DNA of 64,000 nt from Phycisphaerae bacterium (GTDB lineage Bacteria > Planctomycetota > Phycisphaerae > Sedimentisphaerales > Anaerohalosphaeraceae): NCBI GenBank assembly GCA_014859965.1, contig JACZKQ010000167.1, positions 1 to 64,000 on the forward strand, read 5' to 3'. The notes beneath the pieces are model-generated. The model searched no databases and was not told where the DNA came from. It was given only the letters and a program-made list of their open reading frames with translations. The translations under genes and the position numbers were made by a program. Below are positions 1 through 64,000 of the stretch, one piece after another; within the stretch, counting starts at the first letter, position 1, and the number at the start of each line of letters is the position of its first letter.

Positions 1-1263
1 GTACCTCGGCATGTGCTGGGCGGGGCGGGGCATGTTCCGCCGAGCGAAAAACTCAACATCGCCGGCATAGGCTTCGGCGGCCGCGGCTATGGCGACCTGC
101 GCGAGTGCGGGAGCGAGAATGTTGTGGCGCTGTGCGATGTGGATTGGCGGCTCGGCGGCGTTCAGGAGGCGTTCAAGTTCTGGCCGAACGCCCGCAAGTG
201 GAAAGATTACCGCAAAATGCTGGAGGAGCAGAAGGACATCGACGCGGTAGTCATCGCCACGCCGGACCACACGCACGCCTGCATTACCATGGCCGCGATT
301 AAACTGGGCAAGCACATCTTTTGCGAAAAGCCGCTGACGCACACGGTCTATGAGGCCAGGCAAATCGCCAAAGCCGCGCGAGAAGCCGGCGTGGCGACGC
401 AATTAGGCAATCAGGGCCAGGCGGACGAGGGCGCCCGCATTCTCTGCGAAATGATCTGGGACGGCGCCATCGGCAGCGTCCGCGAGATACATGGCTGGTC
501 GAACCGCTTCCCTCCTATATCGCCCCGCGGCATCGCACGCCCGGGCGATACGCCGCCGGCGCCCGCAGAACTGGACTGGGACCTGTGGCTCGGACCCGCG
601 CCGCAGCGGCCGTATCATCCCACATATCATCCGTTTGCCTGGCGAGGTTGGTGGGATTTCGGCACGGGTGTGCTGGGCGACATCGGCTGCCACAACTTTT
701 CCGCCATCTACAAAGCTCTGGACCTCGGCGCGCCCGTCAGCGTGGAGGCCTCCAGCACGAATCACCAATGCCCGCCGGAGGTCAAGAACGAGACTGCCCC
801 GACAGCGTCGATGGTGCGCTTCGAGTTTGCCGCCAAGGGCGACCGGCCGGCCGTATCTGCAACGTGGTACGACGGCGGCATTATGCCTCTTCGCCCTGAG
901 GGCCTGGAAGAAGGCCGCATGGTAGGCGATAACGATGGCATGATGTACATCGGCGAAAAGGGAGCCATCGTAGGCCATCGCATCGTACCCGAGACTAAAA
1001 TGAGGGAATACGGCGTGCCGCCGAAAGTCCTGCCGCGCTCGCCCGGCCATCACAAGGAATGGATTGAAGCATGTAAAGGCGGAAAGCCGGCCGGCGCAAA
1101 CTTCGACCACGCCGGCCCGCTCACGGAGATGGTCCTTTTGGGAAATATCGCGATCCGCACCGGCCGGAAACTTTGCTGGGATGCCGAGAACTTCAAGATA
1201 ACCAACGTCCCGGAGGCCAACAACCTGCTTCATACTGAATATCGCAAAGGCTGGACGTTGTAG
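1..1263 (+). CDS. Gfo/Idh/MocA family oxidoreductase (5' end cut by window)
   Basis: This is an NAD(P)-dependent sugar or cyclitol oxidoreductase of the Gfo/Idh/MocA family. The frame is open back to base 1 and reads VPRHVLGG before the first possible GTG at 13. The same residues end the Tat signal of the paralogue at 14853-16226, so the true start and the twin-arginine region lie outside the window. Visible are the Rossmann glycine motif (GIGFGGRG), the EKP motif (FCEKPLTH) that places the nicotinamide lysine, and the GTGVLGDIGCH segment typical of the catalytic region. About 417 residues are present, against 457 in the paralogue, and the two align closely end to end, including the WTL C-terminus. 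The substrate cannot be read from sequence. Its neighbours on the minus strand are convergent and unrelated. Confidence 0.9.
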   Translation, partial: VPRHVLGGAGHVPPSEKLNIAGIGFGGRGYGDLRECGSENVVALCDVDWRLGGVQEAFKFWPNARKWKDYRKMLEEQKDIDAVVIATPDHTHACITMAAIKLGKHIFCEKPLTHTVYEARQIAKAAREAGVATQLGNQGQADEGARILCEMIWDGAIGSVREIHGWSNRFPPISPRGIARPGDTPPAPAELDWDLWLGPAPQRPYHPTYHPFAWRGWWDFGTGVLGDIGCHNFSAIYKALDLGAPVSVEASSTNHQCPPEVKNETAPTASMVRFEFAAKGDRPAVSATWYDGGIMPLRPEGLEEGRMVGDNDGMMYIGEKGAIVGHRIVPETKMREYGVPPKVLPRSPGHHKEWIEACKGGKPAGANFDHAGPLTEMVLLGNIAIRTGRKLCWDAENFKITNVPEANNLLHTEYRKGWTL

Positions 1264-1285
1264 GCTTGGCACAGAAAGGACAGAC

Positions 1286-2179
1286 TTAGTCCAGAGGCAG
1301 GTAAATGTCGCCGGCCGGGCCCACGTTGTCGGGATACGGCACGCTGCCGTCGGGCGTGATCGCTACCTTCAGTACGCGCGTCTGCTCGGCCGAATACTTT
1401 GCAACGTGCCCATCCGTATAGCCGGCGTGCAGCACGATCTGCACGCTTCGCCGGTCAGCCGGCTCTTCCAGCGCCATGCGCGACCAGTAATCCGAAGAAA
1501 CGGGGGTCCCCGCAGTGATACCCGCGCCGCTGAATTTCTCGCAACTGCCGAAGGCCTTGCGCGTGCCGTATGTCAACTCGTTGCGCCAATGACCGAAGCC
1601 GAAATAATCGCTGATCAAGAGCGTGCTGCGGCCGCGCTCGCCGAAACTCCTGTCCGGCCCCATGAAGGGCGCCTGTCTGTCCATCAGATAGCCCCGGTAA
1701 TTCCAATACAGACAGTACGTCCCGAAAACGGGGTCTTCATACCCCGTGTCGGGGCTCGGGTTGTCCCACGCGTCGCCGGCGAGCCACGCATCCTCCAGGT
1801 ACTTGTATGCATGCGGAGCGCTGGCGCAGGAGAGCGTCTTTGCGGTGGGTATGTATTCCCTGAGATAGTCGCTCACGCTGCGCCGATGATGGGGACTTCG
1901 CTTCTGAAAACCGGTCAGCACCATCGGTTCCCGCCAGCTAAACCGTGCCGATGTTCCCAGGGTTGCCACCGATTCGGGAAACCACTCGTTGTTTTCGCCC
2001 GCGTAAGCACCGATGGCCTGGGTAATCTGCCGCTGGTTGGCCGCGCTGACCAAGGCGCGCGCAGCGCATTTGACCTTTGACAGTGCCGGCAAAAGAATCG
2101 CCGTTAACAGCGAAATCACCGCCAGCACGGTCAGAAGCTCGATAAGGGTAAACGCCTTATTGCCGGGTCCTCTACTCAA
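1286..2179 (-). CDS. Type II secretion-like pseudopilin (prepilin N-terminal motif)
   Basis: The protein (297 aa) begins with a short leader followed by KAFTLIELLTVLAVISLLTA, the prepilin peptidase and N-methylation motif. The conserved Glu sits at position 5 of the mature helix, followed by a hydrophobic stretch. The C-terminal GYTDGHVAKYS resembles the DGHV ending of planctomycete prepilin-like proteins. Such proteins are processed by PilD and sit in the inner membrane or in a pseudopilus; planctomycetes carry many of unknown role. The start is a TTG one base after the TGA of the upstream gene. An AGGAG lies 13 bases before it, and no in-frame ATG is closer. It is the last gene of a three-gene operon behind the membrane-fused sigma factor and the beta-helix protein, so translational coupling is likely. 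Confidence 0.85.
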   Translation of the reverse strand: MSRGPGNKAFTLIELLTVLAVISLLTAILLPALSKVKCAARALVSAANQRQITQAIGAYAGENNEWFPESVATLGTSARFSWREPMVLTGFQKRSPHHRRSVSDYLREYIPTAKTLSCASAPHAYKYLEDAWLAGDAWDNPSPDTGYEDPVFGTYCLYWNYRGYLMDRQAPFMGPDRSFGERGRSTLLISDYFGFGHWRNELTYGTRKAFGSCEKFSGAGITAGTPVSSDYWSRMALEEPADRRSVQIVLHAGYTDGHVAKYSAEQTRVLKVAITPDGSVPYPDNVGPAGDIYLPLD

Positions 2180-2180
2180 A

Positions 2181-3869
2181 TCACTTGTAACACTCCTCGC
2201 TATTACAAAGCCAGTTCTCCGCCAGAATGCTCAGATCATGAGCATCCACAGTACCGTCATAATTGCCGTCGCATTTCAGAGGCCACGGGCTCCTGCTCGC
2301 CTGCGCCGTACCCCCGTATGCCCCCATGTTCACGCGGGCGCCGTTGGGCATGCCTTCGCCCATCGGGTTCGATGTCGGGTCCGCCGCATCGATGCACGGG
2401 CTGGTCTGGCTGTCGCGCACCCAGTAGCCGCCGCCTGCGCCCGAGTTGCCCGGTTCACCGTCGCGGACGAATCGTCCCGTCTCGGAAGCCAGATGATAAT
2501 CGCCGCCTGTCGCATCCGCAAACAGTGGATCGACGCTGATGTTGCCCTCACCATCCGCAAACCGCGATATGCAACTGAAGGTAACCAGCGGGACGTACGT
2601 ATCGTTGAAGAGATCGCCGTGTGTGTTGTTCCAAAAGATGCTGTTGCTGACAACAGGTCTTGAGCCCGTATAGGCTTGGAGTCCGTATTTATTGTTGACG
2701 ACGGTTACGTGCCGAAGGATCGGGCGACTGCTTTCGACGAAGATGCCCATTTCACTGTTGGCAATAACAAAATTCTGCAGGACGCTGCCTTCCTGTTCAC
2801 CGAAGCAGAAGTTGACGGCGTAATCGCCGGGCGCCTGGATAACGGCCGCATCGGCGGCGCTTCGAACAGTAATGGCCTTGCCCATAAACCAGACCGTCTC
2901 GGTGTACACTCCGGGCCAGACCAGGATCTCGTCGCCGTCGTCGGCCGTGTCGATTGCCTTCTGGATAGTCTGAAACGCCCGCCCCTTGCCCTGGCCATTG
3001 AACATGTCGCGGCCGTTGACCGCATCTACGTGCCACGTCATTCGGTTGAATATCTGCTGAATTGTCATCACACAGTTGTACAGCCGCACGTCGTCAATCG
3101 AGCCGTTCCACCACTGCCCGGCCTCCGCGGTGTTGCCCCCGATCCATACCTCGCTTTCGTTCACGCCGAGCCGGCCGGAGGCGGTTTCCGACGCATCCAC
3201 CTGGCCGTCCACGTAGAGCACTATTTGCCCATTGTCCCGATCATACACCGCCGCCACCTGCCGCCATGTGCTGTCGCAGACGTTTCTCTGCCCCTTGACG
3301 TGTGCGCCTCCTTCGGGGCCGCCGATTGAGAAGTTAAGGCGTCCGTCGTCGCCGACCGCCAATTTCCACGCGTCGCCCTTGGAGATAACCGTCGCCGCAT
3401 CGCTCGGCAGGGCGGTCTTCACCCATGCCGACAGGGTTAGTGACGCACTGAGATCGAAGGCGGGGTGGTGCGCAATCGAGATGTAATCGCCGCCGTCAAG
3501 CATCACAGCCCCGCTGCCGACTGCTGCATTCTGGCCGCTGACCCACCTCGGAGTCCCATGCAACAGCCCGTCGCTCTCACCTGCGCTGTCGACGGCGTCG
3601 CCGTCCAGCCTGTAATGCGCCACCAGGCGAGGCGGCGAACCATCCCATGGCCCGTGTGCCAGTCTCCGCCGCCAGTGCGCCGACAGAAGAGCGAGATCCG
3701 CCCCATCGACCTGTCCGCTGCCGTCAAAATCGCCGTCGAGTACCATTTCAGGCAGCGCCCACTGCGCCGAGAGCATCGATGTGCAGAGAGCCAGCGTCAG
3801 GCATACGACGGCCGCAAGCCCTGTACCGGTTGCAATGGGTGACATCTGTTCCACTTTTCTCATTAGCAT
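2181..3869 (-). CDS. Secreted LamG / beta-helix protein with dockerin-like ends
   Basis: The protein (563 aa from the ATG at 3869) has a signal peptide or anchor (AAVVCLTLALCTSMLSA). A dockerin-like calcium loop, DGDFDGSGQVDGADL, follows at about residues 45-60. A LamG/concanavalin-like domain spans about 82-275 (HYRLDGDAVDSAG onward). A right-handed beta-helix of about 280-510 is introduced by GRAFQTIQKAIDTADDGDEI. A C-terminal dockerin-like segment with DGNYDGTVDAHDLSILAENW completes it. It should be a surface or secreted carbohydrate-binding protein. No catalytic site was recognised. The open frame extends to 3914, but the ATG two bases after the sigma-factor stop is preferred because it avoids overlap. 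The gene lies between the ECF sigma factor and the pseudopilin with gaps of 1-2 bases, so the three should be cotranscribed. Confidence 0.85.
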   Translation of the reverse strand: MLMRKVEQMSPIATGTGLAAVVCLTLALCTSMLSAQWALPEMVLDGDFDGSGQVDGADLALLSAHWRRRLAHGPWDGSPPRLVAHYRLDGDAVDSAGESDGLLHGTPRWVSGQNAAVGSGAVMLDGGDYISIAHHPAFDLSASLTLSAWVKTALPSDAATVISKGDAWKLAVGDDGRLNFSIGGPEGGAHVKGQRNVCDSTWRQVAAVYDRDNGQIVLYVDGQVDASETASGRLGVNESEVWIGGNTAEAGQWWNGSIDDVRLYNCVMTIQQIFNRMTWHVDAVNGRDMFNGQGKGRAFQTIQKAIDTADDGDEILVWPGVYTETVWFMGKAITVRSAADAAVIQAPGDYAVNFCFGEQEGSVLQNFVIANSEMGIFVESSRPILRHVTVVNNKYGLQAYTGSRPVVSNSIFWNNTHGDLFNDTYVPLVTFSCISRFADGEGNISVDPLFADATGGDYHLASETGRFVRDGEPGNSGAGGGYWVRDSQTSPCIDAADPTSNPMGEGMPNGARVNMGAYGGTAQASRSPWPLKCDGNYDGTVDAHDLSILAENWLCNSEECYK

Positions 3870-3871
3870 AG

Positions 3872-5731
3872 CTACCGCAAATGAAAACTGCCCTGCACAA
3901 GATCGACGAGCCACAAGGTCTTCGGCGTTGGCGAATTGGCGCTGCCGCTGATTCGCGGCTGAATGAAATCCGCATGTGCAGCATTCGCATCCGCGAAATA
4001 CTCAAAGTCGAGCCGGCCTGTCTGGCGGCCGTCCGCACTCGAGCGCATGACCACCGAATCGATCCAGTCCTTGTCCAAATCGACGGTGTAAACAATCTCA
4101 TGTACGCCGGCATTCAAGACCACCTGCGTTTTCGTGCCGGCAGGGTGCGTCTCGAATGGCGTCTCGAACTCCGCCGCATCGCGTCGCACCAGATCGAGCG
4201 TGTGCAGACCCATCCAGGGTCGTGGAAGCCCCTTCAAAAAGGTTCCCCCGGGATACGCCCTGTTGACGCGTCCGTCTTCGCCCAGCACGGCTGCCGCAGC
4301 GCCGTTGTCGAACAAGTGCGTGCGGCCCACCTGAATCGATACCCAGGCAGGCCGGGCCCTGCTCACACCATAATAAAAAGGCAAGAACCCGTTGCCGTTG
4401 ACCGGCTGCCCGCCAATCTCGCCGGCTACCGTAAACCAGCAGTATCCTTGAACGTGCATCGCATCGCGGCCGTCCGCTTTCCCGGCGCCGTCCGGCCAGT
4501 TGTACTGGAAGTGCTCTTCCTGCAGAACGTCGTAGTTTCGGACCAGCCGCAAGAGTTCCTGATCTGCCCTGCTGCCGCCCGTAATAATCAGCATGTTTTT
4601 CGCCTGGTCGGCGACATGCCCCATCCTCACAGAACGCCCCTCGACCTGATCGAGGAACGCCGTCAAATCGGCATCGTCCGTCGGCAGCCGTCGAACGGAC
4701 AGGTCCTCATTGTAACTGCGATAATCAGTCACGTGCACCGTGCCGCTGCCGGTCTCGTAGCGGTAGTTGCCGTTGTCATTCTGCAGCCACTGAAAACGCG
4801 CCTGCCCTTTCTCGTCCGTCCGAATCAGACGCGTTATCACCGGCCCGCCCACCCCTTCGGGGAAAAAGTACCAGTTCTCGTACGTCTGTTTGGTGTCGAT
4901 CCGAAGCGGAATCGACTGAGCGACGCTGTGCCCGTCGCCCGTGAGCCCGCCGACAGCCCCGCCCCACGGCGAACTGGCCACAATCGCACCGGCAGTAATA
5001 ATACCTGCGGCCGTCAGTGAAACCACAGCGGTTTTCGTGGACAATGCGCCAAGCGCCGCTGCGACCGCCCCCACCTCGATGGTTGCGGGCAGCACCGTTA
5101 TACCCGCCGCCGCGGCCGTATCCGGCGCGGTCATCTTGCCGAAGACGACCAGAGCCGACAACACCGCCCCCGTGCCGAAGCCGTGCCGACTCAGATGCTT
5201 TTGCAGTTGCTTCTTGCCGCGGTAGAACATCAGCCGCACGTTCAGTTCCGTCGAGTCCAGGATGTCGGCAATCTGGGCATACGACATATTTTCGTAGCAG
5301 CGCATGCTCAGAACGGCCCGATGTTTCGGCTGCAGCATGTTCATGGTCGTTCTGACGATCTGCTTGAATTCCTCCGTGACGAGATTCTCCAGCCCGTCCC
5401 GCGTACTCTCCAGCGACCGCTCCAGGTCCGCTCGTGACATGATCGCTCTCTTGCGGCGCTCCCGGATGCGGTAATGATTGCGAATCTTGTTCATGGCGAT
5501 CTTGCACAGCCATGGCCAGAAGCGATCCGCGTCACTTAATTTTCCAAGAATTTTCAACATTTCCAGCATACTCTCCTGCACGATGTCCTGCGTCAGGTCC
5601 TCGCGCATCGTTATTCGGTATACATAGGCCTCCAACGGCCCGCGAACACAGGTCGCCAGGCGATCCCTCGCGCCCGTGTCGCCCTGACGGACTTGCAGGA
5701 CTAATTCTCGATAAAGCTTGATATCATCCAC
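3872..5731 (-). CDS. ECF sigma factor fused to membrane segment and C-terminal domain
   Basis: Residues about 1-185 are an ECF (sigma-70 group 4) factor. Region 2 reads DLTQDIVQESMLEMLK and RFWPWLCKIAMNKIRNHYR. Region 4 reads LQPKHRAVLSMRCYENMSYAQIADIL. After this come small-residue-rich hydrophobic stretches (about 190-255), including TAVVSLTAAGIITAGAIVAS, a likely transmembrane helix. About 360 further residues of unrecognised, probably extracytoplasmic sequence follow. Ordinary ECF factors end near 190 residues, so this is a fusion. ECF factors with long C-terminal extensions are known in planctomycetes, where the extension is thought to sense or restrain the sigma domain; here that is inference. 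It heads an operon with a secreted beta-helix protein and a pseudopilin. A candidate ECF promoter lies about 20-45 bases upstream, which suggests autoregulation. Confidence 0.88.
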   Translation of the reverse strand: MDDIKLYRELVLQVRQGDTGARDRLATCVRGPLEAYVYRITMREDLTQDIVQESMLEMLKILGKLSDADRFWPWLCKIAMNKIRNHYRIRERRKRAIMSRADLERSLESTRDGLENLVTEEFKQIVRTTMNMLQPKHRAVLSMRCYENMSYAQIADILDSTELNVRLMFYRGKKQLQKHLSRHGFGTGAVLSALVVFGKMTAPDTAAAAGITVLPATIEVGAVAAALGALSTKTAVVSLTAAGIITAGAIVASSPWGGAVGGLTGDGHSVAQSIPLRIDTKQTYENWYFFPEGVGGPVITRLIRTDEKGQARFQWLQNDNGNYRYETGSGTVHVTDYRSYNEDLSVRRLPTDDADLTAFLDQVEGRSVRMGHVADQAKNMLIITGGSRADQELLRLVRNYDVLQEEHFQYNWPDGAGKADGRDAMHVQGYCWFTVAGEIGGQPVNGNGFLPFYYGVSRARPAWVSIQVGRTHLFDNGAAAAVLGEDGRVNRAYPGGTFLKGLPRPWMGLHTLDLVRRDAAEFETPFETHPAGTKTQVVLNAGVHEIVYTVDLDKDWIDSVVMRSSADGRQTGRLDFEYFADANAAHADFIQPRISGSANSPTPKTLWLVDLVQGSFHLR

Positions 5732-5749
5732 TGGGCTTCTTCAGAATAC

Positions 5750-5776
5750 CGGTGCGCGCCCGCAGGCAAATGTTAC
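5750..5776 (-). promoter_or_regulatory. Candidate ECF-type promoter of the membrane-fused sigma operon
   Basis: Read on the minus strand, GTAACA (5776-5771) is followed after 11 bases by GCGCGCACCG (5759-5750). The sigma gene starts at 5731. GTAAC-type -35 elements are common for ECF factors. The same bipartite arrangement occurs at 7250-7275 upstream of the PPC/protease gene. The assignment is by eye. Confidence 0.45.
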
Positions 5777-6002
5777 AGGGATTTTCTTGACTTTTTCCCC
5801 TCCCGCTGCACGCTTTTCAGCCCCGAAACGCAATATACAGAGGTGACCACTTTTCCCTGGGGCTTAAAACGGCAATTGCTAAACCTTGTCTATCATAATA
5901 TAGACGAATCCGCCTCGAAAAACAAGGGGCAAACGGCTGACGCCCAGCGCCTTCGGCTATCCTCGCCTGACCACTTTTTCAAAGAACCGCCACGCCGAGA
6001 GC

Positions 6003-6045
6003 AGAAAAGGAGGGCCGCGTCATTGATCTTCCGTCGGCCCTCCTT
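6003..6045 (-). terminator. Intrinsic terminator after the Q/D-rich repeat gene
   Basis: AAGGAGGGCC (6007-6016) and GGCCCTCCTT (6036-6045) form a perfect 10-bp stem with a 19-base loop. Read on the minus strand, the stem is followed by TTCT, which together with the TT ending the stem gives a short U-rich tail. It lies about 33 bases beyond the stop of the minus-strand gene at 6078-7046. The remaining bases of the 5732-6077 spacer hold no convincing gene; a plus-strand frame at 5843-6061 lacks protein-like character. Confidence 0.75.
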
Positions 6046-6077
6046 ATCAAAGTTCATGTGATTGCCAGTCGCCTTTC

Positions 6078-7046
6078 TCAGAGGCTTTTCCGGGCGCGGA
6101 GCATCGTCTTCTGTGCTTCGCCCGCCGGATCGACGTCGCCGGCCTTCTTCATCAGACGCAGGCGAGCCTGAACCTGGGAAGCCTCGCCTTCGCGCTGCTG
6201 CCGGGCATCTACCTCAGCAAAGTAGCTCTTGAGGAAGATCAAAAACTCAGGCGTAAACTCGTCATCCTCGGAAACACCGGTCTGCGTCTTTGTCTGCTTT
6301 TGGGTTCTCTCCTGAATCTTAAGCTGCCGGGGATTGGGCGACAGACAGATCTTTTTCCGATCCTGCGTCCGCGTGCGATCCTGGATCGGCTCGCCGTCGC
6401 CATCGCCGTCGCCCGGACCTGCGCCGTTGCCCTTCAGCACGGCGGCCGCATCGTCGCCGCACGAACCATCCTGCAACTGGTCGCGCTTTTGATCACGAGT
6501 CTGGTCCTGCTTGGGCTCACCCACCGGCCCGACGCAATCCTGTTTTTTATCCTGCGTCCGCGTGCGATCCTGAATCGGCTCGCCCTCGCCATCACCGTCC
6601 CCCGGCCCCGCGCCGTTGCCTTTCAGCACGGCGAACGCATCGTCGCCGCACGAACCATCCTGCAACTGGTCGCGCTTCTGATCACGAGTCTGATCCTGCT
6701 TGGGCTCGCCCAGCGGCCCGACGCAATCCTGTTTTTTATCCTGCGTCCGCGTGCGATCCTGAATCGGCTCGCCGTCGCCATCACCGTCCCCCGGCCCTGC
6801 GCCGTTGCCTTTCAATAGAGTATCCACATTTTCGACGCCGCCCTGGACTCTGTCACGAGGCCTTTTCTGGATGCGGGGCGATGTTTTGTCCTGATCGTTA
6901 TTGATGTTTTTCTTCTTTTGCGCCGTGGTGCGGGTCTGCTCGGTATTCTGAGGCTGGTCGCCCATGCCTTGCCCGGCTTGGGCCGCCGAAAGCATAATCG
7001 CCATTACCGTCGCCAAAACCGCCGTACCCAATCGTTTGAACTTCAT
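6078..7046 (-). CDS. Secreted Gln/Asp-rich protein with 63-residue tandem repeats
   Basis: The protein (322 aa) has a clear signal peptide (MKFKRLGTAVLATVMAIMLS, cleavage near AQA-G). A very hydrophilic body rich in Q, D, R, T, K and G follows. Residues 78-140 and 141-203 are two nearly identical 63-residue repeats containing GNGAGPGDGDG, EPIQDRTRTQD and two cysteines (QDCVG and GSCGDD). A third, partial copy ends near 229. The C-terminal 70 residues (EFTPEFLIFLKSYFAEV onward) look helical. The composition suggests a disordered or calcium-binding surface protein; no family was recognised. A strong ribosome site, AAAGGAG, lies 6 bases before the ATG. It is divergent from the PPC/protease gene and ends in its own terminator. 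Confidence 0.75.
   Translation of the reverse strand: MKFKRLGTAVLATVMAIMLSAAQAGQGMGDQPQNTEQTRTTAQKKKNINNDQDKTSPRIQKRPRDRVQGGVENVDTLLKGNGAGPGDGDGDGEPIQDRTRTQDKKQDCVGPLGEPKQDQTRDQKRDQLQDGSCGDDAFAVLKGNGAGPGDGDGEGEPIQDRTRTQDKKQDCVGPVGEPKQDQTRDQKRDQLQDGSCGDDAAAVLKGNGAGPGDGDGDGEPIQDRTRTQDRKKICLSPNPRQLKIQERTQKQTKTQTGVSEDDEFTPEFLIFLKSYFAEVDARQQREGEASQVQARLRLMKKAGDVDPAGEAQKTMLRARKSL
6360..6815 (-). repeat. 189-bp in-frame tandem repeat, 2.4 copies
   Basis: Copies occupy 6627-6815, 6438-6626 and 6360-6437 (partial) inside the Q/D-rich gene. The first two differ by only a few bases. The period of 189 bp equals exactly 63 codons, so changes in copy number keep the frame. Near-identity at the DNA level points to recent duplication. 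Confidence 0.9.
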
Positions 7047-7249
7047 TTTGCACTCCTTTCACACATTGAACACCAACTTTTGTCGAACACTTGTCGTTAA
7101 ATCCCCCCGAAACTTCTCGCCGGCCACGATATGTAACGCGGCGGACGCGGTTTTCCTGCGGTTTGTGTGCGAATTTTATGGAAAGTCGTCAGAACTTTGC
7201 ATTTCGAAGCCAAACCGGGGCTGATTCGACAAAAACTTGTGTTTTCTCA

Positions 7250-7275
7250 GTAACACAATGGCGCGGCGCGCACCG
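7250..7275 (+). promoter_or_regulatory. Candidate ECF-type promoter of the PPC/protease gene
   Basis: GTAACA (7250-7255) is followed after 10 bases by GCGCGCACCG (7266-7275) and then TCCTC. The arrangement nearly copies the site upstream of the membrane-fused sigma gene (5750-5776, spacing 11). The predicted start of transcription would leave a leader of about 50 bases before the ATG at 7331. No good sigma-70 promoter was seen in this divergent spacer. Confidence 0.45.
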
Positions 7276-7330
7276 TCCTCATGAAAAGTGTCCTTATATC
7301 TGCAAAACAGTGCATTCGCGGAGAAAAACA

Positions 7331-10300
7331 ATGAAAAGGAAGAGAAAAGTCGCAGTTTTGGTCGTTTCTGTGCTGTTTTCGGTGTTCTCCGGCGTCCTGA
7401 AGGCTCAGCCGGCCAATGATCTGTGCGCTAATGCCGCAGCAGTCTACCTCGACCAGCTTTATTTTGGATCGACGGCCGGGGCAACGGGCTCGGCCGCGAG
7501 CAGTTGTTCGTACAAAGATCGACGCGACGTCTGGCACGTTTTCAAGCCGGCGCAAACGGGTTTGCACACAATCAGTTTGCGCGGAAGTGCTTTTGACACA
7601 ACGCTTTCCGTATATGACGGATGCGGCGGGACCGAACTCGGATGTAATGATGATTTGGATAATCTGTGCTCGGAACTGGTTATCGCCTTGGCGGCCGGAC
7701 AAAACTATATGATTCGCATCGCGGGGTACGATGGAGATGTCGGGGATTACGTTCTGCTGGTGACCGAGCGCCTCATTCAGCCGGAAAATGATTTGTGCGA
7801 GAACGCCATTGAGATTGTGGAATTTATTCCTTTTGAAGGTACAACCATCGGCGCAACTGGCTTCAGCATAAGTACTTGCGCAACCGGCCATGATGTTTAC
7901 CACGCGTACGATGTCTGGCATAGCTTCACCCCGCTGGCGACGGACGAATACGTAATCAGTCTTTGCGGCAGCGATTTTGACACCACTCTGGTGGTGTTCG
8001 ACGCCTGCGGCGGGACTGAAATCGCCTGCAACGACGACGACTGCGGCCGGCAGTCGCGCCTTGTCCTGACGCTTGTGCAGGGGCAGAGTTATTGGATCCG
8101 CGTCGCGGGGTTCGATGGCGACACCGGCGATTACATCCTCAGCGTCTTGCCCCATTTCGCTCAGCCCGTCAACGATCTGTGCGCCGAGGCCACACGGGTT
8201 TGGCTGGGAACGACGCATTACGGAACGACCGACGGCGCGACGGGCACTGCGACGAGCGGCTGCGGACAGAATGATCGCCTTGACGTGTGGCACAGTTTCA
8301 CGCCGGCACAGAGCGGCTGGCACACCGTCAGCCTTAAGGGGAGCGATTTCGACACGACGCTGGCCGTCTACACACGCTGCACCGGCCAAGCGGTCGCCTG
8401 CAACAACGACCTGTACGATGTCCAGTCCGAACTCGTCCTCAACATGTCGGCACAACAGGAATACCTTGTCCGGGTCGCGGGCAACAAGAACACGACCGGC
8501 AATTACGCATTGACGGTGACCGAGCGCTTTGAACAGCCGGCCAATGATCTCTGCGCTAATGCCATGCAGGTGTTCGTCAACGAGCCATATGCGGGCAGCA
8601 CAACGGACGCCCTCGGCAGCGAGGGGTCGAGTTGCGGGTATTACTTCGATCCATATGATGTGTGGCACAGATTCACGGCGCCGGCGACGGCCGACTACCT
8701 GATCAGCCTCTGTGGCAGCGATTTTGACACCACATTATCTGTCTTCGATGCATGCGGCGGCAACGAGATCGTCTGCAATGACGACAGTTGCGGCGATCAG
8801 TCGCTGCTCGTCGCGCCGCTTCTGGCGGGTCAGACGTATCTCATACGTGCGGCCGGCTATGACGGAGACACCGGCGATTACACGCTGCTCGTCTCCGACG
8901 GGGTGGTTCGGCCCGCCAATGATGACTGCGCCGACGCCATCGCACTCGTCAACAACAAACCCTTTGCGGGCTCGACCATCGGCGCGACCGGCAGCTTCGA
9001 ATGCAGTTGCAGCACCGAGGACGTTTACGACGTTTGGCATCGCTTCACGCCCGATGTTTCCGGGGAATACATTGTCAGCCTCTGCGGAAGCAATTTCGAC
9101 ACAACGCTGGCGGTGTTCGATTTCTGTGAAGGAACGGAACTGGCCTGCAACGACGATTTCTGCGGCCGCCAGTCGGAGTTGACACTCAGCCTTGAGCAGG
9201 GATGGACGTACCTCATCCGCGCGGCGGGCTATCGCGGAGCCATCGGCAATTACACGATTGTTGTCGCGGATGCGATATGCGAGATGCCCGATACGCCCGC
9301 CGGTCCCATGCCGGCCGACGGCGTGCGCGGCGTGCCGCTCGATGCGGTGCTTGCATGGGACGATGGTCCTCGCATGACGCACGATGCCTCTTCGACCATG
9401 AGCAAGGGGCTCTACGGCGTCGACGGCCGCATGGAAGAATACCAGGTCGCCAACGCCGGCTGGCTGGCTGTCGGAGACGCCACTGCCGGCACCCTCGCGA
9501 AGGGGGATCTTGTCGATAATGGCGACGGCACGTTCGCGCTGCCCGCGCGGACACTGGCCGAAAAGTACCTGGCGAACACCGGCACGCCGTTGTGCGCCGA
9601 CGAGCCTTACTGCGCCCAACCGGCGCCGATGCTCTGTACGGCGGTGCTGGTCGCACCGGATATCGTCGCGACCACCGGGCACTGCATCCGCACGGCCGCC
9701 GAATGCGCCAATACGGCGTTTGTGTTCGGATTCGTCATGCGCGGTGCGGATGCGCCGGTAACGACTGTCGATCAGTCGCAGGTCTATTTTGGCATGGAAA
9801 TCATCGACCGCCGGCAGGAAGCCGGATCCGACTGGGCGCTGATACGCTTAGACCGACCGGTGCTCGACCACGCCCCGCTGCCGATCCGGAGAGAGGGCAA
9901 GATCGGCGATCATCAAGAGGTGTTCGCAGCGGGGTATCCGCTGGGGCTGCCGAGGAAATATGCCGGCGGCGCCTCGGTGCAGGACAATACCGGCGAGTTC
10001 AACTTTAAGGCCAATATCGATGCGTTTGTCGGCAACTCCGGCTCGCCGGTGGTGAATGCCCAGACTTTGCATGTCGAAGGCATTCTCTATGGCGGAAACG
10101 CCGATTTCGTCCGCGACGGGGGCTGCGACCGCACGAGCGTCTGTCCCGACGAAGGCTGCCCCGGCTGGGAAGCGGTCACCCGGACGACCGCGTTCGCCGA
10201 CCTCGTGCCGTCGTGGGATGTCTACCTCGGAACCGCCGTCGACAGCATGACGCTTCTCTGTGCCGACTCCCCGAAGCCATGGCAGCGCGTCAGGCTTGCG

Positions 10301-10579
10301 TGCTCCACGACTTACTATTGGCAGGTCGTGGCAAGGAACGCATGCGGCCAGACCGCCGGCCCGATCTGGTCGTTCACGACGCAGATCACGGGGGACCTGG
10401 ACCGCGACTGCGACGTGGATATGGAAGACTTTGCGATGCTCGCCAGGCGATGGCTCAGTGCGGACTGCTCGGCCGCCAATGACTGGTGCCTCGGGGCCGA
10501 CCTGAACAGACAGGGCCGGGTTGACGAAAGGGATGTGCGGCTGCTGATCGACAACTGGCTCGAAAAGGTTAACCCATAA
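7331..10579 (+). CDS. Secreted PPC-repeat protein with nested trypsin-like domain and dockerin end
   Basis: The protein has 1082 aa. The ATG at 7331 is chosen because GGAG precedes it by 7 bases and a signal peptide follows (KVAVLVVSVLFSVFSGVLKA). Five PPC-like beta-sandwich repeats start at residues 26, 150, 278, 402 and 527, each with a PxNDxC opening, DVWHxF and a central FDTTL. An FN3-like domain begins near residue 660, breaks off after VLAWDD (about 677) and resumes at SWDVYLGT (about 960). The gap holds a trypsin-like domain with candidate triad H784 (ATTGHC), D834 (SDWALIRL) and S903 (GNSGSP). The C-terminus carries two dockerin-like loops (DLDRDCDVDMEDF and DLNRQGRVDERDV). It should be an exported, possibly surface-anchored protease. 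A second ECF sigma gene follows 26 bases downstream. Confidence 0.88.
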   Translation: MKRKRKVAVLVVSVLFSVFSGVLKAQPANDLCANAAAVYLDQLYFGSTAGATGSAASSCSYKDRRDVWHVFKPAQTGLHTISLRGSAFDTTLSVYDGCGGTELGCNDDLDNLCSELVIALAAGQNYMIRIAGYDGDVGDYVLLVTERLIQPENDLCENAIEIVEFIPFEGTTIGATGFSISTCATGHDVYHAYDVWHSFTPLATDEYVISLCGSDFDTTLVVFDACGGTEIACNDDDCGRQSRLVLTLVQGQSYWIRVAGFDGDTGDYILSVLPHFAQPVNDLCAEATRVWLGTTHYGTTDGATGTATSGCGQNDRLDVWHSFTPAQSGWHTVSLKGSDFDTTLAVYTRCTGQAVACNNDLYDVQSELVLNMSAQQEYLVRVAGNKNTTGNYALTVTERFEQPANDLCANAMQVFVNEPYAGSTTDALGSEGSSCGYYFDPYDVWHRFTAPATADYLISLCGSDFDTTLSVFDACGGNEIVCNDDSCGDQSLLVAPLLAGQTYLIRAAGYDGDTGDYTLLVSDGVVRPANDDCADAIALVNNKPFAGSTIGATGSFECSCSTEDVYDVWHRFTPDVSGEYIVSLCGSNFDTTLAVFDFCEGTELACNDDFCGRQSELTLSLEQGWTYLIRAAGYRGAIGNYTIVVADAICEMPDTPAGPMPADGVRGVPLDAVLAWDDGPRMTHDASSTMSKGLYGVDGRMEEYQVANAGWLAVGDATAGTLAKGDLVDNGDGTFALPARTLAEKYLANTGTPLCADEPYCAQPAPMLCTAVLVAPDIVATTGHCIRTAAECANTAFVFGFVMRGADAPVTTVDQSQVYFGMEIIDRRQEAGSDWALIRLDRPVLDHAPLPIRREGKIGDHQEVFAAGYPLGLPRKYAGGASVQDNTGEFNFKANIDAFVGNSGSPVVNAQTLHVEGILYGGNADFVRDGGCDRTSVCPDEGCPGWEAVTRTTAFADLVPSWDVYLGTAVDSMTLLCADSPKPWQRVRLACSTTYYWQVVARNACGQTAGPIWSFTTQITGDLDRDCDVDMEDFAMLARRWLSADCSAANDWCLGADLNRQGRVDERDVRLLIDNWLEKVNP

Positions 10580-10605
10580 GACACCCAGCGCAATGAGAGC
10601 TGATT

Positions 10606-11175
10606 GTGCAGTCATTTTCAGATCCCCAACTGATGACAAAACTCGCCGAAGGCAGCCGGCCGGCGCTCGGAGAACTCTTTCTGCGCCATCACAAGAGGGT
10701 CTTCACGTTAGCCTATCGCACATTGGCCGACTGGAGCACGGCCGAAGATGTGACGCAGGAGACCTTTCTGCGGATATGGAACGGGGCCGCCGATTACAGG
10801 CCGGCGGCGGAATTCACCACGTGGCTGTGCCGCATCGTCGTCAACCTGTGCTTCGACGAAAAGAGACGCAACCAGCGGGCCCTAAACAACGTCAAGGCGC
10901 TTGCCGTCACTAAAAACTGTGCGGCAGCCGACCATGCCGCGCCCGAACTCGACAGAGCCCCCGGCAACGGACGCATTTGGCGAGCCTTGATGAAACTCAA
11001 CGAACGGCAGCGACAGGCCGTCGTGCTGCACAAGTTTCACGGGCTCAGCTACATGCAGATCGCCGAACGCACCGGCTGGACACCCTCGGCGGTTGAGAGC
11101 CTGCTCGTGCGCGCCTATCGCACGCTGCGCAAGGAGTTGAAGCCGCATTGTAGCATGAGCGGAAGCACGGACTGA
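10606..11175 (+). CDS. ECF RNA polymerase sigma factor
   Basis: The protein (189 aa) has standard ECF length and layout. Region 2 is at about 20-85, with DWSTAEDVTQETFLRIW and TTWLCRIVVNLCFDEKRR. Region 4 is at about 125-178, with LNERQRQAVVLHKFHGLSYM and a helix-turn-helix (QIAERTGWTPSAVESLLVRA). The start is GTG at 10606; an ATG at 10633 is a possible alternative. It follows the PPC/protease gene by 26 bases and may be read through from it. No anti-sigma gene is found next to it: the 278 bases downstream hold no zinc-finger or membrane protein, so its control must lie elsewhere. It lacks the long C-terminal extension of the other sigma factor in this window. Confidence 0.9.
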   Translation: MQSFSDPQLMTKLAEGSRPALGELFLRHHKRVFTLAYRTLADWSTAEDVTQETFLRIWNGAADYRPAAEFTTWLCRIVVNLCFDEKRRNQRALNNVKALAVTKNCAAADHAAPELDRAPGNGRIWRALMKLNERQRQAVVLHKFHGLSYMQIAERTGWTPSAVESLLVRAYRTLRKELKPHCSMSGSTD

Positions 11176-11250
11176 TGCTTCTTATCAGTCCGGTTGAGAT
11201 CGGATGGCGTCCTGGCGTCGTACAACGAAAAGTTCCTTGCCGCGCAAAGG

Positions 11251-11308
11251 GCATCCGCAAGAGGTGCCGCCTCCTGGCAACAAACTACCCGAGCACCGAG
11301 GCGGATGC
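11251..11308 (+). other. Nested inverted repeat upstream of radical SAM cassette
   Basis: GCATCCGC (11251-11258) pairs with GCGGATGC (11301-11308). Inside, GGTGC (11263-11267) pairs with GCACC (11293-11297), leaving a loop of about 25 bases. The stems would fold as one hairpin with an internal loop, about 145 bases before the cassette's first ATG. It could be a leader RNA element or a protein site, or it could be fortuitous. It matches no riboswitch that I can name. Confidence 0.3.
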
Positions 11309-11453
11309 GACGTGTGCCGACTGAACTTAGGGCTTAATTGGGCCGCGTTGCGTGTCGATAACTCAAAGGTGACGGGTTCAGACGTAACCGGTTTATCGGT
11401 GCTGATCCGGACTGGTGGATTGAAGGTACTGAGATTTGATCGAGGGGGGCAGG

Positions 11454-12623
11454 ATGGTGGAGGATATACTTTCCAGCATTTGGAGTGCATCACATTTGAC
11501 CAAGGACGGAGTGAAGAGTCCGTATCGCAAGCCGCCGATATTGCGGGGGTATACGTATTCGGGCGAGGAAGCGTATTCGGCTCGGGACGCGGGGCGGCTT
11601 TTGTCGATTCGGCTGGAGACCAACCGGTCGTGCAATTTGAACTGCCGGTATTGTTACGCCCAGAGCGGGCGGAGCCTGGACGACGAGCTGGCGTACGACG
11701 TGCTCGCGGAGGTGGTGTTACAGGCGGCGGAGCTGGGGGCGGCGTCGGTGGTGGTTATCGGCGGAGGCGAGCCGACGATCTACCCGCGATTCGCTGAGAT
11801 GATCGAGTTGATCGCATCGCTGGGCATGGTTCCGGTCGTGTTTACGAACACGATGAATATGGATGCGGATCTGGCGGCGTTCTTGTATGCGCGGGGCGCT
11901 TCGGTGATGGGCAAGCTGGACTCGCTTCGGCCCCAGGTGCAGGATTTTCTGGCGGGGCGCGAAGGCGCGGCCGAGCGGATGCAGCGCGGGCTGGAGTGCC
12001 TGATGGAGGCGGGTTTTGTCGAGGCGAAAGATGCGCACGAGCTGCGTCTGGGGGCTTCTTTTGTCAGCAACAAGGCCAATCTCGATGAGATCGAGACGAT
12101 CTGGCACTGGTGCAGGGAGCGAGGGATTTTTCCCAATATGGAGGTGCTGACGCCGACGGGGCGGGCCCAGGATGAGTTGGCGGGTTATGCGCTCGCGGAG
12201 GAGGAGATCAAAGAATACAAGCTGCGGCTGCTGGAAGCGGATCGCCGGGACTACGGTTATGACTGGCTTCCGTTTACGCCGCTGACGGCGAGCGGGTGCT
12301 TGCAGCATCTGTACAGCCTTTACATTACGATCGAGGGCGACGTGCGGCCGTGCGCGCCGACGAAGCTGGACGAACATCCGGACCTGAAGGTCGACGGCGT
12401 TTATCCGTACAACGTGAAGCGGATGGGGCTGGCGGATATCTATAAGAGCGAGCTGTTCGAGTATATTCGGCACATCGACCAACATCTGGAGGGCAAGTGC
12501 AGCGGGTGCGAACATCTCGGAGAGTGTATCGGCTGTCGCGGGTACGCGTACGCCGTCGGCGCGAACAAAGGACTTGAGCCGCGGGCGGCGCTGCGGTCGG
12601 AATGTCTTCAGTGTTTCAAGTGA
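11454..12623 (+). CDS. Radical SAM enzyme with SPASM-like cysteine-rich C-terminus
   Basis: The ATG at 11454 (389 aa) is chosen because GAGGGGGGCAGG lies just before it; the frame extends to a TTG at 11436. The CxxxCxxC motif, CNLNCRYC, is at residues 60-67 and binds the [4Fe-4S] cluster that cleaves SAM. VVIGGGEPTIYP is the GGEP motif. The C-terminus has C349, C352, C358, C361 and then C384 and C387, with further cysteines in SGCLQHLYS and VRPCAPT. This is a SPASM/Twitch-like arrangement for auxiliary clusters. Such enzymes modify peptides, amino acids or sugars, but the substrate here is unknown. No small precursor-peptide gene was seen nearby. The last 22 bases overlap the EgtD-like gene, so the two are translationally linked. 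Confidence 0.88.
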   Translation: MVEDILSSIWSASHLTKDGVKSPYRKPPILRGYTYSGEEAYSARDAGRLLSIRLETNRSCNLNCRYCYAQSGRSLDDELAYDVLAEVVLQAAELGAASVVVIGGGEPTIYPRFAEMIELIASLGMVPVVFTNTMNMDADLAAFLYARGASVMGKLDSLRPQVQDFLAGREGAAERMQRGLECLMEAGFVEAKDAHELRLGASFVSNKANLDEIETIWHWCRERGIFPNMEVLTPTGRAQDELAGYALAEEEIKEYKLRLLEADRRDYGYDWLPFTPLTASGCLQHLYSLYITIEGDVRPCAPTKLDEHPDLKVDGVYPYNVKRMGLADIYKSELFEYIRHIDQHLEGKCSGCEHLGECIGCRGYAYAVGANKGLEPRAALRSECLQCFK

Positions 12624-13564
12624 GGCGGCGTGCGGTGGAGAAGATCGAACTGGTGACGGACGAGGCGCTGGAGGCGGATCTGGCGCGGTGTCTTTCGCGG
12701 CGGCGGCTGCCGGACTGCTTTTTGTATACGGGGGCAGGCGGGGCGGAGAAGTGGCTGACGCTGGACGGGTCGGCGACGTTTCCCATCGCGGCGAGGCTGA
12801 CAGAATTGCTGGCGGCCAGTCTCGGCGATCTTCAAAAACACTGGGGTCCGCGGCATAATCTCGTGAGCGTCGGCATAGGCAGCGGCCAAAAGGAACGGCT
12901 CATTTTGCAGGAGATGAGCAGGGAATCGCGCCGGTGCTACTGGTGCGTGGATGTCAGCGGGGCGCTCGTGGATATCGCGCTGACGGCGGTTGCGGATTTG
13001 GAGGTGGACGCGATCGGCGTGGTGGCGTACATGGAGGATTTGGATGCGCTGAAGCGGCTGTGGAGGGAGCCGGTGGTGCTTTGTCTGTTGGGGAATAATT
13101 TCTGCAACTACGAGCCGGATGTGCTGCTGGGCGCGGTTGCCGAGGCGCTGGGAGAGGAGGACCGGTTTCTGTTCGACTGTCATTTGCTCGAAGAGAACGA
13201 CATGTTGAATCCGGCGTATACGTCGGGGCTGAACGCGGAATTCAACGCCCGGCCGCTGGTTGCGCGAGGGCTGGCGGAGACTGGTTTTGCGTTTCATATT
13301 GCGCTTGTGGCGCGGCAGATCAGCGTCGGACGCACATACAGGACGCGCAAATGGCTGGAGATCAAAAAGGAGTCGCGAGTGGCGGCTGACGGGAGGGAGA
13401 TTCGGCTGAGGGCGGGCGAGGACATCGAGATGGGGTTCACGTATAAGTTCGAGTCCGGGCAGGTAGAGGCGCTGCTGAAGCGCTGCGGGTTTTGCATTCT
13501 GGAGCAATGGTTCAGCCCGGCGCGGGAGAACGTTTTGATTCTTGCGGTTAGGGACCACGGTTAG
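12602..13564 (+). CDS. EgtD-like SAM-dependent methyltransferase
   Basis: The protein (320 aa) matches the histidine N-alpha-methyltransferase (EgtD, Methyltransf_33) fold in order. These are the SAM-binding glycine loop GIGSGQKE (91-98), VDVSGALVDIA (117-127), LLGNNFCNY (162-170) and the C-terminal segment GEDIEMGFTYKFESGQVEAL (272-291). EgtD trimethylates the amino group of histidine on the way to ergothioneine; relatives act on other amino acids. No EgtB-like sulfoxide synthase is present, so ergothioneine is unlikely to be the product. The N-terminal part is divergent and the family's substrate pocket cannot be judged by eye. The ATG at 12602 overlaps the radical SAM gene by 22 bases; in-frame GTGs a few codons later are alternatives. 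The ADI-like gene follows after 12 bases. Confidence 0.8.
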   Translation: MSSVFQVRRRAVEKIELVTDEALEADLARCLSRRRLPDCFLYTGAGGAEKWLTLDGSATFPIAARLTELLAASLGDLQKHWGPRHNLVSVGIGSGQKERLILQEMSRESRRCYWCVDVSGALVDIALTAVADLEVDAIGVVAYMEDLDALKRLWREPVVLCLLGNNFCNYEPDVLLGAVAEALGEEDRFLFDCHLLEENDMLNPAYTSGLNAEFNARPLVARGLAETGFAFHIALVARQISVGRTYRTRKWLEIKKESRVAADGREIRLRAGEDIEMGFTYKFESGQVEALLKRCGFCILEQWFSPARENVLILAVRDHG

Positions 13565-13576
13565 GGGGAGAGTGCG

Positions 13577-14545
13577 GTGGAAGCGACTGTTCAACGGGAA
13601 CAGAATGTGCTGTACGGCTGTGAGAAGCTTGCGAGACTGACGACGGCAGTGCTGCACAGGCCCGGCGAGGAACTTTACCTCATAAATGAGAGCAACCACG
13701 TTGACTGGCTTTTCGACCGTGTGCCGGACGTGGCGGGTTATATCGCCGAGCACGATGCGTATCGCCAACTGCTGCAGGCGTGCGGCGTCGAGGTTTTTGA
13801 ACTTGGCGATTATGTGCACGAGAACCGGGCTTTGATGCGGCGGCTTCCGAACCTGACCTTTCTACATGATATCGCCGTGCTTACGAGCAAGGGGGCGATC
13901 CTTTCGGCGATGGCGTGGAAGGCGAGGAAAGACGAACAGAAGGTTGTCAGGGAGGCCCTGGTGGGGCTCGGTGTTCCTATCCTTGTTGAATTTGACGCCG
14001 AGGCGGGCGATGCCTTCGAGGGGTGCCTGCTGCTGTCGCATGAGACGGTTCTGGTGGCACATACCGAGCGGCACAACGGCGCTGCGGTGGGAAAGTTTAT
14101 GCGGCAGATACGCAGGTACTTCAAGGAAGTGGTCTATGTGGATATTCCGCGGGCGCGGCGCTACATGCATCCGGACACAATTTACAACCGCGTCAGCGAA
14201 CGTCTGGCAATCGCCTATCTGCCCGCGTTCAGGGACACCTTTTTGTACACAAATGGCGCCACGGAGCGGATTGATTTCGAGCACTTTATGTCGCAGAAGG
14301 GTGTCGAGATCATCAATGTATCCGATGAGGAACAGCGAAAGCTGGCGTGCACGTTTGTAGTGGTCGAGCCGGGGATGATACTGCACTACGACACCGCACT
14401 GAGCGGCCGCACGCAGCGGGCCCTGGCGAGGCGAGGGGTGGAGCTGGTGCTTTTTCATCCGGAGGCCATGACGGCCGGGGGCGGGAGCCTGCGGTGTCAC
14501 ACTTTGAGGCTGCACAGGGGCGATGCGCGGCGGAAACCGGGCTAA
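13577..14545 (+). CDS. Arginine deiminase / amidinotransferase-like enzyme
   Basis: The protein (322 aa) belongs to the guanidino-group-modifying superfamily. Landmarks are LHRPGEEL (27-33), FLHDIAVLT with D98, a Glu at 148 (AFEGC), the histidine motif MHPDT (H198, D200) and the nucleophile region GGGSLRCHT with C307. In arginine deiminase these correspond to the FTRD, EGGD, HxDT and GGGSxRC motifs. Here EGGD reads EGCL and FTRD reads FLHD, so the substrate may not be free arginine. Family members hydrolyse a guanidine to a ureide or transfer the amidine group. The start is GTG at 13577 after GGGGGAG. It is the third gene of a tight cassette with the radical SAM and EgtD-like enzymes; no carbamate kinase or ornithine transcarbamylase is present, which argues against catabolic arginine use. 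Confidence 0.8.
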   Translation: MEATVQREQNVLYGCEKLARLTTAVLHRPGEELYLINESNHVDWLFDRVPDVAGYIAEHDAYRQLLQACGVEVFELGDYVHENRALMRRLPNLTFLHDIAVLTSKGAILSAMAWKARKDEQKVVREALVGLGVPILVEFDAEAGDAFEGCLLLSHETVLVAHTERHNGAAVGKFMRQIRRYFKEVVYVDIPRARRYMHPDTIYNRVSERLAIAYLPAFRDTFLYTNGATERIDFEHFMSQKGVEIINVSDEEQRKLACTFVVVEPGMILHYDTALSGRTQRALARRGVELVLFHPEAMTAGGGSLRCHTLRLHRGDARRKPG

Positions 14546-14564
14546 AAGCCCTGTTTGCAAATAA

Positions 14565-14626
14565 TTGTAAGCCTGCCGTGCTGCGGGAAGGAACAGCCGT
14601 TAATTGTGGATGTGGCAGGTTTACAA
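14565..14626 (+). repeat. 13-bp inverted repeat after the cassette
   Basis: TTGTAAGCCTGCC (14565-14577) and GGCAGGTTTACAA (14614-14626) pair with a single G-T wobble, enclosing 36 bases. It starts 20 bases after the ADI-like stop codon. An A-rich stretch rather than a T-run follows on the plus strand, so a normal intrinsic terminator is doubtful. The rest of the 14546-14852 spacer shows no gene, and no convincing promoter was found in it. Confidence 0.4.
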
Positions 14627-14852
14627 AAGAATGCGCCTTGTCCCACCTCCGAAGTTCGGGTGTCGTCAACTCTTTATCTGTGGGGTCCTCTAAAAAGTCG
14701 TCTGTGCACGCTTAAATGCTTGCAGTAATAAGTGCATGCCTGTACACTGGTTAAGTTTGGCGATCAAAATTTTCTGTCGCGAATAAAATTGTAAAGATGC
14801 GGGCGGGTGTCCGCTATATAAAGCCTCTTAACGCCTTGTGAGGAGAGAAGTT

Positions 14853-16226
14853 ATGAAGAATAATCAGGCAAGCGGCAGGCAGGAAAAGTCCATGTCACGT
14901 CGCACGTTCCTGGGTACGGCTGCTGCGGCGGGTGCGTTTACGCTTGTGCCCCGGCACGTCCTTGGCGGGCCTGCACATGTGCCGCCTAGCGAACGTCTCA
15001 ACATCGCCGGTATCGGAGTCGGCGGCCGCGGTGCAGCCAACATGGCCGCCCTGAACGACGAAAAGCAGAACCTCGTGGCTTTGTGCGATGTGGACTGGTC
15101 GAACGCCGCCGGCACGTTTCGGCGCTATCCGGATGCCAAAAAGTACAAAGATTTCCGCAAGATGCTCGACGCCGAAGACAAGAACATCGACGCAGTGGTG
15201 GTTTCGACAGCGGATCATTGCCATGCGGTGGCCTCAATTGCGGCGATCAAGCGCGGCAAGCACGTCTATTGCGAAAAACCTTTGACGCACGATGTCTATG
15301 AAGCCCGTATGGTGGCCCAGGCTGCTCGCGAGGCGAAGGTCGCCACGCAGATGGGCAACGGCGGGCAGGCCAGCGAGGAGCGACGTGTGCTTGCCGAGAC
15401 TATTTGGGCCGGTGCAATTGGTGCAGTCCGCGAGGTGCATATTTGGACCGACAGGCCCAACAACGGGATCTTCGGCGAATACTGGCCGCAAGGTGTGGGC
15501 CGACCGAAGGAAACGCCGTCTGTCCCCGATACGCTGGATTGGGATACATGGCTGGGCACCGCGCCCGTGCGCCCGTACCACCCGGCGTATACACCGTTCA
15601 AGTGGCGCGGCTGGTGGGATTTCGGTACAGGAGCCCTCGGCGATATCGGCTGCCATTCGTTCGACCCCGCCGTCCGGGCGCTTAAACTCGGTGCCCCCCT
15701 GAGCGTCGAAGCCTCTTCTACCCGCGTTAACGACGAGACTTATCCGTTAGGCTCGATTGTGACCTATCGCTTCCCGGCCCGGGAAGATATGCCGGCTCTA
15801 AAATTCGTGTGGTATGACGGCGGGCTCAAGCCGGATCGCCCCGAAGGTATGGATCCTAACTGGCAGATGGGCACTAACGGCTCGCTGTACTTCGGAGACA
15901 AGGGCATAATGGCAGGCCACGTGGTCATGCCCAGGGCCCGTCGCGACGAGTTCGGCAAGCCCGCCAAGGTGCTGCCGCGGTCGCCGGGTCACTATGTCGA
16001 GTGGATCAACGCCTGCAAGGGCGGCGAACCGGCCGGTTCGAATTTCGACCACGCCGGTCCCATGACCGAAACCGTGCTCCTGGGCAATATCGCCCTGCGG
16101 ATGCAATTGCGGGAACGTCTCTTCCGCGAGGCCCTGCAGTGGGACAGTGAGAAAATGCAGTTCACGAATGTCCCCGAGGCTAACCAGTACCTGCGTCGAG
16201 AATACCGGCAGGGCTGGACGCTGTAA
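14853..16226 (+). CDS. Tat-exported Gfo/Idh/MocA family oxidoreductase
   Basis: The protein (457 aa) has a twin-arginine signal (MSRRTFLGTAAAAGAFTLV) ending at PRHVLGG. The Rossmann motif GIGVGGRG, the EKP motif (YCEKPLTHDVYEAR) and GTGALGDIGCHSF in the catalytic half follow. Family members oxidise or reduce sugar hydroxyls with a tightly bound NAD(P), and exported ones must be folded with the cofactor before Tat transport. The ATG at 14853 follows GTGAGGAGAG; a GTG at 14838 is less likely. It is nearly collinear with the gene at 1-1263, so the two are paralogues from duplication or transfer. It is the first gene of a sugar locus continuing to 23412. The family is certain; the substrate is unknown. 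Confidence 0.93.
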   Translation: MKNNQASGRQEKSMSRRTFLGTAAAAGAFTLVPRHVLGGPAHVPPSERLNIAGIGVGGRGAANMAALNDEKQNLVALCDVDWSNAAGTFRRYPDAKKYKDFRKMLDAEDKNIDAVVVSTADHCHAVASIAAIKRGKHVYCEKPLTHDVYEARMVAQAAREAKVATQMGNGGQASEERRVLAETIWAGAIGAVREVHIWTDRPNNGIFGEYWPQGVGRPKETPSVPDTLDWDTWLGTAPVRPYHPAYTPFKWRGWWDFGTGALGDIGCHSFDPAVRALKLGAPLSVEASSTRVNDETYPLGSIVTYRFPAREDMPALKFVWYDGGLKPDRPEGMDPNWQMGTNGSLYFGDKGIMAGHVVMPRARRDEFGKPAKVLPRSPGHYVEWINACKGGEPAGSNFDHAGPMTETVLLGNIALRMQLRERLFREALQWDSEKMQFTNVPEANQYLRREYRQGWTL

Positions 16227-16389
16227 GTAACGCGTCGGGTCAGAATCGCCAGCGCTCGATGGGACGCCTGGAGTAACAGGAAAAGACAGTCAGATCATTC
16301 GGTCGCTTTGGGGCGGCCGGTGTAAGCGGCTGATCGCTGTGCATTTCAGGTCAGTAAATGTCTATAGAGATTTTGAACGGAGTTGAACG

Positions 16390-17400
16390 ATGCTGAGAGT
16401 GGGAATCGTAGGATTCGGGTTCATGGGACGCATGCACTACGCGCAGTGGAAGGCCCTGCAGGGTGCCGAGGTCACTGCGGTATGTGACGCCAATCCGAAC
16501 ATCGTACAAGACACAAAGAAGGCCGTGGGCAATATCGCCGGGGCGGCGAGCGGAGTGGATTTCGAAGCCCTGGAGCTGTTCTCGGATTACAACAAATTTC
16601 TTGCCGAGGCGAAGCTCGACGCGGTGTCGATTTCACTGCCGACGTTTCTCCATCCCAACTTCAGCATCCAGGCGCTGGAGGCGGGGCTGCACGTACTGTG
16701 TGAAAAGCCCATGGCCCTGACTCTCGACGAGTGCCGAAAGATGATGGATGCCGCTGCCCAAAGCGACAAGGTGCTGATGATCGGGCATTGTGTTCGTTTC
16801 TGGCCGGAGTACGCGGAGACGCGGAAAATGATCGCAGACGGTCGCTACGGGCGCGTTATCGCGGCCACGTTTCAGCGGCTCGGCACTGCGCCGGCGTGGG
16901 GCGACTGGTTTAAGGACGACTTGCGCAGCGGCGGCGTCGCAATGGATCTGCACATTCACGACACGGATTTTGTGCAGTATCTGTTCGGCATGCCCCGCGC
17001 AGTATTCAGCCGCCAGGCCAAGGCGCCGGCGGGCGGCGCGATCCATATCGCCACCCAGTACATGTATGACGACGACAAGGTCGTCGTTGCAGAAGGCGGA
17101 TGGGGCATGACGCCGGCGTTCGGTTTCGAGATGAGTTTCAACATTGTGCTGGAAAAGGCGACGATCAGCTACGATTGCACCCGCACGCCCGCCTTCAGGG
17201 TGTGCCCGGTCGACGGCGAAACATTTACGCCGCAAGTGGCGTCCGGCGACGGCTATTCCATCGAAATAGATCATTTCGCAAGAACAGTGGCCGGAGAGAA
17301 CCCGCCGCAGGTTATTACGCTTGAAGAGTCGCGCAACTCGGTGAAAATCGTGCTCGCCGAAAAGGAGTCCGCCGAGGAACATCGGTCGGTCGAATTGTAA
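16390..17400 (+). CDS. Cytoplasmic Gfo/Idh/MocA family oxidoreductase
   Basis: The protein (336 aa) has no signal sequence. The N-terminal Rossmann motif is GIVGFGFMGRMH, the cofactor-binding EKP motif is LCEKPMALTLDE, and MDLHIHDTDFVQYLFG carries the DxxxH catalytic pattern. The length is standard for the family. It should be a cytoplasmic NAD-dependent dehydrogenase or reductase for a sugar or inositol derivative. It lies 163 bases after the exported paralogue and 37 bases before the TIM-barrel isomerase, with which it is likely cotranscribed. Dehydrogenases of this family paired with xylose-isomerase-like proteins recur in inositol and 3-keto-sugar pathways. Confidence 0.92.
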   Translation: MLRVGIVGFGFMGRMHYAQWKALQGAEVTAVCDANPNIVQDTKKAVGNIAGAASGVDFEALELFSDYNKFLAEAKLDAVSISLPTFLHPNFSIQALEAGLHVLCEKPMALTLDECRKMMDAAAQSDKVLMIGHCVRFWPEYAETRKMIADGRYGRVIAATFQRLGTAPAWGDWFKDDLRSGGVAMDLHIHDTDFVQYLFGMPRAVFSRQAKAPAGGAIHIATQYMYDDDKVVVAEGGWGMTPAFGFEMSFNIVLEKATISYDCTRTPAFRVCPVDGETFTPQVASGDGYSIEIDHFARTVAGENPPQVITLEESRNSVKIVLAEKESAEEHRSVEL

Positions 17401-17437
17401 CGAAGGCGCGTACAGAAACATATAGCAGGAGACAGAC

Positions 17438-18262
17438 ATGATTAAATGTGGAAACTGGCCCGCGGGTGTTTGCAGTTGGTCCCTTCAGACGGACGTCGCC
17501 GGCGTTGTCGAGGCCATGGACAAACTCGGAATTGAGCACGTCCATCTGGCGGTAGGGCCCGCGATAGGGCCGGACGCCAAGGCCTATCTGGATGCCATCA
17601 GCAAACAAACCTGGAGCGTCAGCAGTACGATGATCGATTTTCCACAGGAGGACTATTCGACGCTCGAAGCGATCCGCCGCACCGGCGGGATCGCACCGGA
17701 CGACTGCTGGGACGCCAACCGCGAGCGGTTCATTCAGGCAGCCGAAATCACCGCGCGACTCGGCGTGCGGTATATTTCCACGCATCTCGGATTTATCGAT
17801 CACACACGCAAGGAATATACACGAAAGATATTCGACCGCACCCGGATCCTTGCCGACGCAGCCGCGGAAAAAGGGCTCGAAATGCTCATGGAGACGGGTC
17901 AGGAAACCGCCGTCGAAATGCGGCAGTTCCTCGAAAAACTCAATCACCCATCCGTGGCGGTCAATTTCGATCCGGCCAATATGATTCTCTATGATAAGGG
18001 CGAGCCGCTTGAGGCGGTGCATATCCTCGCGCCCTGGATCAAGCATGTACACATCAAGGACGCCATCCGCACGAACAAGCGCGGCAGGTGGGGCACGGAG
18101 GTGCCGTGGGGCGACGGCGACGTGCGCACAGAGGAATTTTTGCGGACGCTTCGCAAGATCGGCTTCAAGGGTACGCTGGCCATCGAGCGAGAAGCGGGCA
18201 GCGACCGCTTCGGCGACATCAAGCATGCTGCCGATATCCTGACACGGTTCGGCAAGATGTAG
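17438..18262 (+). CDS. Sugar phosphate isomerase/epimerase (xylose isomerase-like TIM barrel)
   Basis: The protein (274 aa) is of the AP_endonuc_2 superfamily. Metal-binding residues typical of the fold appear in order: Glu in METGQE, Asp in VNFDPANM, His in KHVHIKDA and Glu in LAIEREAG. Members interconvert keto and aldo sugars, epimerise them, or act on keto-inositols and 3-keto sugars. An AGGAG lies about 8 bases before the ATG. The protein is cytoplasmic and follows the dehydrogenase at 16390-17400 closely. A strong hairpin (18278-18302) begins 15 bases after the stop and may end or protect the transcript. Confidence 0.9.
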   Translation: MIKCGNWPAGVCSWSLQTDVAGVVEAMDKLGIEHVHLAVGPAIGPDAKAYLDAISKQTWSVSSTMIDFPQEDYSTLEAIRRTGGIAPDDCWDANRERFIQAAEITARLGVRYISTHLGFIDHTRKEYTRKIFDRTRILADAAAEKGLEMLMETGQETAVEMRQFLEKLNHPSVAVNFDPANMILYDKGEPLEAVHILAPWIKHVHIKDAIRTNKRGRWGTEVPWGDGDVRTEEFLRTLRKIGFKGTLAIEREAGSDRFGDIKHAADILTRFGKM

Positions 18263-18708
18263 AATGCGATGTGCCCGCCTCTTGCGCCGACAGCGCAAGG
18301 GGCCGGTTGGAGGACAGGGCGTGATGAAGAAGAGACGTTTTCTGCCGACGATCTGTTCGCCGGTTCACGCTGCGCTGCCGGTAAGCCCTGGTGCCGACGG
18401 GGAGCAACCAAACGAAGTTCTCCGGCCAAGGCCCTGGCGGCAGGGCAACCGTCCGATCTGGAAGGCGACGCATCAAGTATTTCGCGACCGTCAACCGGCA
18501 AAGCATCGGCACGAAGGTTCTAAGGCGGTACTCTGTGCAGCCGAATGCCGCCAGGCGAGCACGCGCGGCAATACCCCCACATTCTCAAGCGTCTTTCCCA
18601 TACGGTATCATTACGGCAGAAGACCTTCCACAGCCCCTGCTGGGGTCGCGGGAGATAAATAACTATGCGTAACCAACGTAAATGACTTTATTGTGAGTTG
18701 GAGTTGCG
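18263..18708 (+). other. 446-bp spacer with hairpins, no gene recognised
   Basis: CTTGCGC (18281-18287) and GCGCAAG (18293-18299) make a tight hairpin, extendable by three outer pairs. GCCCTG-GCGG-CAGGGC (18431-18446) is a perfect six-pair tetraloop hairpin. Short open frames (for example 18264-18662) have no protein-like character. The last 60 bases before the ATG at 18709 hold GTTGGAG as a probable ribosome site. No riboswitch family could be named. Confidence 0.35.
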
Positions 18709-19995
18709 ATGGAAACCCGAGCGATCAGCAGACGAACGTTTTTGAAGACAGCAAGTCGCGCCGCCGGCGCGGCGGCGGCCTTTTCTATTGTGCCGCGGCA
18801 CGTTCTGGGCGCGCCGGGCCGGCCGGCCCCCAGCGAACAGTTGACCAAAGCAGTCGTCGGCGTCGGCGGCATGGGGCAGGGCCACCTGACCTATCCGGGC
18901 GCCAAACTGCTGGCGATCTGCGACGTTGACGAGCAGCACCTGACGCGGACGCTGGCCAAAGTCGACAAAGACGTCAAAGGCTACAAGGATTTTCGCGAGG
19001 TCGTCGATCGCGACGATATCGACATTATTCACGTACCGACGCCGCCGCACTGGCACGCGCTGATCTCCATCGCTGCCGCCGAGGCAGGCAAAGATGTCTG
19101 GTGTGAAAAGCCCATGACCCGCACTATTGGCGAGGGCAAAAAGGTCCGCGATGCCGTGCTGCGAAACGGGCGTATTTTCCGCCTGAACACCTGGTTTCGT
19201 TTCAGCGGCGGGTTCTACGGCTTCGGCACCACAGTCAAGCCCATCAAGCAGATCGTCGATGCGCGATTGTTGGGTTGGCCGCTTACGGTCACGATCAACG
19301 CCGCGACCGGTTTTGACTGGAAACTAGGTATGTGGAGCGGCCGAACAGACCTGACGCCGCAGACTGTCCCCGCGCACTTCGACTACAATCTCTGGCTGGG
19401 TCCGGCGCCGTGGAAGCCGTATCACGCGCACCGCACCCACGGTTCGTTCCGAGGGTACTGGGATTACGACGGCGGCGGTCTCGGCGACATGGGCATGCAC
19501 TACATCGACCCGGTGCAGTACATCCTGGGCAAGGACGATACATCGCCCGTCGAGATCGAGGCCGACACGCCGCAGCAGCACCCCGACGCGGCAATTCCGT
19601 GGCGGCGCATCGAGATGAAATACGCCGACGGCTGCAAGATCATCCTTGACGGCGAAAACAAAGACGTCAACGCGCCGTTCATTCAGGGCCCGCAGGGCAA
19701 ACTGTATCCGGGTCTGCGATCTGACGTTCCTCGCCTGGCCGAAACGTTAGCCTCGTTGCCCGAACCGGAGCCGCAGGTAACCGACTTTGAGTATGCGGTG
19801 CGCAACCGCCGGAAGTTCGCTCTGAACGAGTCCAACGGCCATCGCTCCTGCACCATTGTTAATCTCGGAGTGATTGCCGTGCGTCTGGCCAGGCCCCTGC
19901 GGTACGACCCGGTCAAGGAGCAGTTCATTGGCGATGACGAGGCCAACCGTTACATCGACCAGCCGCAGCGGGCCCCCTGGTATCTGCCGGCATAA
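18709..19995 (+). CDS. Tat-exported Gfo/Idh/MocA family oxidoreductase
   Basis: The protein (428 aa) has a twin-arginine signal (SRRTFLKTASRAAGAAAAFS, ending near VPRHVLGAP). Next come the Rossmann motif GVGGMGQGH, an EKP motif (WCEKPMTRTIGEGK) and GGLGDMGMHYIDPVQYILG in the catalytic half. It is more distant from the 14853 gene than that gene is from the one at the left edge. It should be a periplasmic oxidoreductase acting on a sugar or glycoside. It follows the 446-bp spacer and precedes the HEAT-DUF1080 protein by 45 bases, so those two probably share a transcript. That pairing suggests it makes or reduces the keto-glycoside the DUF1080 domains would cleave. Confidence 0.92.
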   Translation: METRAISRRTFLKTASRAAGAAAAFSIVPRHVLGAPGRPAPSEQLTKAVVGVGGMGQGHLTYPGAKLLAICDVDEQHLTRTLAKVDKDVKGYKDFREVVDRDDIDIIHVPTPPHWHALISIAAAEAGKDVWCEKPMTRTIGEGKKVRDAVLRNGRIFRLNTWFRFSGGFYGFGTTVKPIKQIVDARLLGWPLTVTINAATGFDWKLGMWSGRTDLTPQTVPAHFDYNLWLGPAPWKPYHAHRTHGSFRGYWDYDGGGLGDMGMHYIDPVQYILGKDDTSPVEIEADTPQQHPDAAIPWRRIEMKYADGCKIILDGENKDVNAPFIQGPQGKLYPGLRSDVPRLAETLASLPEPEPQVTDFEYAVRNRRKFALNESNGHRSCTIVNLGVIAVRLARPLRYDPVKEQFIGDDEANRYIDQPQRAPWYLPA

Positions 19996-20040
19996 AGCCG
20001 CTTAATTTGTATACGTCTCAACCGGATATGGAGAAGAACA

Positions 20041-23000
20041 ATGAAGGCAAGAGCGACATTCCTGATTGCATGTGTTTTATCGATTGCCATTGTCCCGGCG
20101 TTTGCCGACGACGCCCAAATACAGGCCGTAAAGCCGATTCTTGACAAGACCCCGGCTGCGGATCCCGCCGGAACGCAGGCCAACGCCGCGCAACTGGTCC
20201 AGCTTGGCGGCGACGCAATAAAGGCCCTGTGCGGCATGCTCATTGAACCGGGCGGCGACAATGACGTAAAGGTGCGTTATGCACTGGACGGCCTTGCCGT
20301 ACACGTTTCGCGACCCGGCGCCGAGGCCGAACGACTCATGTTCGTCAAGGCCGTCGCCGAGGTGCTGCCCGCTGCCCAAGGCAACGATGTCAAACAGTTC
20401 CTCATCGAGCGGCTCCAGCGAGCCGGCAGGGGCGAAAGCGTAGAAGTCATCGTCCCCTTGCTCAGCGATGAGCGACTCTGCGAACCCGCCGCGCAGGCGC
20501 TGCAGGCCATCGGAACCGACAATGCCAAAGCTGCGCTTGCCGAGGCACTGCCGAAAGCAGCAGGCGCCAACCGCGTGACGATCGTTGGCGCGCTCGGCAA
20601 CCTGCGTTGTGCCTCGGCGACCGCTGCCATTCTCCGGGATGCTCGGAACCGCGATACAAATCTCCGACACGCCGCACTGCAGGCACTGGCCTTGATCGGA
20701 GACCCCTCGGCACAGGCCGCTCTCGCTCGGGCCGCCCAGGCCAAAGGCTCCTATGAACGCGCCTTCGGCACGTCATGTTATCTTCTGTACGCGGGCCGGT
20801 TAGCTGAAGAAGGCAAGGCCGCCGATTGTGCGAAGATCTGCCGCGAGCTGATGGCAGCACGAGCGAAGACCGGCGAATCGCATGTGCAGTGCGCCGCATT
20901 GAGCACCTTGACAGCCGCGCTGGGGGAAGGCGCCCTGGGTGACCTGATGGCTGCCGTGGATGCGGGTGATATTGAAGTGACTGCCGCGGCCCTGATGCTG
21001 GCGCAGAATCTGGGGGGGCCCTCCGCAACCCAGGCGTGGATCGAAGAGGCCAAGACCCGGCCGGCCCCCGCGAAGGCGGCGATCGTTACTATGCTCGCTG
21101 CCCGCGGCGACAAGGCGGCACTCGATTGCATCGTTGCCGCCCTCGGTGATGCCGACAAGGACGTGCGCATAGCCGCTGTGGCGGCCGCCGTCAAGCTCGG
21201 CGGTGATGCCGCCATTAAGCCGGTCATGCAGTTCATTCAGGCTGCAACCGTTGACAGCGAAATCAAATTCGCAGCTGAAACGCTGAACCGCCTCACGGGC
21301 GAGGCTGTCGTCGAAGCGATGGCTGCGGCCCTCCCGCAAAGCGGACCGCGTGCTCAGATTGCCCTCATCGAAGCCTTGGCGGCGCGCAAGGCGCGGGCCC
21401 AGTGCGGCGCCGTTCTTGCGGCTTTTGACGGAGGTGACGCCGCGGTGCATGCAGCGGCCGCCAAAGCACTGGCCGACGTGGCGGCGCCCGCCGACATCGA
21501 CGCGCTCATCCAGCGGCTCAATGCCGCAACAGGCGATTCGGACAAATCCGCCCTGCAGCGGGCCCTCGTCGCGGCCGCCCAGCAGATTGAAGATCCGCAG
21601 GCGCGTGCCGGGAAAGTAATTGCGGCTCTTTCGGCGGCTGATAACGAAAAGAAGGTCCCCCTAATAGGCGTGCTGGCTCGACTCGGCTCTACGGCGGCCC
21701 TGAAGGCTGTTGTTGCCGAAACCGAAAACAAGGAGGCCGTTGCACACGACGCTGCCGTTCGTGCTCTGACCGCCTGGCCGGACGACGAGGCGGCGCCGGC
21801 GATTTTGACCACCATCGAGATGACCACCAATGTTACCCACCGGGTGCTGGCCCTTCGCGGCCTCGTGCGGGTGTTAGGCACCTCGGACAGAAGCGCTGCC
21901 GAGATTACAGGCATGTATGCACGTGCGCTGAGAGCGGCCGACCGGGCTGAGGATAAGAAACTCGTCATTGCCGGCCTTGCCAACGTTCGCACGCTGGATG
22001 CACTGCGCCTTGTAGCCGAGTATCTCGAAGATGCCGACCTCAAGACCGAAGCCGCCGTCGCTGCCGTGCGAATCGCACTCGGCCCCGACGACCGCTCAAA
22101 ACCATTGACCGACAACGAGATCGTCGTCGCCCTGCGCATGGCCATGCCGTCGATCTCCGATGAAAAGACGCGCGACCGGATGAACAAGCTGATCGCGCAA
22201 ATACCGCCGGCTAAGGACGTCCTCGTCCGCCCAGCCCCCGAAGGCTTTGTTGCGCTCTTCAACGGCAAGGACCTCACCGGCTGGAAAGGCCTGCTTGCCA
22301 GCCCCAATGACAACCCGGCCAAGCGCGCCGCCCTGGATGCGGCCAAACTCAAGGAATTGCAGGCCAAGGCCGACGAGACGATGCGGGCCCATTGGTCCGT
22401 CGACAACGGCGTCCTGCATTTCGACGGCCGAGGCTTCAGCCTCGCCACTGCCAGAAACTACGCCGACTTCGAAATGTTAGTCGATTGGCGCGTCGTCGAA
22501 CCCCGCGGCGACAGTGGCATTTATCTCCGCGGCTCGCCCCAGGTGCAGATCTGGGACCCGCAGCAGCATGGCGTCGGCTCCGGCGGCCTGTACAACAATA
22601 AGCAAAACCCCGACAAGCCGCTGGTCACCGCCGACAACCCCATCGGTACGTGGAACACCTTCCGTATCCGCATGACCGGCGAGAAGGTCACCGTCTATCT
22701 CAACGGCCTGCTCGTCGTGGATAACGTCGTCCTGGAGAACTACTGGGACCGCAGTATCCCGATCTTCTCCTCCGAGCAGATCGAGCTGCAGTGTCATGGC
22801 AACCCGATCGATTTCGCCAACATTTTCATCCGCGAGATCCCGCGCCCGGGCGAGTTTCGCCCGCTTTTTAACGGCCGCGACCTCGCCGGGTGGATTGGCG
22901 ATACGAAGGGCTATGTCGTCGAGGACGGCAAGATCGTCTGCAAGCCTGGCGGCAATCTGTATACCGAAGAGCAGTTTGACAATTTCCGCATGAAATTCGA

Positions 23001-23412
23001 GTTCAAGCTGACACCCGGCGCCAATAACGGCCTCGGCATCCGCACACCGCCGGGCGGCGACGCCGCCTACGTGGGCATGGAATTGCAGATTCTGGACGAC
23101 ACAGCAAAGATCTACGAAAACCTTCAGCCGTACCAGTACCACGGGTCGATCTACGGGGTTGTGCCCGCCAAACGCGGCTATCAAAAGCCGGTGGGCGAAT
23201 GGAACAGCCAGGAGGTCATCGCCGACGGCACAAAAATAAAGGTCATTCTCAATGGTGAAACCATCGTTGATGCCGACATTCAGCCGGCCATAGACAACGG
23301 CGCCATGGACGGCCGACCGCACCCGGGGCTCAAACGCAAGACCGGCCACATCGGCTTTCTTGGTCACGGCTCAGTCGTTGAATTCAGGAATATCCAGATT
23401 CGCCGCCTTTGA
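20041..23412 (+). CDS. Secreted HEAT-repeat protein with two DUF1080 domains
   Basis: The protein (1123 aa) has a signal peptide (MKARATFLIACVLSIAIVPA, cleavage after FAD or nearby). Residues about 30-720 are alanine-rich HEAT-like helical repeats. Two DUF1080 domains (3-keto-disaccharide hydrolase family, concanavalin-like) follow: one from about 734 (FVALFNGKDLTGWKG) to 933, and one from about 937 (FRPLFNGRDLAGWIG) to the end. DUF1080 members have been linked to cleavage of 3-keto glycosides, and many are of unknown activity. The first copy has an insert of about 30 residues after the opening strand. Two fused copies behind a HEAT scaffold is an unusual length for the family. The gene closes the sugar locus that starts at 14853. 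Confidence 0.87.
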   Translation: MKARATFLIACVLSIAIVPAFADDAQIQAVKPILDKTPAADPAGTQANAAQLVQLGGDAIKALCGMLIEPGGDNDVKVRYALDGLAVHVSRPGAEAERLMFVKAVAEVLPAAQGNDVKQFLIERLQRAGRGESVEVIVPLLSDERLCEPAAQALQAIGTDNAKAALAEALPKAAGANRVTIVGALGNLRCASATAAILRDARNRDTNLRHAALQALALIGDPSAQAALARAAQAKGSYERAFGTSCYLLYAGRLAEEGKAADCAKICRELMAARAKTGESHVQCAALSTLTAALGEGALGDLMAAVDAGDIEVTAAALMLAQNLGGPSATQAWIEEAKTRPAPAKAAIVTMLAARGDKAALDCIVAALGDADKDVRIAAVAAAVKLGGDAAIKPVMQFIQAATVDSEIKFAAETLNRLTGEAVVEAMAAALPQSGPRAQIALIEALAARKARAQCGAVLAAFDGGDAAVHAAAAKALADVAAPADIDALIQRLNAATGDSDKSALQRALVAAAQQIEDPQARAGKVIAALSAADNEKKVPLIGVLARLGSTAALKAVVAETENKEAVAHDAAVRALTAWPDDEAAPAILTTIEMTTNVTHRVLALRGLVRVLGTSDRSAAEITGMYARALRAADRAEDKKLVIAGLANVRTLDALRLVAEYLEDADLKTEAAVAAVRIALGPDDRSKPLTDNEIVVALRMAMPSISDEKTRDRMNKLIAQIPPAKDVLVRPAPEGFVALFNGKDLTGWKGLLASPNDNPAKRAALDAAKLKELQAKADETMRAHWSVDNGVLHFDGRGFSLATARNYADFEMLVDWRVVEPRGDSGIYLRGSPQVQIWDPQQHGVGSGGLYNNKQNPDKPLVTADNPIGTWNTFRIRMTGEKVTVYLNGLLVVDNVVLENYWDRSIPIFSSEQIELQCHGNPIDFANIFIREIPRPGEFRPLFNGRDLAGWIGDTKGYVVEDGKIVCKPGGNLYTEEQFDNFRMKFEFKLTPGANNGLGIRTPPGGDAAYVGMELQILDDTAKIYENLQPYQYHGSIYGVVPAKRGYQKPVGEWNSQEVIADGTKIKVILNGETIVDADIQPAIDNGAMDGRPHPGLKRKTGHIGFLGHGSVVEFRNIQIRRL

Positions 23413-23672
23413 GGTTGGCTTAACCAGAAAAAACTTGCATGCCAGGCCCTAAACGGAATGTTGTGCGAAGAGTGCGTTTGGGACACGTAAGATTTGGTAA
23501 CAAGTTTTGCATTCAATAATTGGCAGAGTAGGGAAAGAACATGATTTTGTTGCACTGTAATCCTGCCGAAATTGTTGAATGGCTGGCGATTCTTTGTGAT
23601 GGAAACGACACCTTCCCGATACGCGATACTTACACGCTATGGATTCCAAAAGTCCGCGGATGATAAGATAGG

Positions 23673-23701
23673 TTGACACACTTAGAAAAGGCAGTTAAAA
23701 T
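23673..23701 (+). promoter_or_regulatory. Sigma-70 promoter of the TetR/RND efflux operon
   Basis: TTGACA (23673-23678), a 17-base spacer and TAAAAT (23696-23701) form a near-consensus promoter. Its predicted start lies about 30 bases before the TetR gene. No clear palindromic operator was found. The rest of the 23413-23737 spacer holds no gene. Confidence 0.75.
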
Positions 23702-23737
23702 AGGCATTTGAATTAGGGGGCACTTTAGGATTTTGTG

Positions 23738-24427
23738 ATGGCGGAAAGACGAGACGGATTGGCGACCAAATCGCACCTTCTTGCAGCGGCAAGGCGTGTG
23801 TTTGCGGAGAAGGGCTATCGTGATGCGACGAGTGGCGAGATCTGTTCGGCGGCTCGTGCGAATGCGGCGAGCATAAACTATCATTTCGGATCGAAAGAAA
23901 AGCTGTACGCAGAGGTGTGGAAGGAAGCATTTCAGGAGGCGATCGACCGTTACCCGCTGGACGGCGGCCTTGGGGCAGATGCATCCGCAGAGGCGCGCCT
24001 CAAGGCGACGGTCCAGTCGCTGCTGCGGAGGATGTTGGACAGTTCGTCCTTGGGCTACGCCGGGCAGATTGTGCTGATGGAGTTAGCCAACCCGACGGAA
24101 GCACTGGAACTTGTCAAACAGGATGTGATCGAACCCTTGCGTCGGCGGATGCATGCGATTGTGCGAGAGTTGGTGGGTCCGAAGGCCGCCGAGGAACAGG
24201 TGGTCTTCTGTGCGATCAGCATTATTCACCAGTGCCTTGGATTTGGCTTCAAGAAAGGCAAGCTGCCGGCGATGCTTGAATCGCTGGATAAGGAAACATT
24301 GTTGGTGTCTCTGACGGAGCATATCTATCGTTTTTCGGTGGGGGGTATTCGTGCGGTTCGCCCGCAGGTCAATGCGGCGCCGCATGTGAGGTCGGGTGAA
24401 TGTGTGTTTCGAGCGGAGGTTGGTTGA
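23738..24427 (+). CDS. TetR family transcriptional regulator
   Basis: The protein (229 aa) has an N-terminal helix-turn-helix at about 10-56 (LLAAARRVFAEKGYRDATSG, ending with NAASINYHFGSKEKLY). The C-terminal ligand domain resembles the CecR/DUF1956 type (RRRMHAIVRELVGP, IIHQCLGFGF). Such proteins repress adjacent efflux genes until a small molecule binds. ATG at 23738 is chosen; a GTG one codon earlier is possible, and AGGA lies about 9 bases before. It is the first gene of the efflux operon and directly abuts the outer membrane component, so it should control its own transcript from the promoter at 23673. Confidence 0.9.
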   Translation: MAERRDGLATKSHLLAAARRVFAEKGYRDATSGEICSAARANAASINYHFGSKEKLYAEVWKEAFQEAIDRYPLDGGLGADASAEARLKATVQSLLRRMLDSSSLGYAGQIVLMELANPTEALELVKQDVIEPLRRRMHAIVRELVGPKAAEEQVVFCAISIIHQCLGFGFKKGKLPAMLESLDKETLLVSLTEHIYRFSVGGIRAVRPQVNAAPHVRSGECVFRAEVG

Positions 24428-25843
24428 TTGAGGAATAAGCGGACCAGTGGGATAGGGCCGGGCGTCATTGCCTCGGCAGGGCTGTTGCTCTTGGCCGTTT
24501 TCAGCGGATGCCAGCCGGCCGAAAAGGAGCCGCGGACGCTGATCGATCTTCCAACAGCATTTTCTCAGTCGGGGAGCGAGCCGCTGGAGGATCGGTGGTG
24601 GCTTGTGTTCGACGACCCTGAACTCGATGCGCTGATGGATGAGGCGTTGGGGAATAACTTTTCGATTCGTTCGACGTGGGACCGGCTGCGGCAGGCGGAA
24701 CAGACGGCCGTGAAGGCGGGCGCCCCGCTGCTGCCGGGTGTGGCTTATGACGCGGACGTGCGGCGAACCCGGGTGGATAGGGGCGGACAGCATGCATACT
24801 CAACGGCGTACTCGGCCGGCCTCGTGGCGTCCTACGAGTTGGACCTGTGGGGGCGGGTCCGGTCGGTCCGGCAGGCCGCGGCGATGGATGCCCAGGCGGC
24901 TCAGGAAAACGTGGCCGCGGCGGCGATTACCCTGAGTGCGGCCGTGGCGCGGACGTGGTATCAGTTGGCCGAGGCGCGCCTTCAGCAGGACGTGATCGCC
25001 AGACAGATCGAGGCCAACGAGAAAGTGCTGCAGATCATAACGCTGCAGTTCCGCCAGAGTCACGTTGGCGCCTCGGACGTGTTGCGACAGAGGCAGCTGG
25101 TGGAGTCGGGCCGGGCGCAGTTAGTTCAAACATCAGAAGCTTTTGCGCTCTTGCAGCATCAGCTTTCAATCCTGCTGGGGCGGACGCCGTCGACCTGGTG
25201 GGCGGAGTCGCCGATAGCCCTGACGACAGTGGGGGTCATGCCGCAAACCGCCGCGCCCGCGACACTCATCTGGAAGCGTCCCGACATCCTGCGGGCCTAC
25301 CGAGCGATCGAGGCAGCGGACAAGCGGGTCGCCGCGGCGGTGGCGGACCAGTATCCGCGGATCAGTATCGTGGCGTCCGCGGACACTTCGGCGATAAGGA
25401 CCAGTGATCTGTTCGACGACTGGGCAGCCAACCTTATCGGCAACCTGGCGGGACCGCTGTTCGATGCGGGACTGCGAAAGGCCGAAGTCGAGCGCACGCG
25501 GGCGGTTGTGTCCGAGTTGGTCAATGCTTACGGGCAGGCCGTGCTGCAGGCCATCCGCGAGGTAGAGGATGCGATCCGTCAGGAGGCGTATCAGCGGGAG
25601 TATATCGCCAGCATTGGCCAGCAGCTTAAACTGGCGACACAGGTTTATGAGCGAACCCGGCACCGGTATCTGGGCGGACAACTGGACTACCTGCGGGTGC
25701 TGGAATCGCTGATCAGTCAGCAGAGCCTGGAGCGCAATGAGTTGACGGCGCGACGGGTATTAGTTGAACGTCGGATTGATTTGTGCCGGTCGTTGGCGGG
25801 CGGCTGGGAGATGGAGCGGCCGGAAATGGCGGAGTTGCGATAG
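24428..25843 (+). CDS. RND efflux outer membrane lipoprotein (TolC/NodT family)
   Basis: The protein (471 aa) is an outer membrane efflux channel of the NodT type. A lipoprotein signal with lipobox FSGC follows a hydrophobic stretch (ASAGLLLLAVF). Two OEP repeats with long coiled-coil helices follow, for example WDRLRQAEQTAVKAGAPLLP and RLRQ- and TRHRYLGGQLDYL-type segments. The start is TTG, immediately after the TGA of the TetR gene, so translation is coupled. It should form the trimeric outer duct for the pump encoded by the next two genes. A Gram-negative type of envelope is thereby implied. Confidence 0.9.
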   Translation: MRNKRTSGIGPGVIASAGLLLLAVFSGCQPAEKEPRTLIDLPTAFSQSGSEPLEDRWWLVFDDPELDALMDEALGNNFSIRSTWDRLRQAEQTAVKAGAPLLPGVAYDADVRRTRVDRGGQHAYSTAYSAGLVASYELDLWGRVRSVRQAAAMDAQAAQENVAAAAITLSAAVARTWYQLAEARLQQDVIARQIEANEKVLQIITLQFRQSHVGASDVLRQRQLVESGRAQLVQTSEAFALLQHQLSILLGRTPSTWWAESPIALTTVGVMPQTAAPATLIWKRPDILRAYRAIEAADKRVAAAVADQYPRISIVASADTSAIRTSDLFDDWAANLIGNLAGPLFDAGLRKAEVERTRAVVSELVNAYGQAVLQAIREVEDAIRQEAYQREYIASIGQQLKLATQVYERTRHRYLGGQLDYLRVLESLISQQSLERNELTARRVLVERRIDLCRSLAGGWEMERPEMAELR

Positions 25844-25869
25844 CAAATTGTTAGAGGTGGTGTGTATCT

Positions 25870-27138
25870 ATGAGTGAAACGGATAAACGTGCCGACGCGG
25901 CAAAAACACCCAGCATGATGTGGTTGAGGCGTGTTTTGGGGCTGGCCACGAAGCTGATAATCCCGGTGTTTATTCTTGCGGGTGCGGGCGGATTTCTAAG
26001 GCATCAAATGAACACCCGACCCCAGGCGCAGCGCATGAAGCCGCCGAGGGAAGCGCGCCTGGTGTCAGTGGAGACGGCACGCGTGGAGGACTATGCAACG
26101 CGGGTTACGGCGATGGGTGTCGCGACGCCGGCGCGGGAGGTTACAATCAGCCCGGAGGTTTCGGGGGTGATTACGCGGATCGATGCGTCGGTGATTCCGG
26201 GCGGCCTGATCGAGCAGGGCCAGGAGCTGTTTGCGATCGATGCGAGAGATTATGAGGCGCTGGTTGTGCAGCGTGAAAGCGAGGTGGCGCGCGCCCGACT
26301 GAATTTGAAGCTGGAGGCGGGCAACCAGGCCGTGGCCCAGGCGGAATTTCGCCTGCTGGAAGATGTGATCGGGGACGAGGATGAGGAGTTGGTGCTGCGC
26401 AAACCGCACCTGGCCAATGCGCTGGCGGCCCTGGAGGCAGCCGTCGCAGCCCTGGATAAGGCGCGGCTCGACGTGAAACGGTGTACAGTGCGAGCGCCAT
26501 TCAACGCAATTATTATAAACAAGTACGTGGATGTGGGGACGCGGGTTGCACCCACGAGTCCGCTGCTGCGCCTGATCGGCACGGACGAGTACTGGGTCAC
26601 GGCGGCGGTGAGCATGGATGAGCTTGGGTGGGTCGAATTACCCGATGCCGACGGCGGCGAGGGCTCGGCGGTCCTTATTTCTAACCCGGCCGCATGGGGG
26701 CCCGAGGGGCGGCGCAATGGTCGGGTTCTGCGGCTCTTAGGTGAGGTGGAGCAGGCGGGCCGGAAAGCACAGGTGCTGGTTTCGGTTAAGGACCCCTTGA
26801 ATGTCGTCGGCGAGGCGGGCCGGCCGGTGTTGCTGAATGGATCCTATGTCAGGATGGCCATCGAGGGCCGAATGCTGGCGGGGGCGATTGCGGTACAGCG
26901 GGCGCACCTTCGCGACGGTGACAATGTGTGGGTGATGAACGATAACGACGCGCTGGAGATCCGGAAGGTGACGATTGGGTTTGCGGACAAGGAGGTCGTT
27001 TACGTCACGGATGGGATTAAGGGCGGTGAACGGATTGTCACGACGGATCTGCCGGCCGCGGTGGAGGGGATGCCGCTGCGGGTCCTGGGTGAAACGCCTG
27101 CAGCGAAGACTTATGAGGGAGGCGCGGCACGGCCATGA
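25870..27138 (+). CDS. RND efflux periplasmic adaptor (membrane fusion protein)
   Basis: The protein (422 aa) has an N-terminal membrane anchor (LATKLIIPVFILAGAGGFL). A split lipoyl/barrel-sandwich domain surrounds a helical hairpin (VTISPEVSGVITRIDASVIP before it, VRAPFNAIIINKYVDVGTRV after it), and a beta-barrel domain and membrane-proximal region follow. It is of the HlyD/AcrA type and bridges the inner-membrane pump and the outer channel. GAGGTGG lies about 11 bases before the ATG. Its end overlaps the pump gene by four bases (ATGA). The substrate of the pump is unknown. Confidence 0.92.
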   Translation: MSETDKRADAAKTPSMMWLRRVLGLATKLIIPVFILAGAGGFLRHQMNTRPQAQRMKPPREARLVSVETARVEDYATRVTAMGVATPAREVTISPEVSGVITRIDASVIPGGLIEQGQELFAIDARDYEALVVQRESEVARARLNLKLEAGNQAVAQAEFRLLEDVIGDEDEELVLRKPHLANALAALEAAVAALDKARLDVKRCTVRAPFNAIIINKYVDVGTRVAPTSPLLRLIGTDEYWVTAAVSMDELGWVELPDADGGEGSAVLISNPAAWGPEGRRNGRVLRLLGEVEQAGRKAQVLVSVKDPLNVVGEAGRPVLLNGSYVRMAIEGRMLAGAIAVQRAHLRDGDNVWVMNDNDALEIRKVTIGFADKEVVYVTDGIKGGERIVTTDLPAAVEGMPLRVLGETPAAKTYEGGAARP

Positions 27139-30100
27139 GTGTTGAAGAGCAGCAACTGAAGGGGACCATCGCATGGATGGTTCGCAACCGCGTGACGCCG
27201 AACCTTCTTATGCTCGTGCTGATCCTGGGCGGGCTTTTCTGTTTGTCGCAGATCAAGCAGGAGGTTTTTCCGGAATTCGATCTGGACATGGTGACAGTGA
27301 TGGTTCCGTACCCCGGTTCGAGCCCGGAAGAGGTTGAGCAGGGTATCGTGCTGGCCGTGGAGGAGGCGATCCGCGGCCTGGAGGGGGTCAAAGAAGTGAC
27401 GGCGGTTGCGGCCGAAGGGCGCGGAATGGTGACAGCCGAGCTGCTCGAAGGGGCCGATCAACAGAAGATCTACCAGGATATCCGGCAGGAAATCGACCGT
27501 ATTACGACATTTCCCGAAGAGGCCGAGGAACCGGAGGTCAATCTGGTGATTCGCCGCCGCGAAGTGGTGACGATGCAGTTGTATGGGGACGTGTCGGAAT
27601 GGGCGCTTCGGGAACTGGCCGAACAGGTCCGCGACAGCCTGCTGCTGGAGCCGGGGATCACACAGGTGGAACTGGAGGGCGCGCGCGAGTACGAGGTGCA
27701 AATCCTGGTGGACCAGGACACGCTTCGTACGTACGGGCTGACGCTTCAGGAGATCGCCGATACGGTACGGCGCACCGCAGTGGAACTGCCGGGCGGGTAT
27801 GTCGAGACCCACGGGGGGGAGGTATTGCTTCGGGTGATGGAGCGCCGCGACTGGGCGCGGGATTTTGCAGCGATACCGATTGTGACATCGCCCGACGGAT
27901 CGATTCTCACCCTGGCGAACATCGGCCAGGTGAAGGACGACTTTCAGGATGTCGATCGTTGGGCCTCGTTTGACGGCAAGAGGGCGATTGGCATCGCGGT
28001 GTACCGCATAGGCGATCAGACGCCGATCGGGGTATCGGAGGCGACGCACGCGGCGATGGCGCGGATAGAAGCCCAACTTCCGCCGGGGGTGGATTGGTCG
28101 GTCACCAACGATCGCGCGGACATCTATCGGCAGCGGGCGCGACTGCTCTTGAAAAACGCTTTCCTGGGGCTGATCCTGGTGCTGGTGCTCCTTGGATTGT
28201 TTCTGGAGTTCAAACTGGCGATCTGGGTTACAATGGGGATTCCGATCTCCTTTTTGGGGGCATTTCTGTTCCTGCCGCAGGTCGACGTGACGATCAATAT
28301 GATCAGTATGTTCGCATTTATCATCGCCCTGGGCATCGTGGTGGATGATGCGATCGTCGTCGGCGAGAATATCTACGAGTATCGCAACCGCGGGATGGGG
28401 CATGTTCAAGCGGCAATTCTGGGGGCGCGTGACGTTGCGGTCCCGGTGAGTTTCAGCATTATCACGAACATCATTGCGTTCTTCCCCTTGTTTTTCATCC
28501 CGGGCATGATCGGCAAGGTCTGGAAGGTGATACCGATGGTGGTGATTACCGTGTTTATTATTTCATGGGTGGAGTCTGTATACATTCTGCCTGCCCACCT
28601 GGCGCACGTGCGGCAGCGGCGGTCCGGCTGGCTGGCATGTTATCTGCACGGTCGCCAGCAGGCGTTCAGCCGGCAGTACCAGCGTTTCATCGAGCGGCTC
28701 TTTGCACCCTTTCTGGATGGGTGCATCCGCTTTCGGGAGATCACGGTGGCGGTCGGTTTCGCAGTTTTCATCGTGGTGTTCAGTTTCGTGTCCAGCGGAC
28801 GAATCGGCATGATCTTAATGCCGCGCGTGGAGGCGGACTACGCGGCGGTGACCGCAACGCTTCCTTTCGGCAGTCCGGGCGAGCGCGTGGAGGAGGTCGC
28901 CGCATGGCTGGTGCAGGCGGCCGACGATGTTATTGCAGAGAACGGCGGCGAGCAACTGAGCCGGGGCGTGTTTGCGCGGATTGATGAGGACACCATTGAC
29001 ATTCGGTTGTATTTGACGGACCCAAAGGTCCGTCCAATCGGTACGGCGAAGGTGACTGACTTGTGGCGGACCAAGGCCGGCTCAATGGCGGGTCTGGAGG
29101 CGATTCGGTTCGAGTCGGACCGCGGCGGGCCGGGATCGGGCGCCGCTCTGACCATCGAGCTGAGCCATCGCGATATCGACGTACTGGACAAGGCCAGTGA
29201 GGAACTTGCGGATATGTTAAGCGATTTCCCGAACGTCAAGGACATCGACGACGGCTACAAGCCGGGCAAACAGCAGTTAAACCTGAGGATCACGCCGGAA
29301 GGGCAGAGCCTCGGATTGACGGCGCAGGATATCGCGCGGCAGGTCCGCAGCGCGTTTTACGGAGCCGAAGCGCTGCGGCAGCAGCGGGGGCGAAACGAGA
29401 TTCGCGTACGGGTGAAACTGCCGGATGAGCAGCGGCGAAGCGAATATGATATTGAGCAGCTTCTGATTCGCACGCGGTCGGGCAAGGACGTTCCGTTGAG
29501 AGAGGTCGCCCAGCAGACGCGGGGGCGATCGTATACCGCAATCAATCGACGCAACGGACGACGTACGGTGACGGTCACCGCCAACGTGGAGCCCATCGAC
29601 CAGACCAGCCAGGTGATGACGACGCTCAAGCAGGAGGTGCTGCCGCAGTTGCGTGCGGACCATCCCGGGCTTTCGTACGGCTGGGAAGGGCGGCAGGCCG
29701 ATATGAGCGAGAGCATGCGCAGCCTGTACGGCGGGTTTCTGGTCGCTCTGGCGGCGATTTACGCGATGCTGGCCGTTCCGTTCCGCAGTTACCTGCAGCC
29801 GGTGATCGTGATGGTGGCGATTCCGTTCGGCATCGTGGGGGCGGTCCTCGGGCACATGCTCATGGGCTATTCGCTGAGCATCATGAGCATGATGGGCATC
29901 GTGGCGCTTTCGGGCGTGGTCGTCAACGACTCGCTCGTGCTGATCGATTACGCCAACAACCTGCGGCTTAAGGACGACAAACTGACCGCGTTCGAGGCGA
30001 TCCATGCGGCGGGGGTGCGGCGTTTCCGGCCGATCATGCTGACAACGCTGACGACGTTTGGGGGCTTGGCGCCGATGATCTTCGAGCAGTCGCGCCAAGC

Positions 30101-30284
30101 GCGATTCATGATACCCATGGCGATTTCCTTGGGCTATGGCATTCTGTTCGCCACGGCGGTGACGCTCGTGCTGGTCCCGTGCCTGTACATGCTGCTGGAC
30201 GACGGCATCCGGCGGGTGCGTGCGATCGCGACGTTCATAGCCGCCGGCGAGTCGGCTGAATTGCCTGCACAGTCGGACGCGTGA
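27135..30284 (+). CDS. RND efflux inner membrane transporter (AcrB/HAE1-like)
   Basis: The protein (1049 aa) is the usual length for a hydrophobe/amphiphile exporter. Twelve transmembrane segments are arranged as one plus five, a large periplasmic loop, then one plus five. GIVVDDAIVVGENIYEY in TM4 carries the paired aspartates needed for proton relay. The porter domains show the expected internal duplication. It should take drugs, lipids or metabolites from the inner membrane or periplasm and drive them out by proton motive force, together with the adaptor and channel encoded just upstream. The C-terminus is short and hydrophilic. It ends the operon, and no terminator hairpin with a T-run was found after it. 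Confidence 0.93.
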   Translation: MSVEEQQLKGTIAWMVRNRVTPNLLMLVLILGGLFCLSQIKQEVFPEFDLDMVTVMVPYPGSSPEEVEQGIVLAVEEAIRGLEGVKEVTAVAAEGRGMVTAELLEGADQQKIYQDIRQEIDRITTFPEEAEEPEVNLVIRRREVVTMQLYGDVSEWALRELAEQVRDSLLLEPGITQVELEGAREYEVQILVDQDTLRTYGLTLQEIADTVRRTAVELPGGYVETHGGEVLLRVMERRDWARDFAAIPIVTSPDGSILTLANIGQVKDDFQDVDRWASFDGKRAIGIAVYRIGDQTPIGVSEATHAAMARIEAQLPPGVDWSVTNDRADIYRQRARLLLKNAFLGLILVLVLLGLFLEFKLAIWVTMGIPISFLGAFLFLPQVDVTINMISMFAFIIALGIVVDDAIVVGENIYEYRNRGMGHVQAAILGARDVAVPVSFSIITNIIAFFPLFFIPGMIGKVWKVIPMVVITVFIISWVESVYILPAHLAHVRQRRSGWLACYLHGRQQAFSRQYQRFIERLFAPFLDGCIRFREITVAVGFAVFIVVFSFVSSGRIGMILMPRVEADYAAVTATLPFGSPGERVEEVAAWLVQAADDVIAENGGEQLSRGVFARIDEDTIDIRLYLTDPKVRPIGTAKVTDLWRTKAGSMAGLEAIRFESDRGGPGSGAALTIELSHRDIDVLDKASEELADMLSDFPNVKDIDDGYKPGKQQLNLRITPEGQSLGLTAQDIARQVRSAFYGAEALRQQRGRNEIRVRVKLPDEQRRSEYDIEQLLIRTRSGKDVPLREVAQQTRGRSYTAINRRNGRRTVTVTANVEPIDQTSQVMTTLKQEVLPQLRADHPGLSYGWEGRQADMSESMRSLYGGFLVALAAIYAMLAVPFRSYLQPVIVMVAIPFGIVGAVLGHMLMGYSLSIMSMMGIVALSGVVVNDSLVLIDYANNLRLKDDKLTAFEAIHAAGVRRFRPIMLTTLTTFGGLAPMIFEQSRQARFMIPMAISLGYGILFATAVTLVLVPCLYMLLDDGIRRVRAIATFIAAGESAELPAQSDA

Positions 30285-30502
30285 TATCGCGGCCTGAAGG
30301 CCCCGTGCAGGCGCCCCACGAAGTGGCGATCTGAATCTGCAGATATCTTCGTCGATTCGCGCAACCGTACGTTTCCTTGCAAGGTCAGGCCGTATGCCCA
30401 CAGTGTGTCGCCGGTGAGGTTCGGTCCAGCGGGCAAGTCGGCCGTATACTGCCGTTCTGGAGGCTATTGTACCATCAAAGATAAATTTTGCGATTTTCCA
30501 GC

Positions 30503-30531
30503 TTGACAAAAGCCTGCTAAGGAGGTAAACT
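30503..30531 (+). promoter_or_regulatory. Sigma-70 promoter of the GLUG-repeat gene
   Basis: TTGACA (30503-30508), a 17-base spacer and TAAACT (30526-30531). Its predicted start leaves a leader of about 55 bases with GGAGG (30582-30586) 8 bases before the ATG. The rest of the 30285-30594 spacer shows no gene. Confidence 0.75.
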
Positions 30532-30538
30532 TTACCTC
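30522..30538 (+). promoter_or_regulatory. Perfect palindrome over the -10 element (candidate operator)
   Basis: GAGGTAAA-C-TTTACCTC is a perfect 8-bp inverted repeat around one central base. It covers the -10 hexamer of the promoter above. That placement is typical of a repressor operator. The cognate regulator is not encoded next to it. A metal-sensing DtxR-type factor is one possibility from site shape alone. Confidence 0.55.
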
Positions 30539-30594
30539 GCATTTCCGGGTCGGGTGAAAAAACCAAAACAAGGGGCTACATGGAGGATTGAGAA

Positions 30595-33500
30595 ATGAAC
30601 CGCATCCGTCTTTCCGCACTCATTATAACCGTACTCGCAGCATCGGCAAATGCCCAACATTACGGAGGCGGCTCCGGCGAACCTGACGACCCCTACCAGA
30701 TCAAAACCGCCGTTCAGATGAACGAAATCGGCCTCCGCCCGGAAGACTGGGACAAGCACTTCATCCTCATGAACGACATAGACCTCAGCATCTACACCGG
30801 CCGACAGTTCAACTGCATAGGCAAAGAACAATACATGACGCTCAGCAAACCTTTCTCCGGCGTCTTTGACGGCAACGATAAGGCAATTCTCGGGTTCACC
30901 TACGAAGACACTGACGTGGCCGTTGTCGCGATGTTCCGCGGCGTTGGCGCCGGAGGGATTATTCGCAACTTGGGATTGGTCAACCCAAGCGTCAGGATCA
31001 ACGTCTCCCCGTCCTGCGACTGGGTACTGGAGGTTGCATGCCTGGTTGCTACTCTCATGGATGATGGCACGATCGAGAACTGCTGGGTAGAAAACGGTCG
31101 AGCCGAGGGATTCAGGAATGTCGGGCTGCTAACGGCAGCGTGCGCAGGGACGATAATGAACTGCCGGGTGACCGGTACGGTAGCAGGCAGCGAGGCAGTC
31201 GGGGGCATTGCCGGATTGCACCATGGGGTCGTTGAACGGTGCGTCTTTCAGGGAACCGTTGAGAGTATGGACTACGCAGGAGGTATCTGTGGGTACAACA
31301 GAGGAATTGTCGTAAGGTGCGGTGTTCAGGCAACGGTCAGCGGCATTTATGCCGTGGGCGGAATTTGCGGATTGAACAGTCGCACAATCACGGATAGTTA
31401 CGCGTTGGGAGATGTCAATGGCACACGTCATGTCGGCGGATTGGCGGGCATGAATGCAGCCATCGATCACGAAGGTATCCCCCGCGTAATCTCCAACAGT
31501 TTCGCGGCCAATTCGGTTTCAGGCGATACGGACACGGGCGCGTTTGTCGGAGAGGATTACAACGAGATCGGCCATTTCACAGCATGCTTCTGGGATGCCA
31601 GCATCAACCCCGCCCTGCCGGGAATCGGCAACAGTACCGATCCGCACGTCACAGGCAAAACCACCGAACAAATGCAGCAGCAAACCACGTTTACCGGCTG
31701 GGACTTCACCAGTATCTGGATGATCATCGGCAACCAGACTTATCCATACCTTCGCAGCACAGCACCGTACCCGGGCGCCGGCACTGGCGAGGACCCTTAC
31801 CAAATCCGAACCGCCGAACAACTGAAAGAAATCGGCCTGCGCCCGGAAGACTGGAACAAACACTTCATCCTCATGAACGACATCGATATGTGGGGCGCTG
31901 CAGTCCCGGTGAGACCCATAGGCATGTGGCATCGTACTGACGACCCCGTTTCGATTGAGCAAGTGCCGTTCACCGGTGTCTTTGACGGCAATGGTAAATG
32001 CATCGTCAATGGCAGACTGCTTTTTCTGCCGGGCCTCTTCGGCTATATAGCCGAGCCGGGGGAGGTCAGGAATCTCGGGATATCACTGAGGATATGGGCG
32101 GACTATGGTTACCAATTCGCCGGGGTATTGGCTGGATACCTGAGAGGCGGCAAAATACACAACTGCTGGACGGAGGGCGCCCGAATCTCTGGCTGTAATG
32201 CAGGGGGGCTTGTGGGCTGGAATGAAGGGGGGCACATCAGTGGGTGCCGCTCGTCGTGCGACGTTATGCTCGGCTATGGAGATGATCGCGGCGCGGGCGG
32301 CCTGGTAGGACGCAACACCGGCGGCACAATTGTTGACTGCTCCGCAACCGGTAATGTTTCGGGCCCCTTATGGCTCGGAGGTTTGGTCGGAAAGAACGAA
32401 GGCGGCGTTATTCGCAATTGTTCGGCGGCGGGGGCCGTAGGAGACGGAGACTCCACGGCATCGATATCAGGCGGCCTCGTCGGCGTCAACATCTCCGGAG
32501 AAATCACCGACTGTCGAGCCTCAGGCTGCGTCCGAAGCAATTATACATGGGACTATTTTTTAGGCGGCCTGGTTGGCAGCAATGATGGGGGCGCCATCGT
32601 CAACTGCCACGCTACGGGAGAGATCTACAGTCGCGGAAATGGCGTTGGAGGGCTGGTCGGCCGAATCTGGTTGACCTCGCAGGTTACAGGCTGTACTTCG
32701 AGCGGAAAAGTCTCAGGCTTTGGCAACGTAGGTGGACTGCTCGGCAGAAATACCGACGGAATTGTAACTGACTGCACATCCTCTTCAGAGGTAACAGGCG
32801 GAGGTTCAGTAGGAGGCCTTGTAGGCTGCTCAGAGCGAGGTCGACATTCCAACTGCTGGTACACTGGAAAAGTAACCGGCGGTGGCGGCGTCGGCGGGGC
32901 CTTCGGTGTTTGTACCGGCGGCGAAGTCGTCGATGTTCACAGCCGCGCCAATGTGACCGGCAGAGGTGTTGTCGGGGGTCTCATTGGCAGCAACAGCGCC
33001 AATGTCTGGCGTTGTTCATTCGAGGGGCTGGTCACTGCCCTGCAGGACGCAGGCGGCCTCATTGGCAGCATGGGCCCCGCCACATTGGAGGACTGTTATG
33101 CCGACGCTTCCGTTTGGTGTAACGGCAATGCCGGAGGAATCGCCGGAAGCAGTCGTGGCGATATACGCAATAGTTATGCCGCAGGAGAGGTGGTGACAGT
33201 TCAAGGTGCGGCGGGGGGGTTGTTGGGCTCCCAATACGCTGACGGTGCAATACGAAAGTGCTATTCGGCCGTCGAAGTGCTGGGCAATGGTGCATTGGCC
33301 GGCCTGGCATGCACAAGTTCTCTCAATATCTTCAATTCATTCTGGGATCAAAGCATCAACCCGCTGCTGACAGGTACAGGACAACAGACCGACCCGCCCG
33401 GTGCGAGGGCCGCCTCGACGACCGAGATGATGACCGTTGTTACATTCCTTTCTCGGGGTTGGGATTTTGTCGGCGAAACCGCAAACGGTACCGACGACAT

Positions 33501-34824
33501 CTGGCGAATGGACCCGGAACAGCCCGACTATCCGCGCCTCGCCTGGCAGCCCGACGCTGCGCCGGACGGGGATGATCGCGCGGAAACTCACCTCCAGCCC
33601 TTGCCGTACAATGGTGGCACAGGCACGCCCGAAGACCCCTATCTCATTAACACGCCCGAGCAGTTCATGCAAATAGGCCTCCACCCGGAGGACTGGGACA
33701 AACATTTCGCCCTGACCACGGACATCAGCATGAAAAGATATGAGCCATCCGAATGGAACCCCATCGGCAGTTGGGAAGTTCCATTCACAGGGGTTTTCGA
33801 CGGACATGGACATAAAATTAGTGAATTTCGCGCCCACGCACCGGTCTTTGCCGCTGTAGCTGCAAATGGATTGGTTCAGCATCTTACGATGGTCGATCCC
33901 GTGCTGCGCGCCCAGCAAGCGTCTGTCGCGGCGCTCGTGGGGTACCTCGGGGATTATAACGGCCCGGACGCGCGGGTTTTCGACTGCCACGTGATCAACG
34001 CAGATATTCGCGGTCCAATGAATGATCACGGCTATTGGGATGTGGGCGCGATTGTCGCCACCAACAACGGCGAAATCCGGCGATGCTCCGCCACGGGCAG
34101 TGTCTTGGGACGGCGCAACGCAGGCGGCCTCGTGGGGGCCACCGGATGTTTTGCGGACATACGGGAAAGCTTCTCGCTGTGCCGAGTTGCCGCTCTCATC
34201 GAAAAAGCCGGCGGCCTCGTAGGCGACAATCACGACTATGGGCGTGTCAAAGATTGTTATGCACAAGGACCTGTACTTGGCTCGGCAATGGTCGGAGGCC
34301 TCGTGGGAGACAATGGAGATTTGAGCCAGGGTGGCATCACCACATCGTATTCCACAGGTCTTGTTCCGGACTACGCGTACGGCAAGACGTTCGGCGGACT
34401 TGTAGGTCGCGGCAAGCAGCACGCACAGGACTCATCCTTCTGGGACAGGTCGGCCAGCGGATGCTCATTCAGCGCCGAAGGTCGCGGCCTCTCAACGAGC
34501 GAAATGCAGACCCTTACGACCTATCCCGGTGAATGGGACTTTGTCGCAGCTAACGATGGGTATCAGTCAAATATCCAGAAACAAAACGATGTCTGGCGCC
34601 TGTGTAAGAATGGTGCGGACTACCCCCGGCTGAGTTGGGAATTCGCAAGGGTCGGCGATTTCACCTGCCCCGATGGCGTCGGCATGGAAGATCTGCTTTA
34701 CCTGGCTGAGCGATGGCTCGCCGTGTGGTCCAAGCCCCGGCCCGGAGCCGCAGACGTGAACGGTGATTACGTCGTGAACATGTACGACCTGGCCGTTCTC
34801 GCTGGCAACTGGGTGTCCGAATGA
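30595..34824 (+). CDS. Giant secreted GLUG-repeat protein with dockerin-like end
   Basis: The protein (1409 aa) has a signal peptide (MNRIRLSALIITVLAASANA). Three modules each open with a conserved block, EDPYQIxTxEQxxxIGLxPEDWxKHF, at about residues 28, 400 and 1010. After each block come many GLUG-type repeats (VGGLVG/AGGLVG ... NCxAxGxV) that should form a long beta-solenoid. The C-terminal 60 residues carry two dockerin-like loops (GVGMEDLLYLAERWL and DVNGDYVVNMYDLAVLAGNW). GLUG proteins are often surface adhesins. No catalytic domain was seen. Start and ribosome site are clear. The gene is monocistronic, with its own promoter and candidate operator. Confidence 0.9.
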   Translation: MNRIRLSALIITVLAASANAQHYGGGSGEPDDPYQIKTAVQMNEIGLRPEDWDKHFILMNDIDLSIYTGRQFNCIGKEQYMTLSKPFSGVFDGNDKAILGFTYEDTDVAVVAMFRGVGAGGIIRNLGLVNPSVRINVSPSCDWVLEVACLVATLMDDGTIENCWVENGRAEGFRNVGLLTAACAGTIMNCRVTGTVAGSEAVGGIAGLHHGVVERCVFQGTVESMDYAGGICGYNRGIVVRCGVQATVSGIYAVGGICGLNSRTITDSYALGDVNGTRHVGGLAGMNAAIDHEGIPRVISNSFAANSVSGDTDTGAFVGEDYNEIGHFTACFWDASINPALPGIGNSTDPHVTGKTTEQMQQQTTFTGWDFTSIWMIIGNQTYPYLRSTAPYPGAGTGEDPYQIRTAEQLKEIGLRPEDWNKHFILMNDIDMWGAAVPVRPIGMWHRTDDPVSIEQVPFTGVFDGNGKCIVNGRLLFLPGLFGYIAEPGEVRNLGISLRIWADYGYQFAGVLAGYLRGGKIHNCWTEGARISGCNAGGLVGWNEGGHISGCRSSCDVMLGYGDDRGAGGLVGRNTGGTIVDCSATGNVSGPLWLGGLVGKNEGGVIRNCSAAGAVGDGDSTASISGGLVGVNISGEITDCRASGCVRSNYTWDYFLGGLVGSNDGGAIVNCHATGEIYSRGNGVGGLVGRIWLTSQVTGCTSSGKVSGFGNVGGLLGRNTDGIVTDCTSSSEVTGGGSVGGLVGCSERGRHSNCWYTGKVTGGGGVGGAFGVCTGGEVVDVHSRANVTGRGVVGGLIGSNSANVWRCSFEGLVTALQDAGGLIGSMGPATLEDCYADASVWCNGNAGGIAGSSRGDIRNSYAAGEVVTVQGAAGGLLGSQYADGAIRKCYSAVEVLGNGALAGLACTSSLNIFNSFWDQSINPLLTGTGQQTDPPGARAASTTEMMTVVTFLSRGWDFVGETANGTDDIWRMDPEQPDYPRLAWQPDAAPDGDDRAETHLQPLPYNGGTGTPEDPYLINTPEQFMQIGLHPEDWDKHFALTTDISMKRYEPSEWNPIGSWEVPFTGVFDGHGHKISEFRAHAPVFAAVAANGLVQHLTMVDPVLRAQQASVAALVGYLGDYNGPDARVFDCHVINADIRGPMNDHGYWDVGAIVATNNGEIRRCSATGSVLGRRNAGGLVGATGCFADIRESFSLCRVAALIEKAGGLVGDNHDYGRVKDCYAQGPVLGSAMVGGLVGDNGDLSQGGITTSYSTGLVPDYAYGKTFGGLVGRGKQHAQDSSFWDRSASGCSFSAEGRGLSTSEMQTLTTYPGEWDFVAANDGYQSNIQKQNDVWRLCKNGADYPRLSWEFARVGDFTCPDGVGMEDLLYLAERWLAVWSKPRPGAADVNGDYVVNMYDLAVLAGNWVSE

Positions 34825-34873
34825 GGGGGCACCGCTGCCGCCAGCCCAAAGGGGCGGCAAAGCGCAAAAAAAA

Positions 34874-34956
34874 TGGGCCGGGCTGGATTCGAACCAGCGT
34901 AGGCTCTCGCCAACGGATTTACAGTCCGTTCCCTTTAGCCACTCGGGCACCGACCC
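34874..34956 (-). tRNA. tRNA-Tyr (GTA)
   Basis: The minus strand folds as an 83-base class II tRNA with a long variable arm. The acceptor stem is GGGTCGG with CCGGCCC (one G-U pair). The anticodon stem is ACGGA/TCCGT with loop CTGTAAA and anticodon GTA (34922-34920). The T arm is CTGGTTCGAATCCAG, and the discriminator base is A. CCA is not encoded. A run of eight T's follows the discriminator base. Confidence 0.95.
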
Positions 34957-34967
34957 TCGGAGGGCAC

Positions 34968-34995
34968 ATTCTATGCAAATCGCAGGGTCTTTCAA
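34968..34995 (-). promoter_or_regulatory. Sigma-70 promoter of tRNA-Tyr
   Basis: On the minus strand TTGAAA (34995-34990), a 16-base spacer and TAGAAT (34973-34968) lie just upstream. The predicted start is about 5 bases before the mature tRNA. Confidence 0.65.
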
Positions 34996-35174
34996 GAAAA
35001 AAACGCCATTTTAGAATAATTTTCGGCGTGCGAGAGTGAAATCTTTGACGGATTCGGTCTGACGACAAGGCCCGGGTCAGGGCGAGGCGTGGTATGGGGC
35101 CGATATGCTGCTTGCTTTTGCCTGAGTGGGGATATAGACTTGAGTTGGGGGGCTATTTTGTACGGGAGGTCGCT

Positions 35175-36407
35175 ATGTGTGGAATGAATTGTAACGGTCC
35201 GGGACGTGTGCGGATAGACCGGCGGCGGTTCATGGGCGCCGTAGCGGGTGCGGCGGGGTTCGCTATTGTCGGGGCCTCGGCCGTTCGGAGCTATGCGGCC
35301 AACGGGCGGATCGAGGTCGGCTTTGTCGGTCTTGGCGGGCGGGGCAATCTGATTGCGGGCATGATGGCCAAGCACCCGGCCTATCAGATCGTCGCCGTTG
35401 CAGATTATTTTGATTCGGTCGCCCAAGGCGCGGGCGAGCAGCTCGGCATAGCGAAGGAGCGGCGTTTCTCCGGGCTCTCCGGATACAAAAAGGTGATCGC
35501 CGCGGGGGTGGATGCGATGTTCCTGGAGACGCCCCCATGCTTCTTCCCCGAGCACGTCGCCGCCAGCGTCGATGCCGGCTGTCATGTTTATTTCGCAAAA
35601 CCCATCGCCTGCGATGTACCGGGCTGCCTGTCGATTCTCGAATCCGGCAAGAAGGCTACGAAGAAGCAGCGGGTTTTCTTGATCGATTTCCAGGTCCCCA
35701 CCGACGAATTCAACAGCGAAACCGTCAATCGCTGCCGCGAAGGCCTCATCGGCAAGATCGGCATGCTCGATTCGATCTACTGCGACGAAGCCTTCGCCGA
35801 CCCGCCCAAAACCGCTACCATCGAAAGCCGCCTCACCAATTTGATATGGGTCAACGACATTGAACTCGGCGGCGGCATGCTCGTCAACGCCGGCATCCAC
35901 GCCGTCGACGCCGCCCTCTGGCTCGCCGGTGCCCGCCCAGGCAGTGCAATGGGGGCCTCCCGCGTCGTCAACACCGCCCACCACGGCAACACCCGCGACG
36001 TCTACTCCATAACGTATCAATATGAAAACGGCCTCATCCAGAACCATCGCGGCGAACACCTGCGCAATACGCACGAGTTTCTGTGCCGCTGTGCAGCCTG
36101 GGGAGATGCGGGGTTTGCCGAGATCGGCTACATGGGCAAGGCCTGGGCCCGCGGCAACAAAGGCGGCTATGCGGGGGGCGAGGTGGCGAACCTGTATGTA
36201 GCGGGGATCGCCCGGAATATCGACAAGTTCGCCAAATGCGTCACCGAGGGCAACACCGCAAACGATACGCTCCAGCGAAGCGTCGACAGCACATTAGCGG
36301 TCATCTTAGGCCGCGAGGCCGCCATGCGAAACACCGTGCTAACCTGGGATGACCTGATCCGCGAGAATAGAAAACTCGATTTTGACACCACCGGCTTAAA
36401 GATCTGA
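35175..36407 (+). CDS. Tat-exported Gfo/Idh/MocA family oxidoreductase, variant EKP motif
   Basis: The protein has 410 aa. The ATG at 35175 is chosen because GGGAGG lies 5 bases before it and a twin-arginine signal follows (DRRRFMGAVAGAAGFAIVGA). The frame runs upstream to 35094 without good initiation signals. The Rossmann motif is GFVGLGGRGN, and the catalytic half has GGGMLVNAGIHAVDAALWLAG. The usual EKP reads AKP here (YFAKPIACDV): the lysine is kept but the glutamate is replaced by alanine. It should be a periplasmic sugar oxidoreductase like the others in the window, yet its sequence is clearly distinct. It is isolated, between tRNA-Tyr and a convergent operon. The first half uses G-rich codons and the second C-ending codons, an uneven composition noted by eye. 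Confidence 0.9.
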   Translation: MCGMNCNGPGRVRIDRRRFMGAVAGAAGFAIVGASAVRSYAANGRIEVGFVGLGGRGNLIAGMMAKHPAYQIVAVADYFDSVAQGAGEQLGIAKERRFSGLSGYKKVIAAGVDAMFLETPPCFFPEHVAASVDAGCHVYFAKPIACDVPGCLSILESGKKATKKQRVFLIDFQVPTDEFNSETVNRCREGLIGKIGMLDSIYCDEAFADPPKTATIESRLTNLIWVNDIELGGGMLVNAGIHAVDAALWLAGARPGSAMGASRVVNTAHHGNTRDVYSITYQYENGLIQNHRGEHLRNTHEFLCRCAAWGDAGFAEIGYMGKAWARGNKGGYAGGEVANLYVAGIARNIDKFAKCVTEGNTANDTLQRSVDSTLAVILGREAAMRNTVLTWDDLIRENRKLDFDTTGLKI

Positions 36408-36556
36408 TTCAGTACAACAAGAATGAGGCCCCGCTAAGTGGCACGGCAAGTGGACCCCGCTCGCCGACAGGGACAAAGTCTTCGCCTCAATGCAAGAATA
36501 TAAACCAGCCTGCCCCCAAATGGGTCGACGAAAAAACAGCACCCCGCAGCCGAGTG

Positions 36557-36988
36557 TTACAATTCGGTGATCTCTTTTGTCGTGACGATCTTTATGCCGT
36601 GCTTGACAAGAATGTCCTGCGCATGAGCCGTGTTTTCGAATCGAAATATCAAAAGCGCCTTCTGCCCGCACTTTTCCACGAAGCCGTACATGTATTCGAT
36701 GTTCACGTCATTGTCCGACAGCACGCCAAGCACCGCCGCCAGTCCCCCCGGCTTGTCCGTAACCTCCACCGCAATCACTTCGGTGATGTTGGCGACAAAG
36801 TTGTTCTCCTTGAGAAGCGCCACCGCCGCCTCGGGCTTGTCGACGACGATGCGCAGCACGCCAAAACTCTCCGTCTCGGCGATCGTCATCCCGCGAATAT
36901 TCACATCGTTCCTGCCGAAAAGCGCACACACCTCGCGCAGCCGGCCCTTGCGATTTTCCAAAAACACGGAGATTTGAGTAATCTTCAT
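36557..36988 (-). CDS. Tandem ACT domain protein
   Basis: The protein (143 aa) consists of two ACT domains, at 1-68 (ITQISVFLENRKGRLREVCA) and 70-143 (VTDKPGGLAAVLGVLSDNDV). ACT pairs bind amino acids and regulate enzymes. Free-standing versions of this type are often encoded next to phenylacetate-CoA ligase and indolepyruvate oxidoreductase genes. It is the last gene of the minus-strand iorA-iorB-paaK operon, 15 bases after paaK. A role in sensing aromatic or branched amino acids is an inference from the context. Confidence 0.88.
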   Translation of the reverse strand: MKITQISVFLENRKGRLREVCALFGRNDVNIRGMTIAETESFGVLRIVVDKPEAAVALLKENNFVANITEVIAVEVTDKPGGLAAVLGVLSDNDVNIEYMYGFVEKCGQKALLIFRFENTAHAQDILVKHGIKIVTTKEITEL

Positions 36989-37003
36989 TGCCTACCGCCT
37001 GCC

Positions 37004-38305
37004 CTATAGCGTTCTTCTGTCGATCAGCCTTTTCGACTTGCCCATACTTCTCTCTATCGTCTTCGGTTCCACCAGCGTTACCTTCACGCCGACCGAAAGC
37101 ACCGCGTCAATCTGGTTTTTGATCTTCTTCTGCAGTTCGCCCAGCACCTTGACCTCGTCGCTGAAAATGCTCTCCTCCACCTCCACCAGCACCTCCACCT
37201 CATCGAGCCCGTGTGACTTTCTGTCCACCACGATCTGGTACTGATGCCCGACGCCGTCGATGCCCATCAGCACGCCTTCGATCTGTGACGGAAACACATT
37301 GATGCCCTTCACCACGATCATATCGTCCGTCCGTCCCTTGATCTTGCTCAGCCGCGGACTCGTCCTTCCGCAGCGGCACCGGGCGTTGTTCATGCCGACA
37401 ATATCCCGCGTCCTGTACCGAATCAGCGGAATCGCCTGCTTGGTCAACGTGGTAATGACCAGCTCGCCGTCGGCGCCCTCGGCCGCCGGCTGATTGGTCG
37501 CAGGATCAATGATCTCCGGAAAGAACACATCCGAAAAAACATGCAGCCCGTCTTTGTACGTACACTCCTGCGAAACCCCCGGCCCGATGATCTCCGAAAG
37601 CCCGTAAATATCCGTGGCCAGCAGGTTCAGCTCTTCCTCGATATCTCTGCGTATCGCCTCGCTCCACGGCTCGGCCCCGAACATGCCTATCTGCCAACTG
37701 CTCTGGCGCGGATCGAGCCCCATGTCTCGGGCCTCCTCGGCAATGTAAAGGGCGTAGCTGGGCGTGCACGAAAGTATCCGCGGCTGAAGGTCCTGCATGA
37801 TCTTCAACTGCCGTTTGGTCTGCCCCGAAGAGATGGGGATCACCGTAAGTCCCATCGCCATCGCGCCGTAATGCAGCCCCAGACCGCCTGTGAAAAAGCC
37901 GTACCCATAGGCGTTCTGGATCCGATCTCCCGGCTCGGCCCCCGCACAGCACAACGCGCGGGCCACAACATCCGACCAGAGCTCGATGTCATCCTTCGTG
38001 TAGCCCACAAGCGTGGGATTGCCCGTGGTCCCGCTGGATACATGAATTGCCGAAACGTGCTTCGTGTGAACGGAAAACAAGCCGAACGGGTAATTGTCCC
38101 GCATGTCATCCTTGGTCGTAAACGGCAGTTTGACGATGTCGTCGATGCTGCGGATGTCCCCCGGACAAACGCCGGCCGCATCGAACTTGGCCTTGTATAC
38201 CGGACAGTTCGTGTACACGTAAGAGGCGATTCTGGCGAGCCTTTCGGACTGAAAGTTCTTCAGGTCCTCCAGGGCCATGCATTCGAATTCTTCATTCCAG
38301 ATCAT
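37004..38305 (-). CDS. paaK: Phenylacetate-CoA ligase family protein
   Basis: The protein (433 aa) is of the PaaK adenylate-forming family. The N-terminus MIWNEEFECM is typical. The AMP-binding loop is HVSSGTTGNPTLVGYT, and YGLSEIIGPGVSQEC, YRTRDIVGMN and a C-terminal KGRTDDMIVVKGINVFPSQI region follow. It activates an aryl acid such as phenylacetate with ATP and CoA. Placed behind IorAB it could interconvert aryl-acetyl-CoA and the acid, either saving ATP or priming degradation. It overlaps iorB by four bases. The exact acid cannot be told from sequence, and other PaaK homologues act on different carboxylates. Confidence 0.9.
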   Translation of the reverse strand: MIWNEEFECMALEDLKNFQSERLARIASYVYTNCPVYKAKFDAAGVCPGDIRSIDDIVKLPFTTKDDMRDNYPFGLFSVHTKHVSAIHVSSGTTGNPTLVGYTKDDIELWSDVVARALCCAGAEPGDRIQNAYGYGFFTGGLGLHYGAMAMGLTVIPISSGQTKRQLKIMQDLQPRILSCTPSYALYIAEEARDMGLDPRQSSWQIGMFGAEPWSEAIRRDIEEELNLLATDIYGLSEIIGPGVSQECTYKDGLHVFSDVFFPEIIDPATNQPAAEGADGELVITTLTKQAIPLIRYRTRDIVGMNNARCRCGRTSPRLSKIKGRTDDMIVVKGINVFPSQIEGVLMGIDGVGHQYQIVVDRKSHGLDEVEVLVEVEESIFSDEVKVLGELQKKIKNQIDAVLSVGVKVTLVEPKTIERSMGKSKRLIDRRTL

Positions 38306-38787
38306 TGTATCTCAACCGACCTGCCGGCCCTGAAAACCTTAAGATTTTCTTCGAGTATCTTCGCATCGAAGACCGCGTGCATGGCCTTCGTCCAGCTTTC
38401 TTCCCCGATGCCTAAACGGGCCGACAACGCGCCGACCAGAAATGTGTTCAGGTGCCTCGGATGTGTAATCGCCCGCGCCGCCGGCTCGAGATAATCGGTA
38501 AGGTCCGTCCCGCCCGGTTTCAAAAAGGGCCTGAGCCGCTGATGTTCGTCTTTATGAAAGCACACCAGAAAATCCGCCAGGCCCGCCCCGACAAGCGGCG
38601 AATAAACCGCATCGCCGAATCGAACGTGCGACTCCACCGAGCCGCCGCGCTGCGCCATGCCGTGCACCTCGGACTTCTTCACATGGTGACCTTCGCAAAG
38701 GGCCGCCGTCGCGCATATCTCGGAAGCCTTCAGAATACCCTGGCCGCCGATGCCGCCGAAAACAATGTTGCAGACACTACGCTTCAT
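38302..38787 (-). CDS. iorB: Indolepyruvate:ferredoxin oxidoreductase, beta subunit
   Basis: The protein has 161 aa. The ATG at 38787 is chosen because the family begins with this segment (KRSVCNIVFGGIGGQGILKA); the open frame extends upstream into iorA. Typical motifs are GGIGGQG and HGMAQRGGSVESHVRFG. It is the gamma-type subunit of a 2-oxoacid:ferredoxin oxidoreductase, which binds coenzyme A or helps form the active site. It overlaps the end of iorA by 11 bases and the start of paaK by 4, so the three are tightly coupled. At 161 residues it is a little shorter than many homologues. Confidence 0.9.
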   Translation of the reverse strand: MKRSVCNIVFGGIGGQGILKASEICATAALCEGHHVKKSEVHGMAQRGGSVESHVRFGDAVYSPLVGAGLADFLVCFHKDEHQRLRPFLKPGGTDLTDYLEPAARAITHPRHLNTFLVGALSARLGIGEESWTKAMHAVFDAKILEENLKVFRAGRSVEIQ

Positions 38788-40489
38788 TCTTCTTGAGTGC
38801 TCCAAACCGACAAACATCGGTACAAAGGTTGCAGCCCACGCAGACGTTGCCGTCAATCGCGATAAATCCGTCGTCTATGGCCGTGAGCGCCGGACAGTCG
38901 ATCTGCAGGCAAAGCCCGCACTGTTTGCACAACTCCTGCTCATACGCCGGTACGGGCCTGCGGCGCCTGTCGATCATCTTGCAGGGACTGCGCGCGATGA
39001 TCACCGAAAGCGCGTCCTCCGCGAGACGCTCCGTGACCAGCTTCTCAAACGCGGCGATGTCGCTGTGATCGATCACGTCCACATTATCGGCGCCGCAGCT
39101 TTGACAGAGTTTCTCCAGGTCCAGCTTCTTCGTGGGTTCGTTGCGAATCGTTAGCCCGGTCGTCGGATTCTGCTGGCCGCCGGTCATGGCCGTGATGCTG
39201 TTGTCGAGAATGACGACAACCCCTTTGGCCTTGTTGTAAGCGGCGTTGATTAGACCTGTAATGCCCGAATGCACAAATGTCGAATCGCCCAGAACGCCAA
39301 CCACGCGTTCGTCCCGCATCGCCAGCCCCAAACCTTCTACCAGCGTGACCCCGGTCCCCATGCAGATACATGTGTGCAGACTCGACAGCGGCGGCAGCGA
39401 CGCCAGCGCGTAACAGCCAATATCGCCAGCCACGTACACTCTCATTTTCTTGAGCACCACAAAGGCGAACCGGTGCGGGCACCCCGCGCAGAACAGAGGC
39501 TTGCGCGCCGTGACCGGGGTCGCGTGTTTCTTCTTGCCTTCCACGATGTCCCGGACAAAGGCCGTGCCAAGCTCGCCGATCCGGAACGACGCATCCTTGG
39601 CCGTGACCGCGATACCCAAAGCCTTCAGATGGTCCTCAATAAACGGATCGAGTTCTTCGACCACCACCACCTGCTCCACCGTCCCGGCGAATTCGGCGAT
39701 CTTTTCGTCGCAAAACGGATACGCCATCCCCAGCTTCAGAACCGAAGCCTCCGGATAAGCCTCCTTGACGTAGTTGTACGAAACGCCCGCCGTAACAAAG
39801 CCCAGCTTGCCGCAGCCTTCCTCCACGCGGTTGCACGGCATGCGTTCGGCAAGCGCTTGGAGCCTGGCCATTCTCGCCTCGACGACAACGTGCCGCCCGC
39901 GGGCGTTCTTGGGAATCATCACGTATTTCGCCACGTCCCTGACAAACGGCCGCGGTTCGACCTCCACCCGCTCGGAAATCTCCACGTCCTCCTTGGTATG
40001 CGAAACACGCGTCGTCATGCGAAGCAGCACCGGCGTGTCGTACTCCTCGCTGATGGCAAACGCCTCTTTGACAAACTCCCGCGCCTCGCCCGGACCCGCC
40101 GGCTCCAGAACAGGTAACTTGCCAAAAATGCCGACCCACCGCGTGTCCTGCTCGTTCTGCGACGAATGCATCTGCGGATCGTCGCACACAACCACCACAA
40201 ACCCGCCCGAGATGCCCGTGTAGGACGATGTCATCAAAGGATCCATCGCCACATTGAGCCCCACATGCTTGCAGGCAAACAAGCTCCGCCTGCCGCCCAT
40301 CGCCGCCCCAAGCGCCACTTCGTAGGCCACTTTCTCGTTAACCGACCATTGGGCGTCGATTTCAGGGTACAGAGCGACATTTTCAAGTATTTCCGTCGAC
40401 GGGGTCCCCGGATAAGCACACGCCACCGCAACGCCTGCCTCCCACGCACCCCGGGCGACGGCCTCGTTGCCGGACAAAAGTACTCTCAT
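38777..40489 (-). CDS. iorA: Indolepyruvate:ferredoxin oxidoreductase, alpha subunit
   Basis: The protein has 570 aa. The ATG at 40489 is chosen because MRVLLSGNEAVARGAWEAGV matches the family start and AGAGAAAACAG precedes it; an ATG at 40510 is an alternative. The N-terminal half is a pyrimidine-binding domain (AYPGTPSTEILE), and the C-terminal half is a ThDP-binding domain (GDSTFVHSGITGLINAAYN, LDNSITAMTGGQQ). Near the end two ferredoxin-type [4Fe-4S] motifs appear (CKQCGLCLQIDCP and CVGCNLCTDVC). It oxidatively decarboxylates aryl pyruvates from Phe, Tyr or Trp to aryl-acetyl-CoA and reduces ferredoxin. The enzyme is oxygen-sensitive and typical of anaerobes. It heads the operon with iorB, paaK and the ACT gene. 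Confidence 0.92.
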   Translation of the reverse strand: MRVLLSGNEAVARGAWEAGVAVACAYPGTPSTEILENVALYPEIDAQWSVNEKVAYEVALGAAMGGRRSLFACKHVGLNVAMDPLMTSSYTGISGGFVVVVCDDPQMHSSQNEQDTRWVGIFGKLPVLEPAGPGEAREFVKEAFAISEEYDTPVLLRMTTRVSHTKEDVEISERVEVEPRPFVRDVAKYVMIPKNARGRHVVVEARMARLQALAERMPCNRVEEGCGKLGFVTAGVSYNYVKEAYPEASVLKLGMAYPFCDEKIAEFAGTVEQVVVVEELDPFIEDHLKALGIAVTAKDASFRIGELGTAFVRDIVEGKKKHATPVTARKPLFCAGCPHRFAFVVLKKMRVYVAGDIGCYALASLPPLSSLHTCICMGTGVTLVEGLGLAMRDERVVGVLGDSTFVHSGITGLINAAYNKAKGVVVILDNSITAMTGGQQNPTTGLTIRNEPTKKLDLEKLCQSCGADNVDVIDHSDIAAFEKLVTERLAEDALSVIIARSPCKMIDRRRRPVPAYEQELCKQCGLCLQIDCPALTAIDDGFIAIDGNVCVGCNLCTDVCRFGALKKNEA

Positions 40490-40667
40490 TGCTGTTTTCT
40501 CTATGTTCATAGACCAAAGATCATAGCAAAAACCGCAAGCCAATGCAATCCATTTGACGTTAGGCTTTGTCGCCGTCCACTCCCCCAGTGAGGCGGCACG
40601 CAGGCCCCACTGACATAGAATGGCAAGTCAGAATCGCACGCGGAAGATGCGACTTTCAGGTATTGTC

Positions 40668-40696
40668 TTGCCAAATCACCGTCGATTGGCTATAAA
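40668..40696 (+). promoter_or_regulatory. Sigma-70 promoter of proS
   Basis: TTGCCA (40668-40673), a 17-base spacer and TATAAA (40691-40696). The predicted start is about 40 bases before the proS ATG, with GGGAG at 40726-40730. A short hairpin-forming segment (ATCGCA with TGCGAC, about 40633-40653) lies just upstream of the -35. Confidence 0.65.
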
Positions 40697-40742
40697 TTGG
40701 GGTTTTCTGAACGGATTTGAACTACGGGAGCGTATGTAGAAC

Positions 40743-42488
40743 ATGCGATTTACGAAGACATTTATACCGACCGTCAAGGAAGTGCCCGCGGATGCGGAGA
40801 TTCCTTCTCACCAGTTGATGATTCGCGCCGGGTTGATGCGCAAGATCGCCAGCGGCACGTACGCGTACCTTCCGGCCGGGTGGCGCTGTTTGCGTAAGAT
40901 TATGCAGATTGTGCGGGAAGAGATGGACCGGGCCGGGGCACTGGAAATAACCGTGCCGTTTGTTCAGCCGCTGGAGTTGTGGCAGCGGACCGGTCGCGAT
41001 GTGGATTATGGCGAGACGTTAGGGCGATTTGTGGACCGCCACGGGCGCGGAAATGTGCTGACCCCGACCGCCGAAGAAGTGATGACGCACCTGGCGGCCG
41101 GCGAGATCAATTCCTACAAGCAGCTTCCCGTTAATTTCTATCAGATCAACCTGAAATATCGCGACGAGTTTCGGCCGCGTTTCGGCGTGCTGCGGTCGCG
41201 CGAGTTCATCATGAAGGACGCCTACAGTTTCGATGCCGATGAGGCGATGCTGGAGCGCTCCTATCGCGCAATGTACAATGCGTATTGCCGCATCTTCCGC
41301 CGGTGCGGTCTGGCGTATGTCATCGTCGAAGCCGAATCGGGCGAGATGGGCGGTTCGGGATCGCACCAGTTCACCGTGCCGTGCGAAAGCGGTGAGGACA
41401 CGATAGTTTACACCGAAGACAACGCCCACGCGTGGAACATCGAAAAAGGCCCGGTTGATCCCTTGCAGAAGCAAGATGCCGCCCGTCCGGTGGCGCTCGT
41501 GCAGGAGGTGCATACGCCGAAGGTGGGCACTATCGATGAAGTGTGCGGCTTCCTGAAGGTTCAGGCCAGGGAACTGGTCAAGACCTTGGTGCATTCGATG
41601 GGCGACAAGGTCGTGCTCGCACTGGTGCGGGGCGATCATGAACTGAATCCGGAGAAGCTCACGCAGGCAGTGGGCGGCGCCCACATCGAAATGGCCGATG
41701 AGGCGACGATTGTCAAACTGACGAATGCAGCCGTAGGTTTTGCGGGGCCGGTGGGCATGGCGGAAAAGGTCGCTATGATCCTGATCGATCCTGCGGTCGC
41801 GGCCATGGCCGAAGCCGTGACAGGGGCGAACAAGACGGATTATCATCTGAAGCATGTTGTGCCCGGCCGGGACTTTCCGACCGAAGCCGACAATGTACGC
41901 GTCGTCGATATTCGCAATGCCGTCGAGGGCGACACATTCGACGGCAAGCGGCTGCTCTTCCGCAGGGGTATCGAGGTAGGGCAGGTGTTTAAGCTGGGGA
42001 CCAAATACAGCGGCAAGTTGGGGGCCAAATTTTCGGATGCCGAAGGCGTGGAGAAGGCGTGCCTGATGGGGTGCTATGGCATCGGCGTTAATCGTATTCT
42101 GGCCTCGGCGATAGAGAACGGGCACGATGAAAATGGAATGATCCTGCCGATCAGCATCGCCCCGTGGGAGGTGATCATCGTGCCGGCGGGTGCAACCGAC
42201 GACGTGCGGCTGGCTGCGGAGCGGCTGCATGCCGAGCTGCTCTCACGTGGGATAGACGTGCTGCTGGACGATCGTGACGTGCGCGGCGGCGTGAAGTTCA
42301 AAGATGCGGATCTTTTGGGCATTCCGGTTCGCATTACGGTGGGTCAGAAGTCGCTTGCGGAGGGCCAGGTGGAACTTCGCCCGCGGACGGCGTCGGAGAG
42401 CCGCCGGGTGGGCCTGGAGGAGGCGGTCGATGAGACGATAGCGATGATCAAAGCCTTAAAAGATATGCTGCATGTGGACGCTCAATAA
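40743..42488 (+). CDS. proS: Prolyl-tRNA synthetase
   Basis: The protein (581 aa) is a bacterial-type class II synthetase. Motif 1 is near the N-terminus (SHQLMIRAGLMRKIASGTYA, residues about 22-41). Motif 2 is FRPRFGVLRSREFIMKDAYS, followed by a YbaK-like editing insertion (about 220-380) and motif 3, GCYGIGVNRILASAIE. The C-terminal anticodon domain reads WEVIIVPAGATDD onward. It charges tRNA-Pro and can clear alanine mischarges through the insertion. It heads the plus-strand cluster. DUF4416, a methyltransferase and two envelope genes follow with overlaps or short gaps, so they may share its promoter at 40668. Confidence 0.96.
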   Translation: MRFTKTFIPTVKEVPADAEIPSHQLMIRAGLMRKIASGTYAYLPAGWRCLRKIMQIVREEMDRAGALEITVPFVQPLELWQRTGRDVDYGETLGRFVDRHGRGNVLTPTAEEVMTHLAAGEINSYKQLPVNFYQINLKYRDEFRPRFGVLRSREFIMKDAYSFDADEAMLERSYRAMYNAYCRIFRRCGLAYVIVEAESGEMGGSGSHQFTVPCESGEDTIVYTEDNAHAWNIEKGPVDPLQKQDAARPVALVQEVHTPKVGTIDEVCGFLKVQARELVKTLVHSMGDKVVLALVRGDHELNPEKLTQAVGGAHIEMADEATIVKLTNAAVGFAGPVGMAEKVAMILIDPAVAAMAEAVTGANKTDYHLKHVVPGRDFPTEADNVRVVDIRNAVEGDTFDGKRLLFRRGIEVGQVFKLGTKYSGKLGAKFSDAEGVEKACLMGCYGIGVNRILASAIENGHDENGMILPISIAPWEVIIVPAGATDDVRLAAERLHAELLSRGIDVLLDDRDVRGGVKFKDADLLGIPVRITVGQKSLAEGQVELRPRTASESRRVGLEEAVDETIAMIKALKDMLHVDAQ

Positions 42489-43011
42489 ACCTCGGCCGGT
42501 CAAGCTGATTGTGGGGGTGCTGGCGGCCGACGCGCGGTGTCTGGCGGCGGCCCGGGAGGCGATTGCCCTCGAATTCGGGGCGGCGGATTTCATCAGCGAC
42601 GTCTGGCCGTTCACGCAGACGCAGTACTACGAGGAGGAGGCGGGCGAACACATCCTGCGGCAATTCGTATCTGTGGAGTCGCTTATCGCCCCCGGCGACC
42701 TGGCCCAGATCAAACACCGGGCGAACCGGCTGGAGCAGGCGCTGGCGTCGGAACTTGCGGCGGGTCTGCCGCGGCCGGTCAACCTCGATCCGGGGTATAT
42801 CGAGCCGTCGAAGCTGGTGCTGGCGTCGACAAAGAACTTTTCTCATCGCATCTACATCGGCGATAACATGTACGCCGAGGTGACGTTGACGTACGCCCGC
42901 GGCGTGTGGATCGTGTACCCTTATACGTTCAGCGATTATCAGCAGAAGGCGTACCATGACTTCTTTGATCGGGTGAGGTCGCGTCTGGTGGAGCAGTTGA
43001 AAGAGATATAG
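42472..43011 (+). CDS. DUF4416 family protein
   Basis: The protein (179 aa) matches the DUF4416 family of unknown function. It shows PRPVKLIVGVLAAD near the start, FTQTQYYEEEAG in the middle and NLDPGYIEPSKLVLASTKNF toward the C-terminus. It is cytoplasmic, with no signal or membrane segment. The conserved acidic and aromatic residues suggest a ligand or RNA site, but none is established. Members are common in anaerobic bacteria. The ATG at 42472 overlaps the end of proS by 17 bases, which suggests coupled translation. No function is assigned. Confidence 0.8.
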   Translation: MWTLNKPRPVKLIVGVLAADARCLAAAREAIALEFGAADFISDVWPFTQTQYYEEEAGEHILRQFVSVESLIAPGDLAQIKHRANRLEQALASELAAGLPRPVNLDPGYIEPSKLVLASTKNFSHRIYIGDNMYAEVTLTYARGVWIVYPYTFSDYQQKAYHDFFDRVRSRLVEQLKEI

Positions 43012-43027
43012 TCTGGACTGCGGTGTC

Positions 43028-43735
43028 ATGGATTTCCAGGAAAGAACAGAGCAGCGGTACAAGGCCCACAGCGGCCGGACGTATCACGAGAGCAAACGGT
43101 CTATTCCCGATGCAGCGTATCCGTGGGTGGCCCGGATGCGTGCCGAGAAGATCGCCCCCTACGTGTCCGCTTCCGACACCGTGCTGGAATACGGCGTAGG
43201 GATGGGGTGGAATCTGGCGGCGCTGGCGTGCAAACGGAGGGTGGGTTACGACCTGGCGGCGCACCTTGAAGCCGAAGTTCGTGAGCACAATATCGACTTC
43301 ATTACGGACCTCGGCACACTGGCGACCGGTTCGGTCGACGTGGTGATTTGTCATCATGTGCTGGAGCACACGCCTGATCCGGCCAAGGTTCTGGAGGAGA
43401 TGAGATCACTTCTGAAAGCGGACGGGCGGCTGTTGCTGTTTGTGCCTTTCGAAAAGGAACGGCGATACCGCCGATACGACCCCGCCGAACCCAATCATCA
43501 TGTGTATTCGTGGAACGTGCAGACATTGGGCAATCTTGTGGCCGATTGCGGCTTTGCCATTGACGAGGCGCGGACGGCCCGCTTCGGATACGACCGGTTT
43601 GGGGCCCTCTGGTCGACCCGGCTGGGGCTGGGCGACAGCGGTTATCGGTTGATCCGCCGGCTTGTGCACGTCGTTGCGCCTATGCTGGAGGTCCGGGTTG
43701 CGGCGAGAAAGAGCAACAGCGAGGAACTTGCTTAA
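43028..43735 (+). CDS. Class I SAM-dependent methyltransferase
   Basis: The protein (235 aa) has the Rossmann-like Methyltransf_11/23 pattern: motif I VLEYGVGMGWNLAAL (about 58-72), GYDLAAHLEAEVREHN as motif II, VDVVICHHVLEHTPDP as motif III, and LLKADGRLLLFVPFE. The VLEH segment is frequent in methyltransferases of envelope polysaccharide clusters. No transmembrane helix is present. It lies 16 bases after DUF4416 and 21 bases before the WecA/MraY-like gene. A role in glycan or polyprenyl-linked modification is an inference from the neighbourhood. Confidence 0.85.
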   Translation: MDFQERTEQRYKAHSGRTYHESKRSIPDAAYPWVARMRAEKIAPYVSASDTVLEYGVGMGWNLAALACKRRVGYDLAAHLEAEVREHNIDFITDLGTLATGSVDVVICHHVLEHTPDPAKVLEEMRSLLKADGRLLLFVPFEKERRYRRYDPAEPNHHVYSWNVQTLGNLVADCGFAIDEARTARFGYDRFGALWSTRLGLGDSGYRLIRRLVHVVAPMLEVRVAARKSNSEELA

Positions 43736-43756
43736 GGAGACGGTGCGATTGACACG

Positions 43757-44860
43757 TTGACGGTTCTGGCGATTGGCTTGGCGGCGGGTTCATGTGCAGT
43801 ATCGGCGGCGCTGACTGCGGCGGTGCGGCGCGTGAGTCTGCGGCGAGGGTTCGTGGCCCGACCTGCGGCCGACCGCTATCACAGCACAGTAGTGCCCCTC
43901 GGTGGAGGGATTGCGATATTCTGGACGATTGCCCTGTTCCTGGCGGGGGGGCTGGTGTTGATGCGATTCGTAATTGCGCCGGGGATTGTGGGGTGGTTCG
44001 ACGCATCGGTGACGATGCATGCGGAGGGGTTTCTGCGCAAGACCCCGGATCTGCTGCTGGTCCTGGCGGGCGGACTGGTGCTTCACATCATGGGACTCTA
44101 TGACGACCGCAAGAGATTAGGACCGTTTTTCAAGCTGTTTGTTCAGTTTGTGGTGGCGATTGCGATTGCGTGGTTTGCGGATATCCGGCTTGAATTCTTC
44201 ATTCCAAGCAGGGTGGCGACGACGGCCTTCTCAGCCGTATGGATCGTGCTCATTGTCAACATGTTCAATTTTCTCGATAACATGGACGGTCTCAGCACCG
44301 GCATCGCTCTAATCAGTTCGGCCGTCCTGTTTACGGCGGCGGCGCTCTCGGGACAGATGTTTGTCGGGGCATTGGGACTGGTGTTCATGGGCAGCCTCGC
44401 AGGCTTTCTCATCTTCAACTTTCCACCTGCACGGATTTTCATGGGGGACTGCGGTTCGCTGATCGTTGGCTACTTCGCGGCGATTATCACGCTGCGGACA
44501 ACCTACTACCATGAGGCTCACGGGGCGGGACTGTACGCGGTCTGTATGCCCCTGGTTGTCATGGCGGTGCCGCTGTACGATTTTATCAGCGTGACATTTC
44601 TGCGGATTCGCCAGGGCAAGAGCCCGTTCGTGGGGGACACGCAGCATTTTTCGCACCGCCTGAAGCGGCGCGGCCTTACAGACACACAGACCGTCTTGAC
44701 CCTGTACCTTGCGACGGTATGCACGGGGGTCAGTGCGGTATTTCTGTATCAGGTGGATTGGGCGGGGGCGCTGCTGATTCTCGCCCAGACGGCCATGATC
44801 CTGACGATTGTTGCAATTCTGGAAAGCACGGGCAACCCGAATCCACAGGGGCGGCCATGA
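43757..44860 (+). CDS. Undecaprenyl-phosphate sugar-1-phosphate transferase (MraY/WecA family)
   Basis: The protein (367 aa) is polytopic, with about ten membrane segments. Family motifs are GLYDDRKRLGPFFKL (cytoplasmic aspartates), NMFNFLDNMDGLSTG (catalytic aspartate), FMGDCGSLIVGY, and a cytoplasmic His-rich loop, DTQHFSHRLKRRG. It should transfer a UDP-sugar phosphate to undecaprenyl phosphate and start a surface glycan. Its context with an O-antigen-ligase-like gene favours a WecA role over MraY. The start is uncertain: TTG at 43757 is used here, while an in-frame ATT at 43748 has better spacing to GGAG (43737-43740). It overlaps the next gene by four bases. Confidence 0.85.
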   Translation: MTVLAIGLAAGSCAVSAALTAAVRRVSLRRGFVARPAADRYHSTVVPLGGGIAIFWTIALFLAGGLVLMRFVIAPGIVGWFDASVTMHAEGFLRKTPDLLLVLAGGLVLHIMGLYDDRKRLGPFFKLFVQFVVAIAIAWFADIRLEFFIPSRVATTAFSAVWIVLIVNMFNFLDNMDGLSTGIALISSAVLFTAAALSGQMFVGALGLVFMGSLAGFLIFNFPPARIFMGDCGSLIVGYFAAIITLRTTYYHEAHGAGLYAVCMPLVVMAVPLYDFISVTFLRIRQGKSPFVGDTQHFSHRLKRRGLTDTQTVLTLYLATVCTGVSAVFLYQVDWAGALLILAQTAMILTIVAILESTGNPNPQGRP

Positions 44861-47151
44861 CACGCGGCGGGGCGGTGCACATCACACAGAAGGACAGCAA
44901 GGCTTTTGAACGCTTTGAGGCGTTGCTTCTGATCGTGTGCCTCTGCGTACTGGCGGTGCGAGCCACGTATATCGAGAGCCCGCACGGCGGATTGCTCAAT
45001 CCCGCACAGTTCTTGACCAATGAGGCATTCAGCGTGCTTCTTTCGGGGGTGTTGATCTTGGCCGCGGCAGCGTGGTTTGTCGCCGGGTTCTGCCGGCGGA
45101 CGGTTGTGTATCGGTTCAGCGGGATCGAGTGGGGTCTGGCGTTGTTTCTGCCGGCGGCTGTGGTGGCCGTCGCGGCGGCCTCGAACAAGCGGGCGGCAAT
45201 CAACGACATGGCGACGCTCATCGCGCCCATGGCGGCGGCGGTCATGCTGGTTCAGATCCTTGGCAGCCAGCACAGGCTGAAGCTGGTCTTGTTCGTGATC
45301 TTCGCGCTGGGGGCGGTGACGACGTGGCAGTGCGCCGACCAGTTCTTTACGAGCAACGCCGAGATGATCGCCGATTACGAAAGCGACCCCCAGAAGCATC
45401 TGGAGGTCATCGGGGCCGAGCCGGGTTCATTCGAACAGATGCTGTACGAGCACCGGTTGTACGGCAAGGACATACGAGGCTTTCTGACGACGAGCAACTC
45501 GACAGGTTCGCTCCTGCTGCTGGTGGCGTTTGCGGCGACGGGTCTTGCGGCGGATTGCATCCGCGCGCGCCGCGGCCGGTCTTCGGACGCGTTGACCGCA
45601 TGCGTCGCTCTGGCGGCGGCGATTGCATGGGTGGGATTGATCATCGTGCGCAGCCGCGGCGCACTGGGGGCGGCAGTGGTTGGGATCGTTTTGTTCGCGG
45701 CGGCAATCGGATTCGGGCGGCGGCTTTGGCGCTTTCGCGTGGTGCTGTGGGTGCTCTGCATTGTGGGAATCGTCGCTGCGGTTGCAGGTGTGACGGCGTA
45801 CGGCATGCGCCACGACACATTGCCCGGCGGGGCATCCATGCTGGTTCGCTGGCAGTACTGGAAAGGAGCAATGGCAATGTATGCCGACAAGCCGCTGGCC
45901 GGGGCAGGAGGCGGCAACTTCGCGGTGCTTTATCCGCACTACAAGATCGCCGCAGCGCCGGAGACGGTGAGCGATCCGCACAATTTCCTGCTGAGCCTGC
46001 TGAGTCAATATGGGCCCGCGGGTTTGATGGGCTTTCTTGCGGGATTTGCGGTCGTCCTGTATCGCGCTGTTGCTTCGGCGGGCCGCTTCGACGCTTCTGA
46101 AGGGGTGCACGGGCAGGCGGGGCCCTCCGGGCGGCTTGCAATGGCGACTTTGGCGGCGACGGGGTCGGCGATGCTGATGCTTCGGCCCTTGCTGAATGCC
46201 GTCGACCTGGGCGACCGAATCGATGTAAAGATCTATGTCATGCTGGTTCTGTACATCGTTCCGGTGGTTGTCTTCGGCGTCGTCTTCACTTTGGTCTGGT
46301 TTTCCAGCAGGACGGTGGCGGCATCGCCGCAGCAGTGCGGCCGCGGTCTGGCGGCGGGGCTCTTCTGCGGCATAGCCGCCGTGGCGATTCACAACGTGAT
46401 CGACTTTGCAATTTTTGAGCCGGCGGTGCTGACGTTGTTCTGGACTATCGTCGCGTGTTTGTTCGCGGCCGATTCGCATGCCAGGACTGTGGCGGTGTTT
46501 GTGCCCGCACGGCCGCTGCGACTGGCGATGATCGGCGTAACCGCGATCTTGGCTGTCGCCTTTCTGGCCTTCTCACTGATGCCGACCGTGAAAGCCGGGC
46601 GGCTGACACAGCAGGCGTTGCAGGATGGGTTTTCGACGACAACGCTGCTCAATCAGGCGGCGAAGGTCGATGCGTTAAGCCCGATGGCGTCATCGACGGC
46701 GGGCAAAGCGTACCTGCGGCGATATGCTGATGGCCCGAGCCCGAATGCAGCGATTCTGGAGCGGGCGGCCGATTGTTTTCGCGAGGCGATCGCACGCGAT
46801 CCCGCGAACTTCAGACATTACGAGAAGCTTGGGCAGGTGTATGAAACGATGGCGGATCGGGCCTCGAGCGACCGGCGACGCAAACATCTGGAGGCGGCCT
46901 TTGCGGCATTGAGCGAAGCGGTACAGCGCTATCCGGGCTCGGACAGGCTCCACTTGAAATCGGCCGGGATCGCTGAGGCGGTCGACCGCAACGAGGCAGC
47001 CATCATGCACTATCGCCGAGCGATAGAGATCGAGGATGCCTACCGGCGGCAATTTGCGACGATGTATCCGGGGCGACAACTCTTCAGCCGCTTGGGCGAG
47101 AGCAACTATCAGCTTGCCAAGGCGCGACTGGCGGAACTCGAACGAGAGTAG
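44857..47151 (+). CDS. O-antigen ligase/polymerase-like membrane protein with TPR-like C-terminus
   Basis: The protein has 764 aa. The ATG at 44857 is chosen because it overlaps the previous stop as ATGA; the frame extends to 44719. About 12-14 transmembrane segments cover residues 25-590. A Wzy_C-type periplasmic loop (AMYADKPLAGAGGGNFAVLY, SDPHNFLLSLLSQYGPAGLM) is typical of O-antigen ligases and polymerases. The last 170 residues are helical and TPR-like (ADCFREAIARDPANFRHYEKLGQVYETM). It should join or polymerise lipid-linked glycans at the inner membrane. It follows the WecA/MraY-like gene directly and ends the plus-strand cluster, convergent with yebC. Confidence 0.86.
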   Translation: MTRGGAVHITQKDSKAFERFEALLLIVCLCVLAVRATYIESPHGGLLNPAQFLTNEAFSVLLSGVLILAAAAWFVAGFCRRTVVYRFSGIEWGLALFLPAAVVAVAAASNKRAAINDMATLIAPMAAAVMLVQILGSQHRLKLVLFVIFALGAVTTWQCADQFFTSNAEMIADYESDPQKHLEVIGAEPGSFEQMLYEHRLYGKDIRGFLTTSNSTGSLLLLVAFAATGLAADCIRARRGRSSDALTACVALAAAIAWVGLIIVRSRGALGAAVVGIVLFAAAIGFGRRLWRFRVVLWVLCIVGIVAAVAGVTAYGMRHDTLPGGASMLVRWQYWKGAMAMYADKPLAGAGGGNFAVLYPHYKIAAAPETVSDPHNFLLSLLSQYGPAGLMGFLAGFAVVLYRAVASAGRFDASEGVHGQAGPSGRLAMATLAATGSAMLMLRPLLNAVDLGDRIDVKIYVMLVLYIVPVVVFGVVFTLVWFSSRTVAASPQQCGRGLAAGLFCGIAAVAIHNVIDFAIFEPAVLTLFWTIVACLFAADSHARTVAVFVPARPLRLAMIGVTAILAVAFLAFSLMPTVKAGRLTQQALQDGFSTTTLLNQAAKVDALSPMASSTAGKAYLRRYADGPSPNAAILERAADCFREAIARDPANFRHYEKLGQVYETMADRASSDRRRKHLEAAFAALSEAVQRYPGSDRLHLKSAGIAEAVDRNEAAIMHYRRAIEIEDAYRRQFATMYPGRQLFSRLGESNYQLAKARLAELERE

Positions 47152-47203
47152 TCGTACTCAGCATCCGACCCGCAGTAGACCCCGCGTGTTCAGACAAGCA
47201 GGA

Positions 47204-47956
47204 TCAGTCTTCCGCCGCCTCAAGGATTTCGTCAGGAATGTCGAAATTGGCGTAAACATTTTGGACATCGTCGTGATCTTCGAGTTCTTCCATGAGGCCG
47301 AGAATCTTCTTCGCTGTCTCAGCGTTTCTCACGGGCACCATATTCTGGGCAACCATGGAAATCTCAGCGACCTCGGTGGGAATCTTCTTGTCCTGGAGGG
47401 CCTTGCGGAGCTGTTCGTAGGCGGTTGCGGCGCAGGTGATTTCGTATACAGGGCCGGTGTTCTGCATGTCGTCGGCGCCGGCGGCCAGAGCGATCTCCAT
47501 CAGGTCGTCCTCGGCAATGGCGTCGCTGCGGACGGTGATGAGCCCTTTCTTGCTGAACATCCAGTTCACGCAGCCGGTTGCGCCCAGTGAGCCGCCCCGG
47601 CGCTCGAAAATCTTCTTAATCTCGGGGGCGGTGCGACTCCGGTTGTCAGTCAGGCCATCGGCCATGATGGCGATGCCGCCGGGGGCGTACCCTTCGTAAA
47701 GCACTTCTTCGTAGTTGACGGCGCCGAGTTCTCCAGTGCCTTTCTTGATGGCTTTTTCGATGGTGTCCTTGGGCATATTGGCGGCTTTGCCCTTATCGAT
47801 GGCGTAGCGCAGAGACAGGTTCTGTGCCGGATCGCCGCCCCCCGCCTTGGCCGAGACGATGATCATGCGAGCGATCTTGCTCCACATCTTACCGCGCTTC
47901 GCGTCATTTGCGGCTTTTTTGTATTTAATGCCCGACCAATGCGAATGTCCTGACAT
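47204..47956 (-). CDS. yebC: YebC/PmpR family regulator (TACO1 homologue)
   Basis: The protein (250 aa) has the conserved start MSGHSHWSGIKYKKAANDAK and the three-domain layout of the YebC family, with NMPKDTIEKAIKKGTGE and LYEGYAPGGIAIMADGLTDN motifs. Members were described as transcription factors; the mitochondrial homologue TACO1 activates translation, and bacterial YebC has been tied to proline-rich translation. It is the last gene of the nusA-infB-rbfA-HhH-hisG series, 57 bases after hisG. A translational role fits that neighbourhood. Confidence 0.94.
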   Translation of the reverse strand: MSGHSHWSGIKYKKAANDAKRGKMWSKIARMIIVSAKAGGGDPAQNLSLRYAIDKGKAANMPKDTIEKAIKKGTGELGAVNYEEVLYEGYAPGGIAIMADGLTDNRSRTAPEIKKIFERRGGSLGATGCVNWMFSKKGLITVRSDAIAEDDLMEIALAAGADDMQNTGPVYEITCAATAYEQLRKALQDKKIPTEVAEISMVAQNMVPVRNAETAKKILGLMEELEDHDDVQNVYANFDIPDEILEAAED

Positions 47957-48013
47957 ACAGAATACCCTAAAAACAGACAGTGGTTATCTTCCCGGACCGT
48001 GTCCGAGGTGCGT

Positions 48014-48889
48014 CTAATGTATCACTTTTTTGAGCGAATACGTGAAAATTCCGGTAGCACCGGCGCGTTTTAGTTCAGGGATAAGTCTTCGCTCGATATT
48101 GTCATCGACGATGATTTCAACGGCCACATGCGCGCCGTCCGCCAATGGGGATACCGTGGGACTTTTCTCGGCAGGCAGAATACCAATGATCGTCTGAAGG
48201 TCCTCGTTTCTGACGTTCATCTTCAAGCCGACCTTGGTCTTGGCGTCAATGGCGGCATTGAGCAGAATACAGATGTTCTCGATTTTCTGACGTTTGAAGG
48301 CGTCCGTCCATGCGGTACGGTTGGCGATAAAACGCGTTGTGGAGGTCATGATCGTGTCAATGATCCGAAGGTTGTTGGCGCGGAGCGACGAGCCCGTCTC
48401 GGTAAGTTCGACAATGGCGTCGACGAGGCGGGCCTTCACTTCGGTGGCGCCCCAACTGAATTCAACCTTTACGTTGACGTTTTTCTCTGCGAAATACCGC
48501 TTGGTTGCGTTGACCAGTTCGGTGGCGACGATGCCACCGGCGAGGTCCTCGGGCTGCTGCGCGGCGGCTTCGCTGGGCACGGCGAGCACCCATCGGGCCG
48601 GGTTGCTGGTGGCTTTGCTGTAAAGCAGTTCGCAAACTTCATGAACGTTCGAATCGTTTTCCACGATCCAGTCATGGCCGGTGAAGCCGGCGTCAAGCAC
48701 GCCGTCTTCGACATAGCGGCTCATTTCCTGAGCCCGTAACAGGATCAACTGGATCTCCTCGTCGTCAATGCGGGGAAAATAGCTTCGTTCGTATCCGGAA
48801 ACATTGAATCCGGCCCGTTCGAGAAGATCGAACGTGGCGTTCTGCAGACTGCCTTTCGGGATGCCCAGTTTCAATACTTGCTTCGTCAA
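48014..48889 (-). CDS. hisG: ATP phosphoribosyltransferase, long form
   Basis: The protein (291 aa from TTG at 48889) catalyses the first step of histidine synthesis, ATP plus PRPP to phosphoribosyl-ATP. It is the long HisG form with its own regulatory domain: the catalytic part covers about 1-215 ([20 protein letters not shown] at the N-terminus, [14 protein letters not shown]), and the ACT-like HisG_C domain covers about 220-291. Histidine feedback control is known for this form. GGAAGGAAGG lies just before the TTG, which is therefore preferred to the GTG at 48904. No other his gene is near. It stands in a translation operon between the HhH-GPD gene and yebC. Confidence 0.93.
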
Positions 48890-48909
48890 AACCCTTCCTT
48901 CCACTCAGA

Positions 48910-49623
48910 TCACTTGCTTTTCTTTCGTTTCGCCGTCTTCTTTTTTGCGGCGGGTTTCTTTGGGGCTTCGCGTCCGTCGTCGGTCTCAGCGGACGGCTCC
49001 GCAGTCGGACATGATTTGTTGGAGGTTTCGCTTTGCCGCCGCAGCAGGGCGTAAAACTCATAGGCGTCGGCGGCCGAGATGCGGCGCTCAAGAAAACCTG
49101 CGATTTCTTCATCGGTGGCGGTCGGATCCACCAGCCCGTCGGCCTTGAGATAGTCCACCATCCTCGGAGTCAGGGGGATGGCATGGCCTTCCAGGGCGAC
49201 GAGGAAACAGTAGTCGATGGCGAATTTCCCCGCAGCCTTGAAGCGCTCGAGTTCCTTTCTCGCCTGGCGTTTTCCCATTTGCCGAAGATCGACAAGGCTG
49301 ACGCGGTCGCGTCGACGAAAGATGGCGTTGAGGACGTCCGTCACGGCCGTGGCGGTGCGCTTGGCCTGAGCCGAATCAGAGCCCAGCACGTCGCAAATCT
49401 CTTCGCTGCGCGAGACCCGCAAATCGTTCAGATCCACGAAATGCGCCCCAATGCGCTTCCAAAGGGTCTTGGCTGCGGAGGATCGCTGGTGCTCGCTGAA
49501 AATCGCATACACCAGGGTCTCGGCGGGGTCGTCGAAGGTCATGCATGTCACTTTGCCGTGCTTCTTTTTCAGCGAGCGGTACAGCTTGCTGATTTCCTTA
49601 GCGTATTGTGTGCTGTTTTTCAT
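48910..49623 (-). CDS. HhH-GPD (endonuclease III-like) protein, catalytic residues not conserved
   Basis: The protein (237 aa) follows the endonuclease III fold: DDPAETLVYAIFSEHQRSSA corresponds to the N-terminal helices and DLRQMGKRQARKELERF to the helix-hairpin-helix. In EndoIII the hairpin ends GxGRKTA with the catalytic lysine, and VDTH supplies the aspartate. Here VDTH is replaced by LTPRM, so the aspartate is missing. The [4Fe-4S] cysteine cluster is also absent. The last 35 residues are a Lys/Ala/Pro-rich tail (PKKPAAKKKTAKRKKSK) likely to bind nucleic acid. It may be a non-enzymatic DNA or RNA binder. It lies between rbfA and hisG, 5-20 bases from each. Confidence 0.72.
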   Translation of the reverse strand: MKNSTQYAKEISKLYRSLKKKHGKVTCMTFDDPAETLVYAIFSEHQRSSAAKTLWKRIGAHFVDLNDLRVSRSEEICDVLGSDSAQAKRTATAVTDVLNAIFRRRDRVSLVDLRQMGKRQARKELERFKAAGKFAIDYCFLVALEGHAIPLTPRMVDYLKADGLVDPTATDEEIAGFLERRISAADAYEFYALLRRQSETSNKSCPTAEPSAETDDGREAPKKPAAKKKTAKRKKSK

Positions 49624-49641
49624 AATGTCTCGCCGAAAAGA

Positions 49642-50097
49642 TCAATCCTGCTCGTCCATCGGTTTGCCGTCCTCATCCATCGGTTCGTCATCCTCGTCCA
49701 TTGGTTCATCATCAAGATTATCTTCCGGTTGCGTGTATTCCTTGGCGGCGGCGTCGATGAGCCGCAGCGTTTCAAGCGTTTTCTGCAGTTTGGTATCCAG
49801 GTGAAACTGCAGTTTCGGACAAAACTTGGACGTCAGGCATTTCCCAAGACGGGTCTGAATGTGCCGCGCGGCATGCTGAATCGCAGTGAAGGTCAGCTTC
49901 TGCTGAGTTTCATCGGTGCTCATGATGCTGAGTCCCACGTCCGCATTCTTCAGGTCGGGCGATATGTCCACTTCCGTGACGCTCACAAGCCCCTGAATGC
50001 GCGGATCGTTGAGACGATTGGCGATGGTGTCGCTGACGGACTCGCGAATCACGCGCGCCACTTTTTCCTGCCTTCTGGATGGTTGCCCTGTTGCCAT
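49642..50097 (-). CDS. rbfA: Ribosome-binding factor A with acidic repeat tail
   Basis: The protein (151 aa) has the RbfA KH-like fold: RRQEKVARVIRESVSDTIAN at the start, DPRIQGLVSVTEVDISPDLK, and the C-terminal ARHIQTRLGKCLTSKFCPKL. RbfA binds the 30S subunit and assists 16S rRNA 5'-end maturation. The last 35 residues are an acidic tail made of near-repeats of EPMDED. The tail is unusual compared with standard RbfA of about 120-130 residues. It follows infB by 26 bases in the usual nusA-infB-rbfA order. Confidence 0.94.
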   Translation of the reverse strand: MATGQPSRRQEKVARVIRESVSDTIANRLNDPRIQGLVSVTEVDISPDLKNADVGLSIMSTDETQQKLTFTAIQHAARHIQTRLGKCLTSKFCPKLQFHLDTKLQKTLETLRLIDAAAKEYTQPEDNLDDEPMDEDDEPMDEDGKPMDEQD

Positions 50098-50123
50098 TCG
50101 TCACCCGATGTGAACTTATCTGT

Positions 50124-52829
50124 TTACAGTGTCCTTGCGACCTCGATGACTTCATAGGCCTCGAAAACATCGTCGCGTTTGATGTCGTCGAAGCCGGCGA
50201 TTTTGACGCCGCATTCGAGACCCGCCTTGACCTCCCTCACGTCGTCTTTGAAATGCTTCAGCGACTCGATGGAGCAGTTGTCCTTGACGATGATGCTGTT
50301 GCGGATGAGCCGCAGCTTGGCCTTTTTCGGAATAATCCCGCTGTCGACGTAGCAGCCGGCAATCGTGCCGAGGCTGGACACTTTGAAGGTGTCTCGCACG
50401 ACGAGTTTGCCGAGATGTTTCTCTTCGAACCGCGGTTCGAGGAGCCCTGTCATGGCGTCGCGCAGGTCTTCTGTGATGCGGTAAATAATATTGTAAAAGC
50501 GTATGTCGACGCCCCTGCTGTCGGCGATCTCGCGAACGCGGTCCTCGGCGACGACATTGAAGCCGATAATGATGGCGCCCGAGGCTTCTGCGAGCACAAC
50601 GTCGCCTTCGTTGACGCCGCCTACCGCAGCGTGAATAATCTTGATTTTGACCTCGTCGGTGCTCAGATCGGTCAGGTACTTGATGAGCACGTCGACGGAG
50701 CCCTGCACGTCGGCCTTGACGATGAGATTGAGTTCCTTAATATTTCCCGACTCAATCTGGCTGAAGAGGTTATCGAGCGTAATCTGCGATCTCTGCGAGA
50801 GAGACTTCTCGCGTGATCGCATCTGATTCTCCTCGGCGGCGTTCTTGGCCTTGTTGAGGTCGTCAGTGCAGTAGAACCGGTCGCCGGCATGGGGAGCCTC
50901 GCTAAGGCCGGTAACCTCGACGGCCATCGAACTGGTGGCCGATTTTATGTTCTTGCCGCGGCTGTCGCGGAGCGTACGGACGCGACCGTAGCCGGTGCCG
51001 GCGAGAATAATGTCGCCCTTGGACAACTTGCCTTCCTTGATGAGCAGGGTGGCAACGACGCCCTGCGTGGTCGTCATTTTGGCCTCGACGACCCAGCCGC
51101 TGGCCGGGATTTCGCAGTCCGCCTTGTAATCCTTCAATTCGGCGGTGTAATCGAGGTGCTCGATAAGGTCCTCGATGCCCAGGCCGGTGATGGCACTGGT
51201 TTTGACGATTTCCGTGTTCCCGCTCCATTCGCTCGGAGTCAGGTCATGTTCGGCCAACTGACCGTAAATTCGGTTGATGTCGACGCCTGGCAGGTCGATT
51301 TTGTTAAGAGCGACGAGGATTTCGACGCCCGCGGCCTTGGCGTGATGAATGGCTTCAACCGTTTGGGGCATCAGACCGTCGTCCGCCGCGACAACCAGCA
51401 CGACGATATCAGTCATATTGGCGCCCCGCGCACGCATGGCGGTAAAAGCCTCATGGCCGGGAGTATCCAGGAAAGTGACTTTCTTGTCTTTCCATTCGAC
51501 CATCGAAGCGCCGATGTGCTGAGTAATGCCGCCCGCCTCGCCCGCCGCAACAGAGGTCGAACGTATGCGGTCCAGCAGACTCGTTTTGCCGTGGTCGACG
51601 TGCCCCAGCATGGTGACGATGGGCGGACGCTTCTTGATATTGTTCCGCGGGCGGTTATCGAATTCCGTCTGAAGCTGTTCCTGCAAAAGCTGCTTCCGCT
51701 CGACGGTCAATTCGGTTCCCATCTCCACGGCAATCAATTCGGCGACGTCGGCGGCGATCACCTGGTTGGCGGTAGCCATGATGCCCTGGCCCATCAATTT
51801 GCCGATGATATCACCGGTTTTAACCATAAGCGCAGCGGACAGACTCTTCACTGTAATCGGCTCAGTGACGGTTGCCTTCTCGGGCCGCTCCATCTGGCCG
51901 ACATCCAGCGACTTTTTGGATTCGATCCGCCGCGAGGGTCTGGATCGCAGCGATTCCCCGCGTGCGGCCGCAAGCCGTGCGGCGCGTTCTTCGACATCGC
52001 GGGCATGTACTCGCTTGCCCCCTCCGATACTGCGGGGCTTCTTTTCAACGTCAATAGTTGCAGCGGTATCCTTGCGACGGCCTCGGGTACGGTCCCGGCC
52101 TTTTCCCTTCTTGCCGGCGGCATCCCCGGTTGGCGGGAGCAGCGGTTCGCTGATAGGCTGATCGAACCGCCCCCTGGCGGGCCGTGCAGGTCCAGCAGCC
52201 CTGTGTGGTCGCGGGCGGAAATCCTGAGGTTCGACCGACTCCATGCGGACGACGCGCGGGCCGGTCAACTGGGCCGGCTTGGGTTTGCCGAGCATGGGGC
52301 CTGCGGGCATGATCTTTTGCGGCTCGGGCGCTTCCGGAGCAGGCGGCGTCGCCTCAGGCGCCGTCGGTTCCTCTTCTGTTGCCTGGGCCGGCTCTTCGAC
52401 TTGCATTTCAGGCTCTGTCGCCGGCTCCGCAGATTCGGGGGCAGCCGCCTCGGTGATCGGCGCCAATTCGGGGGGCGCCTCGGCGGCCGCCGGGGCCGCT
52501 ATCTGCGGTTCCACCGATTCGGGGATCTCTTCAATCTCACTTGGGGTCTCTTCGACGGGCGGCTGCTCTATGGGAACTTCTTCGACCGCCTTGACCACTT
52601 TCTTTCGGACACGCACCTTCTTGAGGTCGACCCGCTTGGCGGTTTCGACGGCGGTTGTGTGTTCCCCCTCGCTGAACCATTCACGAATCGTCGCGGCCAA
52701 GCCCGCGGAAATTGTAGACATATGGTTGGTGATGTCCAGGCCTTCCGCCTGACACTTGTCAACAATGGCCTTACTCGCTACGCCCAGCTCCTTGGCCAAT
52801 AAATGTACTCTCGTCGTTGCTTTAGCCAA
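50124..52829 (-). CDS. infB: Translation initiation factor IF-2
   Basis: The protein (901 aa) delivers initiator fMet-tRNA to the 30S subunit and hydrolyses GTP on subunit joining. The N-terminus has an IF2_N motif ([20 protein letters not shown]). A low-complexity Pro/Ala/Glu linker of about 120 residues and a basic segment ([15 protein letters not shown]) follow. The G domain has G1 GHVDHGKTS near residue 407, DTPGHEAF (G3) and NKID (G4). Domains II to IV follow to the end. It is cotranscribed with nusA, 109 bases upstream, and rbfA. Length and layout are ordinary for the family. Confidence 0.96.
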
Positions 52830-52938
52830 ACCAATATCTCCACAATTCTAATGTATGCGTCTGCCGCCTTCGGCGATCCGACCCCGGACACACCGGTCCG
52901 GATCCTCTGACGGGCGACGCGACAGCACCGCGGCGGGA

Positions 52939-54189
52939 TCAATCATGTTCCTCGCCCGATGCGGTTTTCTCGACTCCCTCGTTTTTCCTCTGCTCCTGCG
53001 CCATAATGCTTTCGGCCTGCTTCCTGCTCTTTTCCGCGGCCAGGCGTTTCGCTTCCTCACTTGCCGCCGATACCACAGTCTGGGCGATCGCCTTGTCGAC
53101 GCCCAACTCTTCTACGAGCGGATCGAGGCCGACCTCCTCAAGATCGAGCACGGAGATAATACCCAGCGCCAGCAGATTATCCACAAAGGTATCGTTGATG
53201 CCCTCGATGTCCTTGAGACAGGTCGCCAGTCGCTCCACCTCGCGATTGTACTCCGATGGCGTGAGGATGTCGATGTCCCAGCCGGTCAGCCGCGCTGCAA
53301 GCCGCACGTTCTGGCCGTGCTTGCCGATGGCCAGGCTCAACTGGTCTTCACTCACTACGACAGTAGCCCTGCCGAGTTCAAAACAGATGGCGATTTCACT
53401 CACCTCAGCGGGTTTGAGGGCGTTTGCGATCAGCACCTGCGACGAATCGCTCCAGCGCACGATATCGATCTTTTCGCCGCCGAGTTCGTCGACGATGTTT
53501 CTGATCCTGCTGCCGCGCACGCCGACGCACGCCCCCACGGCGTCCACTTTGTCGTCGTTGGAATGCACGGCAATTTTGGTCCGATAGCCCGCCTCGCGCG
53601 CAAGGCCCTTGATTTCGATGATGCTTTCGGCGACCTCGGGCACCTCCAGTTCGAACAGCCTGCGTATAAAGTCAGGGTGCGTTCGGGAAAGGATGATCCG
53701 CACCTGACTGGCGGTATCGCGCACATCGAGGATCAGGCAGCGGATGCGCTCACCCGGATGGTGCGTCTCGCCTGTAATTTGCTCCGTTCGCGGCATAATG
53801 CCTTCGGCGCGGCTGAAAGTGACCACAAGAGAGCCGCCTTCGTAGCGTCCCGCGACGCCGTTGATGATCTCGCCTTTGCGCTGCACGTATTCGGCGAAAA
53901 TGCTGTCGCGCTCGTCGGCCTTGATCTTCTGAATCATAACCTGCTTGGCGGTCTGGGCCGGGATCCTCCCCAGACTCCGGACGTCAATCTTCTCCTCATC
54001 CTTGAAGGCGGTGATCTCTCCGCTGCCGCGGTCGATGGTGACGACGATGTCGACGTCGGCTTCTTCCTTGCCGTACGATTTACGAATGGCCGACACCATC
54101 GCTGCTTCAAGGTCCTGGAAAATCGACTCGCGATCAATGTTCTTGTCGCGTGCGATATTATCAACGATCCTTATCAGTTCCTGACTCAT
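52939..54189 (-). CDS. nusA: Transcription termination/antitermination factor NusA
   Basis: The protein (416 aa) has an N-terminal RNAP-binding domain (1-125), an S1 domain (about 130-200), two KH domains (about 210-345; VGVRGSRIRNIVDELGGEKI and LAIGKHGQNVRLAARLTGWD) and a C-terminal helix-hairpin-helix or acidic repeat (GINDTFVDNLLALGIISVLD). NusA binds the RNAP flap and RNA and modulates pausing and termination. No rimP gene precedes it, unlike many operons. AGAGGA lies just before the ATG. It heads the minus-strand operon with infB and rbfA. A consensus promoter and a terminator-like hairpin lie in its leader. Confidence 0.95.
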   Translation of the reverse strand: MSQELIRIVDNIARDKNIDRESIFQDLEAAMVSAIRKSYGKEEADVDIVVTIDRGSGEITAFKDEEKIDVRSLGRIPAQTAKQVMIQKIKADERDSIFAEYVQRKGEIINGVAGRYEGGSLVVTFSRAEGIMPRTEQITGETHHPGERIRCLILDVRDTASQVRIILSRTHPDFIRRLFELEVPEVAESIIEIKGLAREAGYRTKIAVHSNDDKVDAVGACVGVRGSRIRNIVDELGGEKIDIVRWSDSSQVLIANALKPAEVSEIAICFELGRATVVVSEDQLSLAIGKHGQNVRLAARLTGWDIDILTPSEYNREVERLATCLKDIEGINDTFVDNLLALGIISVLDLEEVGLDPLVEELGVDKAIAQTVVSAASEEAKRLAAEKSRKQAESIMAQEQRKNEGVEKTASGEEHD

Positions 54190-54214
54190 ATCCTCTTTTT
54201 CCCTGTCCTTGAAA

Positions 54215-54473
54215 CAAAAAAAGTGGAAACCTTCAGGCCGCCACTTTAGTCCACCGCAAAGATCAAGTTACGCTGTGTCGCCTAATTCGGCATACCCACC
54301 ACCTCCCGCGATAACATGTTCGCCTGCAGTGTCCCTGAAGCACGAAGCGCCAAAACAATAAATCCGGCGCACATTGCGTCCGTATAGAAGCGTTCAAACC
54401 TATACGAATGCACGACTGATTCCCACAGTATTCACTTAGCGCACCCTTTCCTTGTCGCTAAAACCAGTACAAC
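54215..54473 (-). ncRNA. Structured nusA leader or small RNA
   Basis: The region runs from the predicted start of the consensus promoter to the terminator-like hairpin, about 255 bases. Read on the minus strand it can form TTAGCG/CGCTAA near the 5' end and a CGTATAG/CTATACG hairpin (54406-54381). It shows no match to tmRNA, SRP RNA, RNase P RNA or a T-box that I can recognise. No protein of ordinary size is encoded in it. It is either a regulatory leader or an independent RNA. Confidence 0.4.
54216..54247 (-). terminator. Terminator-like hairpin in the nusA leader (possible attenuator)
   Basis: On the minus strand AAAGTGG (54247-54241) and CCACTTT (54226-54220) make a 7-bp stem, with a loop that can add CCT/AGG pairs, followed by TTTT. 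It lies 26 bases before the nusA start codon and downstream of the promoter at 54480. It could attenuate nusA, perhaps under NusA's own control, or end a short RNA. Confidence 0.65.
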
Positions 54474-54479
54474 ACGCAG

Positions 54480-54507
54480 ATTATAACTGCATTCATGCGA
54501 CTGTCAA
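54480..54507 (-). promoter_or_regulatory. Consensus sigma-70 promoter upstream of nusA
   Basis: On the minus strand TTGACA (54507-54502), a 16-base spacer and TATAAT (54485-54480) match both hexamer consensus sequences exactly. The predicted start is near 54473, about 285 bases before nusA. Confidence 0.8.
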
Positions 54508-54646
54508 CACCCTATTTAACGAATTATGCGCCGCTTTGTTTGGCATTAGTTTATTTGTCGACCAGAAAACGATCCGGACTTTATTAACGGAATGCCGCAC
54601 TGACAGGTCGCAAAAATGTCATGTCAGCCAAAATGAAGCCTTATAT

Positions 54647-54699
54647 ACGTCTGGGCGGGGTGTGTACCCAATCGCGGAGGTGTTCCAGACGTTGTTTTT
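54647..54699 (+). terminator. Terminator-like inverted repeat in mnmG-nusA spacer
   Basis: ACGTCTGG (54647-54654) pairs with CCAGACGT (54685-54692); GGGT/ACCC forms a smaller inner hairpin. TGTTTTT follows on the plus strand. No plus-strand gene precedes it, so it may end a short transcript or be fortuitous. The remaining bases between 54510 and 54847 hold another small inverted repeat (CTGACA/TGTCAG, 54600-54627) but no gene. Confidence 0.35.
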
Positions 54700-54847
54700 A
54701 TCGGGCTGAGTTCGAAATGAGCCGGCACCCCCCACCCGGCCGCGTGGTTTCGCGTGGGAATAACGCATATAATTTTATATTCCAAGCAGCACCGACTGCA
54801 CGCGACTGCCGCAAGGCACTTCCCCCTGGAGCGTCGCCGGTATGTAC

Positions 54848-56659
54848 TCATTTTAAGCTGTGGTTCTTCTTTAGATGGATTTGGATAACCGTTACGTCGG
54901 CAGGTGTGATGCCTCCGATTCTGGAGGCCTGGCCGAGGGTGTGGGGCTGGAAGGCGGCGAGTTTTTCTTTTGCCTCATACCGCAGGTGGCTGATCGTCCG
55001 ATAATCAAGCCACGCGGGCAGCTTGATGTTCTCAAGGTTGCGAAATCCGGCGATCTGCTGTTGCTGGCGAACCAGGTAGCCTTCGTACTTGGCGTCGACG
55101 CACGCGGCCTGCAAAACCTCATTCGGCAAGTTCAACATCTGAATTGCAGGTTCGGCAAGGATCCCATCCGTCGGGCAGTCGGGCTGTTTCAGTAACTGCC
55201 ACAGGGGTTTGCCGTCGCGGCGCACCTGTTTGAGGATACCGCTGACTTGTTCGACCCCCGCGACCTTGTGGAGGTAAGTTTGCCATCGCGTGTCGTCGAC
55301 AAGGCCGACCGATCTGCCGATATCAGTCAATCTCCGGTCGGCGTTATCGGACCTTAAGCTTAGCCGGTACTCGGCCCGTGAGGTGAACATGCGGTAGGGC
55401 TCGTCGATCTGGCGGGTTCGGAGATCATCTATAAGGACGCCGATGTACGCCTGATCCCTGCCCAGAACGAGCGGTTCGGCCCCGCCGATTTTGCGGACGG
55501 CGTTGACGCCGGCCACGAGTCCCTGGGCGCCGGCTTCTTCGTAGCCGCTGGTGCCGTTAACCTGCCCGGCAAGAAAGAGCCCCGCGACGGCACGGGTTTC
55601 GAGATTCGCCTGCAACTGAACTGCGGGGCAATAATCGTATTCGATGGCGTAGGCGTAGTGGATGATCCGGGCCCTGCGAGTGCCGGGCAGCATCGCGATC
55701 ATCTGATCCTGAATGTCCTCCGGGAAGGAGGTGCTGATCCCGTTGCAGTAAATCGTCGAAAGGGCCTCGTCCTCGGGTTCGAGGAAGACCTGGTGGCGGT
55801 CCTTGTCCGCAAACCGGACAACTTTAGTTTCAATGCTGGGGCAATACCGGGCGCCCGTAGCCGTGATCTGCCCGGTATACATCGGGGCCCTGTGAAGATT
55901 TTCGCGGAGCAGGTCGTGGATGGCCGGGTGGGTCCAGGTGATCCAGCAGGGCGTCTGCGGACGATCAATCCGCTCATTCAGAAAGGAAAACGGCATAGGC
56001 TCATCGTCGCCGGGCTGGACCTCGACTTCATCAAAGTTAACGGTCGCCGCATCGAGCCGCGGCGGGGTGCCTGTCTTGAGGCGGCCGATCGTCAGACCGA
56101 GCCGTCGGAGACTGTCGCTCAATTCGTTGCTTGCGGGCTCGTCGAGTCGGCCGCCGGCCCATTGCCGCGGACCCACATGCATGACGCCGCGCAGGAAGGT
56201 TCCCGCCGTGACGATGACCGTGGGTGCGGCGAACTGCGTGCCGTCGAGGCATGCAACACCGGTGACCGCGCCATCGCTGGTCAGGATATCCGCGGCGACG
56301 CCTTCATGAATCGTCAGATTGTCGGCGTTTTCGAGGGCATTGCGGATGTAGTCCTTATACTTGTACTTATCCGCTTGGGCGCGCGGCGACTGGACGGCCG
56401 GGCCCTTGGAGCGGTTGAGCAGCCGAAACTGAATCCCCGTGGCGTCGATGGCCAGGCCCATGAGTCCGCCCAAAGCGTCGATTTCGCGGACGATCTGACC
56501 CTTGGCGAGCCCTCCGATGGCGGGGTTGCAGCTCATCTTGGCGATGGTGTCGCGGCGCATCGTTATCAGAAGCGTCCGTGCGCCCAGCCGACAAGCCGCC
56601 CATGCCGCCTCAACCCCGGCATGCCCTCCTCCAATCACAATGCAGTCGAACGCCCCCAT
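54848..56659 (-). CDS. mnmG: tRNA uridine-5-carboxymethylaminomethyl modification enzyme MnmG
   Basis: The protein has 603 aa. The ATG at 56659 is chosen because MGAFDCIVIGGGHAGVEAAW is the family start; the open frame extends into acpS. FAD-binding motifs are GGGHAGVEAA and ITMRRDTIAKMSCNPAIGG. SRAEYRLSLRSDNADRRLT and the C-terminal tRNA-binding domain follow. With MnmE it adds a carboxymethylaminomethyl group to U34 of certain tRNAs. The gene for MnmE is not in the window. Its start lies just inside the end of the acpS reading segment, so the two are coupled. Length is normal. Confidence 0.95.
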   Translation of the reverse strand: MGAFDCIVIGGGHAGVEAAWAACRLGARTLLITMRRDTIAKMSCNPAIGGLAKGQIVREIDALGGLMGLAIDATGIQFRLLNRSKGPAVQSPRAQADKYKYKDYIRNALENADNLTIHEGVAADILTSDGAVTGVACLDGTQFAAPTVIVTAGTFLRGVMHVGPRQWAGGRLDEPASNELSDSLRRLGLTIGRLKTGTPPRLDAATVNFDEVEVQPGDDEPMPFSFLNERIDRPQTPCWITWTHPAIHDLLRENLHRAPMYTGQITATGARYCPSIETKVVRFADKDRHQVFLEPEDEALSTIYCNGISTSFPEDIQDQMIAMLPGTRRARIIHYAYAIEYDYCPAVQLQANLETRAVAGLFLAGQVNGTSGYEEAGAQGLVAGVNAVRKIGGAEPLVLGRDQAYIGVLIDDLRTRQIDEPYRMFTSRAEYRLSLRSDNADRRLTDIGRSVGLVDDTRWQTYLHKVAGVEQVSGILKQVRRDGKPLWQLLKQPDCPTDGILAEPAIQMLNLPNEVLQAACVDAKYEGYLVRQQQQIAGFRNLENIKLPAWLDYRTISHLRYEAKEKLAAFQPHTLGQASRIGGITPADVTVIQIHLKKNHSLK

Positions 56660-56661
56660 AT

Positions 56662-57051
56662 TCACTTTGCTTCCGCCAGGGCGACCGCCGAGGCGATGGC
56701 CCAATTAGCGGTGTGCGTGATGCTCAATGTGATTTGCTCGATGCCGAGCGTGTCGGCGATGCGTTTGACCTCACCGGAGATTTCAACCATGGGCTGGCCG
56801 GCGGAATTGTTGAGCACTTCGATGTCGGTCCAGGCGATGCGTCCCCGCCAGCCGGTGCCGATGAGCTTGAGCACCGCTTCCTTGGCGGCAAAACGTCCGG
56901 CAAGTTTTTCGACACGGTTACGAACGCGGTCCGCCGCGGCCTGCTCGCCGGTCGTAAAAACGCGGTTGAGAAACCGGCTTCCGTGCCGCTCGATCAATTC
57001 TTCGAGCCGCGGAAAGTCAACCAGGTCAATACCATGAGCAATTATCTTCAT
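56662..57051 (-). CDS. acpS: Holo-[acyl-carrier-protein] synthase
   Basis: The protein (129 aa) transfers 4'-phosphopantetheine from CoA to acyl carrier protein. The conserved start is IIAHGIDLVDFPRLEELIER, with the magnesium-binding Asp. FTTGEQAAA and RFAAKEAVLKLIGTG follow, with the second acidic ligand. Length is typical. It lies 22 bases after the PPIase gene and joins mnmG directly. Confidence 0.94.
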   Translation of the reverse strand: MKIIAHGIDLVDFPRLEELIERHGSRFLNRVFTTGEQAAADRVRNRVEKLAGRFAAKEAVLKLIGTGWRGRIAWTDIEVLNNSAGQPMVEISGEVKRIADTLGIEQITLSITHTANWAIASAVALAEAK

Positions 57052-57073
57052 TCGTTCACCCGGCGTCCACGTC

Positions 57074-58264
57074 TCAGTTGCCGGCGAGCCCCTGTTCGGA
57101 CCGCCATCTCACCCACGCTTTTTCAGTGCACCAATCCACAAACGGATCCAGGCCCGCGACGTCCGCCTGTTCTATCAGTTTGCTGATCAGCTTTTCAAAT
57201 CGCTCACGGCGCCGGACCATCTGGATATCCATTTCGATCCTGGCCTGAATGTCTGCGAATGCCGCCACACCGCCGACCTTCTTGTCTTCGACCTTCACCA
57301 GAAAAATATGACCGTCCGACTCGATGGGCCCGGCGACCTGCCCGATCTCCATTTTCTGGGCGGCCGCCAGCACCGGAGCATAGGTGCTCACCAGGCGCGA
57401 ACCCTCGCTGACAGGCGTCCACAAACCGCCGTCCGCGGCGCGGTGCCCGTGCGAGTGGAGAGTGGCCAATTCCGCAAAATCCGCACCATTCTTGATCTGT
57501 TCCAGCAGGGCCCCGGCCTTGGCGAGTGCCGCCTGCTGCGAGCCGCCGGCGGCCTGGATTTCCTCAAAGCCAAGCCGCCCGGGAACGATGTCGATCAGCC
57601 GAAACTGAACGTAACCGTCCCACTTGACGTCTTCTCGCCGAAGAAAACCCTTGAACTGAAAATGGTCGTTCTGCATCGCCTCGTAAGAAGCCAGCATCTC
57701 GCTGTGAGAGATCGGCCGGTCCTCCATGAGGTTATGCGACGCATAATACGACTGGGTCAGCAGGAGCTTCTTCTGAAACTCGCGGAATTTCGTCCAGTCC
57801 ATGCCCCGTTCGGCAAGCGCTTTCTGTGCCTCCGCATAATTGTTGCCGTAACCCGCCAGAAACCTTTTAATTTCCTTCTCCACCGCGGTTTCCAGCATGT
57901 CGTCAATTTTTTCAGGGGCCTGCTTTCTGGCTTCCTGGTACAGCAGGATGTCAGTGATCTTACCGATGACCGCTTCTCTTACCAGAGGCCTTGCGCGCAC
58001 GCGAAAAAGGTCGGCTTCGGTGCCGGCCGTCGGCCTGAAGACCTGCATTACGGGCGTGATGATCTCATCCACCGTGATGGTCTCGTTCTTGACGCTCAGG
58101 GTGAGGCCGTCGGATGGGACGGGCAGGTTCTCGCGGTGGGCAAATGGAATCTTCTCCATCTCTTCCTGAGTAAACTTGCCTTTGCGTGCCGTCTGGTCTT
58201 CACAGCCGACGACCAGAAGAGCCGCCACGCCGACCGCCAGGAGAATTTCATTTTTTCTTTTCAT
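57074..58264 (-). CDS. Parvulin-type peptidyl-prolyl isomerase lipoprotein (SurA/PpiC-like)
   Basis: The protein has 396 aa from the ATG at 58264; the frame extends seven codons upstream. The start is set by the lipoprotein signal KNEILLAVGVAALLVVGC, with lipobox cysteine 21. The N-terminal region (about 30-210) is helical and SurA-like. A PpiC-type rotamase domain follows from about 250 to 370, with FAELATLHSHGHRAADGGLW and QVAGPIESDGHIFLVKVEDK. It should be a periplasmic chaperone or isomerase anchored in a membrane, helping outer membrane or secreted proteins to fold. It lies between mfd and acpS. The number of exported proteins in this window makes such a chaperone useful, but a specific link is not shown. 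Confidence 0.87.
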   Translation of the reverse strand: MKRKNEILLAVGVAALLVVGCEDQTARKGKFTQEEMEKIPFAHRENLPVPSDGLTLSVKNETITVDEIITPVMQVFRPTAGTEADLFRVRARPLVREAVIGKITDILLYQEARKQAPEKIDDMLETAVEKEIKRFLAGYGNNYAEAQKALAERGMDWTKFREFQKKLLLTQSYYASHNLMEDRPISHSEMLASYEAMQNDHFQFKGFLRREDVKWDGYVQFRLIDIVPGRLGFEEIQAAGGSQQAALAKAGALLEQIKNGADFAELATLHSHGHRAADGGLWTPVSEGSRLVSTYAPVLAAAQKMEIGQVAGPIESDGHIFLVKVEDKKVGGVAAFADIQARIEMDIQMVRRRERFEKLISKLIEQADVAGLDPFVDWCTEKAWVRWRSEQGLAGN

Positions 58265-58354
58265 GGTATAATTCCCACAACCCATTGCGGCTTGAACACG
58301 GTCCGGTTAACCGATACGGAATGCGATTATATGTCATTGCGGCGCCGACGTCGA

Positions 58355-61300
58355 TTATTTTATTTTTCTCAACATCTTCCGCAGGATGCTCATCAGTGTC
58401 TCGGGCTCGAAATACTTGTTGTCCAGCCGCAGATGCACCGTGCGTGCGTCCGGTATGCGAACAATGCCCGGCGCCCGGGCGAAAAGGTCGGCGGTCGTTT
58501 CGTCGTCGGACAGAGTAAACACGAGATCCGGTTTTGAGACGAAAATGCTCTTAATGTCCCATCGCGCCGCCATGATCCTCAGTTGACTCAGATCCAGCAA
58601 TCGCTCGACCTGGCGGGGCGGCGGTCCAAAGAGGTCGCCCAGTTCTTCTCTCAGCCGGTCGAGATCGGCGACGCCCGCGGCAAGCGCGATGCGCCGGTAA
58701 ACATCCATGCGCTGCCGGTCGGAAGGAATGTATCCCTTGGGGATGTACGTGGGGAACGCGAGATCCACTATGACCGAGGGCGGTTCCTCCAGGGGCTCGT
58801 TTCGGAGTCGTTTGACGGCCTGGGCGAGCAGTTGACAGTACATCTCGTAGCCGACGGTATTGATGTGCCCCGACTGCTCGGCGCCCAGAATGTTGCCTGC
58901 CCCGCGTATTTCGAGGTCCCGCAGGGCAATACGAAAACCCGCGCCTAATTGTGAATACTCTTCGATGGCCTTGAGCCGTTTGGCGGCCGTTGGTGTGACG
59001 GGTCGGGACGGCGGCAGCAGAAGATAGGCGTAGGCCCGGTGCTTGTATCGCCCGACGCGCCCCCGCAACTGGTGAAGCTGGGCCAGCCCGAAGCGGTCGG
59101 CGTCGCAGATGATCATGGTGTTGGCGTTGGGAATGTCCAGGCCCGATTCAATGATAGTCGAGCAGACAAGGACCTGTGTACGCCCCGTCACGAAGCGGAT
59201 CATGGCGTCTTCGAGCTCGTGTTTGGCCATCTGTCCGTGAGCGACGTCCACGCGGACTGTGTTGTCGTTGATGAGCGTTCGCAATTCCGCGGCGGCCCGC
59301 TGGATGGACTGGACGCGATTATACAGGAAGAAGACCTGTCCCTGACGGTTGAGTTCATGAAAGATGGTCCGCCGCACAAGCGCTTTGTCATAGCGGCACA
59401 CGCGGGTCACGATGGCCCGGCGGTCGAGCGGCGGCGTCGACAGTGAGCTGATGTCGCGCAGCCCCAGAAGCGACAAGTGCAGCGTTCGCGGAATCGGTGT
59501 GGCGGTCATGGTCAAAACATCCACGTTGACCTTGAACTGCTTGAGCCGTTCCTTGTGCGCAACGCCGAACCGCTGCTCTTCGTCGACGATCAGCAGCCCG
59601 AGGTCTTTGAAGCCGACGTCCTGGCTCAGGAGACGGTGCGTACCGATGAGAATGTCCAGTTGTCCCCGTTTGGCGCGGGCGATGGTTTCCCGGGTATGCT
59701 TGGGGGCGGCAAAGCGGTTGATCACCTCGATGGTCACCGGAAAATCCGCGAAGCGCTGGGCGAAGGTCCGGCCGTGCTGAACGGACAGCACGGTCGTGGG
59801 CGCCAGCAGGGCCACCTGCTTTCCCGCTTCGACTGCCTTAAAAGCCGCCCGCATGGCCAGCTCCGTCTTCCCGTAGCCTACGTCGCCGCACAGCAGGCGA
59901 TCCATGGGCACGGGCTGCTTCATGTCGGTCTTGATGCGTTCGTTAACCGTGATCTGGTCCGGCGTTTCCTGGTAGAGAAACGACTCCTCGAATTCCTTTT
60001 GCCACACGGAATCGTCGCCGAACGCAAAGCCGCCTAACTTCTCACGCTGCGCCTGAAGGTCCAGAAGTTCCATCGCCAGTTCACGCACGCCGAGGGCGAC
60101 TTTTTCCTTCTGCCGCTCCCATTTTTTCGTTCCGATCTTGCTGAGCGCAGGACGCGTTGGGGCCGAGCCGATATATTTCTGAACGAGTGCGATGCTGCTG
60201 ACAGGCACGTGCAGCATGGTCTTGTCGGCGAACTCCAGCGTCAGATACTCGCTGATGCTGTCGTTCTTTTCCATCGTGGCGATGCCCCGGAACCGGCCGA
60301 TGCCGTAACTGACGTGTACGACGTAGTCGCCTTTTTGCAGGTCGAGCGTGCTTTCGACGGGTGATACGCTCCGGATGGCGCGAATGCGCCGGCGAACGGC
60401 GACCTGTCCGAAGATTTCGTGATGGCTGATGACGATGGCTTCCAGCGACGTCACCACAAAGCCCTGATGGATGAAACCGATGGGCAGATTCAGCCGCTCG
60501 GGCACGCGGCCGTGTTTCTCGGTAATGATTTCCGTGAGCCGTTTGGCCTCGGCGAAATTCTCGCAATAGAGATGCACTTCCTTGCGGTCGGCCTCGGCGA
60601 GCAGTTCCTCCAGTGCGTCGGTGCTGGACTTGTACATCGCGCCCGCCTTGTGTTCGTACTGCTGAGCACTGGTAACATCAATATGCAGGCTGTCGGCGGC
60701 ATCGGCGAAGCGGCTGATTTCAAGGAGTGCAAACCGGTTCAAGGCCTTATAGACGGCGGCCCAAGGGTACAGGCCCCGCGGGTCTTCGAGTCGGTCGAGG
60801 AATACATCCGAGACCTCGGCGGCGCTGGCGGGTTCTTCGAGAATAATGATCGCATCGGCGGGCAGAAGATTGGCAAACAGTTCCGTCTGCTCCAGCCGTT
60901 CATGGCCGACAGGCGCGATGATGCCGACGCTGTCGATGTGCGCGGTCGAACGCTGTGTATCCAGATCGATGCGGCGGAGGCTTTCGATGGTGTCGCCGAA
61001 AAACTCGATCCGGACGGCTTCGATATCGCGTACCGCGGATGTACCCCGTGCGGCGGTCTCGGTGGTGACCGGCGCAAAGACGTCCACAATACCGCCGCGG
61101 CGGGCGAACTGGCCGGGCAGGTCGATGCTCTCGACCTGCTCAAAGCCGGCGTCGAGCAGCCATTCGACGACAAGCTGGGGCTCGATGACCTGGCTGACCT
61201 TGAGCGTCAGCCCGCCCTGTTCGAGCAGTTCCAGGCTGGGAACAGGCTGATTGAGGGCCTGCACGGACGTGCTTATAATTAGGTCGCTCAAGTCCCGGCC

Positions 61301-61624
61301 GCGGCCCAGCCCCAATGCGATCCGCAGCCGCTGGGCGCCGATCTCGTCGGTGGCGTCGACCGGCTTATCCCGACCCTCCCATACCGGAAACGTCTCAACG
61401 GCTCGCCCGGCGAAAACAGCCAGGTCGTCGCTCACGTTGTCCGCGTCATCGATGTGCGGACTGACGTAAAGCACCGGGCGTTTGAGCTGCCCGGCGATGT
61501 GGGCCGCCAGCATGGGCGCAAAAGACCCCCACGTCCCGTCGACTTTTATGGGGGGGCGTCCACCCCCCGCGGCGTCGAGACGGGCTAATATCTCGCACAC
61601 CACTTTGTCTTTGTTGAGGTCCAA
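58355..61624 (-). CDS. mfd: Transcription-repair coupling factor
   Basis: The protein (1089 aa) is a little shorter than the E. coli protein of about 1150. The order is an N-terminal UvrB-like region (1-340), the RNAP-interacting CarD-like domain (about 440-500; LQKGDYVVHVSYGIGRFRGI), then the RecG-like translocase with Walker A GDVGYGKTE, DEEQRFG as Walker B and TATPIPRTLHLSLLGLRDIS. A C-terminal TRCF domain ends the protein. It removes RNA polymerase stalled at lesions and recruits UvrA. The TTG at 61624 is the likely start, although no strong ribosome site precedes it. It follows ileS by 82 bases. Confidence 0.95.
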   Translation of the reverse strand: MDLNKDKVVCEILARLDAAGGGRPPIKVDGTWGSFAPMLAAHIAGQLKRPVLYVSPHIDDADNVSDDLAVFAGRAVETFPVWEGRDKPVDATDEIGAQRLRIALGLGRGRDLSDLIISTSVQALNQPVPSLELLEQGGLTLKVSQVIEPQLVVEWLLDAGFEQVESIDLPGQFARRGGIVDVFAPVTTETAARGTSAVRDIEAVRIEFFGDTIESLRRIDLDTQRSTAHIDSVGIIAPVGHERLEQTELFANLLPADAIIILEEPASAAEVSDVFLDRLEDPRGLYPWAAVYKALNRFALLEISRFADAADSLHIDVTSAQQYEHKAGAMYKSSTDALEELLAEADRKEVHLYCENFAEAKRLTEIITEKHGRVPERLNLPIGFIHQGFVVTSLEAIVISHHEIFGQVAVRRRIRAIRSVSPVESTLDLQKGDYVVHVSYGIGRFRGIATMEKNDSISEYLTLEFADKTMLHVPVSSIALVQKYIGSAPTRPALSKIGTKKWERQKEKVALGVRELAMELLDLQAQREKLGGFAFGDDSVWQKEFEESFLYQETPDQITVNERIKTDMKQPVPMDRLLCGDVGYGKTELAMRAAFKAVEAGKQVALLAPTTVLSVQHGRTFAQRFADFPVTIEVINRFAAPKHTRETIARAKRGQLDILIGTHRLLSQDVGFKDLGLLIVDEEQRFGVAHKERLKQFKVNVDVLTMTATPIPRTLHLSLLGLRDISSLSTPPLDRRAIVTRVCRYDKALVRRTIFHELNRQGQVFFLYNRVQSIQRAAAELRTLINDNTVRVDVAHGQMAKHELEDAMIRFVTGRTQVLVCSTIIESGLDIPNANTMIICDADRFGLAQLHQLRGRVGRYKHRAYAYLLLPPSRPVTPTAAKRLKAIEEYSQLGAGFRIALRDLEIRGAGNILGAEQSGHINTVGYEMYCQLLAQAVKRLRNEPLEEPPSVIVDLAFPTYIPKGYIPSDRQRMDVYRRIALAAGVADLDRLREELGDLFGPPPRQVERLLDLSQLRIMAARWDIKSIFVSKPDLVFTLSDDETTADLFARAPGIVRIPDARTVHLRLDNKYFEPETLMSILRKMLRKIK

Positions 61625-61645
61625 TAGACCCGCTTATGTAAACAC

Positions 61646-61665
61646 CGGCGGGCAATGTCCCGCCG
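61646..61665 (-). terminator. Hairpin between ileS and mfd
   Basis: CGGCGGG (61646-61652) and CCCGCCG (61659-61665) form a perfect 7-bp stem with a six-base loop. On the minus strand only GTGTTTAC follows, so the U-tail is weak. It may partly end the ileS transcript or set a processing point. Confidence 0.4.
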
Positions 61666-61706
61666 TAAAATGACCTTCGCATCACATCCGAGCCGCCGGC
61701 CCGCGC

Positions 61707-64000
61707 TTACGAGCGCGTCCCGCCGACAACTTCAATACAACGAGCGCAAAGGTCCTGATGTTCAGCATCGGCGCCGACGCTCGGCCAGTAATTCCAGCAT
61801 CGCTGACATTTGGCATGGGGGCTCTTGCGGGCGACAATCCGCGGCTCGGAACCCTTGCTCAACGTGACTTCGCTGACGATGCACAGTGCCGCGAAAGATG
61901 CGACGCCGAAGCCCGTGACCGCCGCCATGATGTCGTCATTGTCGGTGACGATCTCCACGACGGCTTCCTGGTTGCTGGCGATCTCCTGCGACCGTCTGAG
62001 TCCTTCGAGCGCCCTGAGAACCTCGTCGCGAAGCTGCATGAGCGTCTCCCACGTGCCCTCGTTGGCCGTGACATCAATGGATGGGTCAACCTCGGGCATG
62101 ATCGCCACGTGCACGCTGTCGACGTCCTGCGATTTGTGCTTGGCCGCCTGCCACGCCTCCTCGGCGGTATGCGCCAGGATGGGCGCCAGCATTCTAACGA
62201 GCGCGTCGAGTATCGACTGCATGGCCGTCTGGCAGCTTCTGCGAGAAAGGCTGTCTTTAGCGTCGCAGTACAGACGGTCCTTCATGACGTCCATGTAAAT
62301 ACTGCTCATCTCCACGGTGCAGAAGTTGTAGAGCAGCGAAAAAACACGATGGAACGCAAAGCCTTCATACGCCTCGTGGATGCGCGCGATGAGCGTCTGC
62401 AACTGCTCGACGGCCCACCGGTCGATGGGCTGCATGTCCGCATAGGCGACCGAGGTCGACGGATCGAAATCGTCGAGATTGCTCAGCAGGTATCGCAGCG
62501 TGTTGCGGATCTTCCGATAAGCATCCTGGAGCCGGCCGATGAGTTCGTCGCTGCAGCGGACGTCTTCCTGGTAGTTCACGCTGGCCACCCACAGACGCAG
62601 CACGTCGGCCCCGTACTTTTCGATCTCTTCGATCGCGTTGACGTAGTTGCCCAGCGACTTGGACTGTTTCATGCCCTTTTCGTCGACGGTGAAGCCGTGT
62701 GTCAGCACCGCCTTGAAGGGGGGCTTCTGAATCGCACCCAGCGCCGGCAGCAGCGACAACTGAAACCAGCCGCGGTGCTGGTCAGACCCTTCGAGATACA
62801 GATCGACCGGCACGGGCCATCCCGCTTTGGCGGCGACGCTGTGCCAACTGCACCCCGACTCGAACCAGACGTCGAAGATGTTCTCTTCCTTCTGCAGGTC
62901 GTCCCAGGCGAAGCCTTCCGGAAGCTGGAAGTGCTCACCCAATATCTCCTTCGGCGAGTCTGTAAACCAACTGTCCGAGCCCTTCTGTCCGATGTGTTCG
63001 GCAACGGCCAGCACCGATTCCCTGGTCAGCAGACTCTTGCCCGCCGAATTAACAAAGGCGGGTATCGGCAGACCCCACGCCCGCTGGCGGCTGATGCACC
63101 AGTCCGGCCGGGATTCGAGCATGCCCCGGATGCGCTTCTCACCCCACGACGGAATCCACTTGACGTTGCCGATCTGTTCGAGAGCGAGGTTGCGCAGACT
63201 CATATCGACCTGCGGCAATTGCCGCTCCACACTGACGAACCACTGCTCGGTCGCCCGGAAGATAACCGGCGTCTTGCTCCGCCAGCAGTGGGGATAGCTG
63301 TGAAGGATCTTCTGTTCGCTCACGAGCAGCCCGATCTTCTTCAGATGTGCATTGACTTCCGGGTCCACCTGCAGCACGTTCTTGTCGCACAGCCACTCCG
63401 GCACCGTGTCGTCGTAGCAGCCGTCGTCTTTGACGGGTGAGTAGACGGCAAGGTCATAGTTCTGACCGGTCATATAGTCGTCGGCCCCGTGGCCCGGCGC
63501 CGTGTGCACCAGGCCCGTGCCGTCTTCGGTCGTCACGTATTCCGCTGTCACGACCATCCACGCGTCTTTGTCCGTGGGATTGGACGCGACAAACGGATGG
63601 CTGTAGCGGAGGCCTTCCAGTTGGGCCCCTTTGACCGGAGGAGTGATCTTGTATTGTCCTTCTTCGAGCCCGGCGGCCTTCACAACCGCACCCAGCCGGT
63701 CGACGCCGACGACGGACTCGAATGCCTGCCCGTCCTTCTCGTAATGCAGCCCCACGTAATCCAGCCGAGGGTGAACCGCGATGGCGAGATTGGCCGCCAG
63801 CGTCCAGGGAGTGGTCGTCCAGATCATGAAGCAGGGCTTGCCGCCGCCGCTGACCAGCCCCAGTTCCTTCAGCTTGCCGACCGATGCCTCCGCTACGGGA
63901 AAGTTGACGTAAATGCTGGAGCTTGTGATGTCTTTGTATTCCAGTTCCGCATCCGCCAGCGCGGTCTCACAGCCCACCGACCAGTGGATCGGCTTGAGCT
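61707..64000 (-). CDS. ileS: Isoleucyl-tRNA synthetase (5' end cut by window)
   Basis: The frame is open to the right edge and reads LKPIHWSVGCETALADAELE, the family's segment after the HIGH motif, so the first 150-200 residues are missing. The editing domain follows (MIWTTTPWTLAANLAIAV, with TTPWTL typical). Next come DWCISRQRAWGLPIPAF and the KMSKS loop, written MKQSKSLGN here. The C-terminal zinc finger has CQRCWNYW and CARC cysteines. It is the bacterial zinc-containing type. It charges tRNA-Ile and edits valine. The Met-to-Gln change in KMSKS keeps both lysines. mfd follows in the same direction. Confidence 0.95.
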   Translation of the reverse strand, partial: LKPIHWSVGCETALADAELEYKDITSSSIYVNFPVAEASVGKLKELGLVSGGGKPCFMIWTTTPWTLAANLAIAVHPRLDYVGLHYEKDGQAFESVVGVDRLGAVVKAAGLEEGQYKITPPVKGAQLEGLRYSHPFVASNPTDKDAWMVVTAEYVTTEDGTGLVHTAPGHGADDYMTGQNYDLAVYSPVKDDGCYDDTVPEWLCDKNVLQVDPEVNAHLKKIGLLVSEQKILHSYPHCWRSKTPVIFRATEQWFVSVERQLPQVDMSLRNLALEQIGNVKWIPSWGEKRIRGMLESRPDWCISRQRAWGLPIPAFVNSAGKSLLTRESVLAVAEHIGQKGSDSWFTDSPKEILGEHFQLPEGFAWDDLQKEENIFDVWFESGCSWHSVAAKAGWPVPVDLYLEGSDQHRGWFQLSLLPALGAIQKPPFKAVLTHGFTVDEKGMKQSKSLGNYVNAIEEIEKYGADVLRLWVASVNYQEDVRCSDELIGRLQDAYRKIRNTLRYLLSNLDDFDPSTSVAYADMQPIDRWAVEQLQTLIARIHEAYEGFAFHRVFSLLYNFCTVEMSSIYMDVMKDRLYCDAKDSLSRRSCQTAMQSILDALVRMLAPILAHTAEEAWQAAKHKSQDVDSVHVAIMPEVDPSIDVTANEGTWETLMQLRDEVLRALEGLRRSQEIASNQEAVVEIVTDNDDIMAAVTGFGVASFAALCIVSEVTLSKGSEPRIVARKSPHAKCQRCWNYWPSVGADAEHQDLCARCIEVVGGTRS

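Follow-up and report, generated by a model that had tools for sequence, protein, structure and literature searches.

A recurrent cassette of radical SAM/SPASM, EgtD-fold and arginine deiminase-fold enzymes in Planctomycetota with a possible role in making N-methylated amino acids

Characterised radical SAM enzymes with a SPASM domain act mostly on peptide substrates, and in the methyltransferase EgtD the residues Asn166 and Tyr206 have roles in substrate binding. In the arginine deiminase (ADI) of M. arginini, L-arginine is bound by Asn155, Arg180, Arg232, Gly392, Phe158 and Met268, and the catalytic residues are a Cys-His-Glu set plus two Asp (PMC3474736), while the 2-nitroimidazole hydrolase NnhA demonstrates that an ADI fold is able to attack C2 of an imidazole (PMC11659421). 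The literature searched, outside of which lie most subscription journals, contained no report naming a combination of radical SAM enzyme, EgtD and arginine deiminase, none linking a radical SAM enzyme and EgtD with betaine or an arginine deiminase with a SPASM radical SAM enzyme, and nothing relevant on an arginine betaine methyltransferase or on trimethylated arginine, citrulline or ornithine. This agrees with the initial annotation of the locus described here, which knew of no described pathway with these three parts. All three enzymes of the locus have familiar folds, and in two of them active-site residues have shifted; we did not find their combination described.

Layout and recurrence of the cassette

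The window analysed is a stretch of 64,000 nucleotides from a Phycisphaerae bacterium; all features given below lie on its + strand. A radical SAM/SPASM enzyme (rSAM; 11454..12623, 389 aa), an EgtD-fold (Methyltransf_33) N-methyltransferase whose substrate is probably not histidine (MT; 12602..13564, 320 aa) and an ADI-fold guanidino-modifying enzyme without the ADI helical domain (ADI-like; 13577..14545, 322 aa) form, in this order, a tight operon. The rSAM and MT reading frames overlap by 22 bases, and 12 bases separate the MT stop codon from the ADI-like start codon, a GTG, so that the genes overlap or lie 12 bases apart in one direction, as initially annotated. Purine-rich stretches precede both the rSAM ATG (11454) and the ADI-like GTG (13577). 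The proteins were assigned by their Pfam matches, namely Radical_SAM (1.9e-17) and SPASM (5.1e-07) for rSAM, Methyltransf_33 (PF10017; 1.4e-25, 90.4 bits against a gathering score of 23) for MT and ADI (PF02274; 4.3e-25, above the gathering score) for the ADI-like enzyme, and in the latter two cases also by fold and by their grouping in a clade of their own. None of the three reached an NCBIfam equivalog cut-off. The sole Rfam match was a tRNA. GC and GC3 of the trio are in line with those of the neighbouring genes, and a recent transfer into the window was therefore ruled out.

Searching a genome collection with the ADI-like protein revealed three relatives with 53-62% identity (L005, L006 and L007); genome searches added G120, with the same gene order, and then G981 and G1120 from the window's class. 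The complete trio is present in the same order and on the same strand in five Planctomycetota genomes, i.e. the window, GWF2_42_9 (L006), G120 (L009), G981 (L035) and G1120 (L036), and in one Actinomycetota MAG (L005). A further MAG, assigned to Altiarchaeales by binning, carries the trio as two contig-end pieces (L007 and L019): the L007 contig begins within the MT gene and the other stops within the rSAM gene, so that this trio is probably whole and split by assembly. Carriers account for 3 of 161 genomes of the window's order, 3 of 397 sampled genomes of its class (a result that omits the known order carriers G054 and G120), 1 of 29 Altiarchaeota and 1 of 31 genomes in the class to which the Actinomycetota MAG belongs. 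The trio is thus rare and patchy, and in the loci examined it is never broken up. No further neighbour gene common to all trio loci was found, and viral contigs, plasmids and phages contained only distant relatives of single cassette proteins. Because it occurs in distant lineages, with one gene order shared by six genomes from two phyla and a split copy in the archaeal MAG, the trio is more than a chance neighbourhood confined to one genome, and the earlier proposal that the three genes act together is strongly supported.

Active sites of the three enzymes

In rSAM, a CxxxCxxC motif (CNLNCRYC; 11631..11654) with invariant cysteines would hold the SAM-binding [4Fe-4S] cluster. The SPASM region (12297..12614) contains eight cysteines (C282, C300, C349, C352, C358, C361, C384 and C387) arranged as CX12GX4C...CX2CX5CX2C...CX2C, all of them invariant in the four complete proteins; the arrangement fits the SPASM pattern (CX9-15GX4C...CX2CX5CX3C...C), with CX2CX5CX2C one residue shorter at its end. 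The enzyme type initially recognised is therefore retained, while the number of C-terminal cysteines is eight rather than six. Orthologues in six other genomes share 58-65% identity. No NCBIfam equivalog (NirJ2, AhbD, PqqE, MftC, SkfB) scored over its cut-off, the best being NirJ2 with 80.9 against 500 bits.

The best sequence match of rSAM among solved structures is SkfB, which would suit a pathway of peptide or protein modification in which a peptide modified by rSAM would be citrullinated by the ADI-like enzyme and trimethylated at its N-terminus by MT. On a Sinorhizobium plasmid, moreover, an rSAM relative with 30% identity adjoins genes for an agmatinase-family and an ATP-grasp protein as well as an ORF of 50 aa. 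We consider such a RiPP pathway quite unlikely, as an all-against-all comparison between loci of 294 small ORFs, taken from the 2 kb on either side of the trio, revealed no conserved peptide ORF. The sole clear cross-locus matches fell within a TIGR04076 gene common to the GWF2_42_9 and G120 loci, and a RiPP precursor near the trio was accordingly rejected. Further against this pathway, the Pfam results for rSAM include no RiPP recognition domain, the ADI-like enzyme retains the residues for a free alpha-carboxylate, and the nearest non-trio rSAM relatives found in the class (G968 and G084; 34-37% identity) sit within fatty-acid/polyketide-like clusters.

The predicted model of MT (pLDDT 82.8) aligned with EgtD at Z 32.0 (2.8 A, 295 residues), the next fold following at Z 17.9. 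Together with the Methyltransf_33 match and the retention in the trio MTs of Asn166 and Tyr206 (numbered as in EgtD from M. smegmatis), this bears out the earlier description of a methyltransferase with EgtD landmarks, although the cut-off of the EgtD equivalog TIGR03438 was not reached (72.3 against 290.9 bits). Alignment revealed an invariant Lys250, within RTRK (13340..13351), at the position of the EgtD specificity residue Met252, and Gly278 and Thr280, within MGFT (13430..13441), at those of the imidazole-binding Glu282 and Ser284. All trio MTs thus differ from EgtD by M252 to K, E282 to G and S284 to T, and none retains the histidine-pocket residues Glu282 and Met252, while Met and Glu occupy these positions in the EgtDs of Sphingomonas, Streptomyces and Caballeronia. 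The PDB entry 4PIP is titled as an engineered tryptophan-binding EgtD, M252V/E282A, and thus concerns the same two positions that are Lys and Gly in the trio. Given these two replacements in all trio MTs, the sequences make histidine an unlikely substrate; a lysine facing the side-chain pocket would go with a substrate whose side chain is neutral or acidic, not with an imidazole. MT is the fastest-evolving trio member, with 28-46% identity to the window MT, and in the GWF2_42_9 copy the glycine-rich SAM loop is degenerate (GAVDA).

The AlphaFold model of the ADI-like enzyme has a mean pLDDT of 74.4 and is poor in the region of the active-site Cys loop. Structural alignment placed ADI first, with Z up to 23.6 (294 residues, 3.4 A), ahead of NnhA (18.5), AgrE/ArgZ (17.5), amidinotransferases (~16) and DDAH (~16); the trio enzyme lacks the helical domain inserted in ADI, and the score against the ArcA equivalog TIGR01078 stayed below the cut-off (88.3 against 489 bits). 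Residue equivalents were taken from alignment to P. aeruginosa ADI (PaADI, 1RXX). Asn92 and Asp98 (13850..13870) correspond to Asn160 and Asp166, and Arg117 (13925..13927) and Arg165 (14069..14071) to the substrate-carboxylate residues Arg185 and Arg243. Met197, His198 and Asp200 in MHPD (14165..14176) correspond to Met277, His278 and Asp280, the nucleophile Cys307 in GGGSLRC (14477..14497) to Cys406, and the catalytic Glu148 in EGCL (14018..14029) to Glu224. Cys307, His198, Glu148, Asp98, Asp200, Asn92, Arg117 and Arg165 are invariant in seven of seven trio ADI-like proteins. All side-chain contacts to arginine in the M. arginini enzyme have counterparts, with Phe or Tyr in place of Phe158. 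The motifs that the initial annotation had called altered are so, but with their catalytic residues in place: FTRD became F/Y-L/M-H-D with the catalytic Asp retained, and EGGD became EG--CL with the catalytic Glu retained and the equivalent of Asp227 gone. The underlying two-residue deletion is present in all seven members and, in the alignment, unique to the trio clade; Asp227 lies outside the arginine-binding list of PMC3474736.

These residues suggest that the ADI-like enzyme acts on L-arginine or on a comparably long guanidino amino acid. The contacts to the alpha-amine look kept (Asn92, Gly301), which would fit an unmethylated substrate and leaves the place of the methylation step free. 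Since Asp227 is deleted, the reaction may differ from deimination. One such reading is that the enzyme moves the amidino group of arginine to an amine made by rSAM, with MT methylating the same molecule to give a guanidino betaine. Known amidinotransferases use arginine as donor and share the fold (SxtG Z 16.4, StrB1 16.2, AGAT 16.1), and the trio-specific loss of Asp227 with its short EG--CL loop does amount to a changed active site; the fold is clearly nearer to hydrolysing ADI (Z 23.6), however, and the Pfam and NCBIfam matches are to ADI. We regard this amidino-transfer reading as unlikely, hydrolysis being the more likely reaction.

Trees of the EgtD family (10 rows) and of the ADI family (15 rows) each gathered the trio proteins into one group with support of 100/100 and a long stem, neither grouping with an enzyme of known function; the comparison sets were small and consisted of plasmid-borne relatives.

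Genome context and a proposed pathway

The initial statements that EgtB-like, carbamate kinase and ornithine transcarbamylase genes are absent covered the window only. For carbamate kinase the absence extends to the five trio genomes searched, none of which had a protein over the family cut-off; nor did these five contain a second ADI-family protein, the trio protein being the sole member. Ordinary arginine catabolism flanked by two bystander genes would account for the complete arginine pocket of the ADI-like enzyme, yet it conflicts with the missing carbamate kinase, with the conservation of the trio in distant lineages and with the separate ADI-like clade. We rejected it as highly improbable.

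In GWF2_42_9, genes for an ABC transporter ATPase and a permease/binding-protein fusion immediately precede the trio in the same orientation, the junctions being a 4-base overlap and a 3-base gap. A search of five trio genomes for OpuAC-type proteins returned this fusion alone in GWF2_42_9 and no match in the remaining four. Its binding domain, with EgtUC as best PDB match, was mapped on the EgtUC structure (PMC9732360) and, for ProX, by N-terminal alignment. Its aromatic cage (N339, Y341, Y419 and Y443) and its carboxylate clamp (T296 and R379) are retained and match those of betaine-binding proteins, and the Lys of a GSK motif stands at the position of K242. Where EgtUC has F293, Y337 and G244 it carries Tyr, Phe and Phe, respectively, which are the residues reported for the betaine-binding AfProX (PMC9732360). 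Based on the ProX-type residues and the retained cage, the protein should bind a betaine, and a role specific for ergothioneine is unlikely; the linkage occurs in one genome only, and the transporter may serve the import of ordinary glycine betaine. In G1120, a gene of the MttB family, which comprises trimethylamine and quaternary-amine methyltransferases, lies 3 kb from the trio. The links of transporter and MttB to betaines are circumstantial.

The EgtUC match also bears on whether the cassette makes a histidine betaine similar to ergothioneine or selenoneine in anaerobes, with MT forming hercynine and rSAM and an NnhA-like ADI-like enzyme acting on the imidazole. The EgtD fold of MT and the imidazole C2 attack by NnhA (PMC11659421) would accommodate this, but Glu282 and Met252 of EgtD are replaced in all trio MTs, the ADI-like enzyme retains the carboxylate arginines and the Asp that NnhA lost, and the transporter is of ProX type at three positions that distinguish EgtU. 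A histidine betaine is very unlikely, and the ergothioneine pathway was rejected on account of the lost histidine pocket. Both rejections are in line with the earlier view that neither ergothioneine synthesis nor arginine catabolism explains the trio.

We tentatively favour, at somewhat below an even chance, a coinherited pathway from L-arginine or a close relative such as its ureido form to a free N-alpha-methylated, probably trimethylated and betaine-type, amino acid. The ADI-like enzyme would attack the guanidino carbon of arginine or an arginine-like intermediate via Cys307, helped by His198, Glu148, Asp98 and Asp200, so that the side chain ends in a ureido group; rSAM would alter the small molecule at an unactivated carbon; and MT, whose Lys250/Gly278 pocket would suit a side chain that is neutral or acidic, would methylate the alpha-amine. 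The resulting betaine might function as a compatible or stress solute, and the microbes using it would probably be anaerobic. We infer here the substrate, the radical reaction and the sequence of the steps, as well as trimethylation as opposed to mono- or dimethylation, and the physiological role. Of the pathway initially proposed, leading to a methylated amino acid bearing a guanidine or ureide, the product class is plausible. The EgtD fold, the kept N166 and Y206 and, in one operon, the betaine transporter are consistent with an N-methylated amino-acid product, as is the complete L-arginine pocket with guanidino/ureido chemistry. The more far-reaching idea of a new betaine class, derived from arginine or citrulline, remodelled by rSAM, N-trimethylated and encoded by a mobile bacterial and archaeal cassette that would supply anaerobes with a dedicated protectant or solute, we consider rather doubtful.

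If the favoured pathway is true, three known enzyme families would yield a new metabolite pathway, the EgtD family would gain a non-histidine branch with readable specificity residues, and an ADI-fold enzyme would act in biosynthesis rather than catabolism. The three-gene set would be small enough for expression, and its product solvable by mass spectrometry.

Comparison with known systems

NirJ/AhbD-like and SkfB-like radical SAM/SPASM enzymes share with rSAM the CxxxCxxC motif and the SPASM cysteines, but rSAM falls far under each of their equivalog cut-offs. EgtD shares with MT the fold and the equivalents of Asn166, Tyr206 and Gly161, whereas identity is only 22-23% and the trio MTs form a separate clade. 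ArcA and the ADI-like enzyme have in common the fold, the Cys-His-Glu triad, two Asp and the carboxylate and aliphatic-chain contacts to arginine. In contrast to the trio enzyme, ArcA possesses an 85-residue helical domain and a full EGGD motif, and it has carbamate kinase as partner, of which the trio genomes contain none over the cut-off. NnhA, like the ADI-like enzyme, has an ADI-type fold without the helical domain; unlike the trio enzyme, however, it no longer has the arginines for the substrate carboxylate or one of the guanidino Asp residues.

Genes flanking the trio

Upstream of the trio, the window encodes a repeat-unit protein (6078-7046, minus strand; units VLKGNGAGPGDGDG...EPIQDRTRTQDKKQDC), for which Pfam returned no match, and a large protein (7091-10579, plus strand). 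The latter contains five GBD_T9SS_assoc domains and a trypsin-like domain and has a dockerin-like end; its gene is closely followed by one for an ECF sigma factor (10606-11175). A TIGR04076-family small protein gene adjoins the trio in two planctomycete genomes, GWF2_42_9 (L006, 6003-6317, plus strand) and G120 (L009, 147-530, minus strand), and was found at none of the remaining trio loci. The two proteins are 80% identical, and their genes occupy opposite flanks of the trio. In G1120 (L036), an MttB-family gene (2423-3913, plus strand; PF06253, E 5e-89) lies approximately 3 kb from the trio; the genes between them encode a class I methyltransferase and a chalcone-synthase-like protein (type III PKS).

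Origin of the supposed archaeal contig

The contig ending inside a radical SAM gene of the trio (L019, G531:C55) is supposedly from Altiarchaeales. Its gene at 2415-2945 reads as a bacterial-type oligoribonuclease, and the archaeal origin of the contig is therefore in question.

Radical SAM relatives in other gene clusters

Radical SAM/SPASM relatives with 34-37% identity occur in G968 (L037) and G084 (L038), where the surrounding gene clusters also encode ketoacyl synthases, cobalamin-type radical SAM-like proteins and FAD proteins that resemble desaturases. In G084, an ApeP-like dehydratase domain is fused to the radical SAM protein. On the Sinorhizobium fredii plasmid pSF25509a (L047/L048, 19039-24365), a 50-aa ORF and genes for radical SAM, agmatinase-family, hypothetical and ATP-grasp proteins, one of each, are consecutive. 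This row is a second radical SAM and guanidine-hydrolase cassette, and possibly a peptide system.
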